Below, in pieces: positions 1-64,000 of a stretch of DNA of 64,000 bases (positions are counted from its first letter, which is position 1; every line of letters starts with the position of its first letter). The DNA comes from Alicyclobacillus herbarius DSM 13609 (GTDB taxonomy: Bacteria > Bacillota > Bacilli > Alicyclobacillales > Alicyclobacillaceae), in assembly GCF_000430585.1 (NCBI RefSeq), contig NZ_AUMH01000017.1, positions 1 to 64,000 on the forward strand. Reading direction: 5' to 3'. The notes beneath the pieces are model-generated. The model was not told where the DNA came from. It searched no databases and saw only the letters and a program-made list of their open reading frames with translations. The position numbers and the translations under genes are program-made.

Positions 1-93
1 CCACGCGTACCCATACCGAACACGACCGTTAAGCCCTCCAGCGCCGATGATACTTGGAGCGGGAGCTCCTGGGAAAGTAGGACGTTGCCAGGC
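1..93 (+). rRNA. rrf: 5S ribosomal RNA, 3' part (5' end outside window)
   Basis: The sequence follows the bacterial 5S consensus from the CCGAACACG loop through GTTAAGC, CAGCGCCGATG and the closing GTAGGACGTTGCCAGGC. About 25-30 bases at the 5' end are missing, so the gene starts before the window. It is presumably the last gene of an rRNA operon, because a strong terminator follows within 25 bases and no tRNA is seen between them. Confidence 0.95.
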
Positions 94-114
94 GAGGGAA
101 GGACACCGAAAGAA

Positions 115-157
115 AGCACCCTGAGGTGAGCAGGACTCATCTCAGGGTGCTTTTTTT
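115..157 (+). terminator. Rho-independent terminator of the rRNA operon
   Basis: A 16-bp stem (115-130 with 136-151, one G-T pair) closes a 5-base loop and runs into seven Ts. It lies directly downstream of the 5S gene. Confidence 0.93.
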
Positions 158-346
158 GGTGATGCTGCGGGGCTATTCGGTAGGCTCAATCTCGAAGCCG
201 AAATCCTCAATCATCCCCCAATCGGCCTCGGCCGCCTGTCCTGGTGCGCCTGGTTCAGACGCCGCCCGCCGAGCGTCGCTTAGCGGGCACCCGGCGCCCT
301 AGCGCTGCATGCAAAGCAGCCTCAGACGGCGCCTTTAGCCGCATCC

Positions 347-961
347 TTAATCAGAGGTCTCTTTCGTGCTCGCCGCACTCTCTCTGCCGCCATCAGCCAG
401 GAGTCCATGCAGGAACAAGTCACCGAACACCTTGGTGATTTCCTTCGCGTCGAGCGCACCTTCTGGACGGTACCAGCGATACACCCAGTTGCATGCGCCG
501 AGCAGCGCCAACGCCGTAATCTTGGGCTCCTCGACGGTAAATTCGCCGCTCTCCTTCCCGTCAATCAAAATCTGCGTCCACAAATTGAGATAACGGTCCG
601 TCAAGTCCTGAATCACCCGATGTTGCGGTTCTCCAAGCGAGAACGCTTCCCGCAGCAATACCGTCGTGGTCTGCAAATTTGAGATGGAAACCGTAAGATG
701 GTTTTCGATGGCTTGAACGAGTTTTTCACGCGCGGACATCTCCGAGTGTAGAACTTGCTCAAGCCGTTGGTTAAAGTCGGTAATCGCCTGGTGCGCGATT
801 TGCAACAACAGGTCCTCTTTCGAATGAATATAATGGTATAAACTGCCCTTTTGCAGTCCGACTTCGTCCGCGATGTCCTGGACCGAAGTGGCGTGGTACC
901 CTTTCTGCTCAAACAACTTTACAGCCGCAAGCGCAATCTCTTTTTGTTTATTTGAAGCCAC
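347..961 (-). CDS. TetR/AcrR family transcriptional regulator
   Basis: This encodes a 204-residue one-component repressor. The N-terminal helix-turn-helix is clear in residues 1-50 (ALAAVKLFEQKGYHATS, IADEVGLQKGSLYHYI), followed by an all-helical ligand and dimerisation domain. The C-terminal motif WVYRWYRPEG is of the kind seen in lipid or aromatic-acid catabolism regulators of the KstR2/FadR/PfmR type, so an acyl-CoA ligand is plausible but not proven. I chose the GTG at 959-961 because it begins the conserved HTH and has an AGAAAGG site upstream. A longer frame upstream would run through the promoter. No target gene is adjacent: the next gene, ctsR, is divergent and has its own regulator. 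Self-regulation is suggested by the operator at its promoter. Confidence 0.88.
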   Translation of the reverse strand: MASNKQKEIALAAVKLFEQKGYHATSVQDIADEVGLQKGSLYHYIHSKEDLLLQIAHQAITDFNQRLEQVLHSEMSAREKLVQAIENHLTVSISNLQTTTVLLREAFSLGEPQHRVIQDLTDRYLNLWTQILIDGKESGEFTVEEPKITALALLGACNWVYRWYRPEGALDAKEITKVFGDLFLHGLLADGGRESAASTKETSD

Positions 962-1008
962 CGAAGGACCAACCTTTCTTCCGTGATTCAACAAACGACT
1001 TGCAAAAA

Positions 1009-1037
1009 AGTGTAGCGCCAAAATCCCAGAGGGTCAA
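1009..1037 (-). promoter_or_regulatory. Sigma-A promoter of the tetR gene
   Basis: Reading leftward, TTGACC (1032-1037) and TACACT (1009-1014) are separated by 17 bases. The start codon lies about 50 bases downstream. Confidence 0.65.
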
Positions 1038-1051
1038 CGACCGGTTGGTCG
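1038..1051. promoter_or_regulatory. Probable TetR operator (inverted repeat)
   Basis: CGACC and GGTCG form an inverted repeat around GGTT and touch the -35 hexamer of the tetR promoter. The sequence fits the core CGACCGNTNGGT that I recall for the Thermus fatty-acid regulator PfmR. Its position suits autorepression. Confidence 0.5.
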
Positions 1052-1144
1052 GCCGGGAAGCGTCGTGCCTGATCGCAAATTTCATGGTTTGACACGGTCG
1101 GAAAGCGGGCAACCTAAAATGTGTTTAGTTTTTTTCACCACGGG

Positions 1145-1172
1145 TTGCAATTCTCAGTGCAAGCGATATAAT
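1145..1172 (+). promoter_or_regulatory. Sigma-A promoter of the ctsR operon
   Basis: TTGCAA (1145-1150) and a perfect TATAAT (1167-1172) are 16 bases apart. The predicted start site falls inside the CtsR heptads just downstream. The leader to ctsR is about 155 bases and contains two CGTTCATCG direct repeats but no gene. Confidence 0.75.
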
Positions 1173-1174
1173 AA

Positions 1175-1213
1175 GGTCAAGGTTAGTCAAAGTCAATGAA
1201 GGACAAAGTCAAA
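1175..1213 (+). promoter_or_regulatory. CtsR operator array (tandem RGTCAAA heptads)
   Basis: Five heptads of the CtsR type are visible: GGTCAAG at 1175, AGTCAAA at 1185, AGTCAAT at 1191, GGACAAA at 1201 and AGTCAAA at 1207. The first pair, GGTCAAGGTTAGTCAAA, has the classical heptad-3-heptad arrangement. The second pair (1191-1207) repeats it 16 bases later. The array covers the transcription start, so bound CtsR would block initiation. Confidence 0.88.
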
Positions 1214-1334
1214 CGACGTTTATCCGGGTCGGCGTTCATCGATCGGATCATCGAGACGTTCATCGGAACGTCATCCAGGTCTTCGGTGTCGATCCGCTCG
1301 TTTGACCGAGTGACCCGAAGCGAGGGGGAGTTCA

Positions 1335-1802
1335 TTGGCTGGGAGCATGTCTGACTACATCGAGCAGCACCTCAAGCGGATTTTGGAACAAAGTCCGTCT
1401 GGGGTGATTGAGTTGCAGCGAAGTGAATTGGCTGAGCTTTTCGAGTGCGTACCATCGCAGATCAACTACGTCATCAGTACTCGTTTTTCGGCGGAGCAAG
1501 GCTATATCGTCGAGTCCAAGCGGGGCGGCGGCGGATACATTCGCATTCGCCGCGTACGGTTCGGGGGTGACCAGCCGTTGGTCCACGCCGCGCGGACGGT
1601 CGGCGACAGCCTGTCCCAGCGGGAGGCGGAGGGCCTCATCCAACGGTTGCAGCAGGAAGGGCTACTCAGTGCGCGCGAAGCCGCAGTGTTTAAAGCAGCC
1701 GTCAGTCGGGACGCACTGTATGTCGATCTCCCCTATCGAGATCAACTGCGCGCCCGTTTGATGGTCCGCATGCTGCTCGCGCTGGCGGTCGAAAGCGAGT
1801 GA
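1335..1802 (+). CDS. ctsR: Transcriptional repressor CtsR (class III stress genes)
   Basis: CtsR is a dimeric winged-helix repressor that binds tandem RGTCAAA heptads and is inactivated on heat or protein stress, with McsB and ClpC taking part in its removal. The 155-residue product has the family N-terminus SDYIEQHLKRILEQ, the DNA-binding segment VPSQINYVISTRF and the glycine-rich wing ESKRGGGGYIRI. The TTG at 1335 is preferred because GAGGGGGAG lies 4 bases upstream; an ATG at 1347 would have a poor spacing. It is the first gene of ctsR-mcsA-mcsB-clpC and should repress its own operon through the array at 1175-1213. Confidence 0.97.
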   Translation: MAGSMSDYIEQHLKRILEQSPSGVIELQRSELAELFECVPSQINYVISTRFSAEQGYIVESKRGGGGYIRIRRVRFGGDQPLVHAARTVGDSLSQREAEGLIQRLQQEGLLSAREAAVFKAAVSRDALYVDLPYRDQLRARLMVRMLLALAVESE

Positions 1803-1820
1803 TTCAGGGAGGGGACAGCG

Positions 1821-2339
1821 GTGCTCTGTCAACGTTGTCAACAGCGGCCGGCAAGTGTTCAGTTTACCAAGATTGTCAACGGACAAAAGAGCGTTCAGCA
1901 CTTATGCGAACAATGTGCTCGTGAGCAGGGCAACTTCTTCGCAGCACCGATGCAGGCGCTCGATTTCAATCACCTGCTCAGCGGGCTCTTGAACATGGAG
2001 TCGTCGCCAGGTTATGCGCCGGTTCAGGTCCAGGCTCGCTGCAGCAACTGCGGCATGACCTATCAGCAGTTCACCAAAGTCGGCCGCTTGGGCTGCCCAA
2101 CGTGCTACGAGAGTTTCGCCGCCCGGTTGGAGCCGTTATTGAAGAGGATTCAAAACGGGACCGAGCACATTGGCAAGATTCCTATCCACGCCGGGAAACA
2201 GGTGCAGCTGCGAAAGAACCTCGAACGCCTGCGCCAGCAGTTGAAGCAAGCGGTCGCGTTCGAGCACTTTGAGGAAGCCGCCCGGCTTCGCGACGAAATT
2301 CGCAGCCTCGAGCAGCAACTGGAATCGAATCGGGGGTGA
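1821..2339 (+). CDS. mcsA: McsA, zinc-binding activator of the McsB arginine kinase
   Basis: McsA activates the protein arginine kinase McsB and helps deliver CtsR to ClpCP. The 172-residue protein has four CxxC pairs that build zinc sites (CQRC at residue 2, CEQC near 28, CSNC near 74, CPTC near 91), an architecture typical of the family. It ends in a UVR motif (LRQQLKQAVAFEHFEEAARLRDEI) like that in ClpC, used for contact with partner proteins. It starts with GTG behind GGAGGGGAC, 18 bases after ctsR, and its stop is 4 bases before mcsB, so translation is probably coupled. Confidence 0.95.
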   Translation: MLCQRCQQRPASVQFTKIVNGQKSVQHLCEQCAREQGNFFAAPMQALDFNHLLSGLLNMESSPGYAPVQVQARCSNCGMTYQQFTKVGRLGCPTCYESFAARLEPLLKRIQNGTEHIGKIPIHAGKQVQLRKNLERLRQQLKQAVAFEHFEEAARLRDEIRSLEQQLESNRG

Positions 2340-2343
2340 GCCG

Positions 2344-3420
2344 ATGTCTCTGAGCGATTTTCTCCGCAACGCCACCAGTCGGTGGATGAAAGACGGGGGG
2401 CCGGAAGACGACATTGTCGTCACCAGCCGTGTGCGCATCGCTCGGAATCTCGAGGGTGTGCCGTTTCCAATACTCCAGACGGACAGTCACGCCAATCAGG
2501 TGATTGAAACCGTGCGCCAGGCGATGCAGGCCCCGGAGTTTCAAGCCCTAGGCAAGTTTGACCTGCTGCGGTGCTCCGACACCTCGGCGCTCGATCGCCA
2601 GGTACTGGTTGAGAAACACCTCATCAGCAAGGACCTGGCGGCCGCCGAACGGCACGGTGCCGTCGCCCTGCGTGAGGATGAACTCGTTAGCATCATGCTG
2701 AATGAGGAGGATCACCTCCGTATCCAGTGCATTCTCCCAGGGCTGCGCCTACAGGAGGCGTGGGACCTCGCGAACAAAGTGGATGACGCTCTGGAAAGCC
2801 ACATCGTCTACGCGTTTGACGAACGGCTCGGGTACCTGACGGCCTGCCCGACCAATGTCGGTACGGGCATCCGGGCCTCGGTCATGATGCACGTCCCCGG
2901 TCTTGTCCTGACCGGCCAGGTAGAGCGCATGCTGGGCGCCGTGTCCCATGTCGGGTTGACCGTCCGGGGAATTTACGGAGAAGGCACCGACTCGGCAGGA
3001 AACCTGTTCCAGGTGTCGAATCAAGTGACACTTGGCGAATCCGAACAGGAAATCATTCAGAACCTGAGCAGTGTTGTACAGCAGTTAATCGACCATGAAC
3101 GATCCGCCCGCCGCTATCTCCTCTCGGAGATGCGCGAAGGCCTGGAGGACCGGGTTTGCCGCTCGTTTGGCATTCTTGCCTACGCGCGGCGGATGGACTC
3201 CAAGGAATCCCTGCAGCGACTGTCGGACGTACGTCTTGGGATTGACTTAGGCATCATCAAGGGCGTCTCGGCGGGCATCCTCAAAGAATTGATGGTCATG
3301 ACTCAGCCGGCGTTCTTGCAGAAATATTATAATGAAGAGCTTTCACCCGCTGAACGAGACATCCGGCGTGCCGCATTGATTCGTGAACGACTCAGAATGG
3401 ATGATATGGAGGTGCGTTGA
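2344..3420 (+). CDS. mcsB: McsB protein arginine kinase
   Basis: McsB phosphorylates arginine residues of proteins such as CtsR and marks them for ClpCP degradation. The 358-residue protein has the phosphagen-kinase catalytic fold: the nucleotide-binding segment [12 protein letters not shown] near the N-terminus, [20 protein letters not shown] in the middle, and the [19 protein letters not shown] loop. Length is close to Bacillus McsB (about 360). The ATG at 2344 is chosen because it opens the conserved start MSLSDFL and sits just after the mcsA stop. It ends 1 base before the clpC ATG. Confidence 0.97.
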
Positions 3421-3421
3421 C

Positions 3422-5845
3422 ATGTACGCTCGTTTTACCGAGAGAGCCCAAAAGGTGTTGGCTTTGGCACAGGAAGAGGCGGCTCGTCTGCGTCACCCGG
3501 GAGTCGGCACAGAGCACATCCTGCTCGGCCTGGTCCGGGAAGGCGAGGGCATCGCCGCGAAGGCGTTGGCGAGCCTCGGCGTCAGCGCGGACAAGGTGCA
3601 GGCGGAGGTGGAGAAGATTATCGGGCCTGGGCAGAGCCAGGTTGGCCCAATGACCTATACGCCGCGTGCGAAGAAAGTGATTGAACTGTCGATTGACGAA
3701 GCGCGCAAACTGAACCATACGTACGTCGGAACGGAGCACATCCTCCTTGGTCTCATCCGCGAAGGCGAGGGCGTGGCGGCCCGCGTACTGGGCAACCTGG
3801 GCGTCAGTTTGAACAAGGCCCGCCAGCAGGTCCTGCAGCTGTTGGGTGGGGATGTGGTTGACGGCGGTCCGGATAAGGAGGCCGCCGGCACGCCGACGCT
3901 GGACAGCTTGGCTCGCGACCTGACGCAGATGGCGCGGGACGGCAAGCTCGATCCGGTCATCGGACGCAACCAGGAGATTGAACGGGTCATTCAGGTGCTC
4001 TCTCGGCGGACGAAGAACAACCCGGTGCTGATTGGGGAACCGGGTGTCGGGAAAACGGCCATCGCCGAAGGGTTGGCTGAGCGCATCATTGCCGGCGAGA
4101 TCCCAGAGACCTTGCGCAACAAGCGAGTCATGGTACTCGACATGGGCACGGTGGTCGCCGGCACCAAGTACCGCGGCGAGTTTGAGGACCGATTGAAGAA
4201 GATTATGGAAGAGATCCGCCAGGCGGGCAACGTCATTCTGTTTATCGACGAGCTGCATACCTTGATTGGCGCCGGCGGGGCGGAAGGCGCGATTGACGCT
4301 TCCAACATCCTCAAGCCGGCCTTGGCCCGCGGTGAGCTACAGTGCATCGGCGCCACTACGCTTGACGAATATCGCAAGCACATTGAGAAGGACGCCGCGT
4401 TGGAACGTCGCTTCCAGCCGATTATGGTCGACCAGCCGACCCCGGAAGAGGCGGTGCAAATCCTGCACGGCCTGCGCGACAGGTACGAGGCGCACCACCG
4501 CGTTAAGATTACCGATGAGGCCTTGGAGGCGGCCGTCAAGCTGTCTGACCGGTACATTACCGACCGGTTCCTGCCGGACAAGGCGATTGACCTCATTGAC
4601 GAAGCCGCATCCCGCGTGCGCCTGCGCACCCGCACTGCACCGCCGAACTTGAAAGAGCTTGAACAACGGTTAGAGCGCGTGCGCAGCGAAAAAGACGCGG
4701 CGGTCCAGAGCCAGGAATTCGAAAAGGCTGCGGCCTTGCGCGACCAGGAGCAGAAACTCAAGCAAGAACTGGAGGAGCGCAAGGAAGAGTGGAAACGGCA
4801 GCAAAACGATAACGACGTCAAAGTGACCGCGGAGGATATCGCCTACATCGTGTCGTCGTGGACAGGCATTCCGGTCAAGCAGCTGGCCCAGGAAGAATCA
4901 GAACGCCTGATGAATCTGGAGCAAATCCTGCACGACCGGGTTATCGGCCAAGACGAAGCGGTGACCGCTGTGGCCCGCGCCATCCGACGCGCCCGGGCCG
5001 GGCTCAAAGACCCCAAGCGGCCCATCGGATCGTTCATCTTCCTCGGCCCCACCGGCGTGGGCAAGACCGAGCTGGCGCGCGCCTTGGCGGAGGCGATGTT
5101 CGGCGATGAAGACGCGATGATCCGCATTGACATGTCGGAGTTTATGGAGCGCCATTCGACCGCGCGGCTGGTCGGCGCGCCTCCCGGATATGTGGGTTAT
5201 GAGGAGGGCGGCCAACTGACCGAAAAAGTCCGGCGCAAACCGTACTCGGTGGTTCTGCTCGACGAAGTTGAAAAGGCACACCCGGAGGTGTTCAACATCC
5301 TCCTGCAGGTGCTTGACGACGGCCGACTGACGGATGGTAAGGGGCGCACCGTGGATTTCCGTAACACGGTCATCATCATGACCTCCAACGTCGGCGCCGA
5401 GATGATTCGCAAAGGCGGCACGCTCGGCTTTAAGCCGGACACGGCGCACGAGTACCAGGGCATGAAAGACAAGGTGATGGACGAGCTCAAGCGCACCTTC
5501 CGGCCAGAGTTCCTCAACCGGATTGACGAAATCATCGTCTTCCATCCGCTAGATGAAGCGCAGATTTCGCGCATTGTCGACCTGATGGTGCGCGACCTGC
5601 AGAAGCGTCTGCAGGAGCAGGAGATTGAATTCACCTTGACCGACGCGGCGAAACAGTTCTTGGCCAAAGAAGGGTTCGATCCGCAGTACGGCGCGCGTCC
5701 GCTCAAGCGTGCGATTCAGCGCCACATTGAGGATAAGCTGTCCGAGGCGCTGCTCAGCGGCGAGGTCAAGCGGGGAGACAAGGTCCGTCTGGACGTGGAG
5801 GACGGAGCGCTCAAGGTGGAACCGGCGCTGGCCGAAACGACCTGA
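3422..5845 (+). CDS. clpC: ClpC AAA+ unfoldase, ATPase subunit of ClpCP
   Basis: ClpC is a cytoplasmic hexameric unfoldase that feeds substrates, including arginine-phosphorylated proteins, to ClpP. The 807-residue protein has two N-terminal Clp repeats (residues 1-145), a first AAA module with Walker A GEPGVGKT and Walker [10 protein letters not shown], the coiled-coil middle domain with a UVR motif (near 410-470), and a second AAA module with GPTGVGKT and [14 protein letters not shown]. The C-terminal D2-small domain closes with [22 protein letters not shown]. The start [13 protein letters not shown] is conserved. It is the last gene under direct CtsR control before the hairpin at 5893. Confidence 0.98.
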
Positions 5846-5892
5846 TGAAATAGTCGTTTCGCTGAGTCCGTAGCGGTAGCATGATTCCGTCG

Positions 5893-5917
5893 CGGCGGGG
5901 AGAAATCCCCGCCGTTT
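5893..5917 (+). terminator. Probable terminator after clpC
   Basis: A 9-bp GC-rich stem (CGGCGGGGA/TCCCCGCCG) closes a GAAA tetraloop and is followed by only three Ts. It may be partial and allow read-through into radA. Confidence 0.6.
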
Positions 5918-5987
5918 GCATGTACAAGATTTGATACTTCATCGGCCCTCGCTTGCGGTATGATGAGTACGTATGGGGGCGGTGCCG

Positions 5988-7340
5988 GTGGCAAAAGTCA
6001 AGAGCCGTTATGTATGTCAAGCATGTGGATACGAGACCGTAAAGTGGTTTGGCCACTGCCCGGGTTGCGGCGAGTGGAATACCGCCACGGAGGAGAAGCC
6101 GCCTGTAAGGCCAGAACGCCGGTCATGGATAACGGGAGGCAGTGGCGTCTGTCCGCTCGTCTCCGTACCGGCGATGGAGAGTCACCGCGTGGCGAGTGGC
6201 ATCAAGGAGCTGGACCGGGTGCTCGGGGGCGGCGTGGTGGCCGGATCGCTCATCCTGGTTGGCGGAGATCCGGGAATCGGCAAATCAACGTTGCTGCTCC
6301 AGGTTTCACAACAGGTGGCGAAAACCGGCGATGTCCTGTATGTATCAGGTGAGGAGTCGGTGCAGCAGATTAAGCTCAGGGCGGAGCGCCTGGGAACACT
6401 GAATGAGCACCTGTACGTCCTGGGGGAGACAGAGATGGAGCGGGCGCTGGCCGTCGTCGACGAGGTCAAGCCCCAGTTCGTTATCATCGACTCGATTCAG
6501 ACGGTCTATTCGTCGGCGCTCTCCTCGGCGCCAGGCAGCGTCTCCCAGATCCGTGAGTGCACCGGGATGCTGCTTGAGGTGGCCAAGCGCCGGAACATTG
6601 CGACCTTCATCGTCGGGCACGTGACCAAAGAGGGCAATCTGGCCGGGCCCCGGGTGCTCGAACATATGGTTGACGCGGTGCTTTACTTTGAAGGGGAACG
6701 GCATCATACTTATAGAATATTGAGGGCAGTAAAGAACCGGTTTGGATCGACCAACGAGCTAGCGATTTTCGATATGAAAGAAGATGGGCTGCGGGAGGTC
6801 GCCAACCCTTCCGAGCTGTTTTTATCGGAACGCGGTCACCACGCACCTGGATCAGCCGTGACGGCTGCGATGGAAGGGTCACGCCCTTTGTTGGTGGAGG
6901 TTCAGGCGCTGATTGCGCCGTCCGGTTTTGCGAACCCGCGCCGGATGGTGACGGGAGCCGACTATAACCGGATGTGTCTCATCCTGGCGGTGCTGGAACG
7001 GCGGTTAGGGTTGCGTTTGCAAAACGCGGATGCTTATGTCAACATCGCAGGCGGGGTGAAAGTCGACGAGCCGGCCGTGGATCTGGGCCTGGCGTTGGCC
7101 TTGGTCTCGAGCTACCATGACCGGGCTTTGCCCAAAGACGACGTGTACATTGGTGAAGTGGGCTTGACGGGCGAAGTCCGCTCCGTCGGCCGTTTGGAGC
7201 AGCGTATCCGGGAGGCGGATAAGCTGGGCTTCGGTCGGTGTTTGGTCCCGGCGCGCAGCATGCGTGGCTTGAAATTGAATCTAAACATCGAGGTTGTTCC
7301 AGTAGAGTCGCTGCATGACGCGATGCAGCAGGTGATGTAG
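5988..7340 (+). CDS. radA: DNA repair protein RadA (Sms)
   Basis: RadA is a RecA-like DNA-dependent ATPase and helicase acting in branch migration during recombination. The 450-residue protein has the N-terminal zinc finger CQACGYETVKWFGHCPGCGEWN, a Walker A GGDPGIGKSTLLLQ, the RadA-specific KNRFGSTNELAIFDM motif and a C-terminal Lon-like domain (VNIAGGVKVDEPAVDLGLALAL). I chose the GTG at 5988, which opens the conserved VAKVKSRYVCQ and has GGGGG 8 bases upstream. An in-frame ATG at 5973 would add five residues and lacks a good site. disA follows by 10 bases, as in Bacillus. Confidence 0.96.
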   Translation: MAKVKSRYVCQACGYETVKWFGHCPGCGEWNTATEEKPPVRPERRSWITGGSGVCPLVSVPAMESHRVASGIKELDRVLGGGVVAGSLILVGGDPGIGKSTLLLQVSQQVAKTGDVLYVSGEESVQQIKLRAERLGTLNEHLYVLGETEMERALAVVDEVKPQFVIIDSIQTVYSSALSSAPGSVSQIRECTGMLLEVAKRRNIATFIVGHVTKEGNLAGPRVLEHMVDAVLYFEGERHHTYRILRAVKNRFGSTNELAIFDMKEDGLREVANPSELFLSERGHHAPGSAVTAAMEGSRPLLVEVQALIAPSGFANPRRMVTGADYNRMCLILAVLERRLGLRLQNADAYVNIAGGVKVDEPAVDLGLALALVSSYHDRALPKDDVYIGEVGLTGEVRSVGRLEQRIREADKLGFGRCLVPARSMRGLKLNLNIEVVPVESLHDAMQQVM

Positions 7341-7350
7341 GGGTGTCGGA

Positions 7351-8430
7351 ATGCGGGACGAGAGCAAGCGGGAAGTAACCTTCAACAAGACGCTGCGAAT
7401 GGTGGCGCCTGGAACCGTACTGCGGGAAGGGATGGAAAATATCCTCCGGGCGAATACGGGCGCTTTGATTGTGGTTGGCGCCACGGAAATGGTTCTTAGC
7501 CTGATGGACGGCGGCTTTTCCATCCAGTGTGACTTGACGCCCTCGAATCTATACGAGCTGGCCAAAATGGATGGGGCCATCATTGTCAGTGAAGACCTGA
7601 AGAAGATCCATTATGCAAACACGAATCTCAACCCCGACCATAAACTGCCGACGTCGGAAACCGGGACGCGCCACCGAACGGCGGAACGGGTCGCGCGGCA
7701 AACCGGGCAGTTGGTCATATGTATCTCCCAGCGTCGAAACGTAATCACATTATATCAGGGCAACTTCAAATACGCCTTGAAAGACATCGGGGTCATCCTG
7801 ACAAAAGCAAATCAGGCCATGCAAACCCTGGAGAAGTATAAGGCCGTCCTGGATCAAGCTCTGACCAACCTTAGCGCGTTGGAATTCGAGGAACTCGTCA
7901 CCCTACAGGAAGTGACCACGGTCCTGCAGCGGGTTGAACTGGTCCTGCGCATCAAGGCGGAGATTCGCCGATACATCACAGAACTGGGGAGCGAAGGCCG
8001 GCTCATCAGCATGCAATTGGAGGAATTGGTATCCCGGGTCGATGAAGAAGCGTATCTGCTGGTGAAGGACTATATGGCCCCTGGACAGGAACGTACGCCG
8101 CACCAAATTTTGTCCGACATTCACGCCCTGGACTCGGAGCAGTTGCTGGACGGACTGGTGTTGGCGCGGATTCTGGGCTATCACAACGTGACCAACATCA
8201 GTGACGAGCCACTGTCATCCAGAGGTTACCGGATTTTGAATAAGATTTCGCGCTTGCCCCAGCCCATCATTGAGAATCTGGTGGAACACTTTACATCACT
8301 GAGCAACATCCTTTCGGCCAGCATCGAAGACCTCGATCAAGTCGAAGGGATTGGCGCGGTACGGGCGCGCACGACCCGCGAGGGGCTGAAACGAATCCAA
8401 GAGCAGGTCTTTATAGACCGCCATATCTGA
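7351..8430 (+). CDS. disA: DNA integrity scanning diadenylate cyclase DisA
   Basis: DisA makes c-di-AMP from two ATP and scans DNA for branched structures, slowing synthesis when it finds damage. The 359-residue protein carries the cyclase motifs DGA (residues 74-76) and RHR (107-109), a central helical spine and a C-terminal helix-hairpin-helix DNA-binding domain (EDLDQVEGIGAVRARTTREGLKRI). It is the expected length and follows radA directly. A second cyclase, cdaA, is encoded at 58137. Confidence 0.97.
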   Translation: MRDESKREVTFNKTLRMVAPGTVLREGMENILRANTGALIVVGATEMVLSLMDGGFSIQCDLTPSNLYELAKMDGAIIVSEDLKKIHYANTNLNPDHKLPTSETGTRHRTAERVARQTGQLVICISQRRNVITLYQGNFKYALKDIGVILTKANQAMQTLEKYKAVLDQALTNLSALEFEELVTLQEVTTVLQRVELVLRIKAEIRRYITELGSEGRLISMQLEELVSRVDEEAYLLVKDYMAPGQERTPHQILSDIHALDSEQLLDGLVLARILGYHNVTNISDEPLSSRGYRILNKISRLPQPIIENLVEHFTSLSNILSASIEDLDQVEGIGAVRARTTREGLKRIQEQVFIDRHI

Positions 8431-8517
8431 GTACAAGGAAGTGCAGGTCAGGAAGCACAAGCCCGTAAATAGAAGTTGGGCCAGGTGATGGGGCGGATTG
8501 TCCAAGGAGGGTGTTCA

Positions 8518-9246
8518 TTGTTCATTAAAGCCATCCCAAGTCTGCTGACCGTGGGAAATTTAATTATCGGGTTTCTGGCCATCGTCAGCGCGTTCCAAGG
8601 TCGTACGGCTGAAGCGGCTCTCCTTGTCATCGCGGGCATGATTCTGGACGGCCTGGATGGACGCGCCGCACGGTGGCTGCACGCGGAGAGCGCGTTTGGG
8701 AAAGAACTGGACTCATTATCGGATATTATTACCTTTGGCGTCGCCCCGTCCCTCATTATGTATCAGGAGGTGCTGCACGCCTTAGGGTGGGCGGGCACCC
8801 TGCTGGCGGTTTTGTTCCCGGTTTGCGGCGCCCTGCGTTTGGCGCGCTTTAACATCCAAACCCGATCCACGAACTATTTTGTCGGTCTCCCAATTACTGC
8901 GGCGGGCGGGATTTTGGCGACGATGGCTCTGTATGGGGATTTAATCCGTTACTCTCAGGTGGCTTTGCCGATTGGGATGTTGATTTTGGCGCTGCTCATG
9001 GTTAGCCGCGCTCGTTACCCGAATTTCAAGAAGGTGGCCTTTCCACGCTCGGCGATTGTCGGTGTACCGCTGCTGGTTGTCTGTGTATACCTGTTGTTTC
9101 GCTATCATTACGCCGGGCTGAACCGGCTGATTTTTGTGCCACTGGCATTGTACGCGGTGTATGGATTCAGCCGCGCCATACGGCGACGGTTGCGGCGCGC
9201 CCGGCATGATGCGGAGATGAAGCCGTATAAACCTGGAGTAAAGTAA
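8518..9246 (+). CDS. pssA: CDP-diacylglycerol-serine O-phosphatidyltransferase
   Basis: This membrane enzyme joins CDP-diacylglycerol to serine, giving phosphatidylserine for phosphatidylethanolamine synthesis. The 242-residue protein contains the complete CDP-alcohol phosphotransferase signature DGLDGRAAR...G...D...D (LDGLDGRAARWLHAESAFGKELDSLSD, near residues 45-71) and several hydrophobic membrane segments. The TTG at 8518 is preferred because AAGGAGG lies 7 bases upstream and the protein then begins directly with FIKAIPSLLTVGN. An upstream in-frame start has no good site. It stands alone between disA and the PIN-TRAM gene, with a terminator behind it. A different acceptor alcohol cannot be fully excluded from sequence. 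Confidence 0.88.
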   Translation: MFIKAIPSLLTVGNLIIGFLAIVSAFQGRTAEAALLVIAGMILDGLDGRAARWLHAESAFGKELDSLSDIITFGVAPSLIMYQEVLHALGWAGTLLAVLFPVCGALRLARFNIQTRSTNYFVGLPITAAGGILATMALYGDLIRYSQVALPIGMLILALLMVSRARYPNFKKVAFPRSAIVGVPLLVVCVYLLFRYHYAGLNRLIFVPLALYAVYGFSRAIRRRLRRARHDAEMKPYKPGVK

Positions 9247-9309
9247 GTCGATGAAAGTGGCTCAATGAAAGTGGCTCGACAGTCCTTCTGGAAAGGCCCC
9301 TAGAAAAAG

Positions 9310-9346
9310 GCCCCGGTCTGCGATAACCCGCAGACACGGGGCTTTT
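9310..9346 (+). terminator. Rho-independent terminator after pssA
   Basis: A 13-bp stem (9310-9322 with 9329-9342, one bulged A) closes a 6-base loop and is followed by TTTT. Confidence 0.85.
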
Positions 9347-9621
9347 GACGCACCTGGCAGGGGGTGTTACACTAAGGGCATCACCCCAATATTTTGCAGG
9401 GATTTGGCCTTATTTTGGACTTATTGTTCGTTTTGTTATCCTTTTTCTTCCGCTATCACGCAAAGCCGCCCGGATTTTGAGAACGGTTCAAGGATGTTCG
9501 GATATGGTCAGAGGTATACGGGGGTTATTGGGATGCAAAACTTTTTCGTATGCCGACTCATTCGGAGCGGTTTGACCATCCGAATTTTGCCCATACTCGT
9601 ATTAGGAGGTGAATCATTCGT

Positions 9622-10716
9622 ATGTTGAAGAGATTTGTCCATCTGTTTTTTGCCGTGATTGGGGTGGTCCTCGGGTATACGTTTGCCCCGGACTTATTCA
9701 CAGAAGTCTTCCATTTGTCTTCCAGGCTCTTTACCTCTCGCCTGTTCGGTGCGGCTTTAGGCGGTGCGATTTTCGTTTTGACGACAACCTGGCTGGTCAA
9801 TTACTTGACCGCCCTCATTCGTTGGCTGGAAGACAAGTTGCAAAAAACACCGTTGGCGGATATCATCGGCGGCACCATTGGCATGGTTATCGGCCTGCTC
9901 GTGACGTACCTGTTTGCTCCGGCGCTGCGCACGATTCCTTTGGTGGGTCTGCCGATACAGTTTTTTGTCACGCTGCTATTGGCCTACATCGGCTTGCGCA
10001 TCGGTTTCACCAAGCGAGAAGAACTGGTGGGGTTATTCGCCGGAAAGCTGTCCCATCGGGAGAAAGACAAAGACAAGGAACGGGATAAGAAAACTGGCTT
10101 CCGTCCGGGCGAAGCAAAACTGCTCGATACCAGTGTCATTATCGACGGGCGGATCGCCGACTTGGTGGAGACCGGTTTTCTGGACGGGGTCCTGGTGATT
10201 CCGTCGTTCGTCCTGGAGGAATTGCAGCATATCGCCGACTCCTCCGACGTTCTCAAGCGCAACCGCGGTCGCCGCGGGTTGGACGTACTGGGCCGTATCC
10301 AAAAAGACTCCAAGGTCCGCGTCCAGGTCATGGAAATAGACTTTGACGACATCCAAGAGGTCGACAGCAAGCTGGTGCGGCTGGCCAAACAGATTCAAGG
10401 CAAAGTCGTCACGAATGATTTCAACTTGAACAAGGTTTGTGAGTTGCAGGGCGTCCACGTCTTAAACATCAACGACCTAGCCAACGCACTCAAACCGATT
10501 GTGTTGCCGGGCGAGGAGCTGAACGTCCAGGTCATCAAAGATGGCAAAGAACACAACCAGGGTGTCGCCTATCTGGATGACGGCACGATGATTGTGATTG
10601 AGGGTGGCCGCGAGTACATCGGTGGCCGCGTGGAAGTGCTGGTTACCAGCGTGCTGCAAACCTCAGCGGGGCGGATGATTTTTGCCAAACCGAAGCTGCT
10701 GGAAAAAGCTTTATGA
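9622..10716 (+). CDS. yacL: PIN/TRAM domain membrane protein (YacL family)
   Basis: The 364-residue protein has about four N-terminal membrane segments (residues 1-120). A charged linker rich in Lys, Asp and Arg follows, then a PIN nuclease-type domain beginning [20 protein letters not shown] with conserved acidic residues (D in DTS, E in EELQ, D in TNDFNLNK), and a C-terminal TRAM domain ([20 protein letters not shown]). PIN and TRAM domains bind or cut RNA in other proteins, but the YacL substrate is not established as far as I know. An AGGAGGTGA site precedes the ATG. In Bacillus the following gene is ispD; here it is absent. Confidence 0.93.
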
Positions 10717-10775
10717 AACGGGGCCAGGGCGTATAACGCGGGTTTCCTGAGCCTGGCGGAGTCAGCCGCGCGATG

Positions 10776-10806
10776 TTGGTGCGAAACCAGCGATATGGTA
10801 TATAAT
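10776..10806 (+). promoter_or_regulatory. Possible promoter of ispF
   Basis: TTGGTG (10776-10781) precedes TATATAAT. With TATATA (10799) the spacing is 17; with TATAAT (10801) it is 19. The -10 is strong and the -35 is weak. Confidence 0.45.
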
Positions 10807-10837
10807 GAGTAGAGTACGCGATGAGCGATGTGTTACG

Positions 10838-10865
10838 GGACCGGCGCTGTCTGTGCCGGTCCTTT
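10838..10865 (+). other. Hairpin in the ispF leader
   Basis: GGACCGGC (10838-10845) pairs with GCCGGTCC (10855-10862) around a 9-base loop and is followed by TTT. It sits between the predicted promoter and the ispF start. It could be a weak terminator or attenuator, or only a structured leader. Confidence 0.4.
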
Positions 10866-10887
10866 CGTAGGATGAGGGGGATTTCGG

Positions 10888-11364
10888 GTGCGAATCGGTC
10901 TGGGCTTTGACGTGCATCCGCTGGTGGAAGGGCGGCCGCTCGTCCTCGGCGGCGTGACCATCCCGTTTGAACGCGGACTGGATGGCCACTCCGACGCGGA
11001 TGTGGTGCTGCATGCGGTGATGGACGCGATGCTGGGGGCTTTGGCGTTAGGGGATATTGGCCAGCACTTTCCGAATACGGACAGCCGGTATCGCGGCGCG
11101 GATAGCCGCGCACTGGCGCGCCAGGTGTATCAGTTGGTACAAGCGCGTGGCTACCGACTGGGCAACCTCGATGTGATGGTGCTGTGTGAGCGGCCCAAGC
11201 TGGCGCCCCACATTCCGCAGATGCGCCAGGGGATGGCGGAGCTGTACCAGGCGCGGGTGGAACAAATCAGCGTCAAGGCGACGACGGCAGAACGTTTGGG
11301 TTTTATTGGCCGTGAGGAGGGTATTGGGGCGCAGGCTGTGGTTTTATTGACGGCAGCGGAATAA
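10888..11364 (+). CDS. ispF: 2-C-methyl-D-erythritol 2,4-cyclodiphosphate synthase
   Basis: IspF catalyses the fifth step of the MEP isoprenoid pathway, cyclising CDP-methylerythritol 2-phosphate. The 158-residue protein has the metal ligands D8 and H10 in GLGFDVHPL, the DGHSDADVVLHAVMDA segment with the third metal histidine, and the ATTAERLGFIGREEGIGAQAVVLL C-terminal motif. It starts with GTG behind GAGGGGGAT. ispD, which normally precedes or is fused to ispF, is not here and must be encoded elsewhere if the pathway is complete. Confidence 0.97.
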   Translation: MRIGLGFDVHPLVEGRPLVLGGVTIPFERGLDGHSDADVVLHAVMDAMLGALALGDIGQHFPNTDSRYRGADSRALARQVYQLVQARGYRLGNLDVMVLCERPKLAPHIPQMRQGMAELYQARVEQISVKATTAERLGFIGREEGIGAQAVVLLTAAE

Positions 11365-11396
11365 AGTCTACGATACGGCGGGAGAGATGGGACACA

Positions 11397-12842
11397 ATGA
11401 GCATCCGTGTGCGTTTTGCACCAAGCCCAACCGGGCACCTACATATCGGCGGGGTCAGGACCGCCTTGTTCAATTGGTTGTTTGCCCGTCACCATGGCGG
11501 AAAGTTCATTCTGCGCATAGAAGATACTGATTTGGAGCGCCACGTGGAGGGGGCCGAGGCGGAGATGCTCGCCGGCTTTCGCTGGCTGGGCATGGAATGG
11601 GATGAGGGCCCAGACATCGGCGGTCCTAAGGGGCCCTACCGATGTACCGAGCGGCTGCCTCGTTATGAGGCTGCGCTGAAGCGGCTGGTAGAAGCCGGCC
11701 TGGCTTACCCTTGCTTCTGCACGGCCGAAGAACTAGAGGCCGAACGGGACGCCGCCTTGCGCAAGGGCGTTGCTCCCCGTTACAGTGGCCGCTGCCGACA
11801 CTTAAGTGAAAGTGAGCGCCAAGCGCGCCTGGCGGCTGGCGTTCCACACACCTGGAGATTGGCCGTGGTACCCGGACAGACCCTGACCGTATCGGACCAA
11901 GTTCGCGGCCGGATCGAGTTTAAGAGCGATGATTTGGGGGACTTCGTCATCGTCAAAACGAACGGGATACCGACCTACAACTTCCAAGTGGTGGTCGACG
12001 ACGCCCAGATGGAGATTACCCATGTCATTCGTGGCGAGGAACACCTGTCCAACACCCCGCGGCAGCTGTTGGTTTATCAAGCCCTGGGCTACCCGGTCCC
12101 CGTCTTCGCGCATCTGCCGCAGGTTTTGAACGAGCAAAAAAAGAAGCTGAGTAAGCGCGATCCGAACGTACAACCGGTGGACGCCTACCGGCAGCAGGGC
12201 TACCTGCCAGAAGCGTTGGTCAACTTCCTGGCGCTCTTGGGCTGGTCGCCGGGAGATGAAACGGAGATCCTTTCCCTGTCCGAACTCTGCCAGCGCTTTG
12301 ACCTCGACCGGGTCGGCGTCAGCGGGGCCGTGTTTGACCCGCAAAAGCTACACTGGATGGCCAACCAATACTTTAAATCCGCCGACCTGGCGCGCGTGGT
12401 CGATTTGGTGGCGGACAGACTATCGCAGCGTGGTGTGGCGCTGCCCGAAGGCTGCGGCCGCGATTGGTTGGCGGGCGTGGTGGAACTGTATCAGGAGCAG
12501 TTAGCCTGTGCGGACGAGTTTGTCGATTTGGCAGCCGGGTTTTTCACCTCTCGGGTGACGCTCGACGACGAAGCGAAAGAGGTGTTGGCGGATTTAAAGG
12601 CGCGGGACGTGGTGCGCCGCTATCTGGAGCTGGTGGAAGCCGATGCCGAGCCGTGGACCGTCGAGGCAAGCAAGGCTCGCTTCCGTCGCATCCAGCAGGA
12701 ACTGGGTGTGCGCGGGCGCGGACTGTATATGCCGGTGCGGGCGGCGTTGACCGGAACTGTGCACGGTCCAGACCTGCAAAAGACGATTGCTCTTTTGCCG
12801 CGCGGTTGGGTGCAGACACGATTAGCCAACGCATTGGGATAA
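11397..12842 (+). CDS. gltX: Glutamyl-tRNA synthetase
   Basis: This class I aminoacyl-tRNA synthetase charges tRNA-Glu and, in most Bacilli, also tRNA-Gln, which is then amidated by GatCAB. The 481-residue protein shows the HIGH-type motif in SPTGHLHIGGVRTALFNWL at the N-terminus and a KMSKS-type motif KKLSKRD near residue 245. The length fits bacterial GltX. It follows ispF by 32 bases and precedes cysS; the cysE gene that separates the two in Bacillus is missing. Confidence 0.97.
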   Translation: MSIRVRFAPSPTGHLHIGGVRTALFNWLFARHHGGKFILRIEDTDLERHVEGAEAEMLAGFRWLGMEWDEGPDIGGPKGPYRCTERLPRYEAALKRLVEAGLAYPCFCTAEELEAERDAALRKGVAPRYSGRCRHLSESERQARLAAGVPHTWRLAVVPGQTLTVSDQVRGRIEFKSDDLGDFVIVKTNGIPTYNFQVVVDDAQMEITHVIRGEEHLSNTPRQLLVYQALGYPVPVFAHLPQVLNEQKKKLSKRDPNVQPVDAYRQQGYLPEALVNFLALLGWSPGDETEILSLSELCQRFDLDRVGVSGAVFDPQKLHWMANQYFKSADLARVVDLVADRLSQRGVALPEGCGRDWLAGVVELYQEQLACADEFVDLAAGFFTSRVTLDDEAKEVLADLKARDVVRRYLELVEADAEPWTVEASKARFRRIQQELGVRGRGLYMPVRAALTGTVHGPDLQKTIALLPRGWVQTRLANALG

Positions 12843-12875
12843 AACGGATGTGTGGGAGTGGGAGGAGGTTATCAC

Positions 12876-14300
12876 GTGGCGATTTGGCTCTACAACAGCC
12901 TGACGCGGACAAAGGAGAGGCTGGAGACCTTAGAACCTGGGAAGGTACGGTTCTATGCCTGCGGTCCGACGGTATACAACCTGTTCCACATTGGCAACGC
13001 GCGGATGTTTGTTGTCTTTGACATGATTCGCCGCTACCTGGAATACCGCGGTTATGAGGTGCGATACGTTCAGAACTTCACCGATGTGGACGACCGCATC
13101 ATTGGACGCGCCAATGAATTGGGCATTGGGGTGCGCGAGGTGGCCGACACGTACATCCAGGCGTACTTTGAAGACGCCGACCGGCTTGGGATTCGGCGCG
13201 CCAATGTACACCCGAGGGTGACCGAGTGCATCCCCGAGATCATCCGCTTCATTGAGGACCTCATCGCGAACGGCCACGCCTATGTCGTCGGCGGGGATGT
13301 CTACTTCGACACTTCGTCTTTCCCTGAGTACGGGAAACTGTCACACCAGTCGATTGATGAGATGCAGGCCGGGTTTCGCATCGAGGTCAACGAACAGAAG
13401 CGCAATCCGGCAGACTTCGCCCTTTGGAAGGCGGCCAAACCGCATGAGGAGTTTTGGCAGAGCCCGTGGGGGCCGGGGCGTCCCGGGTGGCACATTGAGT
13501 GCTCGGTGATGAACTTCATCTATCTCGGGGAGCAGATAGACATCCACGCGGGCGGCCGGGACTTGATCTTCCCCCATCATGAGAACGAGATCGCCCAGAG
13601 CGAGGCGCACAATCACAAACCGTTTGCCCGCTACTGGCTGCACAACGGGACGCTCAACATCAATGGCGAGAAGATGTCCAAATCGACCGGCAACTTCATT
13701 ATGACGCGGGACCTGCTGGAAAAGCGGCCTGCCTTGGCGATTCGATTCTTCTTGTTGTCGGCCCAGTACCGTCATCCACTCAATTACACCGAAGAAGCGA
13801 TGGACCAGGCAGAACAGGCGCTCGATCGCATTCGTCGCTGCCTGCGCAACCTCGACCACCGCGAACAGGGCCTGGCTGAGCTGCCTCAGTACCTGGCCGC
13901 CAATCTGCCGGACGATGAGGACGAGGTCGCGGGGGCTGCGGACGCCGTGCGCAGCCAGTTCATTCAGGCGATGGATGACGATTTCAACTCGGCGGACGGC
14001 ATTGCGGCCATCTTTGAGGGTGTGCGGGAAGCCAATCTGTACCTGGAGAAAGACCTGGTTTCTGCGGCGGGGATTCGTCGCTGGCGGGCGGTCCTACTGG
14101 AGCTGCTCGATGTCCTTGGCCTTCGGCCCGAGGAGACGCCGGACCTCCTGGAGGCGGACATCGCGGCTTTGCTTGAGGAACGGCGGGAAGCGCGGGCGCG
14201 CCGCGACTTTGCTCGAGCCGACGCGATTCGCGACGAACTGGCGGCCCAGGGTATCGTCATAGAGGACACTCCGCAAGGGACACGGTGGTATCGCCAGTGA
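12876..14300 (+). CDS. cysS: Cysteinyl-tRNA synthetase
   Basis: This 474-residue class I synthetase charges tRNA-Cys. It has the zinc-binding region starting CGPTVYN, the HIGH motif in FHIGNARMF, the second zinc ligands around WHIECSVM and HHENEIAQSE, and KMSKSTGN. The C-terminal anticodon-binding region includes the ARRDFARADAIRDEL motif. The GTG at 12876 is chosen because AGGAGG lies 7 bases upstream and the protein starts with VAIWLYNSLTR. Its stop overlaps the mrnC start codon. Confidence 0.96.
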   Translation: MAIWLYNSLTRTKERLETLEPGKVRFYACGPTVYNLFHIGNARMFVVFDMIRRYLEYRGYEVRYVQNFTDVDDRIIGRANELGIGVREVADTYIQAYFEDADRLGIRRANVHPRVTECIPEIIRFIEDLIANGHAYVVGGDVYFDTSSFPEYGKLSHQSIDEMQAGFRIEVNEQKRNPADFALWKAAKPHEEFWQSPWGPGRPGWHIECSVMNFIYLGEQIDIHAGGRDLIFPHHENEIAQSEAHNHKPFARYWLHNGTLNINGEKMSKSTGNFIMTRDLLEKRPALAIRFFLLSAQYRHPLNYTEEAMDQAEQALDRIRRCLRNLDHREQGLAELPQYLAANLPDDEDEVAGAADAVRSQFIQAMDDDFNSADGIAAIFEGVREANLYLEKDLVSAAGIRRWRAVLLELLDVLGLRPEETPDLLEADIAALLEERREARARRDFARADAIRDELAAQGIVIEDTPQGTRWYRQ

Positions 14301-14701
14301 TGACCGAGGTTCCGTGGCGCGACCTCTCGCCGTTGGCCCTGGCCTATCTGGGGGATGCTGTGTGGGAGTTGGTGGTGCGTCGGCACGTGATTGCCCGTGG
14401 CAATCGCCGCCCGGATGACCTGCACAAGGCGGCCACCAGTTATGTCCGTGCCGATACCCAAGCCCGCCTGGCGAACGCCCTGTGGGCGGAGTTGACCGAA
14501 CCGGAGCAGTCGATGCTACGCCGCGGGCGGAATGCAAAGGCAGGACACGTGCGCAAAAGCACCGATGTCGTATCGTATCGCTACAGCACCGGCTTTGAGA
14601 GCCTGATTGGCTATTTGTATGCCAGCGGCCAGGAGGGACGCCTGGCCGCCCTTTGCACGCGCGCCTTGGCGCTGGTGGACGAATGGGAGGTTCAATCATG
14701 A
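14300..14701 (+). CDS. mrnC: Mini-ribonuclease III (MrnC)
   Basis: Mini-III is a dimeric RNase III-like enzyme lacking the dsRNA-binding domain; it matures 23S rRNA ends in Firmicutes. The 133-residue product has the catalytic-domain signature LALAYLGDAVWELVVRRHV near the N-terminus and the family segment GRNAKAGHVRKSTDVVSYRYSTGFESLIGYLYASGQ. The ATG at 14300 overlaps the cysS stop (ATGA), and its own stop overlaps the rlmB start, so the three genes are translationally coupled. Confidence 0.95.
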   Translation: MTEVPWRDLSPLALAYLGDAVWELVVRRHVIARGNRRPDDLHKAATSYVRADTQARLANALWAELTEPEQSMLRRGRNAKAGHVRKSTDVVSYRYSTGFESLIGYLYASGQEGRLAALCTRALALVDEWEVQS

Positions 14702-15438
14702 CGACGGACAAGCCAGCCAACGTGGTCGCCGGCCGACACCCGGTGCTCGAGGCACTCAAGGCGGGACGACCGATTTCCCGGATTGTGGTGGCCGAAGGCG
14801 CAGAGGGCGGCAGCCTTCAGGAAATCCTCAGGCGTGCCCGGGAAGCGGGTGTCGTCGTGCAACGGGCGCCGCGGCACAGCTTGGCCCGCGTCGGCGGCGC
14901 TGGCCACCAGGGCATCATCGCCTACGTGGCCGCCCACGCCTACGCGGAGTTGGACGAGGTGTTGGCCGTGGAGCGCGGGCAGGCGCCGCTTTTGGTCCTG
15001 CTCGATGAAGTGGTCGATCCGCACAACCTAGGGGCCGTGATTCGCACTGCGGACGCGACCGGGGTGCAGGGGGTTGTGGTGCCCAAACGCCGTTCTGCGC
15101 CACTTTCCGAGGTGGTTGCCAAGGCGGCGGCCGGGGCGCTCGAGTATGTCCCTGTCGCGCGTGTCAGTAACTTGGTCCAAACCATGGAGCGCCTCAAACA
15201 GGCCGGATATTGGCTGGTCGGTACGGATGCCCGCGCCGAGGCGCTGTATACGGAGGTGGACTACACGGGGCCCATCGCAGTTGTCATTGGGGCCGAAGGC
15301 AAGGGGCTCAGTCGGCTGGTGAAGGAGCACTGTGATTACTTGGTGCGTCTGCCGATGCAAGGCCACGTGCAGAGCCTGAACGCGTCGGTGGCGGCGGGGG
15401 TGCTCCTGTATGAAATCGTCCGGCAGCGCCAAGGGTAA
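14698..15438 (+). CDS. rlmB: 23S rRNA (guanosine-2'-O-)-methyltransferase RlmB, SpoU/TrmH family
   Basis: The 246-residue protein is a SPOUT-class 2'-O-ribose methyltransferase. It has the small substrate-binding domain (residues 8-80, VVAGRHPVLEALKAG) and the knotted catalytic domain with the three family motifs: DEVVDPHNLGAVIRTADATG, VIGAEGKGLSRLV and RLPMQGHVQSLNASVAAGVLLYE. The target is inferred from the family; the Bacillus counterpart YacO has also been called TrmH-like. The ATG overlaps the mrnC stop. The last 29 bases overlap yacP. Confidence 0.94.
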   Translation: MTTDKPANVVAGRHPVLEALKAGRPISRIVVAEGAEGGSLQEILRRAREAGVVVQRAPRHSLARVGGAGHQGIIAYVAAHAYAELDEVLAVERGQAPLLVLLDEVVDPHNLGAVIRTADATGVQGVVVPKRRSAPLSEVVAKAAAGALEYVPVARVSNLVQTMERLKQAGYWLVGTDARAEALYTEVDYTGPIAVVIGAEGKGLSRLVKEHCDYLVRLPMQGHVQSLNASVAAGVLLYEIVRQRQG

Positions 15439-15961
15439 AGCCCGCGGCGGGCGCCACAGCGCGTGCTTGATTGTTGACGGCTACAACATCCTCGCCCGCC
15501 AGGCAGAGCGGCGTTTGACGGCCATTCCGCACCTCGAGGCGAAACGGGATGACCTCGTGGCCGCCCTGTCGGAGTATGGGGCCTTTTCAGGTCAGCAGGT
15601 CATCGTGGTGTTTGACGCCGGTCGCACCCCGGAAAAAGAAGCGGACGAACAGCGGCGTTGGGTGCGGATCATTTACACCGCCCCCGGGGAGACAGCGGAC
15701 GGGCGGATTGAGCGGCTGGTTTACGAGCTTAAGGACAAGTTTCACCAGATTACCGTGGCCACCTCCGATGCGGCAGAGCAGCAGGTCGCCTTTGGTGGGG
15801 GTGCGCTGCGCATCAGTGCGGGGGAGCTGATTCGCCGCTTACAAGACGCGCGATCGCGGATTGAGCGTGCCACCGGGCAGATGCAATCGACGCAGCCGCG
15901 GCTGCACGAGGCGCTGAGCAGCGAGGTCGCAAAAAAACTAGAAGATTGGCGGCGGCAATGA
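15410..15961 (+). CDS. rae1: NYN-domain endoribonuclease Rae1 (YacP)
   Basis: Rae1 is a ribosome-associated endonuclease that cuts mRNA in the A site in Bacillus subtilis. The 183-residue protein has the NYN/PIN-like acidic residues in CLIVDGYNILARQ, VIVVFDAGRTP and ITVATSDAAEQQ, plus a helical C-terminus. The ATG at 15410 lies inside rlmB, so the genes overlap by 29 bases. The start is the only candidate that leaves enough N-terminal sequence before the VDGYN strand. Confidence 0.92.
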   Translation: MKSSGSAKGKARGGRHSACLIVDGYNILARQAERRLTAIPHLEAKRDDLVAALSEYGAFSGQQVIVVFDAGRTPEKEADEQRRWVRIIYTAPGETADGRIERLVYELKDKFHQITVATSDAAEQQVAFGGGALRISAGELIRRLQDARSRIERATGQMQSTQPRLHEALSSEVAKKLEDWRRQ

Positions 15962-15970
15962 GATCTAGCG

Positions 15971-16000
15971 TTGATTCTGTGAGATTACATAATGTATAAT
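15971..16000 (+). promoter_or_regulatory. Sigma-A-type promoter of sigH
   Basis: TTGATT (15971-15976) and a perfect TATAAT (15995-16000) are 18 bases apart, about 38 bases before the sigH start. Confidence 0.75.
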
Positions 16001-16037
16001 GTCCACACATCCAGAGCTGGATTCGGGGTGATTCGTT

Positions 16038-16688
16038 TTGCCTACGCAGGCGTCTACAGGGCCGCGTGAGCGATATGAAGACATGACCGACGAGGAGTTG
16101 GTCGCGGCCGTGCACCAAGGGGACGACGAAGCCCTGGAATTCCTCATCCACAGGTACCGCAATTTTGTACGCGCCAAGGCCCGTTCCTATTTCCTCATCG
16201 GTGCCGACCGGGAAGACATCGTTCAGGAAGGCATGATTGGGCTGTTCAAATCCGTCCGGGACTTTCGTGAAGACAAACTGACCTCGTTTAAGGCATTCGC
16301 CGAGTTGTGTGTGACGCGTCAAATTATCACCGCTATTAAAACGGCTACGAGGCAGAAGCATATTCCTTTGAATTCCTATGTCTCTCTTGACAAGCCCATT
16401 TACGACGAGGATTCAGACCGGACACTGCTTGACGTCCTCTCCACCGTCCGCGTGGCGGATCCGGAAGACATGGTCATTCACCAGGAAGAGTTTGACGCGA
16501 TTGAGGTCACCATGTCGGAGCTTTTAAGCGACCTTGAACGCAAGGTCCTGATGTTGTACCTGGATGGGCGCTCCTATCAGGAGATTGCCGTAGACTTGGA
16601 TAGACACGTCAAATCGATTGATAATGCGCTGCAACGAGTGAAGCGCAAGCTGGAAAAGTACCTGGCCTACCGCAACGTTTATGCATAG
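16038..16688 (+). CDS. sigH: RNA polymerase sigma factor SigH (early sporulation)
   Basis: SigH directs transition-state and early sporulation genes in Bacilli. The 216-residue protein has region 2 (DEALEFLIHRYRNFVRAKARSYFLIGADREDIVQEGMIGLFKSVRDF) and region 4 with the helix-turn-helix LYLDGRSYQEIAVDLDRHVKSIDNALQRVKRKLEKYL, collinear with Bacillus SigH (218 residues). It begins with TTG behind GGGGTG. Its own promoter lies upstream, and another starts the rpmG-secE-nusG group downstream. Confidence 0.97.
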   Translation: MPTQASTGPRERYEDMTDEELVAAVHQGDDEALEFLIHRYRNFVRAKARSYFLIGADREDIVQEGMIGLFKSVRDFREDKLTSFKAFAELCVTRQIITAIKTATRQKHIPLNSYVSLDKPIYDEDSDRTLLDVLSTVRVADPEDMVIHQEEFDAIEVTMSELLSDLERKVLMLYLDGRSYQEIAVDLDRHVKSIDNALQRVKRKLEKYLAYRNVYA

Positions 16689-16705
16689 CCCAACCTCTCG
16701 TTATG

Positions 16706-16734
16706 TTGACACTGTGCCTCCCCTGTGATAATGT
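16706..16734 (+). promoter_or_regulatory. Promoter of rpmG-secE-nusG
   Basis: A perfect TTGACA (16706-16711) is followed by overlapping -10 candidates, GATAAT (16727, spacing 15) and TAATGT (16729, spacing 17). Confidence 0.6.
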
Positions 16735-16812
16735 AATTAAAGTCTGCGCAGGTGCACGTCTGCCCTATGGCGGTGCGTCCTGGTAACGTGTCGGCGAGGG
16801 AGGTGCCCCAGA

Positions 16813-16962
16813 ATGCGTGTCGTCATCACCATGGCTTGCACCGACTGCAAGCAACGCAATTATACGACGGTGAAGAACAAAAAGAACGATCCGGACCGGC
16901 TTGAGCTCCGGAAGTTTTGTCCATACTGCAAAAGTCACACGGTGCATCGTGAGACTCGCTGA
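16813..16962 (+). CDS. rpmG: 50S ribosomal protein L33 (zinc-binding type)
   Basis: This 49-residue protein ([19 protein letters not shown]...) is L33 of the large subunit, encoded just upstream of secE as in Bacillus. Two CxxC pairs, CTDC and CPYC, make it the zinc-containing form. The start ATG has GGGAGGTG about 9 bases upstream. Confidence 0.95.
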
Positions 16963-17050
16963 GCGCCTGATTCTGCGCGTACGGCCTCTGAACCCGCCGG
17001 GCGACGCGGGGCAGGGGCAAGCAGTATGTCGGCGAAGAGAGGTCTGACAG

Positions 17051-17287
17051 GTGGCGGAACATCACGTTAGTCCGGAAAACGAAATTCAACCCAAGCCGCG
17101 CCGGACGGGCGTCATCACGTTCTTTTCCGAAGCGGTAACGGAATTGAAACGGGTGCGCTGGCCGGGGCGGCGCGAGGTTGTTGGGTATACGGCTGCCGCG
17201 CTGGCGACCTGTCTGGTGATGGGGCTCTTGGTCTGGCTGTTTGACGTTCTTATCGGCTGGGCGGCGTCCCGCGTCGGCATCCTCTAA
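17051..17287 (+). CDS. secE: Preprotein translocase subunit SecE
   Basis: SecE clamps the SecY channel of the Sec translocase. The 78-residue protein has a short soluble N-terminus, the amphipathic conserved stretch FFSEAVTELKRVRWPGRREVVGYT and a single C-terminal membrane helix. It starts with GTG. Its neighbours rpmG and nusG are the usual ones; secY is at 43584. Confidence 0.95.
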   Translation: MAEHHVSPENEIQPKPRRTGVITFFSEAVTELKRVRWPGRREVVGYTAAALATCLVMGLLVWLFDVLIGWAASRVGIL

Positions 17288-17375
17288 GAAGAGGGCGTTG
17301 GTAGCTGAGTCCCGATGCCGTCCGAACGAGCGGAAACGACTTGGGATAGGGGGTGCGGGGCGTTCCGCCCTCGCC

Positions 17376-17921
17376 ATGGAGAATCTCGAGAAGCAGTGGT
17401 ACGTAATTCATACCTACTCGGGTTATGAGAACAAGGTGAAAAACAACCTGGAGAGTCGCGTCCAGACGATGGGCATGGAAGATAAAATCTTCCGCATCGT
17501 CGTTCCGACCGAGGATGAGCTGGAGATTAAGAACGGCAAGCGGCGGGTGGTGCAGCGCAAGGTGTTTCCAGGGTACGTCTTGGTCGAGATGATTATGACC
17601 GACGACTCCTGGTACGTGGTGCGCAATACCCCGGGCGTCACAGGGTTCGTCGGATCCGCTGGCGGCGGATCAAAACCGGTGCCGCTGCTGCCGTCCGAAG
17701 TCAACGCCATCCTGGCCCAAATGGGCGCCGAGGAGGTCAAGCCGCGCGTCGATTACGAGATCGGCGAAGCGGTACGAATTATACACGGGCCGTTTGCGGA
17801 CCTGGTGGGCACTGTGGAAGAGATTAACCTGGACCAGGAGAAGTTGCGGGTGCTCGTATCCATGTTTGGGCGCGATACCCCTCTGGAGCTGGACTTCACC
17901 CAGGTCGAGAAGCTCGTCTGA
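17376..17921 (+). CDS. nusG: Transcription termination/antitermination factor NusG
   Basis: NusG binds RNA polymerase and modulates pausing and termination. The 181-residue protein has the NGN domain (KQWYVIHTYSGYENKVKNNLE, RKVFPGYVLVEMIM, VRNTPGVTGFVG) and a C-terminal KOW domain (GEAVRIIHGPFADLVGTVEEI). The ATG at 17376 is the conserved start, though the upstream sequence is only G-rich and no clean ribosome-binding site is seen. The frame is open further upstream into secE, but that part has no similarity to NusG. Confidence 0.96.
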   Translation: MENLEKQWYVIHTYSGYENKVKNNLESRVQTMGMEDKIFRIVVPTEDELEIKNGKRRVVQRKVFPGYVLVEMIMTDDSWYVVRNTPGVTGFVGSAGGGSKPVPLLPSEVNAILAQMGAEEVKPRVDYEIGEAVRIIHGPFADLVGTVEEINLDQEKLRVLVSMFGRDTPLELDFTQVEKLV

Positions 17922-18164
17922 CGACAGACACACGGACGTACTGAAGGTGTATTGTAGGTGAGAGACTAGGCTCGCGCCTGGCTGGGCTGGGACGAGCCTG
18001 TTCTCTGGCTGCGGCATGCGCGTAGACGCTGTTGCGGCTGTTGCTGTGGACCTCTTTCCCTGAGCCCGTCGTACCGCCTTGCGGAGGCGGGCGGTCTGGG
18101 CCGGGTCCACGTGGGAGGGCGTACGCCCGTATGACCACAGCTTGTGGCAAAGGAGGTGGACAGG
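17922..18164 (+). other. Structured leader region of rplK-rplA
   Basis: This 243-base interval holds no gene. It can form several stems: GTGGACC near 18042 with GGGTCCAC near 18104, the perfect palindrome GGGCGTACGCCC, and CCACAGCTTGTGG just before the rplK Shine-Dalgarno. Such structure would fit an L1-regulated leader, but I cannot identify the L1 site. Confidence 0.35.
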
Positions 18165-18593
18165 TTGCCGAAGAAGATTATCAAGGTTGTCAAGCTGCAG
18201 ATTCCTGCAGGCAAAGCCACTCCGGCGCCGCCGGTGGGTCCGGCTCTTGGTCAGGCCCAGGTCGGCAACATTATGGGATTTTGTAAAGAATTCAACGCGC
18301 GTACTGCGGATCAGGTGGGTCTGGTTATCCCGGTCGTGCTGTACGTGTATGAAGACCGCTCTTACACGTTCGAACTCAAGACGCCCCCTGCAGCCGTGCT
18401 GCTGAAGAAGGCCGCGGGGATTGAGTCCGGATCGTCAGAGCCGAATAAGAAGAAGGTTGCGACCATCAAGCGCGCCAAGGTGCGCGAGATTGCGGAGCAG
18501 AAGATGCCGGACCTCAATGCGGCTTCCGTGGAGGCGGCCATGCGGATGGTCGAAGGCACGGCTCGCAGCATGGGGATTGTGATTGAAGACTAA
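18165..18593 (+). CDS. rplK: 50S ribosomal protein L11
   Basis: L11 belongs to the GTPase-associated centre of the large subunit. The 142-residue protein shows the conserved start [29 protein letters not shown] and the C-terminal rRNA-binding domain. The TTG at 18165 is chosen because AGGAGGTG lies about 6 bases upstream and it gives the usual 141-142 residue length. An upstream GTG at 18144 would place the ribosome-binding site inside the gene. Confidence 0.96.
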
Positions 18594-18678
18594 CCCTGCG
18601 TGTCCGGATAACTGCGAATCACGAATCAGGGTCCCTTGTGGGAGGTCTTGCACCGCAAAACCACATGGAGGTGAAATT

Positions 18679-19380
18679 GTGGCTCGGAAATCGAAACGTT
18701 TCCAGGAAGCTGTGCAGCGTGTGGACCGTACGAAAGAGTACGAACCCCGCGAAGCGATTGAGCTGTTGAAGCAGGTCGCCACAGCGAAGTTTGACGAGAC
18801 GGTGGAAGCTGCCGTCCGGCTCGGGGTTGACCCGAAGAAGCAGGACCAGCAGATCCGTGGCGCGGTCGTGCTGCCGCACGGCACGGGCAAAACGGCGCGT
18901 GTGCTGGTGTTCGCCAAGGGAGACAAGGCGAAGGAGGCGCAGGCGGCGGGCGCCGATTTTGTCGGTGACGACGACTTGATTCAGAAGGTGGCACAGGGCT
19001 GGATGGACTTTGATGTAGTGGTGGCCACGCCCGACATGATGGGCTCAGTGGGTCGCCTCGGACGCATCCTCGGTCCGAAAGGCCTGATGCCGAACCCGAA
19101 GACCGGTACGGTTACGTTTGAAGTCGCCCGCGCGGTCGAAGAAATCAAGGCCGGTAAGATTGAATACCGTCTTGACAAGGCCGGCAACATCCATGTCCCG
19201 ATTGGTAAGGTCTCGTTTGATGTGGATGCCTTGCTTGGCAACCTGCGGACGTTGGTCGACGCGCTGCAGAAGGCGAAGCCGGCGGCAGCGAAAGGCCAGT
19301 ACTTCCGCAACCTGTCCATCTCCAGCACGATGGGCCCGGGCATCCGGGTGAACGTGCAGCGGTTGGTGGCGGCGGAATAA
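18679..19380 (+). CDS. rplA: 50S ribosomal protein L1
   Basis: L1 binds the mobile stalk of 23S rRNA and can repress its own operon. The 233-residue protein has the L1 signature [34 protein letters not shown] in its second domain. It starts with GTG immediately behind GGAGGTGA. It follows rplK by 85 bases, which is the standard order. Confidence 0.97.
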
Positions 19381-19469
19381 GGCGTATCTACGTGTCCAAG
19401 ACTCGCCGGGCGCCGAGGGTTGACCGCTCGGCGTCCAGCGGTTAAGATGGAACGTGCCAAATGAATACC

Positions 19470-19571
19470 GGATGAACCGTAGACAGTAGGTCCAACCACT
19501 GGACAATGGAGGACGGAGGTCTTCCGCCTACCGAGGTTCGCGATTCGTCGTCTCCGATTGGGAGAATCGCG
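19470..19571 (+). ncRNA. L10 leader RNA (attenuator of rplJ-rplL)
   Basis: The sequence folds like the ribosomal L10 leader family. GAACC (19474-19478) pairs with GGTTC (19535-19539), and GTAGG (19486-19490) pairs with CCTAC (19527-19531) across an asymmetric loop containing TAGACA. Two small hairpins lie inside (near 19491-19502 and 19508-19525). An 8-bp stem CGCGATTC/GAATCGCG (19539-19546 with 19564-19571) overlaps the 5' arm of the terminator at 19568, so the two are mutually exclusive. Family knowledge: L10-L12 binding to the leader favours termination. Confidence 0.8.
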
Positions 19572-19598
19572 CCCCGCGTCTGCGGAGGCGCGTTTTTT
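19568..19598 (+). terminator. Attenuator terminator in the L10 leader
   Basis: CGCGCCCCGC pairs with GCGGAGGCGCG (one bulged A) around a GTCT loop and runs into six Ts. Its 5' arm shares bases with the antiterminator stem at 19539-19571. Confidence 0.88.
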
Positions 19599-19651
19599 AT
19601 GCGGCGATTGCGTATGGCGATGCGTCGGTTCATCCCAATTGAAAAAGAGGG

Positions 19652-19797
19652 TGTCCGGAAAGGGGTCAGGTAAGACCCAAGCAGTGCAAGGAAGCTAGCC
19701 CAAAATGCGATCCGAGCGTACGTTTTTCGGTACGTGAGGGAGCATTTTGGGCGCTGACGAAGCAATGCGCCGGGGAGTTCTGACCCCTTTCCGGACA
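19652..19797. repeat. Inverted-repeat element, about 146 bp (MITE-like), copy A
   Basis: The ends are a perfect 18-bp inverted repeat, TGTCCGGAAAGGGGTCAG (19652-19669 and, inverted, 19780-19797). A second inverted pair inside, GCCCAAAATGC and GCATTTTGGGC, plus GTACG/CGTAC around a TTTTT loop, lets nearly the whole unit fold into one long hairpin. It has no coding capacity. It lies between the L10 attenuator and the rplJ ribosome-binding site, so it is transcribed in the rplJ leader. Shorter relatives occur at 33973 and 51391. A clear target duplication is not visible. Confidence 0.75.
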
Positions 19798-19821
19798 TGC
19801 AGAAAAAGGGAGGTGGGTTTC

Positions 19822-20331
19822 GTGACCACAGTACGCGAGGAGAAAGAAAAGCTGGTGCAAGAGATTGCCGACAAGTTCAGCCGCAGCAAAGCTGTGATTG
19901 TGGCGGACTATCGCGGACTGAACGTGGCGGAGTCGAACGAGCTGCGCAAGCAGCTGCGCGAGGCGGGCGTCGAATTCAAGGTTCTCAAGAACACGATGAC
20001 CCGGCGTGCGGCCGAAAAAGCGGAGGTTCCTGGTCTGCAGGAGTTCTTCGTCGGTCCGTCGGCTCTGGCCTTCGGCTATGACGATCCAGTCGCGCCCGCG
20101 AAGGTCCTGCACGAATTTGCCCGCTCGCACAAAGCCCTGGAGCTGAAGGGCGGACTCGTGGAGGGTCGCGTCATTACGGCGAAGGAAGTCGAAGGTTTGG
20201 CCAGCCTGCCGTCCCGCGAAGGCTTGCTGTCGATGCTGCTTAGCGTCATGCAGGCGCCGGTGCGCAACCTGGCGTACGCCATCAAGCAGGTGGCGGAGCA
20301 GCAGGGCGGCGAAGCGGCGGCTGCGGAGTAA
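19822..20331 (+). CDS. rplJ: 50S ribosomal protein L10
   Basis: L10 anchors the L7/L12 stalk and represses its own operon through the leader at 19470-19598. The 169-residue protein has the conserved N-terminal rRNA-binding part ([50 protein letters not shown]) and a helical C-terminus for L12 dimers. The GTG at 19822 follows GGGAGGTGGG with suitable spacing. Upstream in-frame starts fall inside the repeat element. Confidence 0.96.
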
Positions 20332-20478
20332 GGAGAGTTCGATGGTTCCTGCGGCACTCCGCGCAGCACGGGTGGCGTGAAGGTCTGACCGATACGCTCT
20401 TATCACCATGTTGTGCAAGCGTGCAGCGTGAAATCTGCGGCGTGAATGCTGCAAGAAGAATACAGGGAGGCGTAAAAC

Positions 20479-20850
20479 GTGACGAAAGAGGAATTCATTG
20501 AAGCCCTGAAGGGCATGACGGTTTTAGAGTTAAACGATTTGGTCAAGGCTATTGAGGAAGAATTTGGCGTGACCGCCGCTGCTCCGGTCGCCGTCGTAGG
20601 CGGTGCCGCTGCGGGCGGTGGCGAAGAGGCTGCCGAGCAGACCGAATTCGACGTCATCCTGGCCAGCGCGGGCGCTTCCAAAATCGGCGTCATCAAGGTT
20701 GTCCGCGAGATTACCGGCCTCGGCCTGAAAGAGGCCAAAGAGCTGGTTGACAACGCGCCGAAACCGATTAAGGAGAAGGTCTCGAAAGAGGACGCCGAGG
20801 CCATGAAGGCCAAGTTGGAAGAGGCGGGCGCGACGGTCGAAATCAAGTAA
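20479..20850 (+). CDS. rplL: 50S ribosomal protein L7/L12
   Basis: L12 forms the flexible stalk that recruits translational GTPases. The 123-residue protein has the N-terminal dimer domain, an Ala/Gly-rich hinge ([19 protein letters not shown]) and the C-terminal domain [33 protein letters not shown]. It starts with GTG behind AGGGAGG, 147 bases after rplJ. Confidence 0.97.
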
Positions 20851-20887
20851 GACCGCGACGCCCGGCATGGGCATGGCGAGTGGTGTG

Positions 20888-20927
20888 GTGGGCGTCGGCC
20901 GGACAACCGGCGGCGCCCACTTGTAGT
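20888..20927 (+). terminator. Possible terminator after rplL
   Basis: A 14-bp GC-rich stem with one bulged G (20888-20902 with 20907-20920) closes an ACAA loop. Only TTGTAGT follows, so termination may be partial. Confidence 0.5.
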
Positions 20928-20999
20928 CTGGGCCGCGTGGCGGTGGTTGTGGAACGGTTGCCGGAAACGGCTGTGACTCACTTTGACTGGAGGCGCGAC

Positions 21000-21596
21000 A
21001 TGAGCGAGCATTACTTCTCCACCCAGCCCACGAGCGAGCGCCAGCGGCGGACCGTTTCGGTCCGGGCTCGGGGGATTGCGGCCGAGCTGGTCACCGACCG
21101 GGGCGTGTTTTCCAAGCGTGGCCTGGATTACGGAACGCGTGTCTTGGTGGAGACGGCGCGGTTGCCCGAACAGGGACAGATGGTCGACCTGGGTTGTGGC
21201 TACGGGGCGGTGTCGGCGATACTCGCTCGCGCTTATCCGGATACCCGCTGGCTGCTGTTGGATGTCAATCAACGGGCGTTGGAATTAGCCAGCCTGAACC
21301 TTGCGTTTGCCCGCGGGCGGGTGGACATCCGAGCCAGCGACGGCTTTGCTGGAGCTCCGGAAGTATTGGCCGACGCGGTGCTTTTGAATCCGCCCATTCG
21401 TGCCGGAAAGGCGACGGTCTACCGTTTATTCCGAGAATCGTTCGACCACCTCATCGCCGGCGGTCGGTTCTGGGTTGTGATACAGAAGAAGCAGGGGGCT
21501 GACAGTGCGCGTGCAGAGCTGGCGCGCGTCTTCCCGGAGGTGGAGACGGTGGAGCGTTCCGGCGGCTATCACGTCATTTGCTGTACGAAGCATTGA
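21000..21596 (+). CDS. Class I SAM-dependent methyltransferase, RsmC-like (YbxB family)
   Basis: The 198-residue protein has the SAM-binding motif VDLGCGYGAVSAILA and the catalytic motif VLLNPPIRAGK, an NPP(Y/I)-type site of N-methyltransferases related to 16S rRNA guanine methyltransferase RsmC. Its Bacillus equivalent, YbxB, also sits between rplL and rpoB. The ATG at 21000 has GGAGG about 6 bases upstream. The exact rRNA target is not known from sequence. Confidence 0.88.
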   Translation: MSEHYFSTQPTSERQRRTVSVRARGIAAELVTDRGVFSKRGLDYGTRVLVETARLPEQGQMVDLGCGYGAVSAILARAYPDTRWLLLDVNQRALELASLNLAFARGRVDIRASDGFAGAPEVLADAVLLNPPIRAGKATVYRLFRESFDHLIAGGRFWVVIQKKQGADSARAELARVFPEVETVERSGGYHVICCTKH

Positions 21597-21621
21597 CATC
21601 GCTATTCGACTATGATAAAGT
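21593..21621 (+). promoter_or_regulatory. Probable promoter of rpoB-rpoC
   Basis: A perfect TTGACA overlaps the stop of the preceding gene. TAAAGT (21616-21621) lies 17 bases downstream within TATGATAAAGT. A leader of about 165 bases without genes precedes rpoB. Confidence 0.55.
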
Positions 21622-21791
21622 CTTTTAATGCAAATTCTATCGTGTGGACGGGGGATGTATGACCATCAAACGTGTCGACGATAGATGAAGATAGTTGAAT
21701 ACCGGATGGACGAAAAATGTGGTTCACAGCAACCTCATTTTATTTTTGTATTGTCTAGGGCATGTTGAAATCGGCATGAGAGGTGACGGCT

Positions 21792-24700
21792 TTGCGAGGA
21801 CACATGGTCAAGTATGGGTGGCGCGAACGTCGGTCGTACGCCCGTATTCACGAGGTCTTGGATCTGCCGAATCTGATTGAGATTCAACAGAAGTCCTACC
21901 AGTGGTTCCTTGAAGAAGGGCTACGCGAAATGTTCGCCGACATCTCGCCCATTCAGGACTTTACCGGCAATCTCGTGCTGGAGTTTATCGACTACAGCCT
22001 CGGCGAGCCTAAGTATGACGTAGAAGAGTCCAAGGAACGGGATGTCACGTACGCTGCGCCGTTGCGGGTGAAGGTGCGCCTGCTGAACAAAGAGACCGGC
22101 GAGGTCAAAGAGCAGGAGGTCTTCATGGGTGACTTCCCGCTGATGACCGAGACCGGAACGTTCATTATCAATGGCGCTGAGCGTGTCATCGTCAGTCAGC
22201 TTGTCCGTTCTCCCAGTGTTTATTTTAACAGCAAAATCGATAAAAACGGCAAGCAGACCTTTGCGGCCACTGTGATTCCAAACCGCGGCGCTTGGCTCGA
22301 GTTCGAGACGGACGCCAAGGACATCGTGTATGTTCGCATTGACCGCACCCGTAAGCTGCCGATTACCGTACTCCTGCGCGCCTTGGGTCTCGGGACGGAT
22401 CAAGAGATCATCAACTTCCTTGGGGAAGACGAGTACCTGCGCAACACCCTGGACAAAGACACCACCGATTCGACCGAGCGCGCGTTGATTGAGATTTATG
22501 AACGTCTGCGCCCGGGCGAGCCGCCCACGATTGAAAATGCGCGTGCGCTCCTCGCCTCTCGCTTTTTCGATCCGAAGCGGTACGACCTGGCCAACGTTGG
22601 TCGCTACAAGATGAATAAGAAGCTGCACATCAAGAACCGCTTGCTCAACCAGCGCTTGGCGGAGACCTTGGTTGATGCGGATACGAATGAAATCGTTGCT
22701 GAGGCGGGGCAAATCCTCGACCGGCGCACGCTTGACAAGCTCCTGCCGCGACTGACGGGCAACGTCGGGCGGCTGCGTCTGCGGGCCACGCCGGAGTTGA
22801 CCGACGAAGAGGAAATTCCGGTGCAGATGGTGAAAATCTTTGCCCCCAATGAGGATGGCCGGATTCTGCACGTGGTCGGCAACGGGGACATTCCGAAGAC
22901 GGTGAAACACATCACCCCGGCGGACATCCTTTCGGCCGTCAGCTACTTCTTCAACCTGTTGCACGGGGTGGGCACGACCGACGACATCGACCACCTCGGC
23001 AACCGCCGCCTGCGTTCCGTCGGCGAGCTGCTGCAAAACCAGTTCCGCATCGGCCTGTCGCGTATGGAACGTGTGGTGCGCGAGCGGATGTCGATTCAGG
23101 ATGCCAGCGCCATCACGCCGCAGGCGCTGATCAACATCCGGCCGGTGATTGCGGCTATTAAAGAGTTTTTCGGTTCCAGCCAGCTCTCGCAGTTCATGGA
23201 CCAGACCAACCCGCTGGCCGAGTTAACACACAAGCGTCGTCTGTCGGCATTGGGTCCGGGCGGCCTGACGCGTGAGCGAGCGGGCTTTGAAGTGCGTGAC
23301 GTGCACTATTCGCACTACGGCCGCATGTGTCCGATTGAGACGCCGGAAGGTCCGAATATCGGCCTGATCAACTCGCTGTCCACGTACGCCAGGATCAACG
23401 AGTACGGGTTTATTGAAACCCCCTATCGACGGGTCGATCCGGACACCGGTGTGGTAACGGACCAGATTGACTATCTGACGGCGGACGAGGAAGAGAACTA
23501 CATCATCGCCCAGGCCAACGCTCCGTTGACCGAGGATGGGCGCTTTGCCTCGGATGAAGTGGTGGCGCGCTTCCGCGAGGACGTCATCACGGTTCCCTGG
23601 CAGCGGGTCGACTACATGGACGTCTCGCCGAAGCAGGTGGTTTCGGTAGCGACGGCGCTAATTCCGTTCCTCGAGAACGATGACGCCAACCGTGCGTTGA
23701 TGGGTTCGAACATGCAACGCCAGGCGGTGCCGCTGCTTGTGACGGAGGCGCCTTTGGTCGGCACGGGCATGGAGCATCAGGCGGCCAAAGACTCGGGCGT
23801 CTGCGTCGTGGCCAAGCGCGGCGGCGTGGTCGAGCGCGTAACGGCGCGCGAGATCTGGGTGCGCACTGAACATGTGGTGGACGGCAAGACGGTCACTGGG
23901 GATTTGGATAAATACAAGCTGCTCAAGTATACACGTTCCAACCAGAACACGTGCATCAACCAGCGCCCGATTGTCCGGGAAGGCCAGCGGGTGCAGGCGG
24001 GGGATATCCTGGCTGACGGTCCGGCGACGGAAAATGGGGAACTCGCTCTCGGCCGCAACGTCCTGGTCGCGTTTATGACCTGGGAAGGGTACAACTACGA
24101 AGACGCGATTCTCCTCTCCGAGAAGGTAGCCAAAGAGGACATCTACACCTCGATTCACATTGAGGAGTACGAGTTGGAGGCGCGCGACACCAAGCTTGGA
24201 CCGGAGGAAATCACCCGCGACATTCCGAACGTGGGTGAGGACGCGCTGAAGAACCTTGACGAGCGCGGCATCATCCGGATTGGCGCGGAGATTCAGGCGG
24301 GCGACATCCTGGTCGGCAAGGTGACGCCCAAAGGCGTGACCGAACTGACGGCGGAGGAGCGTCTGCTGCACGCCATTTTCGGCGAGAAAGCGCGGGAGGT
24401 GCGCGACACCTCGCTGCGTGTGCCGCACGGCGGCGCCGGCATTGTGGTGGACGTGAAAGTGTTCACGCGCGAGAACGGGGACGAACTGCCCGCCGGCGTC
24501 AATCAGCTGGTGCGCGTCTACATCGCCCAGAAGCGCAAGATCTCCGAGGGCGACAAGATGGCTGGCCGGCACGGAAACAAAGGTGTTGTGGCCCGCATCC
24601 TGCCGGAGGAAGACATGCCGTTTCTCGAGGACGGAACGCCGGTCGAGATTGTTCTCAATCCGCTGGGCGTGCCATCGCGCATGAACATCGGCCAGGTGCT

Positions 24701-25322
24701 GGAGACTCACCTGGGCATGGCGGCCAAGGCGCTGGGCGTACACATCGCGACGCCGGTATTCGACGGGGCGACGGCAGAGGACGTGTTCGACACGTTGGAG
24801 GAGGCTGGTTTTCCCCGCGACGGCAAACAGGTCTTGTACGACGGGCGTACGGGTGAACCGTTCGACAACCGCGTGACGGTGGGCTATGTATACATGCTCA
24901 AGCTGGCGCACCTGGTCGACGACAAGATTCACGCTCGGTCCACTGGGCCGTACTCCCTGGTCACCCAGCAGCCGTTGGGTGGCAAGGCGCAGTTTGGCGG
25001 CCAGCGCTTTGGCGAGATGGAGGTGTGGGCGCTCGAGGCCTACGGTGCTGCCTACACCCTGCAGGAGATTCTCACCGTCAAGTCGGACGACGTGGTCGGC
25101 CGCGTCAAGACCTACGAGGCGATTGTCAAGGGCGAGAACGTGCCAGAGCCGGGTGTGCCTGAGTCCTTCAAGGTGTTGATTAAGGAGCTGCAGAGCCTCG
25201 GGATGGACGTGAAGATCCTCAGCGAGGATGAGCAGGAGATTGTCATCCGGGAGAGCGACGAAGACGACGATGCGGGTGAGAAATTGAATCTCAACCTTGA
25301 GGTGCGCGAAGTCGGAGACTGA
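21792..25322 (+). CDS. rpoB: DNA-directed RNA polymerase subunit beta
   Basis: RpoB forms half of the RNA polymerase active cleft and holds the rifampicin pocket. The 1176-residue protein starts with the family pattern [34 protein letters not shown]. It contains the rifampicin-region cluster [34 protein letters not shown] and the C-terminal [24 protein letters not shown]. No resistance-type change is evident in that cluster. The TTG at 21792 is preferred because AGAGGTGA lies 5 bases upstream; a GTG at 21783 would overlap that site. Confidence 0.97.
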
Positions 25323-25411
25323 CATACCGGGTACGCTGACGCCCCTCGAGGGGGGGCGGCGTGCTGGCGCATGAGAGCAGCGACGAGTTTGCCGAAAGGG
25401 AGGATTCCCCT

Positions 25412-29041
<3,630 letters not shown>

Positions 29042-29113
29042 GGGCCGGCGACCGAACCCGAGCGCGGGGTGCTGGGCGCCCCGCGCCGACCTCCTCGAAC
29101 TGCCCATCGGTTG

Positions 29114-29143
29114 TTGACAGTCCGCTTTTTGCGGTGATAGAAT
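29114..29143 (+). promoter_or_regulatory. Strong sigma-A promoter of the rpsL (str) operon
   Basis: A perfect TTGACA (29114-29119) and TAGAAT (29138-29143) are 18 bases apart. They lie about 50 bases before the L7Ae-like gene, downstream of a GC-rich hairpin (29062-29086) that lacks a T tract. Confidence 0.75.
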
Positions 29144-29191
29144 CGTTGAGTGTGCCTTGAGCATGGTCGTTATTTTGGGGGAGGCTTTGCC

Positions 29192-29443
29192 ATGTCTCTC
29201 GAACGCATACGCCTCGCGAGGAAACGAATTATCGGGACCAACCAAACGACGAAGGCACTCCAGCAACAGCAGGTGGTACAAGTCTTTGTCGCGAAAGACG
29301 CGGAGGAGCGGGTTACTCGTCCGGTCGTGGCGCTAGCCCGCGAACGCGGAATTCCCGTAGAGTGGATTGAATCCATGAAGGAACTCGGCAAGGCTTGCGG
29401 TATCGAGGTGGGAGCGGCGACGGCCGCAATCCTTGAGGAGTAG
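29192..29443 (+). CDS. rplGB: L7Ae-family K-turn-binding ribosomal-like protein (YbxF)
   Basis: This 83-residue protein belongs to the L7Ae/L30e/S12e/Gadd45 family. In Bacillus the equivalents YbxF and YlxQ bind kink-turn RNA. The pattern GTNQTTKALQQQQVVQVFVAKDAEERVTRPVVALARERGIPV fits the family core, and the ALIGKACGI-like end (ELGKACGIEVGAATAAIL) is present. It sits between rpoC and rpsL, its standard place. The precise cellular role is not settled. Confidence 0.92.
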   Translation: MSLERIRLARKRIIGTNQTTKALQQQQVVQVFVAKDAEERVTRPVVALARERGIPVEWIESMKELGKACGIEVGAATAAILEE

Positions 29444-29579
29444 CGTGCCGGCTGTCTGAGCAGCTGCGCGTCGTGCCCCACCCGAGGGTTTTTCCGTGTG
29501 TGGGCACGGACCACCAGGCACTGTGGACATGACAATCGCGTCTGTGACGGCGATTGGATCTTTGGAAGGAGGTGCAACG

Positions 29580-29996
29580 ATGCCGACGATTAATCAGCTG
29601 GTCCGTAAAGGCCGCAAAGTGATTGCGAAGAAATCGACCGCACCGGCGTTGCAGAAGGGGTACAACAGCTTTGAGAAGAAGCTGACCGACCTGCCGTCTC
29701 CGCAGAAGCGCGGCGTGTGTACCCGTGTGGGCACCATGACGCCGAAGAAGCCGAACTCGGCGCTGCGGAAATACGCCCGTGTGCGTTTGACGAATACGTA
29801 TGAAGTTACGGCTTACATCCCGGGTGAGGGTCACAACCTGCAGGAACACTCGGTGGTGCTGGTGCGCGGTGGTCGCGTCAAAGACCTGCCGGGCGTGCGC
29901 TATCACATTGTCCGTGGGGCGCTGGACACGGCGGGCGTGAAAGACCGCCAGCAGGGACGTTCGAAGTACGGGGCCAAGCGTGCCAAGAAGAAGTAA
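29580..29996 (+). CDS. rpsL: 30S ribosomal protein S12
   Basis: S12 lines the decoding centre. The 138-residue protein has the conserved segments [30 protein letters not shown] and [28 protein letters not shown]. The lysines at the classical streptomycin-resistance positions (TPKKPNS and RVKDLPG) are the wild-type residues. GGAGGTG precedes the ATG. Confidence 0.98.
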
Positions 29997-30100
29997 TATG
30001 CGGTGAAGCGGCCGCAAATCTGCGGCGAAACGGCCGCGCTGAAAACCGGGCAAGCCTGTGCCTGGACGGCCGCAAGTCGACCGCTTGGGCGCAGGGCTGA

Positions 30101-30598
<498 letters not shown>

Positions 30599-30649
30599 GA
30601 GCCGGAACGCCGCAACGAAGCGAGTGTCTAGACGGAAGGAGGGTGTTCA

Positions 30650-32725
30650 TTGGCTCGGCAGTTTCCTTTGGAAAAGACGCGCAACATCGGCATCATCGCG
30701 CACATTGACGCGGGTAAGACGACCACGACGGAGCGCGTGCTTTTCTATACCGGCCGCGTGCATAAGATTGGCGAAGTGCACGAGGGCGCCGCAACGATGG
30801 ACTGGATGGTGCAGGAGCAGGAGCGCGGCATCACGATTACGTCGGCCGCGACAACCTGCCAATGGCGAGGCCATCGCATTAACATTATCGATACACCCGG
30901 CCACGTAGACTTCACGGTTGAAGTGGAGCGGTCTCTGCGCGTCCTGGACGGGGCGGTCGGCGTGTTTGACGCCAAAGGCGGCGTCGAACCGCAGTCTGAG
31001 ACGGTGTGGCGGCAGGCGGATAAATATCACGTGCCGCGGATTGCGTATGTCAACAAGATGGACATCCTCGGCGCAAACTTCTTGGATTGCGTCGAGCAGA
31101 TGCGGACGCGCCTGGGGGCGAACGCGGTTCCGATTCAGCTGCCGATTGGCGCGGAGGACTCGTTCGTTGGTCTGGTCGACCTGGTGGAGAACCGGGCCAT
31201 CATCTACACGGATGACTTGGGGACCACGTCGGAGGCGCGCGAGATTCCGGACGATATGAAGGACCTGGCGGCTGAGTATCGAACGAAATTGATTGAGGCC
31301 GTCGCCGAGCTGGACGAAGAACTTATGATGAAGTACCTCGAAGGTGAGGAAATCACCGTCGAGGAACTGAAAGCCGGCATCCGCAAAGGCACGTGTGCGG
31401 TGCAGCTGTTCCCGGTGTTGTGCGGATCGTCCTACCGGAATAAAGGCGTCCAGCCGATGCTTGATGCGGTGGTCGATTACCTGCCGTCCCCGATTGATGT
31501 TCCGGCTATTAATGGGACAACGCCAGAGGGCGAACCGGTGGAGCGGCACTCGTCCGATGACGAGCCGTTTGCCGCGCTGGCCTTCAAAATCATGAGCGAT
31601 CCGTTCGTCGGTAAGTTGGCCTTCTTCCGGGTCTACTCCGGGACGCTGAGCAGCGGATCGTACGTGCTCAACTCGACCAAGGGCAAGCGCGAGCGCATTG
31701 GCCGTATCCTGCAGATGCACGCCAACCACCGGGAAGAGATCGATATGGTGTATGCGGGTGACATTGCGGCGGCGGTCGGGCTGAAGGACACGACAACCGG
31801 GGATACGCTCTGCGACGAGAAGAACGTCGTCATCTTGGAGTCGATGGAATTCCCGGAGCCGGTTATCAATGTCGCCATCGAGCCGAAGACCAAGGCGGAC
31901 CAGGACAAGATGGGCCTTGCGCTGGCGAAGCTGGCCGAGGAAGACCCGACCTTCCGTACGTGGACCGACCAGGAGACTGGTCAGACCATCATTGCGGGGA
32001 TGGGCGAGCTGCACCTCGAGATCATCGTGGACCGGCTGCAGCGTGAGTTTAAGGTGGCGGCGAATGTGGGTCAGCCGCAGGTTGCCTACAAGGAGACCAT
32101 TACTCAGCAGGTGGACCAGGAAGGCAAGTTCGTCCGCCAGTCGGGTGGTCGCGGTCAGTACGGACACGTCAAGATTATCCTCGAACCGCTGGAGCGGGGC
32201 GCGGGGTATGTGTTCGAGAACAAGATTGTGGGCGGCGCCATCCCGAAAGAGTATATCCCTGCCGTCGACGAGGGCATCCGCGAGGCGATGCAAAACGGCG
32301 TCATCGCGGGCTACCCGATGCTCGATGTTAAGGTAACGCTCTACGACGGGTCGTATCACGAGGTGGACTCCTCGGAAATGGCGTTTAAGATTGCTGGGTC
32401 AATGGCCCTCAAGGCGGGCGCCCAGAAGGCGGGCCCGGTTCTCCTCGAACCGATTATGAAGGTCGAGGTCACCGTGCCTGAAGAGTACATGGGCGACATC
32501 ATGGGGGATATCAACTCCCGCCGCGGCCGCGTGGAAGGCATGGAAGCGCGAGCTGGCGCCCAGGTCATTCGCGGTTACGTCCCGCTGTCCGAGATGTTCG
32601 GGTACTCGACCAGCCTGCGGTCCCGGACGCAAGGACGCGGTACCTATACCATGGAATTTTCTCGGTACGAGGAAGTTCCGAAAAACATCGCTCAAGAGAT
32701 CATCGCCAAACACAAGGGCGAATGA
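30650..32725 (+). CDS. fusA: Elongation factor G
   Basis: EF-G is the GTPase that drives translocation. The 691-residue protein has the G1 motif [13 protein letters not shown], the G3 motif [13 protein letters not shown], and domains II-V, including the domain IV loop with [11 protein letters not shown]. It starts with TTG behind GGAAGGAGGG. It is the expected length and is followed by tuf after 19 bases. Confidence 0.98.
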
Positions 32726-32744
32726 TAAAAAGGAGTGAATCTCG

Positions 32745-33932
<1,188 letters not shown>

Positions 33933-33972
33933 GGTTTTAATCGACGTGACGGTACACGCTTGAATCAAGTAT

Positions 33973-34004
33973 CGGAAAGGGAGACGCAAGCCCCCTTTCC
34001 GGAC
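33973..34004. repeat. Short inverted repeat related to the TGTCCGGAAAGGGG element, copy B
   Basis: CGGAAAGGG (33973-33981) and CCCTTTCCG (33993-34001) are a perfect 9-bp inverted repeat followed by GACA, matching the end sequence of copy A (CCCCTTTCCGGACA). There is no T tract, so it is not a typical terminator. Confidence 0.5.
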
Positions 34005-34028
34005 AACCGTTGAAACGTCAATCGACTA

Positions 34029-34063
34029 CAGGGGTGAGGGGGCTGTTCCTTCACCCCTGTTTT
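34029..34063 (+). terminator. Rho-independent terminator of the str operon
   Basis: CAGGGGTGA (34029-34037) pairs with TCACCCCTG (34051-34059) around a 13-base loop and is followed by TTTT. It lies 97 bases after tuf. Confidence 0.8.
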
Positions 34064-34093
34064 GGTAATGGCCGGAGAGGGCCGCGACAGACC

Positions 34094-34122
34094 TTGTGTT
34101 CTGTGGCGGCGTTTAGTATAAT
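34094..34122 (+). promoter_or_regulatory. Sigma-A promoter of the S10 operon
   Basis: TTGTGT (34094-34099) and a perfect TATAAT (34117-34122) are 17 bases apart. The leader to rpsJ is about 118 bases with small stems, for example GTGCC/GGGCAC and GTGGA/TCCAC, but no gene. The whole 33933-34246 interval thus holds repeat copy B, a terminator, this promoter and the leader. Confidence 0.75.
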
Positions 34123-34234
34123 TTCGCATGTTGGTCTCTGACAGCGATGAGGCCGGAGGTTGCCTATGTGCCAAACGCCATATGGGCACCACTAGGGTTC
34201 TTCGGTGGAGCGTGTCCACTAGATTGGGCGATGA

Positions 34235-34555
<321 letters not shown>

Positions 34556-34708
34556 GTTCGGTTTTAAGGGTAATATGGGCAGATCTGCCCGTAGGCATGC
34601 GCCAGCCCACCACCTTGTTTGCTTGAGCGGGGATTACGCGCGTGCCGAGGCGCGTGAGTGAACGCGCTGATCGATGGGAAAGTGGATTTGTTTGTAGGGG
34701 GTGCAGAC

Positions 34709-35341
34709 ATGAAAGGCATCTTGGGTCGCAAACTCGGCATGACCCAGGTCTTCGACCAGGACGGCCGAGTGGTGCCGGTGACCGTGATTGCCGCGGGACC
34801 GTGCATCGTGTTGCAGAAGAAGACACCCGAGACGGATGGATACAGCGCTATCCAGCTTGGGTTTGGCGACAAGAAACCGAGCCGCGCCACGAAGGCAGAG
34901 CAAGGCCATGCGGCGAAGGCGAACACGGCGGCAAAACGGTATGTGCGTGAGCTGCGAGGCGTGGATGTAGACGCCTACGAGGTCGGCCAGCAGCTGGGTG
35001 CGGACGTGTTCAGCGAAGGGGACGTCGTGGACGTCATTGGTGTATCGAAGGGCAAAGGATACGCCGGCCCTATCAAGCGCCACAACCAGGCTCGTGGACC
35101 GATGGCGCACGGCTCGAAGTATCACCGTGGCGTCGGATCGCTCGGCGCGATTGCGCCAAACCGCGTCTTTAAAGGTCAGACGATGGCTGGCCGCATGGGT
35201 GGCGAGCGCACGACGGTCCAAAACCTGACCGTTGTCCGCGTGGATGCGGAGCGGAACCTGCTGCTCGTGAAGGGCTCGATTCCCGGGCCGAGAAACTCGT
35301 TTGTGACGGTGCGCAGCGCCGTGAAGGCAAACGCGAAATAA
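34709..35341 (+). CDS. rplC: 50S ribosomal protein L3
   Basis: L3 is an early assembly protein near the peptidyl transferase centre. The 210-residue protein starts [27 protein letters not shown] and contains the extended loop [17 protein letters not shown]. The ATG at 34709 with AGGGGG upstream is the conserved start; an earlier in-frame start lacks similarity. Confidence 0.97.
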
Positions 35342-35362
35342 GGATCGAAAGGAGGCAGACTG

Positions 35363-35983
35363 ATGCCGAAGGTGACCGTGTACAACATGGCAGGCGAACA
35401 GGTAGGCGAGATCGAGCTGTCGGATAAAATTTTCGCGGCGCCTGTCCGTCCGGATTTGATGCACCAGGTGGTCTTGATGTATCTGAACAATGCCCGGCGG
35501 GGCACGCACAGCACCAAGGGTCGTTCGGAAGTGCGCGGAGGCGGACGCAAGCCGTGGCGGCAAAAAGGCACCGGCCGTGCGCGTCAAGGCAGCATCCGGG
35601 CTCCGCAATGGAAAGGCGGTGGGGTGGTCTTTGGGCCAAAGCCGCGTGAGTACAAGATGAAGGTGCCGAAGAAGGTCCGGCGTGCAGCTCTGTACAGCGC
35701 TTTGACGTCGAAGGTGGACGAGGGCAAGCTGATTGTGCTGGACAATCTCGAGTTGCCGGAGATTAAAACGAAACACGTGGTGGCGTTGTTGCGGCAGTTG
35801 AATCTCCAGAAGCCGCTCATTGTCGACGCTGAGGTGAACGAGAAGGCACTTCTGTCTGCCCGCAACCTGCCTGACGTGAAGTACGTCTCGGCCGGTGGAG
35901 TGAATGTCTACGACGTGCTGCGTCACGGCCATTTGGTCCTGACCCGCGATGCCGTCGAGAAGGTCCAGGAGGTGTTCGCGTAA
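35363..35983 (+). CDS. rplD: 50S ribosomal protein L4
   Basis: L4 lines the exit tunnel. The 206-residue protein has the tunnel loop [39 protein letters not shown] and the globular domain. Its stop overlaps the rplW start (TAATG), which implies translational coupling. Confidence 0.97.
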
Positions 35984-36273
35984 TGGACCCGAGAGACCTG
36001 ATTAAACGGCCGGTGATTACCGAGAAGTCGACCGAGCTGATGGAGCAGGGCAAGTACGTGTTTGAAGTCGACAAGCGCGCCAACAAGACCGAGATTCGCC
36101 GGGCGGTGGAGAAGCTGTTTGGCGTGAAGGTGGCAAAAGTCAACACCCTGCGTGTGCCGGGTAAGACCAAGCGCGTGGGGCGTTTTGTCGGCCGGACCCC
36201 GGAATGGAAAAAGGCTGTCGTCACCCTGCGCCCAGATTCGGATCCCATCCGCATCTTTGGCGAAGACGCGTAA
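35983..36273 (+). CDS. rplW: 50S ribosomal protein L23
   Basis: L23 surrounds the tunnel exit and is the docking site for trigger factor and SRP. The 96-residue protein has the family pattern [46 protein letters not shown]. Its ATG overlaps the rplD stop. Confidence 0.97.
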
Positions 36274-36309
36274 GAACGCGAGATTTGACTGAAAAAGGAG
36301 GTTGACACG

Positions 36310-37140
36310 GTGGGTATCAAAAAATATCGGCCGACCTCCCCGGGACGTCGATTCATGTCGGTTTCGACGTTCGAGGAGATTACCACCGACCGGCCGGAGA
36401 AATCCCTGCTGGCGCCGCTGAAAAAGAACGCCGGGCGCAACAACCAGGGCAAGATTACGACCCGCCACCATGGCGGCGGCCACAAGCGCCGCTACCGCAT
36501 CATTGACTTTCGCCGGAACAAGGACGGCATCCCAGCGAAGGTTGCGACGATTGAATACGACCCGAACCGATCTGCTCGCATCGCGCTGCTCCACTACGCG
36601 GATGGCGAGAAGCGCTACATCATCGCGCCGCACGGCTTGAAGGTTGGGGACGTTCTCATGTCTGGCCCGGACGCGGACATTCGCCCGGGGAACACCCTGC
36701 CGCTGGCCAGTATCCCGGTTGGTACAGTCATTCACAACGTAGAACTGAAGCCGGGGCGTGGGGCGCAGTTGGTGCGCGCCGCCGGTGCGTCGGCGCAGCT
36801 GATGGCGAAGGAAGGCGACTACGCGCAGGTGCGCCTGACTTCCGGCGAGGTGCGCCTCATCCGCCTGGAATGCCGCGCAACCATCGGCCAGGTCGGCAAC
36901 CTAGATCATGAGAATATCCGCATTGGGAAGGCTGGGCGCTCGCGCTGGCTGGGCCGTCGCCCGACCGTCCGCGGTGTCGTGATGAACCCGGTCGACCACC
37001 CGCACGGCGGTGGTGAAGGTAAGGCACCGATTGGTCGGAAGTCGCCAATGTCCCCCTGGGGCAAGCCGACCTTGGGCAAGAAGACGCGCAAGAAGAACAA
37101 GCCGTCTGATAAGTATATTGTTCGCCGTCGCAAAAAGTAA
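36310..37140 (+). CDS. rplB: 50S ribosomal protein L2
   Basis: L2 is required for subunit association and peptidyl transfer. The 276-residue protein has the start [17 protein letters not shown], the [11 protein letters not shown] segment and the near-invariant [33 protein letters not shown], with the conserved histidine. It starts with GTG behind AAAAAGGAGG. Confidence 0.98.
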
Positions 37141-37247
37141 GACAGGTGCTTGGCCGCGTCCGCGCGGCCGGGCGAATGCGGCATGAGGCTTAAGGGTGGA
37201 AACAGTACGCGTTTTAGACTTTGGTCTCGTGGAAAGGAGGCTGCACT

Positions 37248-37529
37248 TTGGGACGTTCGCTGAAAAAGGGGCCGTTTTGTGACGCCTATCTCCTGAAGAA
37301 GGTCGAGGAGTTGAACAAGACCGGCGAGAAGCGGGTGATTAAGACTTGGTCGCGTCGTTCGACCATTTTCCCGCAGTTTGTCGGGCATACCTTTGCGGTA
37401 CATGATGGTCGCAAGCACGTGCCCGTGTACATTACGGAGGATATGGTCGGCCACAAGCTCGGTGAGTTTGCTCCGACCCGTACGTTTAAGGGACACGCCG
37501 GAGACGACCGTTCGTCGCGTTCCCGCTAA
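37248..37529 (+). CDS. rpsS: 30S ribosomal protein S19
   Basis: S19 is a small head protein contacting S13 and the P-site region. The 93-residue protein starts [22 protein letters not shown] and ends with the [14 protein letters not shown] motif. The TTG at 37248 is preferred because AAAGGAGG lies 7 bases upstream and it gives the normal length. Confidence 0.97.
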
Positions 37530-37558
37530 GTTCATCGGTTTGAAAGGATGGTGACAAC

Positions 37559-37912
37559 ATGGAAGCGGCACAGACGACTCGTGCGCGTGCGAAATATATC
37601 CGCATTGCTCCGCGCAAGGTGCGCTTGGTCGTGGATTTGATCCGCGGCAAGCGGGTGGGTGAAGCTCTCGCCATCCTTCGGCTGACCCCGCGCGGCGCCT
37701 CGCCGGTGGTCGAGAAGGTTCTTCGCTCGGCGATTGCGAATGCGGAAAACAACCATAACATGGATGTCAACCGCCTCTACATCAAAGAGGCGTACGTCGA
37801 CCCAGGTCCGACCTTGAAACGGTTCCATCCCCGGGCGCAGGGACGTGCTTACAGCATCATGAAGCGGACCAGCCACATTACGGTCGTGGTTGCGGAGAAA
37901 AAGGAGGGATAA
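37559..37912 (+). CDS. rplV: 50S ribosomal protein L22
   Basis: L22 reaches into the exit tunnel. The 117-residue protein has [22 protein letters not shown]-type sequence at the N-terminus and the hairpin loop [30 protein letters not shown]. No macrolide-type deletion is seen in that loop. Confidence 0.97.
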
Positions 37913-37918
37913 GTCGGC

Positions 37919-38581
37919 ATGGGTCAAAAGGTCAATCCGGTCGGAATGCGGATCGGCATCATTCGCGACTGGGAATCGAAGTGGTACGCGGATAAGAAGA
38001 ACTACCAGGACCTGTTGCATGAGGACCTGAAGATTCGTGAATACATTGCCAAGCGGCTGAAGGACGCTGCGGTGGCTGAGGTCGACATTGAGCGTGCAGC
38101 CAACCGCATCAACGTCATCATTCATACGGCCAAACCGGGCATGGTCATCGGCAAGGGCGGTTCGGAAGTGGACGCCTTGCGCAACGCCTTGAGCGCGCTC
38201 ACCGGCAAACGGGTGCACATCTCCATCTCTGAGATTAAGCAACCGGACTTGTCGGCTCGTCTCGTGGCGGAGAATATCGCCAGCCAGTTGGAACGGCGCG
38301 TTGCCTTCCGGCGGGCGATGAAGCAGGCGATGCAGCGTTCTCTGCGGGCCGGCGCGAAAGGTATTCGCGTGCAGGTCTCCGGACGCTTGGGTGGTGCGGA
38401 AATCGCGCGTACGGAAGGGTATTCGGAAGGGACCGTGCCTTTGCATACACTGCGGGCAGACATTGACTACGCGCTGGCGGAGGCGCATACCACGTACGGG
38501 CGGATTGGAGTGAAAGTGTGGATTTACCGCGGCGAGGTGCTTCCGAAACGCCGTCGGACCGTTGAGGAAGGAGGCAACTGA
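37919..38581 (+). CDS. rpsC: 30S ribosomal protein S3
   Basis: S3 forms part of the mRNA entry channel. The 220-residue protein starts [25 protein letters not shown], has a KH domain with [15 protein letters not shown] and the C-terminal [25 protein letters not shown] lies at the end of rplV. Confidence 0.98.
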
Positions 38582-38583
38582 TT

Positions 38584-39021
38584 ATGTTGATGCCAAAGCG
38601 CGTCAAGCATCGCAAGGAGCACCGCGGTCGCATGAAGGGTGTCTCCAAGGGCGGCACTGAAGTGACGTTCGGCGAGTACGGGCTGCAGGCGTTGGAACCC
38701 GCGTGGGTGACCAACCGTCAGATTGAAGCGGCTCGTATTGCGATGACTCGTTACATCCGGCGTGGTGGTAAGGTCTGGATTAAGATCTTCCCGAGCAAGC
38801 CGGTGACTCAGAAGCCTGCGGAAACCCGTATGGGTAGCGGTAAAGGCTCCCCGGAAAAATGGGTGGCTGTGGTGAAGCCGGGCCGAGTGCTGTTTGAACT
38901 GGCCGGCGTCAGCGAAGAGGTCGCGCGGGAAGCGATGCGCTTAGCCGCACACAAGCTTCCGATTAAGACGAAGTTTGTCAAGCGCGAAGAAGTGGGTGGT
39001 GAAGCGGATGAAAGCCAGTGA
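38584..39021 (+). CDS. rplP: 50S ribosomal protein L16
   Basis: L16 contacts A-site tRNA. The 145-residue protein starts [19 protein letters not shown] and contains [44 protein letters not shown] and the [24 protein letters not shown] motif. Its end overlaps rpmC by 14 bases. Confidence 0.98.
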
Positions 39022-39205
39022 GCTGCGCAACTTGTCGACCGAGGAAATCGAGAACAAGGTCAACGAGTTGAAGGACGAGCTGTTTAACCTGCGTTTCCAG
39101 TTGGCGACGGGTCAATTGGAGAATCCCATGCGCATCCGCCAGGTCCGCAAAGACATCGCGCGCGCGAAGACGATTCTCAAGGAACGCGAACTCGGAATCG
39201 GTTGA
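39008..39205 (+). CDS. rpmC: 50S ribosomal protein L29
   Basis: This 65-residue two-helix protein sits at the tunnel exit beside L23. It shows the signature [41 protein letters not shown]. The ATG at 39008 lies inside the 3' end of rplP. Confidence 0.96.
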
Positions 39206-39225
39206 TTCGGAAAGGGGGATGTCCA

Positions 39226-39486
39226 GTGGAGCGGAACTTTCGCAAGGTGCGCGTCGGTAAGGTCGTCAGCGACAAGATGGACAAGACGATTGTCGTAGCC
39301 GTCGAGGAGCGCGTGATGCACCCGTTGTACGGCAAGACCGTGCGTCGTACGAAGAAGTTCAAAGCGCACGACGAGAACAATGAGGCCAAGGTAGGCGACG
39401 TGGTGCGCATCATGGAGACCCGTCCGCTTTCGAAGGAGAAGCGGTGGCGCCTGGTCGAAATCGTGGAGAAGGCTGTTATCATCTGA
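39226..39486 (+). CDS. rpsQ: 30S ribosomal protein S17
   Basis: S17 is an early-assembly OB-fold protein. The 86-residue protein reads [49 protein letters not shown], the S17 signature. The GTG at 39226 follows AAAGGGGGA; an upstream ATG would add eight unrelated residues. Confidence 0.97.
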
Positions 39487-39516
39487 AGCTAGCGGGCAGA
39501 GGGAGGAGGTCTGACG

Positions 39517-39885
39517 ATGATTCAACCACAGACCCGACTGGTCGTGGCGGACAACACCGGTGCGAAGGAGATTATGTGCTTCCGCGTGCTGGGTGGTTCC
39601 AACCGCAAGACGGCAAACATCGGCGACGTGATTGTCGCGTCCGTGAAGAGTGCAACACCCGGTGGCGTTGTCAAAAAGGGCGACGTGGTCAAGGCGGTTA
39701 TTGTGCGCAGCAAGCGCGGGTTGCGGCGCCCGGACGGATCGTACATCCGCTTTGACGAGAACGCCGCGGTGATTATCCGTGAGGACAAGAGCCCGCGCGG
39801 AACGCGTATCTTTGGTCCAGTGGCGCGTGAACTGCGCGATCGCGATTTCATGAAAATCATCTCCCTGGCGCCGGAAGTGCTGTGA
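39517..39885 (+). CDS. rplN: 50S ribosomal protein L14
   Basis: L14 lies at the subunit interface. The 122-residue protein starts [44 protein letters not shown] and ends with [22 protein letters not shown], as in the family. GGGAGGAGG precedes the ATG. Confidence 0.98.
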
Positions 39886-39914
39886 GCCAGGGGCGCACGA
39901 TTGGGGGTGTCCGT

Positions 39915-40235
39915 ATGCCGAAGCTGCACGTCAAGACCGGCGACAAAGTGGTCGTCATCGCCGGCAAGGACAAGTCGAAGACAGGCAAAGTGCTGAAGGT
40001 GTTTCCGAAGCAACAGCGCGTGCTGGTCGAAGGCGTGAACATCGTCAAGCGCCACACGAAGCCGAACTTCAAGTACCCTGAGGGCGGCATCATCGAGAAG
40101 GAGGCGCCTATCCACGTCTCCAACGTGATGCATGTCGATCCGAAGACCGGCGCGCCAACGCGCATTGGTTACAAGGTGTTGGAAGACGGGCGCAAGGTGC
40201 GTTACGCGAAAAAGTCTGGCGAAGTGATTGACTGA
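39915..40235 (+). CDS. rplX: 50S ribosomal protein L24
   Basis: L24 is an assembly initiator with a KOW motif ([34 protein letters not shown]). The 106-residue protein starts at the ATG at 39915 behind TGGGGGTG. An in-frame upstream start overlapping rplN has no similarity to L24. Confidence 0.97.
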
Positions 40236-40261
40236 GTAGCCAGGTGAAAGGAGGGACCGAA

Positions 40262-40804
40262 GTGGCCCGTTTGCAGGAGCATTACAAGAATCACGTGGTT
40301 GGCGAGTTGATGAAGCAGTTCAACTACAAGTCCATCATGCAAGTTCCACGGATTGAAAAAGTCGTGGTCAACATGGGATTGGGCGAAGCCGTGCAGAACC
40401 CGAAGGTGATTGACGCGGCGGTCGACGACCTTACCCGCATCACCGGCCAGAAGCCGGTCGTCACCCGGGCGAAAAAGTCGATTGCCCAGTTCCGTATCCG
40501 CACCGGCATGCCGATTGGCGCCAAAGTGACGCTGCGCGGCGAGCGGATGTACCACTTTCTCGATAAATTGATGAACATCGCGCTCCCCCGTGTGCGCGAC
40601 TTCCGCGGTGTTTCGCCGCGGGCGTTTGACGGTCGCGGCAACTATACCCTGGGGTTGCGCGAGCAGCTCATCTTCCCGGAAATCGACTACGATAAGGTCG
40701 ATAAGGTGCGTGGCCTGGAAGTTGTGATTGTGACCACGGCGCCGACGGACGAAGAGGCGCGTGCTCTGTTGACGGCGATGGGAATGCCGTTCCGACGTTC
40801 CTGA
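40262..40804 (+). CDS. rplE: 50S ribosomal protein L5
   Basis: L5 binds 5S rRNA in the central protuberance. The 180-residue protein has [20 protein letters not shown], the [29 protein letters not shown] signature and [29 protein letters not shown]. The GTG at 40262 is 8 bases after AAAGGAGG. Confidence 0.97.
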
Positions 40805-40833
40805 GTCAAACTGAACTTGGGAGGATTGATGAC

Positions 40834-41019
40834 GTGGCAAAGAAGTCGATGATTGCCAAGGCCCAGCGGAAGCCAAAGTTTAGCACGCGCGCGTATACGC
40901 GCTGCCGTATCTGCGGTCGGCCCCACTCGGTGCTGCGCAAGTTTGGCATCTGCCGCATTTGCTTCCGCAATCTGGCCTACAAGGGTCAGTTGCCGGGTGT
41001 GAAAAAGGCGAGCTGGTAA
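40834..41019 (+). CDS. rpsN: 30S ribosomal protein S14, zinc (type Z) form
   Basis: This 61-residue S14 carries two CxxC pairs, CRIC and CRIC, in [29 protein letters not shown], which makes it the short zinc form rather than the long zinc-free paralogue. GTG start behind GGGAGG. It lies between rplE and rpsH as expected. Confidence 0.97.
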
Positions 41020-41040
41020 GAGGAAGGAGGTAATTCCACG

Positions 41041-41439
41041 ATGGTGATGACGGACCCAATTGCAGATATGCTAACGCGCATCCGCAACGCGAACGCGGTT
41101 GGACACGACAAGGTCGAGGTGCCGGGTTCCAACCTGAAGCGTGCCTTGGCGGAGATCCTGAAGCGCGAAGGGTACATTCGTGACGCGGAGTTCATTCCGG
41201 ACGACAAGCAGGGCATCATTCGCCTGTTCCTGAAGTACGGACGCAACCAGGAGCGGGTGATTACGGGCCTGAAGCGGATCTCGAAACCGGGGCGGCGCGT
41301 GTATGCGTCTCGGGATGAGATTCCCCGGGTTCTCGGCGGACTGGGTATTGCCATCTTGTCGACGTCCAAGGGCGTTCTGACGGACAAAGAGGCCCGCAAA
41401 CTGGGTGTCGGCGGCGAGGTTATCTGTTACATCTGGTAA
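41041..41439 (+). CDS. rpsH: 30S ribosomal protein S8
   Basis: S8 binds the central domain of 16S rRNA and in some bacteria represses the spc operon. The 132-residue protein starts [30 protein letters not shown] and ends with the signature [36 protein letters not shown] precedes the ATG. Confidence 0.98.
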
Positions 41440-41461
41440 ACTGCAGAACGGAGGTGCAAAC

Positions 41462-42001
41462 ATGTCCCGAATTGGCCGCAAACCGATTCAAATCCCTGCT
41501 GGCGTCGAGGTCTCCTGCCAAGGCCAGGAGGTCGTGGTGAAGGGCCCGAAAGGAACCCTGACGCGGCGGGTCCACCCGGACATGAAAGTGGTCGTGGAAA
41601 ACGGGCAGATTGTCGTTGAACGGCCGAGCGACAACAAGTTGCACCGCAGTCTGCACGGCACCACCCGCAGCGTCCTGGCGAACATGGTCGAGGGCGTGAC
41701 CAACGGCTACTCGAAGAGCCTGGAGTTGGTCGGCGTGGGCTACCGTGCGGCAAAAAGCGGCAACAAGGTGACCTTGTCCCTCGGTTTCTCGCATCCGGTG
41801 GAGCTCGATCCGGTCGAGGGCATCGAGATTGAGGTTCCGGCGGCGAACAAGCTCGTGATTCGCGGCATTGACAAGGAACTGGTCGGCGAGTATGCCGCAA
41901 AGGTGCGGAGCATCCGTAAACCGGAGCCGTATAAAGGCAAAGGCATCAAGTACGAAAATGAAGTCATTCGCCGCAAAGTCGGTAAGACTGGTAAGAAGTA
42001 A
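41462..42001 (+). CDS. rplF: 50S ribosomal protein L6
   Basis: L6 lies near the factor-binding site. The 179-residue protein starts [31 protein letters not shown] and ends with the L6 signature [38 protein letters not shown] precedes the ATG. Confidence 0.98.
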
Positions 42002-42030
42002 GCGGACGGGCTGAGGAAGGAGGGGCATGT

Positions 42031-42399
42031 ATGATTAGCAAGGAAGACCGCAATCTGGCGCGCAAACGGCGGCACCTGCGGGTGCGCAAACGCGTTTCGG
42101 GCACGCCGGAGCGTCCTCGTTTGAACGTGTACCGTTCCAATAAGCACATCTACGCCCAGGTCATCGATGATGTGGCCGGGCACACCCTCGTCAGCGCCTC
42201 GACGCTCGATCCGGAGCTGCGCGAACAGGTGAGCAACGGAGGCAACGTGGAGGCGGCCGAAAAGGTCGGCACCCTTGTAGCCAAGCGGGCTTTGGAAAAG
42301 GGCATTGAGACGGTCGTGTTTGACCGCGGCGGATACTTGTACCATGGGCGTGTGCAGGCGTTGGCGGAAGCGGCGCGTGCAGCCGGTTTGAAATTCTAA
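42031..42399 (+). CDS. rplR: 50S ribosomal protein L18
   Basis: L18 binds 5S rRNA together with L5. The 122-residue protein reads [37 protein letters not shown] and ends with [28 protein letters not shown], the family C-terminus. Confidence 0.98.
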
Positions 42400-42418
42400 A
42401 CGAGAGGAAGGTGTCGTT

Positions 42419-42916
42419 GTGCGTATCGATCCGAATCAGCTGGAGCTGTCCGAGAAGCTGGTGACTGTCAACCGCGTGTCGAAGGTCGTCAAGGGTGGCC
42501 GCCGCTTCTCGTTCTCGGCCCTGATGGTCGTCGGCGACGGGAACGGCCACGTCGGCGCGGGTCTGGGCAAGGCCTCTGAGGTTCCGGAGGCCATCCGCAA
42601 AGCGGTTGAAGACGCGAAGAAGAACCTGATTCAAGTGCCGATGAAGGGCACCACGATTCCGCATGAGGCGATTGGTCACTTTGGTGCTGCTCGGGTGCTC
42701 ATCAAGCCGGCGCCGGAAGGTAGTGGTGTGATTGCGGGTGGCCCGGCGCGTGCGGTGCTCGAATTGGCGGGGATTAAGGACATCGTCACCAAGTCGCTGG
42801 GTTCGCGGAACCCGATTAACATGGTTCACGCGACGCTGGACGGCCTGAAGCAGCTCAAGCGTGCGGAAGAGGTGGCTCGCCTGCGCGGCAAGAGCATTGA
42901 GGAAATCCTGGGATAA
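42419..42916 (+). CDS. rpsE: 30S ribosomal protein S5
   Basis: S5 is at the mRNA entry site and affects accuracy. The 165-residue protein has the dsRBD-like N-terminal domain with [43 protein letters not shown] and the second domain with [22 protein letters not shown] start behind GAGGAAGGTG. Confidence 0.98.
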
Positions 42917-42929
42917 GGGAGGGTTACCG

Positions 42930-43121
42930 ATGGCGAATAAATTGGCGATTACCCTCAAGCGCAGTCCCATTGGTCGGCCCGAGCCGCAGCGGCGCACGGT
43001 GAAGGCGTTGGGCTTGCACAAGTTGAACGAGACCGTGGTCCATGACGACAGCCCGACCATTCGCGGCATGATTAACAAGGTCGTGCACTTGGTCGAAGTG
43101 CAAGTTGTCGAATCGAACTGA
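42930..43121 (+). CDS. rpmD: 50S ribosomal protein L30
   Basis: This 63-residue protein has the L30 pattern [53 protein letters not shown]. The ATG at 42930 follows GGGAGGG; the longer frame upstream lies inside rpsE and is not similar to L30. Confidence 0.97.
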
Positions 43122-43138
43122 GCGAGGGGGTGGATGGA

Positions 43139-43582
43139 ATGCAGCTGCATGAATTGAAGGGCAATGAAGGTGCGCGCCACAGCCGCAAGCGTGTGGGCCG
43201 GGGGAGCAGCTCGGGGATGGGCAAAACCTCGACCCGCGGTCAGAAGGGCCAATGGGCCCGCTCGGGCGGCGGCGTACGGCCAGGGTTTGAAGGCGGTCAG
43301 ACGCCTTTGTTCCGTCGACTGCCAAAGCGCGGCTTTACCAATGCGCGCTTCCGCAAAGAGTATGCGGTGGTGAATCTGTCGCAGCTCAGCGAGCTACCAG
43401 AAGGTACGGTGGTAACCCCCGAGTTCCTGAAGGAACAGCGGATTGTTCGCGACCTCAAGGACGGGGTGAAGGTTCTGGCGGGTGGCGACTTGACGGTAAA
43501 GTTGACCGTTCGGGCGCACGCATATTCGGCTGCTGCCAAGGCGAAGATTGAAGCGGCAGGCGGCACCGCTGAGGTGATCTAA
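43139..43582 (+). CDS. rplO: 50S ribosomal protein L15
   Basis: L15 is a late-assembly protein with an extended N-terminal arm. The 147-residue protein starts [38 protein letters not shown], the family signature. The ATG at 43139 follows GAGGGGG; a GTG at 43130 would be too close to that site. The secY ribosome-binding site lies within its last codons. Confidence 0.97.
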
Positions 43583-43583
43583 A

Positions 43584-44864
43584 TTGCAGACCTTCCTAAA
43601 CCTGTGGAAGCTCAAGCACCTGCGGCGGCGAATCTTATTTACGTTGTTCATGATTGCGGTGTATCGCATTGGCACGTATATTCCGGTGCCGGACATGAAC
43701 ACCGCCCTCTTGAACAACCCCAGCAATCAAAACCCGCTGTTCGACCTGTTGAACATGTTCTCGGGCGGTGCGTTTTACCGCTTCTCGATCTTTGCGATGA
43801 GCGTGACGCCGTACATTACGGCGTCCATCATCGTGCAGTTGCTGCAGACCGGTGTGATTCGGCGGTTTGAGGAGTGGAGCAAGGAAGGAGAAGCGGGCCG
43901 GCGTAGGCTCACGCAGGTGACGCGTTATCTGACCGTGGCACTGGGGCTGGTGCAGGCTGCAGGGCTCACATTCTCATTCCACAGGGGAGGCCTGCTTTAC
44001 GAGGATACCTGGTGGTGGTATATCGTCATTGTCATTGCGCTGACCGCCGGTGATACCCTACTGATGTGGTTCGGTGAGATGATCACCGAAAAGGGGATTG
44101 GCAACGGCATCTCCATCATCATTTTCGTCAGCATCATTGCGCGCCTTGGTCAGCTCGGCCAAGAGGTGTACACCAAGTGGTTCGTTCCCAACCCTGGCGA
44201 CTGGTTTATGAACGGACTCAAGGTCTTGCTTTTGGTTGCCGGTGTGGTGCTGATTTTCGGGTTGATTGTATTTGTGCAGCAGGCCGAGCGCAAGATTCCG
44301 GTCCAGTATGCCAAGCGTGTGGTCGGCCGCACCATCTACAGCGGTCAGCAGACGCACATCCCGCTTAAGGTCAACGCGGCGGGTGTGATTCCGGTGATTT
44401 TCGCCAGTTCGTTGCTCATGCTGCCGTATATGGCGGCCTCGTTCTTCCAGAAGCACGCCTGGGCACAATGGATTATGCGCTACCTGTATCCGAACTCAGG
44501 ATGGTTTATCGCGGCGGAGGTCGTATTCATCATCCTGTTTACGTTCTTCTACACGCACGTGCAGATTAACCCGCAGCAGCTGGCGGAGCAGTTGCAAAAG
44601 CACGCGGGGTACATTCCCGGTGTCCGGCCTGGGGACGAGACGGAGTTGTACATCGTGCGCGTGGTCAACCGGATTACGGTTTTCGGATCCGTCTTTTTGG
44701 GGGGCATTTCGGTTCTACCGTTCCTGCTCTTGTCAGGGGCAGGCTTGACGTCGGTTTACTTCGGAGGCACCTCACTGTTGATTATCGTGGGTGTCGCGCT
44801 CCAGACGCTGCAGCAGCTGGAAGGGCAGCTGTTGCAACGCCACTATCGCGGGTTCATCCGTTGA
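43584..44864 (+). CDS. secY: Preprotein translocase subunit SecY
   Basis: SecY is the Sec channel. The 426-residue protein has ten membrane segments and the conserved signatures YRIGTYIPVPDMN, GGAFYRFSIFAMSVTPYITASIIVQLL and QQAERKIPVQYAKRVVGR. The start is a TTG one base after the rplO stop, with GAGGTGATC inside the rplO 3' end. It closes the spc cluster before adk. Confidence 0.97.
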   Translation: MQTFLNLWKLKHLRRRILFTLFMIAVYRIGTYIPVPDMNTALLNNPSNQNPLFDLLNMFSGGAFYRFSIFAMSVTPYITASIIVQLLQTGVIRRFEEWSKEGEAGRRRLTQVTRYLTVALGLVQAAGLTFSFHRGGLLYEDTWWWYIVIVIALTAGDTLLMWFGEMITEKGIGNGISIIIFVSIIARLGQLGQEVYTKWFVPNPGDWFMNGLKVLLLVAGVVLIFGLIVFVQQAERKIPVQYAKRVVGRTIYSGQQTHIPLKVNAAGVIPVIFASSLLMLPYMAASFFQKHAWAQWIMRYLYPNSGWFIAAEVVFIILFTFFYTHVQINPQQLAEQLQKHAGYIPGVRPGDETELYIVRVVNRITVFGSVFLGGISVLPFLLLSGAGLTSVYFGGTSLLIIVGVALQTLQQLEGQLLQRHYRGFIR

Positions 44865-44887
44865 TCAATTCTGGGGGGAGAGACGGG

Positions 44888-45538
44888 ATGCAAATCGTCT
44901 TACTAGGTATGCCCGGGGCCGGCAAGGGCACCCAGGCGGCCCGCATTCGCGAGGATTATGGCTTGGTGCACATCTCGACCGGTGATATGTTCCGGGCAGC
45001 GGCCGCGATGGGGACGCCCCTTGGCCAAAAGGTCAAAGGGTACCTGGATAGTGGCAAGTTGGTGCCGGACGACGTGACGATAGAAGTGGTGCGTGAACGA
45101 TTGCGCCAGCCGGACGCGGAGCAGGGATTCCTCTTGGACGGTTTTCCACGGACCCTGCCGCAGGCAGAGGCGCTCGATGCGATGTTGACGGAGATTGGCC
45201 GTGACCTGAGTGCCGCGTTGTACATCCACGTGCCGCAAGAGGTCCTGTTGTCCAGGATGACTGGACGTCGCATCTGCCGCGCATGCGGGGCGACGTATCA
45301 CGTGGTGTTTCAACCACCTCGCCAGGAGGGCATTTGCGACCGCTGTGGAGGCGAGTTGTATCAACGCAGCGACGACACCGAGGAAGCCGTGAAGACCCGC
45401 TTGCAGCAGTACGCGCACACGGCGCCCCTGGTCGAATATTATCGGAAGCGGGGACTGCTGCGGCAGGTGGACGGGCAACGCCCGATTGATGATGTGTATG
45501 CCGAGGTGAAGAAGGTCTTGGCCGAACTCGGTGCTTGA
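44888..45538 (+). CDS. adk: Adenylate kinase (zinc-lid form)
   Basis: Adk interconverts AMP, ADP and ATP. The 216-residue protein has the P-loop GMPGAGKGTQ, the AMP-binding region HISTGDMFRAA and LDGFPRTLPQAEAL, and a long LID with four cysteines (CRACGATYH near 130 and CDRCGGELY near 150) that bind zinc, as in many Gram-positives. The ATG at 44888 has GGGGGGAGA upstream. In Bacillus map follows here; in this window a KOW protein follows instead. Confidence 0.97.
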   Translation: MQIVLLGMPGAGKGTQAARIREDYGLVHISTGDMFRAAAAMGTPLGQKVKGYLDSGKLVPDDVTIEVVRERLRQPDAEQGFLLDGFPRTLPQAEALDAMLTEIGRDLSAALYIHVPQEVLLSRMTGRRICRACGATYHVVFQPPRQEGICDRCGGELYQRSDDTEEAVKTRLQQYAHTAPLVEYYRKRGLLRQVDGQRPIDDVYAEVKKVLAELGA

Positions 45539-45552
45539 GGTGAGAGACGACA

Positions 45553-45882
45553 TTGAGGCAGCCGGAGTTGCCTGAACTAGGCCGCATTGTGGAAGTCACG
45601 CACGGCAGGGACCGTGGGTTGTTTGCCGTGGTCATTGGCTATGGCGGTGACCGTTTTATCCTTGTCGCCGACGGACGCTTGCGCAAAGCGGACAAACCCA
45701 AAAAGAAAAATGTCGCGCATGTTCGACGAACGTCGTTTCTGGCGGAGGAGATCCGAGTCGCGCTACAAACCGAGGGGCGCGTGACCAACGCCCAGCTGCG
45801 CCATGCCTTACGTGTGGCGTTGCCCGAGTTGCTGACACTTGATGGAGATCCGAAAGGGGGCGCAGGAGATGGCGAAGGATGA
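45553..45882 (+). CDS. KOW-domain RNA-binding protein (L14e-like, YbzG family)
   Basis: The 109-residue protein starts [35 protein letters not shown], a KOW motif resembling L14e-type ribosomal proteins, followed by a basic stretch [17 protein letters not shown]. Its location between adk and infA matches Bacillus ybzG. Start is TTG behind GAGGTGAGAG. Its 3' end overlaps infA by 14 bases, so infA translation is probably coupled. Function is not known beyond likely RNA or ribosome binding. Confidence 0.82.
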
Positions 45883-46087
45883 CGTCATTGAAGTGGAAGG
45901 CACTGTGATTGAACCGCTGCCGAACGCCATGTTTCGGGTTGAATTGGAGAATGGGCACAAGATTCTCGCCCACGTCTCGGGGAAGATTCGCATGCATTAC
46001 ATCAAGATTTTGCCCGGTGACCGTGTGACCGTCGAACTCTCGCCCTACGACCTGACGCGTGGCAGAATTACCTACCGGTACAAGTAA
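45869..46087 (+). CDS. infA: Translation initiation factor IF-1
   Basis: IF-1 blocks the A site during initiation. The 72-residue OB-fold protein reads [72 protein letters not shown]-type sequence typical of the family across its full length. The ATG at 45869 has AGGAG directly upstream within the KOW gene. Confidence 0.97.
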
Positions 46088-46214
46088 CTGATGCTGGAGA
46101 TTTTGCGGGATTTCCGGTATCATAGGGAGGTTGGGATTGGACGTATGTCCACCACCGCCCTCCCGGAATTCACGACATTCTCGGAGCGGTGGTCCTGCCG
46201 AATCCGAGATGTGA

Positions 46215-46340
<126 letters not shown>

Positions 46341-46535
46341 GTCGACCTGGGCGGCGCATTTCGCGCGGCCCGATATCGCGCGCCCGTTTCGGGGCGTACG
46401 GCTCTTCCGGCACAACGATGAGGCGCAATCACGATTGCAGCGCGGCTGCCTAAGGGGGCGAGTACGCCCGCTTGGGGCTGTCATCGTGTTGATGTATAGA
46501 TTTACGCAGCACATAAGTTGGAGGTGGAAACCCGA

Positions 46536-46904
46536 ATGGCTCGTATTGCAGGCGTGGACTTGCCTCGCGACAAACGAGTGGAGATCGGTTTGACCTATAT
46601 TTACGGCATTGGCCGTACAACGGCGAACAAGATTCTCCAGGAGACTGGCATCAACCCGGATACGCGGGTGCGCGACCTGACGGAGGACGAGGTCGTCCGT
46701 CTGCGCGAAACGATTGACCGCAACTACAAGGTAGAAGGTGACCTCCGGCGTGAGGTGGCTTTGAACATCAAGCGGTTGATTGAAATCGGATCGTACCGCG
46801 GCATGCGGCACCGCAGGGGGCTCCCGGTGCGCGGTCAGCGGACGAAGACCAATGCGCGCACGCGCAAGGGCCCTCGCCGCACGGTGGCGGGTAAGAAGAA
46901 GTAA
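46536..46904 (+). CDS. rpsM: 30S ribosomal protein S13
   Basis: S13 forms bridges to the large subunit. The 122-residue protein starts [34 protein letters not shown] and ends with the signature [45 protein letters not shown] lies upstream. The 195-base gap before it contains stems but no clear promoter. Confidence 0.98.
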
Positions 46905-46925
46905 TCCGGTTAAGGGGGTAGTACG

Positions 46926-47336
46926 ATGCCGAGAGGAAACCAGCGACGCACCACAGGCGCTGTGCGCACGAAGCGGCGTGATCGCAAAAACGTGGAATTT
47001 GGGGTCGCCCACATCAAGTCGACCTTTAACAATACGATTGTCTCCATTACGGACCAGAGCGGGAACGTCATTTCGTGGTCTTCCGCAGGCAATGTCGGCT
47101 TCAAGGGCTCGCGCAAGAGCACCCCGTTTGCTGCGCAGATGGCGGCTGAGGCGGCTGCTCGTACGGCGATGGAGCACGGCATGAAGCAGGTGGAGGTTGC
47201 GGTGAAGGGTCCGGGCGCCGGGCGTGAAGCGGCCATCCGTTCGCTGCAGGCGGCGGGGCTGGAGGTCACGGGGATTCGCGACGTGACGCCGATTCCGCAC
47301 AATGGTTGCCGGCCGCCGAAGCGCCGCCGCGTCTGA
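46926..47336 (+). CDS. rpsK: 30S ribosomal protein S11
   Basis: S11 lies on the platform near the E site. The 136-residue protein has [50 protein letters not shown] and the C-terminal [18 protein letters not shown]. It follows rpsM by 21 bases. Confidence 0.98.
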
Positions 47337-47439
47337 ATAAGACACTGGCCGCCGCGACGACGAATGGAATGTCGAGATGTGATTTCAAGAAGCTACGGCG
47401 AGAACAGGTATAGATGAAAGTGGAGGTGTCAAGACTAGA

Positions 47440-48069
47440 ATGGCAAGATATACCGGACCGGTCTGTCGGCTGTGCCGCCGTGAAGGCGTCAAGCTGTATC
47501 TGAAGGGTGAGCGCTGCCTCGGACCGAAGTGTGCGATTGACCGCCGCGCGACCGTACCGGGTCAGCACGGCCAGGGTCGCCGCCGCAACCCGTCGGAGTA
47601 CGGGCTGCAGCTGCGTGAGAAGCAGAAGGCGCGTCGTTTCTACGGCGTTTTGGAGAAGCAGTTTGAGCGTTACTATGAGGATGCGGCGCGGCGTCAGGGC
47701 ATTACGGGTGAGACCCTGTTGCAGACGTTGGAGAGCCGGCTGGACAATGTCGTGTACCGTTTGGGCTTTGCGGCCTCTCGTCCGGAGGCGCGTCAGTTGG
47801 TCCGTCATGGGCATTTTGAAGTGAACGGCCGGCGTGTGAACATCCCGTCCTACCTGACCAAGGTTGGCGACGTGATTACCATCCGCGAAAAGAGCCGTTC
47901 CCTGTCTCGGTTCAAGGAACTCCTGGAAGCGGCTGAGAGCCAGACGGTCAGCCCGTGGCTGGAGCGCGACCTGGCGAACTTTACCGGCAAGGTGCTGCGT
48001 CTGCCTGCCCGCGAGGAGATTGATACGCCAGTTGCAGAGCAGATGATTGTCGAGTACTACTCGCGGTAA
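47440..48069 (+). CDS. rpsD: 30S ribosomal protein S4
   Basis: S4 nucleates 16S 5'-domain assembly. The 209-residue protein has the zinc-type N-terminus with [11 protein letters not shown] and [11 protein letters not shown] (a four-cysteine site), the globular part and the S4 RNA-binding domain [39 protein letters not shown]. Here it is inside the alpha cluster, whereas Bacillus subtilis carries rpsD elsewhere. The 103-base leader contains no obvious promoter. Confidence 0.97.
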
Positions 48070-48121
48070 TGGGCTGCACCGGGAACGGTGAGGCTGCCAG
48101 GCAAAGCGAGGGGGGTTACGG

Positions 48122-49060
48122 ATGATCGAAATGGAGAAGCCGAATATTGAGGTTGTGGAGAGTACGGGTACGTACGGCAAGTTTGTCGTAGAACCGTTGG
48201 AACGTGGATATGGTACGACTTTGGGCAACTCGCTGCGCCGCATCCTGTTGTCATCGATTCCCGGTGCTGCCGTGCGGTCGGTGAAGATTGAAGGGGTGCT
48301 GCACGAGTTTTCGACCATTCCCGGCGTTGTGGAGGACACGACGCAAATCATCCTGAATCTCAAGCGGCTCTCACTGAAGATACATTCCGATGAGGAAAAA
48401 GGGCTGGTGATTGACGCCGAGGGTCCGGGTGAAATCAAGGCGGGCGATATCCGCGGGGACTCCGATGTGGAGATTATCAATCCCGACCTGCACATTGCCA
48501 CCTTGACGGACGGGGCTCACCTGTATGCGGAACTTCGAGCCGGTCGTGGCCGTGGGTATGTCCCGGCTGACCGGAACAAGGGAGAGCAGCAGGAAATCGG
48601 CATCATCCCGATTGACTCCATCTATTCACCGATTACGCGCGTGAACTTTACGGTGGAGAACACCCGTGTCGGGCAGGTTACCGACTACGATAAACTCACC
48701 CTCGAAGTCTGGACGGATGGCAGCGTGGCACCGGAAGAGGCAGTGAGTATCGGGGCAAAAATCCTGACGGATCACCTAGCGTTGTTTGTCGGCCTGACAG
48801 ACAGGGAGCACGAGACCGATGTGCTGGTGGAGACGGAGGATGCACCGGCCGACAAGTCGCTGGACGTCCCGATAGAGGAACTCGACCTATCGGTGCGCTC
48901 CTACAACTGTCTGAAGAGGGCGGGCATCAACACAGTGGGTGAATTGTGCTCCAAGACGGAGGACGAGATGATGAAAGTCCGCAACCTGGGGCGCAAGTCG
49001 TTGGAAGAAGTGATTGAGAAATTGGCGGCGATGGGACTCAGTCTGCGTCAGGAAGACTGA
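48122..49060 (+). CDS. rpoA: DNA-directed RNA polymerase subunit alpha
   Basis: Alpha dimers seed RNA polymerase assembly. The 312-residue protein has the N-terminal assembly domain ([40 protein letters not shown]) and the C-terminal DNA- and activator-binding domain ([42 protein letters not shown]), joined by an acidic linker. Confidence 0.98.
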
Positions 49061-49099
49061 CCCGCGCTTCGATATACCGGGTACGAGGAGGCGAACACG

Positions 49100-49459
49100 G
49101 TGGGATATCGCAAATTGGGTCGGCCCAGCGGTGCGCGTAAGGCGCTCTTGCGCAGCCTTGTCACCGATTTGTTCATGTACGGGCGCATTGAGACGACTGA
49201 GGCCAAGGCGAAAGAGGTTCGCCGGATTGCCGATAAGATGATCACGCTGGCGAAGCGTGGCGACCTGCACGCACGGCGTCAGGTGGCGGCCTACGTGCGC
49301 CGTGAGCGCGAAGAGAATGAAAAGCGTGACGTGATTCAGAAGCTGTTCGATGAGATTGCGCCGCGTTTCGCGGAGCGCAACGGCGGTTACACACGCATCA
49401 TCAAGGTCGGACCGCGCCGCGGCGACGCTGCACCGATGGTGTATATTGAGTTGGTGTAA
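49100..49459 (+). CDS. rplQ: 50S ribosomal protein L17
   Basis: L17 is a large-subunit protein near the exit tunnel. The 119-residue protein starts [53 protein letters not shown] and ends in [15 protein letters not shown] start behind GAGGAGGCG. In Bacillus the ECF transporter genes ecfA1, ecfA2 and ecfT follow; here truA follows directly. Confidence 0.98.
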
Positions 49460-49503
49460 CGGAGGATTTGCGGTCTGCGGATGAGCCGGGGGCGGGGATG
49501 CCG

Positions 49504-50244
49504 ATGGCCAAGATTCGCATGGTAATCGCATATGACGGGACAGACTTCCACGGGTTCGCCAGGCAGCGAAACCTAAGGACGGTGCAGGGAACGCTGGAGG
49601 CGGCGCTGCAACGGGTCTTGGGGATACCCGTGGAAGTCTTTGGTTCTGGACGAACGGACGCGGGCGTCCACGCGCGAGGTCAGGTCGTGCACTTCGACCA
49701 GCCGTATGGACCACCTGCAGAACGCTATCCGTTCATTCTGGGCCGCCTGCTGCCCAGAGACTTGATGGTGGTTTCGGCAGAGGAGGCGCCAGAAACGTTC
49801 CACGCGCGTTTTTCGGCGGTCGGGAAGGTCTACCGTTACACACTGCAGCGGGCGGACGAAGAAGACATTTTTACACGCCGCTACGCGTGGCATGTACCGG
49901 GTTCGCTGGACGAGTCGGCGATGCGCCGTGCGGCGGATGCGCTTATCGGTGAACACGACTTCACCAGCTTTTGTGCCGCCACGACGCCGGTGGAGGATAA
50001 GCGCCGCAACGTTTACGCCATCGACTTTGCGAGGCGGGGCACCTACCTCGATATCTACTGCCGGGGGAATGGCTTCCTGCAATACATGGTACGTATCATC
50101 GTGGGTACGTTGGTTGATGTCGGGCACGGGCGGATTTCCCCCGAGCAAATCCCACGTATCCTTGCGGCCCGCGACAGGCGTCTGGCCGGGCAAACAGCGC
50201 CTCCCTACGGCCTGGCGTTATGGCAAGTTCAATATCCGTCTTGA
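49504..50244 (+). CDS. truA: tRNA pseudouridine(38-40) synthase TruA
   Basis: TruA converts uridines 38-40 of many tRNAs to pseudouridine. The 246-residue protein has the active-site motif GSGRTDAGVHARGQ with the catalytic aspartate at residue 52 and the C-terminal GNGFLQYMVRIIVGTLVDVG. The ATG at 49504 is preferred over 49498 because it has the better distance from GGGGGCGGGG. Confidence 0.96.
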   Translation: MAKIRMVIAYDGTDFHGFARQRNLRTVQGTLEAALQRVLGIPVEVFGSGRTDAGVHARGQVVHFDQPYGPPAERYPFILGRLLPRDLMVVSAEEAPETFHARFSAVGKVYRYTLQRADEEDIFTRRYAWHVPGSLDESAMRRAADALIGEHDFTSFCAATTPVEDKRRNVYAIDFARRGTYLDIYCRGNGFLQYMVRIIVGTLVDVGHGRISPEQIPRILAARDRRLAGQTAPPYGLALWQVQYPS

Positions 50245-50269
50245 CGTTTACCGATAATTATCATAGACT
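50241..50269 (+). promoter_or_regulatory. Possible promoter of rplM-rpsI
   Basis: TTGACG (overlapping the truA stop) and TAGACT (50264-50269) are 17 bases apart. The leader of about 160 bases contains a CCCACTG/CAGTGTGG stem (near 50288-50311) and may be an L13-type leader, but I could not confirm its fold. Confidence 0.45.
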
Positions 50270-50435
50270 ACAACTTAGTGTCTTTTACCCACTGCCCCCC
50301 GTTACAGTGTGGAAAGAAGAACGGTTGTCTGACCATCGCTATAGATGATGGACACGCTTCAAACGCTTCAAAGTGGAACATGAGCTAGTCCGCTGCCTAT
50401 CGCGGCGGTTGCAAAGCAAGTCGGGAGGGACTCGC

Positions 50436-50876
50436 ATGCGAACGACGTACATGGCGAAGCCGAACGCCGTGGAGCGCAAGTGGTACGTGATTGACGCGAC
50501 CGGCTGGCGCGTTGGCCGTTTGGCGACGGAAATTGCGAAGATCTTGCGCGGTAAGCATAAGCCAGAGTTTACGCCGCACGTGGATACGGGCGATTTTGTG
50601 ATTGTGACGAACGTGGAGAAGGTTGTTCTGACCGGCGACAAGTGGCAGCAGAAGATGTACCGCCGTCACTCCGGGTATCCCGGTGGTCTCAAGGAAACGC
50701 GTGCGATTGACATGCTGCGCACCCATCCAGAGCGTATCCTGGAGAGTGCAGTCCGCGGCATGCTGCCGCATAACTCGCTTGGCCGCAAGCAGTTCACGAA
50801 GCTGAAGCTATATGTTGGACCGGATCATCCGCATCAGGCTCAGCAGCCCATTCCCTGGGAGCCCACGGGTAAATAA
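50436..50876 (+). CDS. rplM: 50S ribosomal protein L13
   Basis: L13 is an early-assembly protein. The 146-residue protein reads [52 protein letters not shown] and ends with the signature [32 protein letters not shown]. The ATG at 50436 follows GGGAGGG. Confidence 0.98.
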
Positions 50877-50899
50877 CGACGGAGGAGGTACCCTGACCC

Positions 50900-51292
50900 A
50901 TGGCACAAGTCCAGTATCTTGGCACCGGTCGGCGCAAGCACTCCGTGGCACGCGTCCGGTTGGTGCCTGGCGATGGTAAGTTCATCGTTAATCATCGTGA
51001 TATGAACGAATACTTTCCGTTGGAGACGCTGCGCCTTATCGTCAAGCAGCCACTCCTGTTGACCGAAACTTTGGGGCGCTACGACGTCTATGTGAACGTC
51101 TACGGCGGCGGCATCTCTGGCCAGGCTGGTGCGGTCCGGCATGGCATTGCCCGTGCGTTGCTACAGGTCAATCCAGAGTTGCGCCCGGTCCTCAAGAAGG
51201 CCGGTCTGTTGACCCGAGATGCACGCATGAAGGAACGGAAGAAGTACGGTCTGAAAGCGGCTCGCCGCGCGCCTCAGTTCTCGAAGCGCTAA
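50900..51292 (+). CDS. rpsI: 30S ribosomal protein S9
   Basis: S9 reaches the P site with its C-terminal tail. The 130-residue protein has [34 protein letters not shown] and ends with RRAPQFSKR, keeping the conserved terminal Lys-Arg. GGAGGAGGT precedes the ATG. It is the last gene of the ribosomal block. Confidence 0.98.
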
Positions 51293-51390
51293 GGCGACAG
51301 CCTGCAAAGCCAAACGCTTGCGGCACGCGTTCGTGACTGCGGAATGTTCCCCGTTACGAATCGTGCGGCACGGTTGAAAATGCGTGTCTA

Positions 51391-51415
51391 GAGAGCTCTG
51401 ACCCATTCCGGACAA
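51391..51415. repeat. Partial relative of the TGTCCGGAAAGGGG element, copy C
   Basis: GAGCTCTGACCC followed by ATTCCGGACA matches the right end of copy A (GAGTTCTGACCC, CTTTCCGGACA) with few differences. A weak partner CGGAATG lies at 51340. It sits between rpsI and its terminator. Confidence 0.5.
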
Positions 51416-51424
51416 CTTGTTACA

Positions 51425-51449
51425 GGGCACCGATGAGGTGCCCTTTTTT
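51425..51449 (+). terminator. Rho-independent terminator of rplM-rpsI
   Basis: GGGCACC pairs with GGTGCCC around GATGA and runs into six Ts. Confidence 0.92.
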
Positions 51450-51468
51450 CATGAATTTCACGTGCTTG

Positions 51469-51476
51469 CATACACT
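51469..51476 (+). promoter_or_regulatory. Sigma-E-like -10 element upstream of cwlD
   Basis: CATACACT fits the sigma-E -10 consensus CATACAMT. The same octamer precedes pdaB. No convincing sigma-E -35 is seen at 14-15 bases, so the call is tentative. Confidence 0.35.
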
Positions 51477-51530
51477 GTATTGGACGAGACTGACCTTGGG
51501 CGCAAGGCGCCGCTTGGGGGCGAGTCCAGC

Positions 51531-52280
51531 GTGAAGACATGGCATCTTTGCCGGTGGCAACAGCGGATTGTTCGTATCCTGTGCGGAATCGCTGTTACTT
51601 TGGCCCTGATAGGGATTTCTCCAGCCCACGCACAGCCTGATTTCCAAGAGCCGAATCTTGTCGGCCAAGTGATTGTGTTGGACGCAGGCCACGGCGGACC
51701 GGACGGGGGGGCCTGCTCTGCCGACGGGGTACTGGAAAAGACGATTACCCTGGCGATTGCCAAGCGCACCGCGGCCTGGTTGCAGCGGGCCGGGGCGACG
51801 GTCTACTTGACCCGAACCACCGATACCGATTTAGCTACCGATGCGGACCGGGCAGCACGACGGCGTCACCAGGGGGACTTGCGTGAGCGTGTACGTTTTA
51901 TCCGTCGCCACGACCCCGACGTGTGCGTCATCATTCACTGTGACGCGGTTCCGTCGCCAAGGTGGTCTGGGGCGACCACGCTCTACTACCGTGACAACCC
52001 AGACGGGAAGCGGTTGGCCAAGGTGATGCAGGACACGTTTCGCGAGACACTCCTGCCCACCGACCGCGAACCCAAGTCCAACGACACCCTGTACATCCTA
52101 CGCCGGGTGCACGGAGCCACGGCGCTCGCGGAAGTAGGCTTTTTGTCCAATCCGTACGAAGCGAAACACTTGGAAACGCCCGCGTATCAGGACCGTGTGG
52201 CATTGGCCTTGTACCTGTCCATCGTCCGCTACCTTGGTGGAGAGGGTTTCGAGGAGAATCCTCCGGAAGAGACGGAGTGA
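51531..52280 (+). CDS. cwlD: N-acetylmuramoyl-L-alanine amidase CwlD (spore cortex)
   Basis: CwlD, with PdaA, makes the muramic delta-lactam of spore cortex that germination enzymes recognise. The 249-residue product has a signal peptide (residues 1-38, RIVRILCGIAVTLALIGISPAHA), then an Amidase_3 domain with zinc ligands in VLDAGHGGPDGG, a glutamate in DGVLEKTI, the histidine in VIIHCDA and the catalytic glutamate in ALAEVGFLSN. IIHCDA replaces the more usual HxNA. The GTG at 51531 is chosen because it opens directly into the signal peptide; the frame stays open upstream into the terminator. Followed by a hypothetical gene and mrp. Confidence 0.92.
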   Translation: MKTWHLCRWQQRIVRILCGIAVTLALIGISPAHAQPDFQEPNLVGQVIVLDAGHGGPDGGACSADGVLEKTITLAIAKRTAAWLQRAGATVYLTRTTDTDLATDADRAARRRHQGDLRERVRFIRRHDPDVCVIIHCDAVPSPRWSGATTLYYRDNPDGKRLAKVMQDTFRETLLPTDREPKSNDTLYILRRVHGATALAEVGFLSNPYEAKHLETPAYQDRVALALYLSIVRYLGGEGFEENPPEETE

Positions 52281-52329
52281 CGCCGGGCTCGAGGTGGTCC
52301 GCACACGCACTCATAAGGAGGGATGATGG

Positions 52330-52794
52330 GTGACACGCCGACAGGTGAAACGCGGCTCGATAATGGCTGTCCTCGGCGGCGCCGCGCTCCTCATGGGATT
52401 GTCCATCTTTGTCCACCACCCATGGCAGCGGCTGCCGGCCGAAGCTACGGCGGACGAGCACCCACCGTCTGTCTGTCGGCTGGCCCCAACACACCTGGTA
52501 TGGCGCGGCCGGCCCGTTTATCGGCTGTGGAACCCATCCCCTCATCCCCTCCACCACATCGCCCTCAACAGCCTGTCGGAAGAACCCCTCGTTCTTCTCG
52601 CTATCACCTCCACTGCGAATCCACCGCGCTTTTGCGATCCGCTCGCCAACCCAACCTATACGCTGCCTGCGGGGGGCTCGCTGTGGTTTGTAGGCCCGAA
52701 GCCGCCGCCCCTGAAAATCATCGTCCACTGGCAGGATGCCGAGGGTCGCATCCACCATGAGTTCGACGCCTCCGAGACGAATGGTGTACACTAA
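52330..52794 (+). CDS. Hypothetical protein with N-terminal membrane anchor
   Basis: I do not recognise this 154-residue protein. It has a basic start (TRRQVKR), one hydrophobic segment (residues 11-28, IMAVLGGAALLMGLSIFV) and a Pro-rich extracytoplasmic part with two cysteines (near residues 48 and 102). The GTG at 52330 is 8 bases after AAGGAGG, which supports translation. A competing frame (52323-52760) has ATG starts only 1-4 bases from the same site and no membrane segment, so I reject it. It lies between cwlD and mrp, where Bacillus has no such gene, and may be a spore envelope or cell-surface protein (inference). Confidence 0.55.
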   Translation: MTRRQVKRGSIMAVLGGAALLMGLSIFVHHPWQRLPAEATADEHPPSVCRLAPTHLVWRGRPVYRLWNPSPHPLHHIALNSLSEEPLVLLAITSTANPPRFCDPLANPTYTLPAGGSLWFVGPKPPPLKIIVHWQDAEGRIHHEFDASETNGVH

Positions 52795-52834
52795 GAAGAG
52801 GGACGAAAGATTCCCTGATAAAGGGGGTACATCC

Positions 52835-53920
52835 ATGGTCGACGAACGTCAGATTCGCGAAGCGCTCCGGGATGTCGAAGACCCGGAAATTCATAAAAGC
52901 ATTGTCGAGTTGGAGATGGTGCGCAATATCACCATCCAGGGAACACATGTCGCCGTGGAGATTGCCTTAACCATCGGCGGCTGTCCGCTCCGTACGACCA
53001 TCGAACAGGCGGTGCGCGAGAAGCTGTTGGCTCTCGACGGGGTGGAAAGCGTCGATGTCCGGTTGAGTACGATGAGCGAGGAGGAGCGCGCGAAGTTTGC
53101 CGCCAAGCTGCGTGGACCGCAGCGGGAACAAAAGGTCCCGCCGCTGTTGCAGCCGGACGCCGGCGTGGAGTTCATCGCCGTAGCCTCGGGCAAGGGGGGC
53201 GTCGGTAAGTCCACCGTGACCGCCAATCTGGCCCGGGCTCTGGCTCATCAGGGTGTGAAGGTTGGGGTGATTGACGCCGATATTTACGGGTTTAGCATCC
53301 CCAGCATCTTTGGCATCAAGAAACAACGTCCGACCGTCATCGACGACCTCATCATCCCCATTGAAGTCGAAGGGGTCAAGGTCATCTCGATGGACTTCTT
53401 TGTTCCAGAGAACAATCCGGTCGTCTGGCGCGGTCCGATGCTGGGCAAGATGCTGCGCAACTTCTTTGGAGAGGTCCACTGGGGAGATGTCGAACTGGTA
53501 CTCCTAGATCTGCCACCAGGAACCGGGGACATCGCCTTAGACGTTCACCAACTGCTCCCCAAGAGCAAGGAGATTATTGTGACCACACCGCAGACTGACG
53601 CCGCGGACGTCGCGGTTCGGGCAGGCTTAATGGGGATACGCACCCAGCACGAGATCCTCGGTGTGGTGGAGAACATGGCTTGGTACGAATGCGCCGGATG
53701 CGGCGAACGCGCGTATCTGTTTGGCCGAGGCGGTGGTGACCGCGTCGCTGCGGAACTGCGCAGCCCGGTGTTGGCGCAGATTCCGATGGCAGCGCTGGCC
53801 GACGAGCAATCTTCCTTGTTCGCCCCCGACACGCCCCAGGGCCGAGCGTTCCAAGCGTGCGCCGACGAGGTTTTGCGCCGCATTCGGTTGCGCGGCAACA
53901 ATCCGGCCGTGGCTCACTGA
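52835..53920 (+). CDS. mrp: Mrp/ApbC-family iron-sulfur carrier ATPase (SalA-like)
   Basis: Mrp proteins are P-loop ATPases that carry Fe-S clusters; the Bacillus orthologue SalA also regulates scoC. The 361-residue protein has an N-terminal MIP18/DUF59 domain (residues 1-85, IREALRDVEDPEIHKSI), a deviant Walker A SGKGGVGKST (near 118-127), the DIYGFSIPSIFG segment and a CAGCGE CxxC pair near the C-terminus that would bind the cluster. The ATG at 52835 follows AAGGGGG by 8 bases. It lies between cwlD and gerD, as salA does in Bacillus. Confidence 0.93.
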   Translation: MVDERQIREALRDVEDPEIHKSIVELEMVRNITIQGTHVAVEIALTIGGCPLRTTIEQAVREKLLALDGVESVDVRLSTMSEEERAKFAAKLRGPQREQKVPPLLQPDAGVEFIAVASGKGGVGKSTVTANLARALAHQGVKVGVIDADIYGFSIPSIFGIKKQRPTVIDDLIIPIEVEGVKVISMDFFVPENNPVVWRGPMLGKMLRNFFGEVHWGDVELVLLDLPPGTGDIALDVHQLLPKSKEIIVTTPQTDAADVAVRAGLMGIRTQHEILGVVENMAWYECAGCGERAYLFGRGGGDRVAAELRSPVLAQIPMAALADEQSSLFAPDTPQGRAFQACADEVLRRIRLRGNNPAVAH

Positions 53921-53969
53921 CCCCACACACTGGTGGGGCAGTCACACATCGGTCGATAGACATCCAAGC

Positions 53970-54001
53970 AAGAGGACCCCGCGTCCATGCGAGGTCCTCT
54001 T
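53970..54001. terminator. Bidirectional terminator between mrp and gerD
   Basis: AAGAGGACC (53970-53978) pairs with GGTCCTCTT (53993-54001), with an inner CGC/GCG pair. The genes converge on it, and the tails are only weakly T-rich. Confidence 0.6.
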
Positions 54002-54033
54002 GATCTATCGCGCGACGCGAACGGCGGTCTTTG

Positions 54034-54726
54034 TCAGCCGCCGCTGCCGCCAGCACCGCCACCTCCTCCACCGGACGATCCGCCCCCCTGACCGCCCTGG
54101 CCACCTTGCCCTTGTTGCCCGCCTTGTTGCTGTCCGGCCTGCTGAATCTGGTCGGCCACCGCCGATTTCAGGGCTTGCTCAAACTGCATACGGAAGCTAG
54201 GGGTCTGCAGGGCGTCCGTCATGATTTTCATGATTTGTCCACGGAACTGTGGGGTTTGAAAGAGGCTCTGAAGGTGGTTCGTGAAGTCTGGAGACTTCAA
54301 CAGCACCAACATGTCCTTCTGATACTCCGGGTCTTTCATCAGCTGTTTGTTGACAGACACGAGTTCTGGCTGCACCGCCTTGGCTAGGGCAGCCGCAAAC
54401 TTCGGGTCCTTTGCCTGCTGGGCTAAAAAGGACTGGCTTTGTTTGGACTGTAACTGCTTCTCTAACGCCTGACGAATGTCCGACTCGGAGACGGTCAACT
54501 GTTGCTTTGTTTGGGGATCCCGCAGGGCCTGGGCGATGGCTTCCCGCCCTTCCTTGGAATTGAGGATGTCGACCACCATCTGTTTGGTGGTGCCATAGTC
54601 CTGTCCACCACCACCTGCACCGCCGCCCGCACCCGATACCTCGGCTTGTGCGCCCCCTTCCGATCCGCATCCGACTCCAACGAGCGCGATCATGGCGAGT
54701 GCACTCACCAGCCTTTTCGCCTTCAT
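54034..54726 (-). CDS. gerD: Spore germination lipoprotein GerD
   Basis: GerD is a forespore lipoprotein needed to cluster nutrient germinant receptors in the inner spore membrane. The 230-residue protein has a lipoprotein signal peptide ending in VGVGC (lipidated Cys20), a Gly-rich spacer, a helical core (MVVDILNSKEGREAIAQALRDPQTKQQL, PEYQKDMLVLLKSPDFTNHLQSLFQTPQFRGQIMKIM) typical of GerD, and a C-terminal tail rich in Gln and Gly. The ATG at 54726 follows GGAGGAAGGCAGGGGG on its strand. A sigma-G promoter lies upstream. Confidence 0.94.
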   Translation of the reverse strand: MKAKRLVSALAMIALVGVGCGSEGGAQAEVSGAGGGAGGGGQDYGTTKQMVVDILNSKEGREAIAQALRDPQTKQQLTVSESDIRQALEKQLQSKQSQSFLAQQAKDPKFAAALAKAVQPELVSVNKQLMKDPEYQKDMLVLLKSPDFTNHLQSLFQTPQFRGQIMKIMTDALQTPSFRMQFEQALKSAVADQIQQAGQQQGGQQGQGGQGGQGGGSSGGGGGGAGGSGG

Positions 54727-54773
54727 TCGCCACACCCCCTGCCTTCCTCCGGCGTCGCACGGGTTCACGCGGC

Positions 54774-54803
54774 TAGTATGTCGACGGTGAGGCCGGAGTA
54801 TAC
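54774..54803 (-). promoter_or_regulatory. Sigma-G promoter of gerD
   Basis: On the minus strand GTATA (54799-54803) and CATACTA (54774-54780) are separated by 18 bases. This fits the forespore sigma-G consensus GHATR-17/18-CATxHTA, and gerD is a known sigma-G gene in Bacillus. Confidence 0.8.
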
Positions 54804-54896
54804 GTTCGATTCGACGTTCGACACACTCCTGTGCGTTCGGCAAGGTACTGTGGATTCGATAACATCCAATCAAGACATGTAGGAATCGTTGGAGTA

Positions 54897-54926
54897 TTGG
54901 AACCTATCTGGGCATTGGAGTATCAT
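54897..54926 (+). promoter_or_regulatory. Possible promoter of kbaA
   Basis: TTGGAA and TATCAT (54921-54926) are 18 bases apart, about 27 bases before the start codon. Confidence 0.4.
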
Positions 54927-54952
54927 GGTATCAGACGGAGGGGGACGGGTGG

Positions 54953-55606
54953 ATGCGACTCAATCAGCTCGTGTTTCTCGTGGCCAGCACAGTCCTTGTC
55001 GGGGCGGTGGTCGGTTTCGCGACAGCGGCGGCCGGAATGGTTCACGTGGCGTGGTATCGCGGATTGACGGAGGGCGCGTTCCTGGCGACTACCAGCCTGA
55101 TGGGTTTTTGGGCCTTCCTGACGCTGAACTTTGTGGCGCGCATAAGCTTGCCGCGGCGGGTCTGGCGCTGGGCGCAAGCGCTGTTTTTACTACTCGCCTT
55201 ATTCGATATGCTGTGGTATCGATACCGGCTTGAGACTTTGGCACACCCTGGGGCGTCCGCGCCGTACAGTATCTACCTCGTACAGGGCTTGTGGCCGTTT
55301 TTGGTGGCATTGGTAGGCGCCGCCGCGAAACGTCGCCTGTCGGGAGCGGGGAGTTTTATTCCGACCGCGTTCTACCTGTACGTGTTTACGATTATCGATT
55401 GGCTCTTGGTGATTAAATCGCAGGCCAATGCGGCCATTGTCAATCAAACCGGTCTGGTGATGATGGCCTGTAACCTCTATATGATTCTCATCTTTGGCAA
55501 GCTGTTGTCAGGCGGATCGCCGTCGCGGACGGAACCGACGCAATCCCAAACCGTACATCCGCGGACTTATCCATCGACCCACCTGACTCCGAGTGAGGAA
55601 CGCTGA
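54953..55606 (+). CDS. kbaA: KinB-signalling pathway activation protein KbaA
   Basis: KbaA is a membrane protein required for KinB-dependent entry into sporulation in Bacillus. The 217-residue protein has about six hydrophobic segments, starting RLNQLVFLVASTVLVGAVVGFATA, with FLATTSLMGFWAFLTLNFVARI and the DMLWYRYRLE segment typical of the family. It sits between gerD and pdaB, its usual neighbours. The C-terminal 25 residues are polar and cytoplasmic. Confidence 0.9.
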   Translation: MRLNQLVFLVASTVLVGAVVGFATAAAGMVHVAWYRGLTEGAFLATTSLMGFWAFLTLNFVARISLPRRVWRWAQALFLLLALFDMLWYRYRLETLAHPGASAPYSIYLVQGLWPFLVALVGAAAKRRLSGAGSFIPTAFYLYVFTIIDWLLVIKSQANAAIVNQTGLVMMACNLYMILIFGKLLSGGSPSRTEPTQSQTVHPRTYPSTHLTPSEER

Positions 55607-55613
55607 CGGGGCA

Positions 55614-55645
55614 GGCCCCTGGCCATATGGCCGGGGCCCTTCTTA
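55614..55645. terminator. Terminator between kbaA and pdaB
   Basis: A hairpin of about 10 bp with one bulge (GGCCCCTGGCC/GGCCGGGGCC around ATAT) is followed by TTCTT on the + strand. The genes converge here. Confidence 0.55.
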
Positions 55646-55656
55646 AACTCGCTTGT

Positions 55657-56388
55657 TTACTCCACTTTCGATTCGACCTTTGCCTGTGACAACAATTCCG
55701 AAACGGTCACGAACCGATAGCCTTTCGCGCGCAGCCCGGATATAATCTGTGGCAGCGCCTCAACAATTTGTTTCGATGAATCGCTCGCGTGCATCAGGAT
55801 GATGTCGCCCGGAACGGCCCGATTCAGGACGCGCTCTGTGATGGCTTTCACCCCAGGATTTTTCCAATCCAAGGAGTCGGTGTTCCACTGGATAACCGTA
55901 TAGCCCATGTTGTTCAAACAGCGAATCACCCGGGGATTGAAGTCCCCGTTCGGGGTTCGAATCAGGCGCGTCTTGACGCCGGTCACTTGGTAGATGGCCT
56001 TTTCCGATAAGGCGACTTGCTGGCGGATCCAACTGTCCGGATAGTTGGAGAAGTCTTTATGCAGATGCCCGTGGTTGCCAATCTCGTAGCCCATATCGTG
56101 GATGCGCTTGGCAATCTTCGGGTGCCGCTGTGTCCAGGGTCCGCTGAGAAAGAAGGTCGCCTTGTCGACCTTTTCTCGTTTCAAGACATCGAGGACGGGT
56201 TCGGGCACCTTTTCGCCCCAGGAAATATCAAAGGTGAGCGCCACCACTTTTTCCGGTGTATCCACCTTATAGATGGCGCTGGGCTTTTCGGCTGCGTCGA
56301 CGCGGATTTCTCCAGCGGCCGCGAACAAAACGGCCATGAACAAGGCGATAATACTGCTGATGGCGAGGAACCGTTTGGTATCCCGCAC
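55657..56388 (-). CDS. pdaB: PdaB family polysaccharide deacetylase (sporulation)
   Basis: PdaB is needed to keep spores stable late in sporulation. The 243-residue protein has a signal or anchor segment (residues 6-30), then a NodB-type deacetylase domain with VALTFDISWGEKVPEPVLDVL, YEIGNHGHLHKDFSN and RTPNGDFNPRVI. The first motif reads FDISWG instead of TFDDG, which is characteristic of this subfamily and may mean unusual or absent deacetylase chemistry. The GTG at 56386-56388 follows GAGGGGG. A sigma-E-like octamer lies 42 bases upstream. Confidence 0.92.
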   Translation of the reverse strand: MRDTKRFLAISSIIALFMAVLFAAAGEIRVDAAEKPSAIYKVDTPEKVVALTFDISWGEKVPEPVLDVLKREKVDKATFFLSGPWTQRHPKIAKRIHDMGYEIGNHGHLHKDFSNYPDSWIRQQVALSEKAIYQVTGVKTRLIRTPNGDFNPRVIRCLNNMGYTVIQWNTDSLDWKNPGVKAITERVLNRAVPGDIILMHASDSSKQIVEALPQIISGLRAKGYRFVTVSELLSQAKVESKVE

Positions 56389-56429
56389 GCTGAATCAACC
56401 CCCTCGTGGACAGGTTCAAGTCTTTGCCC

Positions 56430-56437
56430 AGTGTATG
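56430..56437 (-). promoter_or_regulatory. Sigma-E-like -10 element upstream of pdaB
   Basis: CATACACT on the minus strand matches the sigma-E -10 consensus. A -35 at 15 bases (TGTATGT) is only loosely similar to the consensus. Confidence 0.4.
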
Positions 56438-56458
56438 CGTTGAAAGCGAGGTACATAC

Positions 56459-57100
56459 ATGTCCAATTCCGGAGTTCCCCACACGAACAAGTCGTTTCCA
56501 TGGTTTATTGCCCTAGCCTTGCTGCTGTTGGTGGCCGGGTTTGTGAGCGGAGCGCTCTGGCCGCACCACTTTCAGGAGACGCTCGGCCCAGTTATCGAAA
56601 AATTGAAGCGAACCGCCGAGGGCATATCGTCCACCTCGGTTTTGGGCGCCATCTGGACCATCTTCTTCAACAACGCCATCGCGGCGCTGGAGCTGATCGT
56701 GCTGGGTCTGTTTTTAGGCGTTTTCCCGGCAGTGATGTTGTGGTTGAATGGAGTCCTGCTGGGGTACGTGACCGCCCTCGCTGTTCAACAGGCGCACGTA
56801 CCTTTGTGGAAGGTTTTGGTGTATGGCGTTCTTCCACACGGGGTTTTCGAATTGACCGCCATCGTCTGGGCGACGGTGCTGGGGTTTCAACTCGGCTTTG
56901 CCGCGATACACAGCCTGACCCGGCGGATGAGAACGAGCACCACAGGTACCACCGTGGAAACTCGCGAACCCCGGTTATCGTTGCGCAGTGAGCTTCGCCG
57001 CGCTGCACGCCACCTACCCTGGATTCTGGCTTTACTCGTGGTGGCTGCCTGCGTTGAGGCCACCGTCACCCCTCACCTTATCGCCCTGGTTCGGGTATAG
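56459..57100 (+). CDS. Stage II sporulation protein M family (DUF95) membrane protein
   Basis: The 213-residue protein has about five membrane helices and the SpoIIM/DUF95 signatures: FFNNAIAALELIVLGLFLGVFPAVMLWLNGVLLGYV and GVLPHGVFELTAIVWATVLGFQLG. Canonical SpoIIM is part of the DMP engulfment complex. This copy lies next to pdaB rather than in a spoIIM locus, so it may be a paralogue. The ATG has GAGGT 6 bases upstream. Divergent from pdaB with a 70-base shared gap. Confidence 0.85.
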   Translation: MSNSGVPHTNKSFPWFIALALLLLVAGFVSGALWPHHFQETLGPVIEKLKRTAEGISSTSVLGAIWTIFFNNAIAALELIVLGLFLGVFPAVMLWLNGVLLGYVTALAVQQAHVPLWKVLVYGVLPHGVFELTAIVWATVLGFQLGFAAIHSLTRRMRTSTTGTTVETREPRLSLRSELRRAARHLPWILALLVVAACVEATVTPHLIALVRV

Positions 57101-57338
57101 TCTCCCGTCCACAGGCTTAGCTCCATGGCTTTGGGGCCGACCCAGGCCGTCGTGCAGGCGGCCCATATCGACGCTCTTTTTTCGTGATCCCAAGTGTCCG
57201 AACGGATGTGGATGGGCATACTATCGCTGGAACTGCCGGCGGGATACGACCGAACGATACACTTGCCGGCACGGCCGCCGTCACGCCCCGTTTCAGGCCG
57301 AAATACAGTGCAAGTATGACACACCGGGAGGACAGCCG

Positions 57339-58013
57339 ATGCTGTACGTAGCCTTAGGAGATTCAATCACGTACGGATACTGCGCCAGTTCGGAACGGGC
57401 GCGCTATGTCAATCGGGTTCAGGCCGCGTTGTCCAAGCAGGAGCGAGTGAACATGTTTGTCCGCGCTAAACCCGGTTGGACCTCCCGGCAGCTGCTCAAG
57501 TCCTTGAAGGATGTGCCGGAGTGTATCTGGGGAGAGGCGCGGCTTATTACCATTTTGATTGGTGGCAACGACTTTCTTAAAGCCATGCCGTGGTTAATTG
57601 ACGGAAACCGCGGTCGGCTCCTGCGGGTTGGCGGGCAGGTACAGGAGAACCTGACGCAGATTGTCCACACTGTCAGGTCCCCACAGACAACCGTCATCCT
57701 CGGGACGATGTATAACCCGTTCCCGAACTCATTGGTCGCCCAGGAATGTATCGATACGTTAAATCAGGTTATCTGCCACGTGGCGACGCGGGAACACCTC
57801 ATCCTGGCCGACGTGCGCAACCGCTACTTCGGCAACGAGCACCTGTTTGTTGACTGTTACAAGCAGGGCCGGTTGCGTGATTTTCGCATCCGTAACAACC
57901 CGATTCATCCGAATGACAAGGGGCACGAAGCCATTTCGCGTGTATTCTTAGCGGCGTATCGGAAATCCCTGGTCCAGACCCGTCGAACGGCCCGCCGCAG
58001 TAAAACTCGCTGA
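57339..58013 (+). CDS. SGNH/GDSL-family hydrolase
   Basis: The 224-residue protein has block I YVALGDSITYGY (catalytic Ser), block III IGGNDF and block V IHPNDKGHEAI with the Asp-His pair. It has no signal peptide with the ATG at 57339, which has GGGAGGA 6 bases upstream. It could be a cytoplasmic esterase, or released with the spore; the substrate is unknown. An in-frame upstream extension overlapping the preceding gene is not similar to hydrolases. The 238-base gap before it shows no gene. Confidence 0.85.
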   Translation: MLYVALGDSITYGYCASSERARYVNRVQAALSKQERVNMFVRAKPGWTSRQLLKSLKDVPECIWGEARLITILIGGNDFLKAMPWLIDGNRGRLLRVGGQVQENLTQIVHTVRSPQTTVILGTMYNPFPNSLVAQECIDTLNQVICHVATREHLILADVRNRYFGNEHLFVDCYKQGRLRDFRIRNNPIHPNDKGHEAISRVFLAAYRKSLVQTRRTARRSKTR

Positions 58014-58061
58014 GGTCAGCAGAACACGCGGAGGGGAGATTCGCCAAATGTCACCAACGAC

Positions 58062-58090
58062 TTGACGTAGACGGACGAGTACGAAACAAT
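58062..58090 (+). promoter_or_regulatory. Possible promoter of cdaA-cdaR
   Basis: TTGACG (58062-58067) and AACAAT (58085-58090) are 17 bases apart, about 47 bases before the predicted start. Confidence 0.4.
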
Positions 58091-58136
58091 AGTAGGAAGG
58101 GAATGGCTCCATTTTTCCGGCGAGTTGGTGGCGAGA

Positions 58137-58958
58137 ATGGCGGCGTGGTTGGACATCTTACGACACTTTGGCATACTCGACGCGGTTGACGTCCTCATCG
58201 TCGCGTATGTGATTTACCGTCTACTCATCCTCATCCGCGGCACCCGAGCGGTGCAGCTGGTCAAGGGTGTTATCGTGATTCTGCTGGCCACCGCAGTCAG
58301 CAGCTTTCTCCACTTGCAGGCGTTGAATTGGCTTCTGAACAAAATCATCACCTTGGGATTCTTCGCAATTCCGGTCGTCTTTCAGCCAGAACTGCGTCGG
58401 GCGTTGGAGCAACTGGGCCGCGGCGGGTTCTTTTCGTTTTCCTTTACTTCGACCGACAATGAAGATGTGAAACGGGCTGCCTCAGAGATTGTCAAGGCCA
58501 GCCAGGTGCTCTCCAAGACGAAGACCGGCGCTCTGATTGTCATCGAGCGCAGCACGGGTCTCAGCGAGTACATTGAGACAGGGACCCTTATCGAAGGAAA
58601 AATCAGCACCGAACTGTTGTTGAATACATTCATTCCGAATACGCCTCTGCACGACGGTGCGGTCGTGGTACGGGGGGATCGGATGGTGGCGGCCGGCTGC
58701 TTTCTGCCGCTGACGGACAGCCGCGATTTGGACAGGCAGTTGGGAACCCGCCACCGTGCCGCGCTGGGCGTGACGGAACAGTCGGACGCGGTGGCCGTGG
58801 TCGTCTCGGAAGAGACCGGGCACATCTCGTTGGCGGTAGACGGCGTCTTGACCCAGGACCTCAGTGAGTCCGCCCTGCGAGATTTGCTCAACACCCTGCT
58901 GACGCTCAAGCGCCCTGCCACCCTCAACAAGTTTCTCAGCCGAAAGGCGGAGTCGTAG
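58137..58958 (+). CDS. cdaA: Membrane diadenylate cyclase CdaA
   Basis: CdaA makes c-di-AMP from ATP at the membrane and is controlled by CdaR and GlmM. The 273-residue protein has three N-terminal membrane helices (residues 15-85) and a DAC domain with DGA at 173-175 (PLHDGAVV) and RHR at 205-207 (GTRHRAALG). The ATG at 58137 gives the same length as the Bacillus protein. TTG 58125 and GTG 58128 are in-frame alternatives. Its stop overlaps the cdaR start. Confidence 0.96.
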   Translation: MAAWLDILRHFGILDAVDVLIVAYVIYRLLILIRGTRAVQLVKGVIVILLATAVSSFLHLQALNWLLNKIITLGFFAIPVVFQPELRRALEQLGRGGFFSFSFTSTDNEDVKRAASEIVKASQVLSKTKTGALIVIERSTGLSEYIETGTLIEGKISTELLLNTFIPNTPLHDGAVVVRGDRMVAAGCFLPLTDSRDLDRQLGTRHRAALGVTEQSDAVAVVVSEETGHISLAVDGVLTQDLSESALRDLLNTLLTLKRPATLNKFLSRKAES

Positions 58959-60148
58959 TGAGCCGATTTTGGTCCAACAACAACGTCTTGCGCATCATCG
59001 CGCTCGCCCTCAGCTGCATTTTGTGGTTTACCGTACAGCCGAGCCCCGATACCAGCGCGGTGACAAACAACGTCAGCGTCTCCAAGTTCCCGATTGCGGT
59101 TCACGTCCGAACCTCTGACGATACTGTGGTGACTAGCGTCAGTCCCTCTGCGGCCATCGTCGCCGTGCATGACAGTACGGTGAACTTACAGTCGCTGACT
59201 GAGCAGATGCTGAATGTGCAGTTGGTGGCCGATGTACGGGGGCTGGGTCCCGGGCAGCACCAGGTACCCCTCACTGCGGAGCATATGCCGTTGGTCCAGT
59301 ACAGCCTCAGCCCATCCAGTGTAACAGTGGTGATTGCCGACCGAAAGACGGATGAGCGTCCAGTCCGCGTCATTGTCCGCGGGCAGCCAGCGTCTGGTTA
59401 TACTGTGGGGAATCCCGATTGTGACGTGGCGACCGTCAAGGTCAGTGGCGCGGCTCAGGCGCTGGGTAGGGTCAGTACTGTCGCCGCGTTCGTTTCGGTA
59501 CAGGGGGCCAATGATTCGGTTTCCCAGGAAGTGACGTTGGCCGCAGTCGACGCGCGTGGCAACCCGGTGGACGGGGTCACGGTAGCGCCGGCCACGGCGC
59601 ACGTCACGGTGCCCGTCGTCGCGCCGCACCAGAGCGTGCCCATACGTTTGGAGACGAGCGGATCGCCCGCAGCCGGGTACGATGTGGCCGGACTCACGCC
59701 GTCGGTATCCTCGGTAACCCTGTACGGAACCCACTTGCCTAAGCACCTGACGATTCCGGTGGATGTATCCGGGCTCAACCGAAGCAAGACGGTCTCCGTC
59801 AAGGCGCCCCTGCCAGACGGTGCGACACGGGCCAGTCCGTCCACAGTCTCGATACGCGTCCAGATTGAGCCAAGCGCCGTGCGTTCCTTCACCGTCCCGC
59901 TGACGATCCGGAACGTTCCTGCGGGGGAAACGGTGTCTGTGGTCACCCCGTCCCAAGTGACGGTTCACGTAAGTGGACCGAAGTCGGTGGTGGGTGGGCT
60001 GAAGGCCAATGCGATTCGGGCCTACGTCGACGCCAAGGGATTGCAGCCTGGGGATACACGGGGCCCCATCCAGGTCGATGTGCCATCGGGCGTCCGGGTT
60101 ACGCAGCTATCTCCAGCAAACGCAGAGGTGCAAGTCAGCCAATCGTAG
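58958..60148 (+). CDS. cdaR: CdaA regulatory protein CdaR (YbbR-domain)
   Basis: CdaR binds CdaA and tunes c-di-AMP output. The 396-residue protein has one N-terminal membrane helix (IIALALSCILWFTV) and an extracytoplasmic part of about four YbbR repeats of 80-85 residues, each ending in a pattern like SPSSVTVVI or SPANAEVQV. It starts with a GTG overlapping the cdaA stop. It is somewhat shorter than the Bacillus protein (about 480). Confidence 0.93.
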   Translation: MSRFWSNNNVLRIIALALSCILWFTVQPSPDTSAVTNNVSVSKFPIAVHVRTSDDTVVTSVSPSAAIVAVHDSTVNLQSLTEQMLNVQLVADVRGLGPGQHQVPLTAEHMPLVQYSLSPSSVTVVIADRKTDERPVRVIVRGQPASGYTVGNPDCDVATVKVSGAAQALGRVSTVAAFVSVQGANDSVSQEVTLAAVDARGNPVDGVTVAPATAHVTVPVVAPHQSVPIRLETSGSPAAGYDVAGLTPSVSSVTLYGTHLPKHLTIPVDVSGLNRSKTVSVKAPLPDGATRASPSTVSIRVQIEPSAVRSFTVPLTIRNVPAGETVSVVTPSQVTVHVSGPKSVVGGLKANAIRAYVDAKGLQPGDTRGPIQVDVPSGVRVTQLSPANAEVQVSQS

Positions 60149-60254
60149 GTGGCGCAGCACCCTTGGGTGGCTGTGCTCCCCCTGGAGCTGATTGTCGCCA
60201 AATAGAATGGTTGCCGTCACGGATGTCCTTATGGCACAATGATTTGGGTTGCTG

Positions 60255-60288
60255 CGGCTGCCGGCAGCGAGTCCGGGCAGCCGTTTTT
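60255..60288 (+). terminator. Rho-independent terminator between cdaR and glmM
   Basis: CGGCTGCC (60255-60262) pairs with GGCAGCCG (60276-60283) around a 13-base loop and is followed by five Ts. Confidence 0.82.
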
Positions 60289-60290
60289 CA

Positions 60291-60319
60291 TTGTCATTTT
60301 TGACTATCGGTTGTATGGT
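60291..60319 (+). promoter_or_regulatory. Possible promoter of glmM
   Basis: TTGTCA (60291-60296) and TATGGT (60314-60319) are 17 bases apart and lie directly behind the terminator. The start codon follows 25 bases later, so the leader would be very short. Confidence 0.35.
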
Positions 60320-60343
60320 TTGCAGTGGAAAGGAGCGGTGAAA

Positions 60344-61684
60344 TTGGCCCGCTTGTTTGGTACGGACGGGGTGCGCGGCGTCGCGAACCGCGAATTGACC
60401 CCGGAATTGGCGTTTCATTTGGGGCGCGCGGGAGCGCATGTGTTGACTGGTGGTCGCCGAGGAGTGCGCATCGCCGTCGGAAAAGATACCCGCATCTCCG
60501 GGGATATGCTGGAGGCAGCGCTCATCAGCGGCATCCTCTCCATCGGCGCGGACGTCCTGCGGCTTGGGGTCATCACTACACCTGGGGTGGCATATCTGAC
60601 GCGCCACTTGGGGGCGCAGGCTGGCGTGATGATCTCCGCCTCGCACAATCCGGTCGAGGACAATGGTATCAAGTTTTTTAGCGATGCCGGGTTTAAACTG
60701 CCGGATGAGGTGGAGGACGAGATTGAACGGACAATGCAGGCCGGGGTCGAGAATCTGCCGCGTCCCATCGGTGCTGCGGTCGGTCGCATCTATGAGGAGC
60801 CGGCACGGTCTGCGTATATCGACTTTCTCCTGAAGACGGTCCAAAACCGCTTTGAAGGGTTGCACATCGTGCTTGATTGCGCGAATGGCGCCGCCTCGAA
60901 CATCGCTCCCGAAGTGTTTACGCGCCTAGGGGCACGGGTCAGCGTCCTGAACAACCAGCCAGATGGCGTGAATATCAATGTCGGGTGCGGATCGACCCAT
61001 CCGCATGTGGTGCAAAAGGCGGTCCTGGAACTGGGTGCAGACGTCGGGTTAACGTTTGACGGCGATGCGGATCGGCTGATTGCCGTTGACCACACCGGAG
61101 CCCTGGTGGACGGGGATTATGTCATGGCCATCTGCGCCCGTGCGCTCAAACAGCAAGGGCAGCTCAACCACGATACGGTGGTCGCCACGGTGATGAGCAA
61201 CCTGGGCTTTCTGAAGGCGATGGAACAGCTTGGCATCCACGTGGAGCGCACGGCGGTGGGGGATCGTTACGTGATGGAGGCGATGCGCCGCGGGGGCTAC
61301 ACCTTGGGCGGCGAACAGTCGGGGCACATCGTGTTTCTCAACCACACCACCACCGGTGACGGCATTCTGACCGCCCTGCAGTTGGTGGACATCCTGGTGG
61401 GCAGTGGACAGCGGTTGGCTGAGCTGCGCAAGGTGATGACGCGGTATCCCCAGATCTTGGAGAACGTCCGCGTACGTGACAAGCAAGCGTGGGCGACCAA
61501 TGACCGCATTCGCCAAGCGCTGTCGGCGGCGGAAGAGCGGCTTGGCAGCGATGGACGAGTGCTGGTGCGCGAGTCGGGAACGGAGCCGATTGTCCGCGTG
61601 ATGGCGGAGGGGCCGGACGAACAGCTGCTCCAGGAGTGTGTTGGGAGCATTGTGCGGGTTGTGCGGGCGGAATTGGGCGCCTAA
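60344..61684 (+). CDS. glmM: Phosphoglucosamine mutase
   Basis: GlmM converts glucosamine 6-phosphate to glucosamine 1-phosphate for UDP-GlcNAc synthesis; it also inhibits CdaA in Bacillus. The 446-residue protein has the phosphoserine loop SASHNP (Ser100), the metal-binding loop FDGDADRLI and the C-terminal phosphate-binding RESGTEPIVRVMAEG. The TTG at 60344 is chosen because AAAGGAG lies 8 bases upstream and it gives the conserved start ARLFGTDGVRGVAN. Confidence 0.97.
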   Translation: MARLFGTDGVRGVANRELTPELAFHLGRAGAHVLTGGRRGVRIAVGKDTRISGDMLEAALISGILSIGADVLRLGVITTPGVAYLTRHLGAQAGVMISASHNPVEDNGIKFFSDAGFKLPDEVEDEIERTMQAGVENLPRPIGAAVGRIYEEPARSAYIDFLLKTVQNRFEGLHIVLDCANGAASNIAPEVFTRLGARVSVLNNQPDGVNINVGCGSTHPHVVQKAVLELGADVGLTFDGDADRLIAVDHTGALVDGDYVMAICARALKQQGQLNHDTVVATVMSNLGFLKAMEQLGIHVERTAVGDRYVMEAMRRGGYTLGGEQSGHIVFLNHTTTGDGILTALQLVDILVGSGQRLAELRKVMTRYPQILENVRVRDKQAWATNDRIRQALSAAEERLGSDGRVLVRESGTEPIVRVMAEGPDEQLLQECVGSIVRVVRAELGA

Positions 61685-61884
61685 CCGCGCGAAGAAGTCG
61701 CTTGGCGCATGCGGCGGGTGGTTGCGACCGATGAAAGAGCACGTTTCCAAATGAATCGGAAGGCCGGCAGCCAGGACGGTATGTGCGAGGAATTGTTGTC
61801 GCAAACGGGGTGTCGAGTGCGGGCGTATGGTGTCCGCTGATGACAGGTGATCTGACATGTGTATGGCAAAATGGGGGCATCCCA
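61685..61884. other. Intergenic region between glmM and the glmS promoter
   Basis: I see no gene, terminator with a T tract or repeat here. Short open frames lack ribosome-binding sites and similarity to known proteins. Confidence 0.6.
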
Positions 61885-61914
61885 TTGACCGCATCCTGTT
61901 CGGTCACATATAGT
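61885..61914 (+). promoter_or_regulatory. Sigma-A promoter of glmS
   Basis: TTGACC (61885-61890) and TATAGT (61909-61914) are 18 bases apart. The transcript would have about 100 bases before the ribozyme cleavage site, with a GCTGG/CCAGC stem near 61939-61960. Confidence 0.75.
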
Positions 61915-62020
61915 GAGGTTGCGCGGGTTGATGCCATGGCTGGTGGACTTATCCGCCAGCGCCAGCGGCGCAACTTGCGAAAAACGCGCGGGGGTGAATC
62001 TGGGACACTTTCCGGCGAGA

Positions 62021-62155
62021 AGCGCCTGGACTGGATGTTACGGTATCCAGTTGACGCGGAGGAGGTTGGCGAACCATTCGGCGGGTGCCTCCCGGTGTGA
62101 GGGCCGCACCGTCACGCGAAGCTCGAAAACCAGCGGGTGACCGCTGTGGACAAGA
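62021..62155 (+). ncRNA. glmS ribozyme (glucosamine 6-phosphate-activated)
   Basis: The segment reproduces the glmS ribozyme consensus in order: the cleavage-site core AGCGCC, the P1 stem CTGGAT/ATCCAG, GTTGACGCGGAGG, the conserved loop TCGGCGGG, CCTCCCGG, a P3 hairpin GGTG...CACC and a P4 hairpin GTCAC...GTGAC. Expected self-cleavage is between A62021 and G62022. High glucosamine 6-phosphate would cut the glmS mRNA and lower enzyme synthesis. It ends about 12 bases before the glmS ribosome-binding site. Confidence 0.94.
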
Positions 62156-62186
62156 GTGAGCAGGCCTATAAGGAGGAAAATTGCAT

Positions 62187-64000
62187 ATGTGTGGAATCGT
62201 GGGCTACGTCGGGCCGCGGGACGTGCAGGGTGTCGTGATTGGCGGGCTGCAGAAGCTGGAGTACCGGGGCTACGACTCGGCTGGGGTGGCCGCGCTTGCC
62301 GATGGGCAGCTGCATGTCGCCAAGTCGGTGGGACGGTTGGCGAACCTGGAAGACAAGTTGGCCACAAACCCGCTTGTCGGTCATATCGGCATCGGTCACA
62401 CCCGCTGGGCGACGCACGGTCGGCCGTCCGATGAGAACGCACACCCGCACCAGGATTGTCAGGGCAAGTTTGCGGTGGTGCATAACGGCATCGTCGAAAA
62501 CTACCTGAGCCTGCGCGAGGAGCTGGCGGCCAAGGGGCACACGTTCCAGTCGGAGACGGACACTGAGGTGGTCGCGCATCTGATTGAAGACCTGTACGAC
62601 GGGGACCTGTTCCGGACTATGGTCCGGGTGGCGGAGCGCATCCGGGGCGCTTATGCACTGGTGGTGCTCTGCGCCGAATACCCGGATACCCTGATTGCCC
62701 TGCGCAAGGCCAGCCCGTTGGTCATTGGTCTGGGTCAGGGCGAGAACTTTATCGCCTCGGACATTCCGGCTATTCTCGAGTACACGCGCGACGTGTACGT
62801 GCTCGATGACGGCGAGATGGCGGTGGTCCGCCGCGACGGCGTCGAATGCTTCACGGTTTCGGGTCAGCCCGTGCGAAAACAAGTTTTGCACGTGACGTGG
62901 GACGCGGTTTCGGCTGAGCGCGGTGGGTATCCGCACTTCATGCTCAAGGAGATTTACGAGCAGCCGAAAGCGATTCGCGATACGTTGTCCGGGCGTGTGG
63001 CACCTGACTGGTCACGCGTGGAATTGCCGGAGCTGGAACTGACGGAGGACTTTATCCGCGCGATTGACCGGGTGCACATCGTCGCCTGCGGCACTTCGTG
63101 GCACGCGGGCTTGGTTGGCAAGGCGTGGATGGAGCAACTTCTGCGCATCCCGGTGGACGTGGAGATTGCGTCCGAATATCGGTATGGAAATCCGATTGAT
63201 TCAGACAGGACGCTCATCATTGTCATGAGCCAATCGGGTGAGACGGCGGATACCCTCGCCGCGCTGCGCGAAGCGAAGGCGCGCGGGCGCCGGGTTTTGG
63301 CCGTCACCAACGTAGTCGGCAGCTCGGTGGCACGCGAAGCGGATGATGTGCTCATCACCTGGGCGGGTCCGGAGATTGCGGTGGCTTCGACGAAGGCGTA
63401 CACGACGCAGCTGGTGGTATTGTTCCTGTTAGCCCTCTACTTTGCACGCGTGTGTGGGACGCAGACCGACGCGGACATCCGGGATGTTCTGGCTGGGCTG
63501 GGCCATCTGCCGCAGGCGGCGGAACAGGTGCTGGGTGTGGCACCGCAGCTGGAGAAGTTCGCTCACCGCTATGCTGAAGTGGAACACGCCTTCTTCATTG
63601 GCCGTGGCCTGGACTACTCGCTCTCCTTGGAGGGCGCCCTGAAGCTCAAGGAAATCTCGTACATTCATGCAGAGGCGTACGCGGCCGGCGAGCTCAAGCA
63701 CGGAACCCTGGCGCTCATCACGGAAGGGGTGCCGGTCATCGCTATGGCCACTCAGCAGGCGTTGTACGAGAAAACCTTGAGTAACATCAAGGAGGTCAAG
63801 GCGCGCGACGCGTTTGTTCTCGGGGTGACTTGGGCGGGCAACGAGGACTTAGCCAAGTCGGTCGATGAGGTGCTCTATCTGCCTCGTCTGCACCCGCTCT
63901 TGGCGCCGATTGTTGCCGTGATTCCGTTGCAACTGCTGGCCTACTATGCCGCCGTGGCACGTGGCAACGATGTCGACAAGCCGCGCAACCTGGCCAAAAG
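62187..64000 (+). CDS. glmS: Glutamine-fructose-6-phosphate aminotransferase, truncated by window end
   Basis: GlmS makes glucosamine 6-phosphate from fructose 6-phosphate and glutamine, the first step of amino-sugar synthesis. The 604 visible residues start MCGIVGYVG with the N-terminal nucleophile Cys1 of the glutaminase domain (GHTRWATHG, NGIVEN). The isomerase domain follows with two SIS modules (CGTSWHAGL, SQSGETADT, EGALKLKEISYIHAEAYAAGELKHG). The window ends within KPRNLAK, probably only a few residues before the stop. AAGGAGG lies 10 bases before the ATG. Confidence 0.98.
   Translation, partial: MCGIVGYVGPRDVQGVVIGGLQKLEYRGYDSAGVAALADGQLHVAKSVGRLANLEDKLATNPLVGHIGIGHTRWATHGRPSDENAHPHQDCQGKFAVVHNGIVENYLSLREELAAKGHTFQSETDTEVVAHLIEDLYDGDLFRTMVRVAERIRGAYALVVLCAEYPDTLIALRKASPLVIGLGQGENFIASDIPAILEYTRDVYVLDDGEMAVVRRDGVECFTVSGQPVRKQVLHVTWDAVSAERGGYPHFMLKEIYEQPKAIRDTLSGRVAPDWSRVELPELELTEDFIRAIDRVHIVACGTSWHAGLVGKAWMEQLLRIPVDVEIASEYRYGNPIDSDRTLIIVMSQSGETADTLAALREAKARGRRVLAVTNVVGSSVAREADDVLITWAGPEIAVASTKAYTTQLVVLFLLALYFARVCGTQTDADIRDVLAGLGHLPQAAEQVLGVAPQLEKFAHRYAEVEHAFFIGRGLDYSLSLEGALKLKEISYIHAEAYAAGELKHGTLALITEGVPVIAMATQQALYEKTLSNIKEVKARDAFVLGVTWAGNEDLAKSVDEVLYLPRLHPLLAPIVAVIPLQLLAYYAAVARGNDVDKPRNLAK

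Follow-up and report, generated by a model that had tools for sequence, protein, structure and literature searches.

The leader of rplJ in Alicyclobacillus herbarius DSM 13609 holds a unit with perfect inverted ends, and this raises the question of whether it is a structure that serves the ribosomal protein operon or a mobile element inserted there. The analysis of the window, i.e., the whole stretch of 64,000 nucleotides that carries the unit, and of related genomes favours the second answer. With a probability of about 0.92, the unit represents one copy of a transposable element that is MITE-like and non-autonomous.

The unit is located between rplA (TIGR01169) and rplJ (NF000955), downstream of the L10 leader, and both the attenuator and the rplJ ribosome-binding site are intact beside it (Table 1). 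The placement given by the original prediction, with a ribosome-binding site about 10 bases past the right end, is confirmed. Its 18-bp terminal inverted repeats (TIRs) are indeed perfect, the two arms being 100% complementary and the sole inverted repeat reported in 19300-20000 with the settings used, and the internal 11-bp inverted pair was also found. The predicted single long hairpin is recovered by RNA folding of 19640-19830 (−98.6 kcal/mol, z −9.44, as good in 0 of 200 shuffles), and 19647-19802 folded as single-stranded DNA gives a z of −8.81. The TIR word, with at most three mismatches, occurs three times in the window while 0.09 occurrences are expected. The length of 146 bp initially attributed to the unit holds as the span from TIR to TIR, but the inserted segment is really about 154-156 bp, because the tips outside the perfect TIRs belong to the element.

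Table 1. Features of the rplA-rplJ region (positions in the window)
Feature	Positions	Strand	Basis or remark
L10 leader with attenuator, uninterrupted by the element	19459..19608	+	Rfam RF00557 (37.6 bits, E 0.0026; gathering score of 44 not reached)
Terminator-like stem in the L10 leader	19575-19592		Shuffles average 0.7 such sites
Left copy of target duplication GAAAAAG (core AAAAA)	19641..19647	.	Empty-site alignment; family statistics
Whole inserted element	19648..19801	+	154 bp, taking GAAAAAG as the duplication; G001 and G002 have the empty site
Alternative element limits	19647-19802		156 bp; family's tips and 5-bp core duplication
Left TIR, TGTCCGGAAAGGGGTCAG	19652..19669	+	Inverted-repeat search
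Inner stem 5' arm, GCCCAAAATGC	19698..19708	+	Pairing kept via two-sided changes in other copies
Inner stem 3' arm, GCATTTTGGGC	19742..19752	+	Pairing kept via two-sided changes in other copies
Right TIR, perfect complement of left TIR	19780..19797	-	Inverted-repeat search
Right copy of target duplication GAAAAAG	19802..19808	.	Empty-site alignment
rplJ Shine-Dalgarno run, GGGAGGTG	19808..19815	+	Starts 10 bases past the right arm; retained in the empty-site alignment
rplJ, ribosomal protein L10, GTG start at 19822	19822..20331	+	NF000955, E 6.7e-57

The segment 19648-19801 is an insertion, with GAAAAAG flanking both sides. The rplA-rplJ gap is uninterrupted in both congeners searched (G001 and G002), so that the comparison with relatives proposed in the original prediction yields an empty site in two of two cases. 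After removal of the element and one GAAAAAG, the own sequence CCCAATTGAAAAAGGGAGGTGGG aligns there without any gap to CCGAATTCAACAAGGGAGGTGGG of G002 and CCGAATTCAGCAAGGGAGGTGGG of G001; the other gaps of this alignment are 13 bases located about 20 bases further upstream and two bases after the Shine-Dalgarno run. A search of 37 genomes gave 30 rplJ loci, and only the own one carries a TIR pair within 500 bases upstream of rplJ. One further locus shows a single one-sided TIR match at four mismatches.

The family is dispersed and multicopy, both in the own genome and in relatives, as was expected of a mobile element in the original prediction. Searched with the element, the own genome yields 25 matches (two for some of the copies), and 13 of the 61 genomes of the relatives sample have matches as well; among the matches listed in an order-wide search, 13 of the 59 genomes, distributed over 7 of the 25 genera, have the element. 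The own genome has 70 occurrences of the TIR word (at most three mismatches) versus three of a reversed control pattern. A slightly degenerate TIR has 175 matches in G018 and 89 in G003, a genome of the same family as that of the window. At the same stringency, it has no match in G001 or G002, and each of these two congeners has one partial match to the element. All fetched loci together contain 133 TIR pairs of 32-280 bp (counted after merging of those that share their 15-base flanks, and with an upper limit of 330 bp). Seventy of them are exactly 145 bp, 22 lie in own-genome loci, one belongs to a Gemmataceae and a few short ones are possibly due to chance. Ten identical pairs are seen in a set of 19 full G018 copies, selected by locus, and none in the six own copies of 146-148 bp (both values being string similarities, not alignment identities). 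Since the own full-length copies differ from each other, there is no sign of recent movement in the own genome.

A probable second copy is seen in the window itself, a 45-bp degenerate short form (33965..34009, strand not assigned) located downstream of tuf (TIGR00485) and flanked by TTGAA at 33960-33964 and 34010-34014; it is graded as probable because its left tip is poorly conserved. Outside the order, the 18-mer of the TIR (GAGTCTGTCCGGAAAGGGGTCAG) occurs in a Gemmataceae MAG at six places in five stretches (L155, L165, L166, L184 and L194), on palindromic sequences and preceded by GAGTC. Single matches, perhaps fortuitous, occur in Rhodococcus, Histidinibacterium and a Desulfuromonadales MAG. 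Viral contigs gave no exact match; plasmids gave one match (E 6) and phages four (E 10).

Eighteen own copies fit intergenic positions and overlap the chosen ORFs by up to 31 bases, according to a crude longest-ORF reading that left out ORFs spanning an element and is no test of intergenic placement. Ten neighbour proteins were assigned by family: metK, sucC, zwf, sigK, rplT, aroB, yicC, gmk, nuoL and a glutamate dehydrogenase-like protein, this last one below the cut-off. The metK, rplT and yicC genes each have a copy within about five bases of their stop codon. This distribution bears on the possibility that the unit is a conserved cis-acting structure of the rplJ leader, taking part in L10 autoregulation, as its position in a presumably transcribed leader and its very stable hairpin could suggest. 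Such a structure is refuted by the empty gap of both congeners, by the presence of the TIR pair in only one of 30 rplJ upstream regions and by the copies that adjoin the genes from metK to nuoL listed above, and it retains practically no credence. The original prediction held that a sequence kept at this site and absent elsewhere would point to a leader structure; the reverse is seen, with dispersed copies and a single occupied rplJ region.

Comparison of the copies also defines the ends of the element and its target. Conserved tips are seen outside the 18-bp repeats, GTGCG preceding one TIR and ACCTC following the other. Of 125 copies, 69 have identical 5-mers on their two flanks and 30 have identical 7-mers, while shuffling gives a mean of 7.5 (maximum 17) for the former and 2.9 (maximum 9) for the latter. 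These 125 copies are the 133 pairs minus two (one with an N in its flank, the other being the Gemmataceae one) and minus six with an unfitting right tip, among them the window copy, whose tips are swapped. Position by position, the agreement between flanks is 0.79-0.82 at positions 3-5 versus 0.41-0.44 expected from composition, and 0.86 and 0.82 at positions 2 and 6 versus 0.72. Position 1 is at its expected level (0.54 versus 0.53) and position 7 is slightly raised (0.65 versus 0.54). The flanks of the window copy match over 7 bp. A duplication of 7 bp was considered for the family and dropped, since these position-by-position statistics favour a 5-bp core. These comparisons are read as a duplication of about 5 bp, TWWWA, within a preferred target CTWWWAG.

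The features of a MITE are therefore found in this family: short, gene-free copies, perfect 18-bp TIRs, a target duplication together with an empty site, and dispersal over the own genome and its relatives. The longest TIR pair being 280 bp, with a pairing limit of 330 bp, the element is too short for a transposase gene, which agrees with the non-coding nature that had been predicted. The original prediction proposed either a MITE or a REP-type element. Many copies, the empty site and the target duplications argue for the former, whereas an element of about 155 bp with target duplications does not fit the latter. REPs are described as palindromes of 20-40 bp with an unpaired GTAG or CGTC tag (PMC3733652), whereas 146 bp separate the outer ends of the TIRs here and the tips are GTGCG and ACCTC; an identity as REP or REPIN was therefore rejected.

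Such an element would be moved in trans by a transposase recognising ends of the form G[AT]GnnTGTCCGG (G[AT]GnnTGTCCGGAAAGGGG). Four families of transposases were searched: DUF772 (8 genomes, 10 matches), DDE_Tnp_1 (5 genomes, 18 matches), Y1_Tnp (3 matches in the own genome and 47 in 10 other genomes) and Tn3 (10 genomes, 4 matches). For Y1_Tnp, 33 of the 50 loci were read, i.e., the three own ones and 30 of the 47 others, while the DUF772 and DDE_Tnp_1 loci were judged among the inverted repeats listed (up to 8 and 5 per locus, respectively). In the loci read, no transposase of these four families is bracketed by the ends of the element, and the enzyme with the same ends that the original prediction had in mind was not found among them. 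The fetched loci contain 1199 long end pairs (300-7900 bp apart), of which four have identical flanking 5-mers after merging of duplicates. None of these four was retained as an autonomous copy, L179 and L299 being pairs of short or half copies and L164 and L213 having weak ends. An element of G046 with DUF772 and DDE_Tnp_1 matches was also rejected as a parent: it begins with GAGTCTGTCCGAC beside CTAG and only its first letters are similar. A few of the transposase loci have a one-sided match to the ends; for instance, a family copy of G046 (L328, near 1109) is located about 400 bp from a DDE_Tnp_1 gene, which is probably a coincidence.

The TIRs of the element contain GGGGTCAG, which fits GGGGWSAS, the motif reported by Di Nocera and colleagues in TIRs adjoining tyrosine transposases (TIRtrons or TIRYT repeats; PMC3733652). 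Furthermore, the Gemmataceae MAG that has the same 18-mer at six places also has six Y1_Tnp matches. A REP-type tyrosine transposase might thus move the family, which would then be a TIR repeat of the TIRYT kind. However, unlike TIRtrons, the element has target duplications, and the 33 Y1 loci that were read out of the 50 matches include none with the ends on both sides of the transposase gene. The ends were sought at up to 3 or 4 mismatches, a setting at which a more diverged TIR would escape. Target duplications are not generally expected of Y1/HUH enzymes. In G003, a Y1 gene that contains an in-frame stop has a family copy (L351, about 1115-1315) some 190 bp away, on a single side and probably by coincidence. 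Movement by a tyrosine transposase is hence rather unlikely. A derivation from Tn3 elements, as in TIMEs, appears highly improbable. TIMEs are also non-autonomous, and the duplication that they produce is likewise short (5 or 6 bp) and AT-rich, but they are usually single-copy (PMC4133298), whereas the present element is multicopy. Its TIR is not of the 38-bp Tn3 type, as judged against a local Tn3: the full-length Tn3-family transposon of G003 (L384, about 5331-11504, about 6.2 kb) has GGGGTACCGCCAACAAAACGC ends unrelated to those of the element. Moreover, there is no Tn3 transposase match in the own genome, G001, G002, G018, G039 or G046.

The TIR and target of the rplJ-leader family presumably differ from those of RUP, NEMIS, ERIC, Nezha and EFAR. 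In its way of working, the element would resemble these and other bacterial MITEs by analogy, and bcr1 in particular. Bacterial MITEs are described as 70-300 bp long, with TIRs, non-coding, often near genes, transcribed and able to form strong structures (PMC3733652); unlike for them, no parent transposase was found for the present family among the four families searched. The bcr1 element of the Bacillus cereus group is of about 150 bp, intergenic and MITE-like, and is often located in UTRs or between the genes of operons (PMC6542083, PMC3446304). Its size is given as 147 in the literature, or 167 (PMC2267715), and the mobility of bcr repeats is tied to an AT-rich TTTAT motif (PMC6542083, PMC3446304). 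The two differ, in a comparison made by description only, as the present family targets TWWWA within CTWWWAG, occurs in other taxa and has modular interiors. The family was not found at title level in the mostly non-subscription literature on MITEs and transposable elements of Alicyclobacillus and Alicyclobacillaceae, nor in that combining rplJ and MITE. The family is regarded as new, whereas its general type, that of the bacterial MITEs, is known.

The hairpin of the element has evolved in a particular way. In an alignment of 31 full-length copies (34 non-redundant ones of 83, minus three structural variants), 97.5% of the structure cells pair. Changes on both sides are seen in 75 cells, whereas shuffling gives 28.0 and sliding of the partners no more than 19. 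The signal is weaker for two of the five covariation measures, namely pairs changed on both sides (11 versus 7.8; 2/500 shuffles) and pair types (36 versus 34.0; 47/500). In the inner stem, outside the TIR, three pairs have changes on both sides. The interiors differ in kind: there are forms of about 38 bp and others of 188-196 bp and 205-214 bp, a nested hairpin module being present in several, and half elements also occur. The tips of 118 copies could be oriented (15 of the 133 pairs could not): 113 are standard, four are undecided and the window copy alone is swapped relative to its interior. The inner loop is inverted in one other copy versus standard in 100.

The nested hairpin module CGTTTAGGCCGGGCGATAGCC is found at 14 places of the own genome (L006, L007, L008, L010, L011, L012, L013, L014, L017, L018, L340, L342, L343 and L344), at differing positions, some copies having a GACAACAGTCC palindrome. 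It was rejected as an independent repeat, as nine of the 14 lie in paired copies, one beside a partial match (L018) and four with at least one matching end.

The shared changes of the arms can also be explained by selection on the hairpin. The element could thus be kept because its structure is used; it might serve as an RNase III site, for instance, or as a stability element in the rplJL mRNA. The two-sided changes keep pairing, even in the inner stem, and repeats of B. cereus are often transcribed, one of them, bcr3, being correlated with mRNA half-life (PMC3446304). However, the family is patchy across species (13 of 59 genomes of the order), the rplJ site is empty in both congeners and the same covariation could be produced by template switching (PMC8794818). 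A retained function of the hairpin is therefore considered unlikely. Template switching between inverted repeats is known to yield arm homogenisation and spacer inversion (PMC8604942), and hairpins can be created and maintained by this process (PMC8794818). As arm homogenisation and interior inversion are two known results of template switching, the pattern of changes in the aligned copies favours it over RNA selection as the probable source of covariation.

Remodelling of a long palindrome by replication template switching would make the arms match and allow the interior to flip, and could account for two traits of the window copy, its perfect TIRs and its flipped interior. More broadly, though doubtfully, the family might be a natural record of template switching on mobile palindromes. 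One TIR pair would then be found with interiors that were homogenised, inverted, shortened (about 38 bp) or enlarged by nested modules, the covariation would come from mutation and not from RNA selection, and the rplJ leader would hold one inverted copy. The co-changed hairpin arms of this family, present in many copies, might help to tell whether compensatory changes in hairpins are a sign of selection or simply of template switching.

At the rplJ locus, read-through of the attenuator would carry transcription into the element, which would form a self-contained hairpin in the mRNA, following the leader and preceding the ribosome-binding site of rplJ. The insertion may have been tolerated since the attenuator, the Shine-Dalgarno run and its spacing to the start codon stayed intact. 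A promoter scan of the element found none. In predicted folds of 19440-19900, the Shine-Dalgarno/start region is paired to a similar extent in both cases, with a mean unpaired probability of 0.28 with the element and 0.23 without it; these numbers, like those given below for the leader helix, are weak, as they depend on the true start of the transcript. The element is most likely a tolerated passenger in the rplJ mRNA, and the effect on mRNA stability or translation suggested in the original prediction would be hypothetical. A ribosomal protein operon that tolerates a large hairpin between its attenuator and its ribosome-binding site offers a natural test of how strict this spacing is.

The same folds draw attention to a long-range helix of 9 bp, formed by GGATGAACC (19470-19478) and GGTTCATCC (19627-19635), that would enclose the whole L10 leader, including its terminator, just upstream of rplJ. 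Its predicted probability is about 0.95 with the element versus 0.43 without it. A perfect leader-closing helix of 9-11 bp is present in eight of the 30 rplJ loci (the window and L216, L219, L221, L233, L222, L225 and L226), the remainder having one of at most 8 bp or none found. In three of these eight loci, the helix has a different sequence, AGCGAAAGGC with GCCTTTCGCT, and this comparison of sequences hints at a conserved pairing across rplJ loci.
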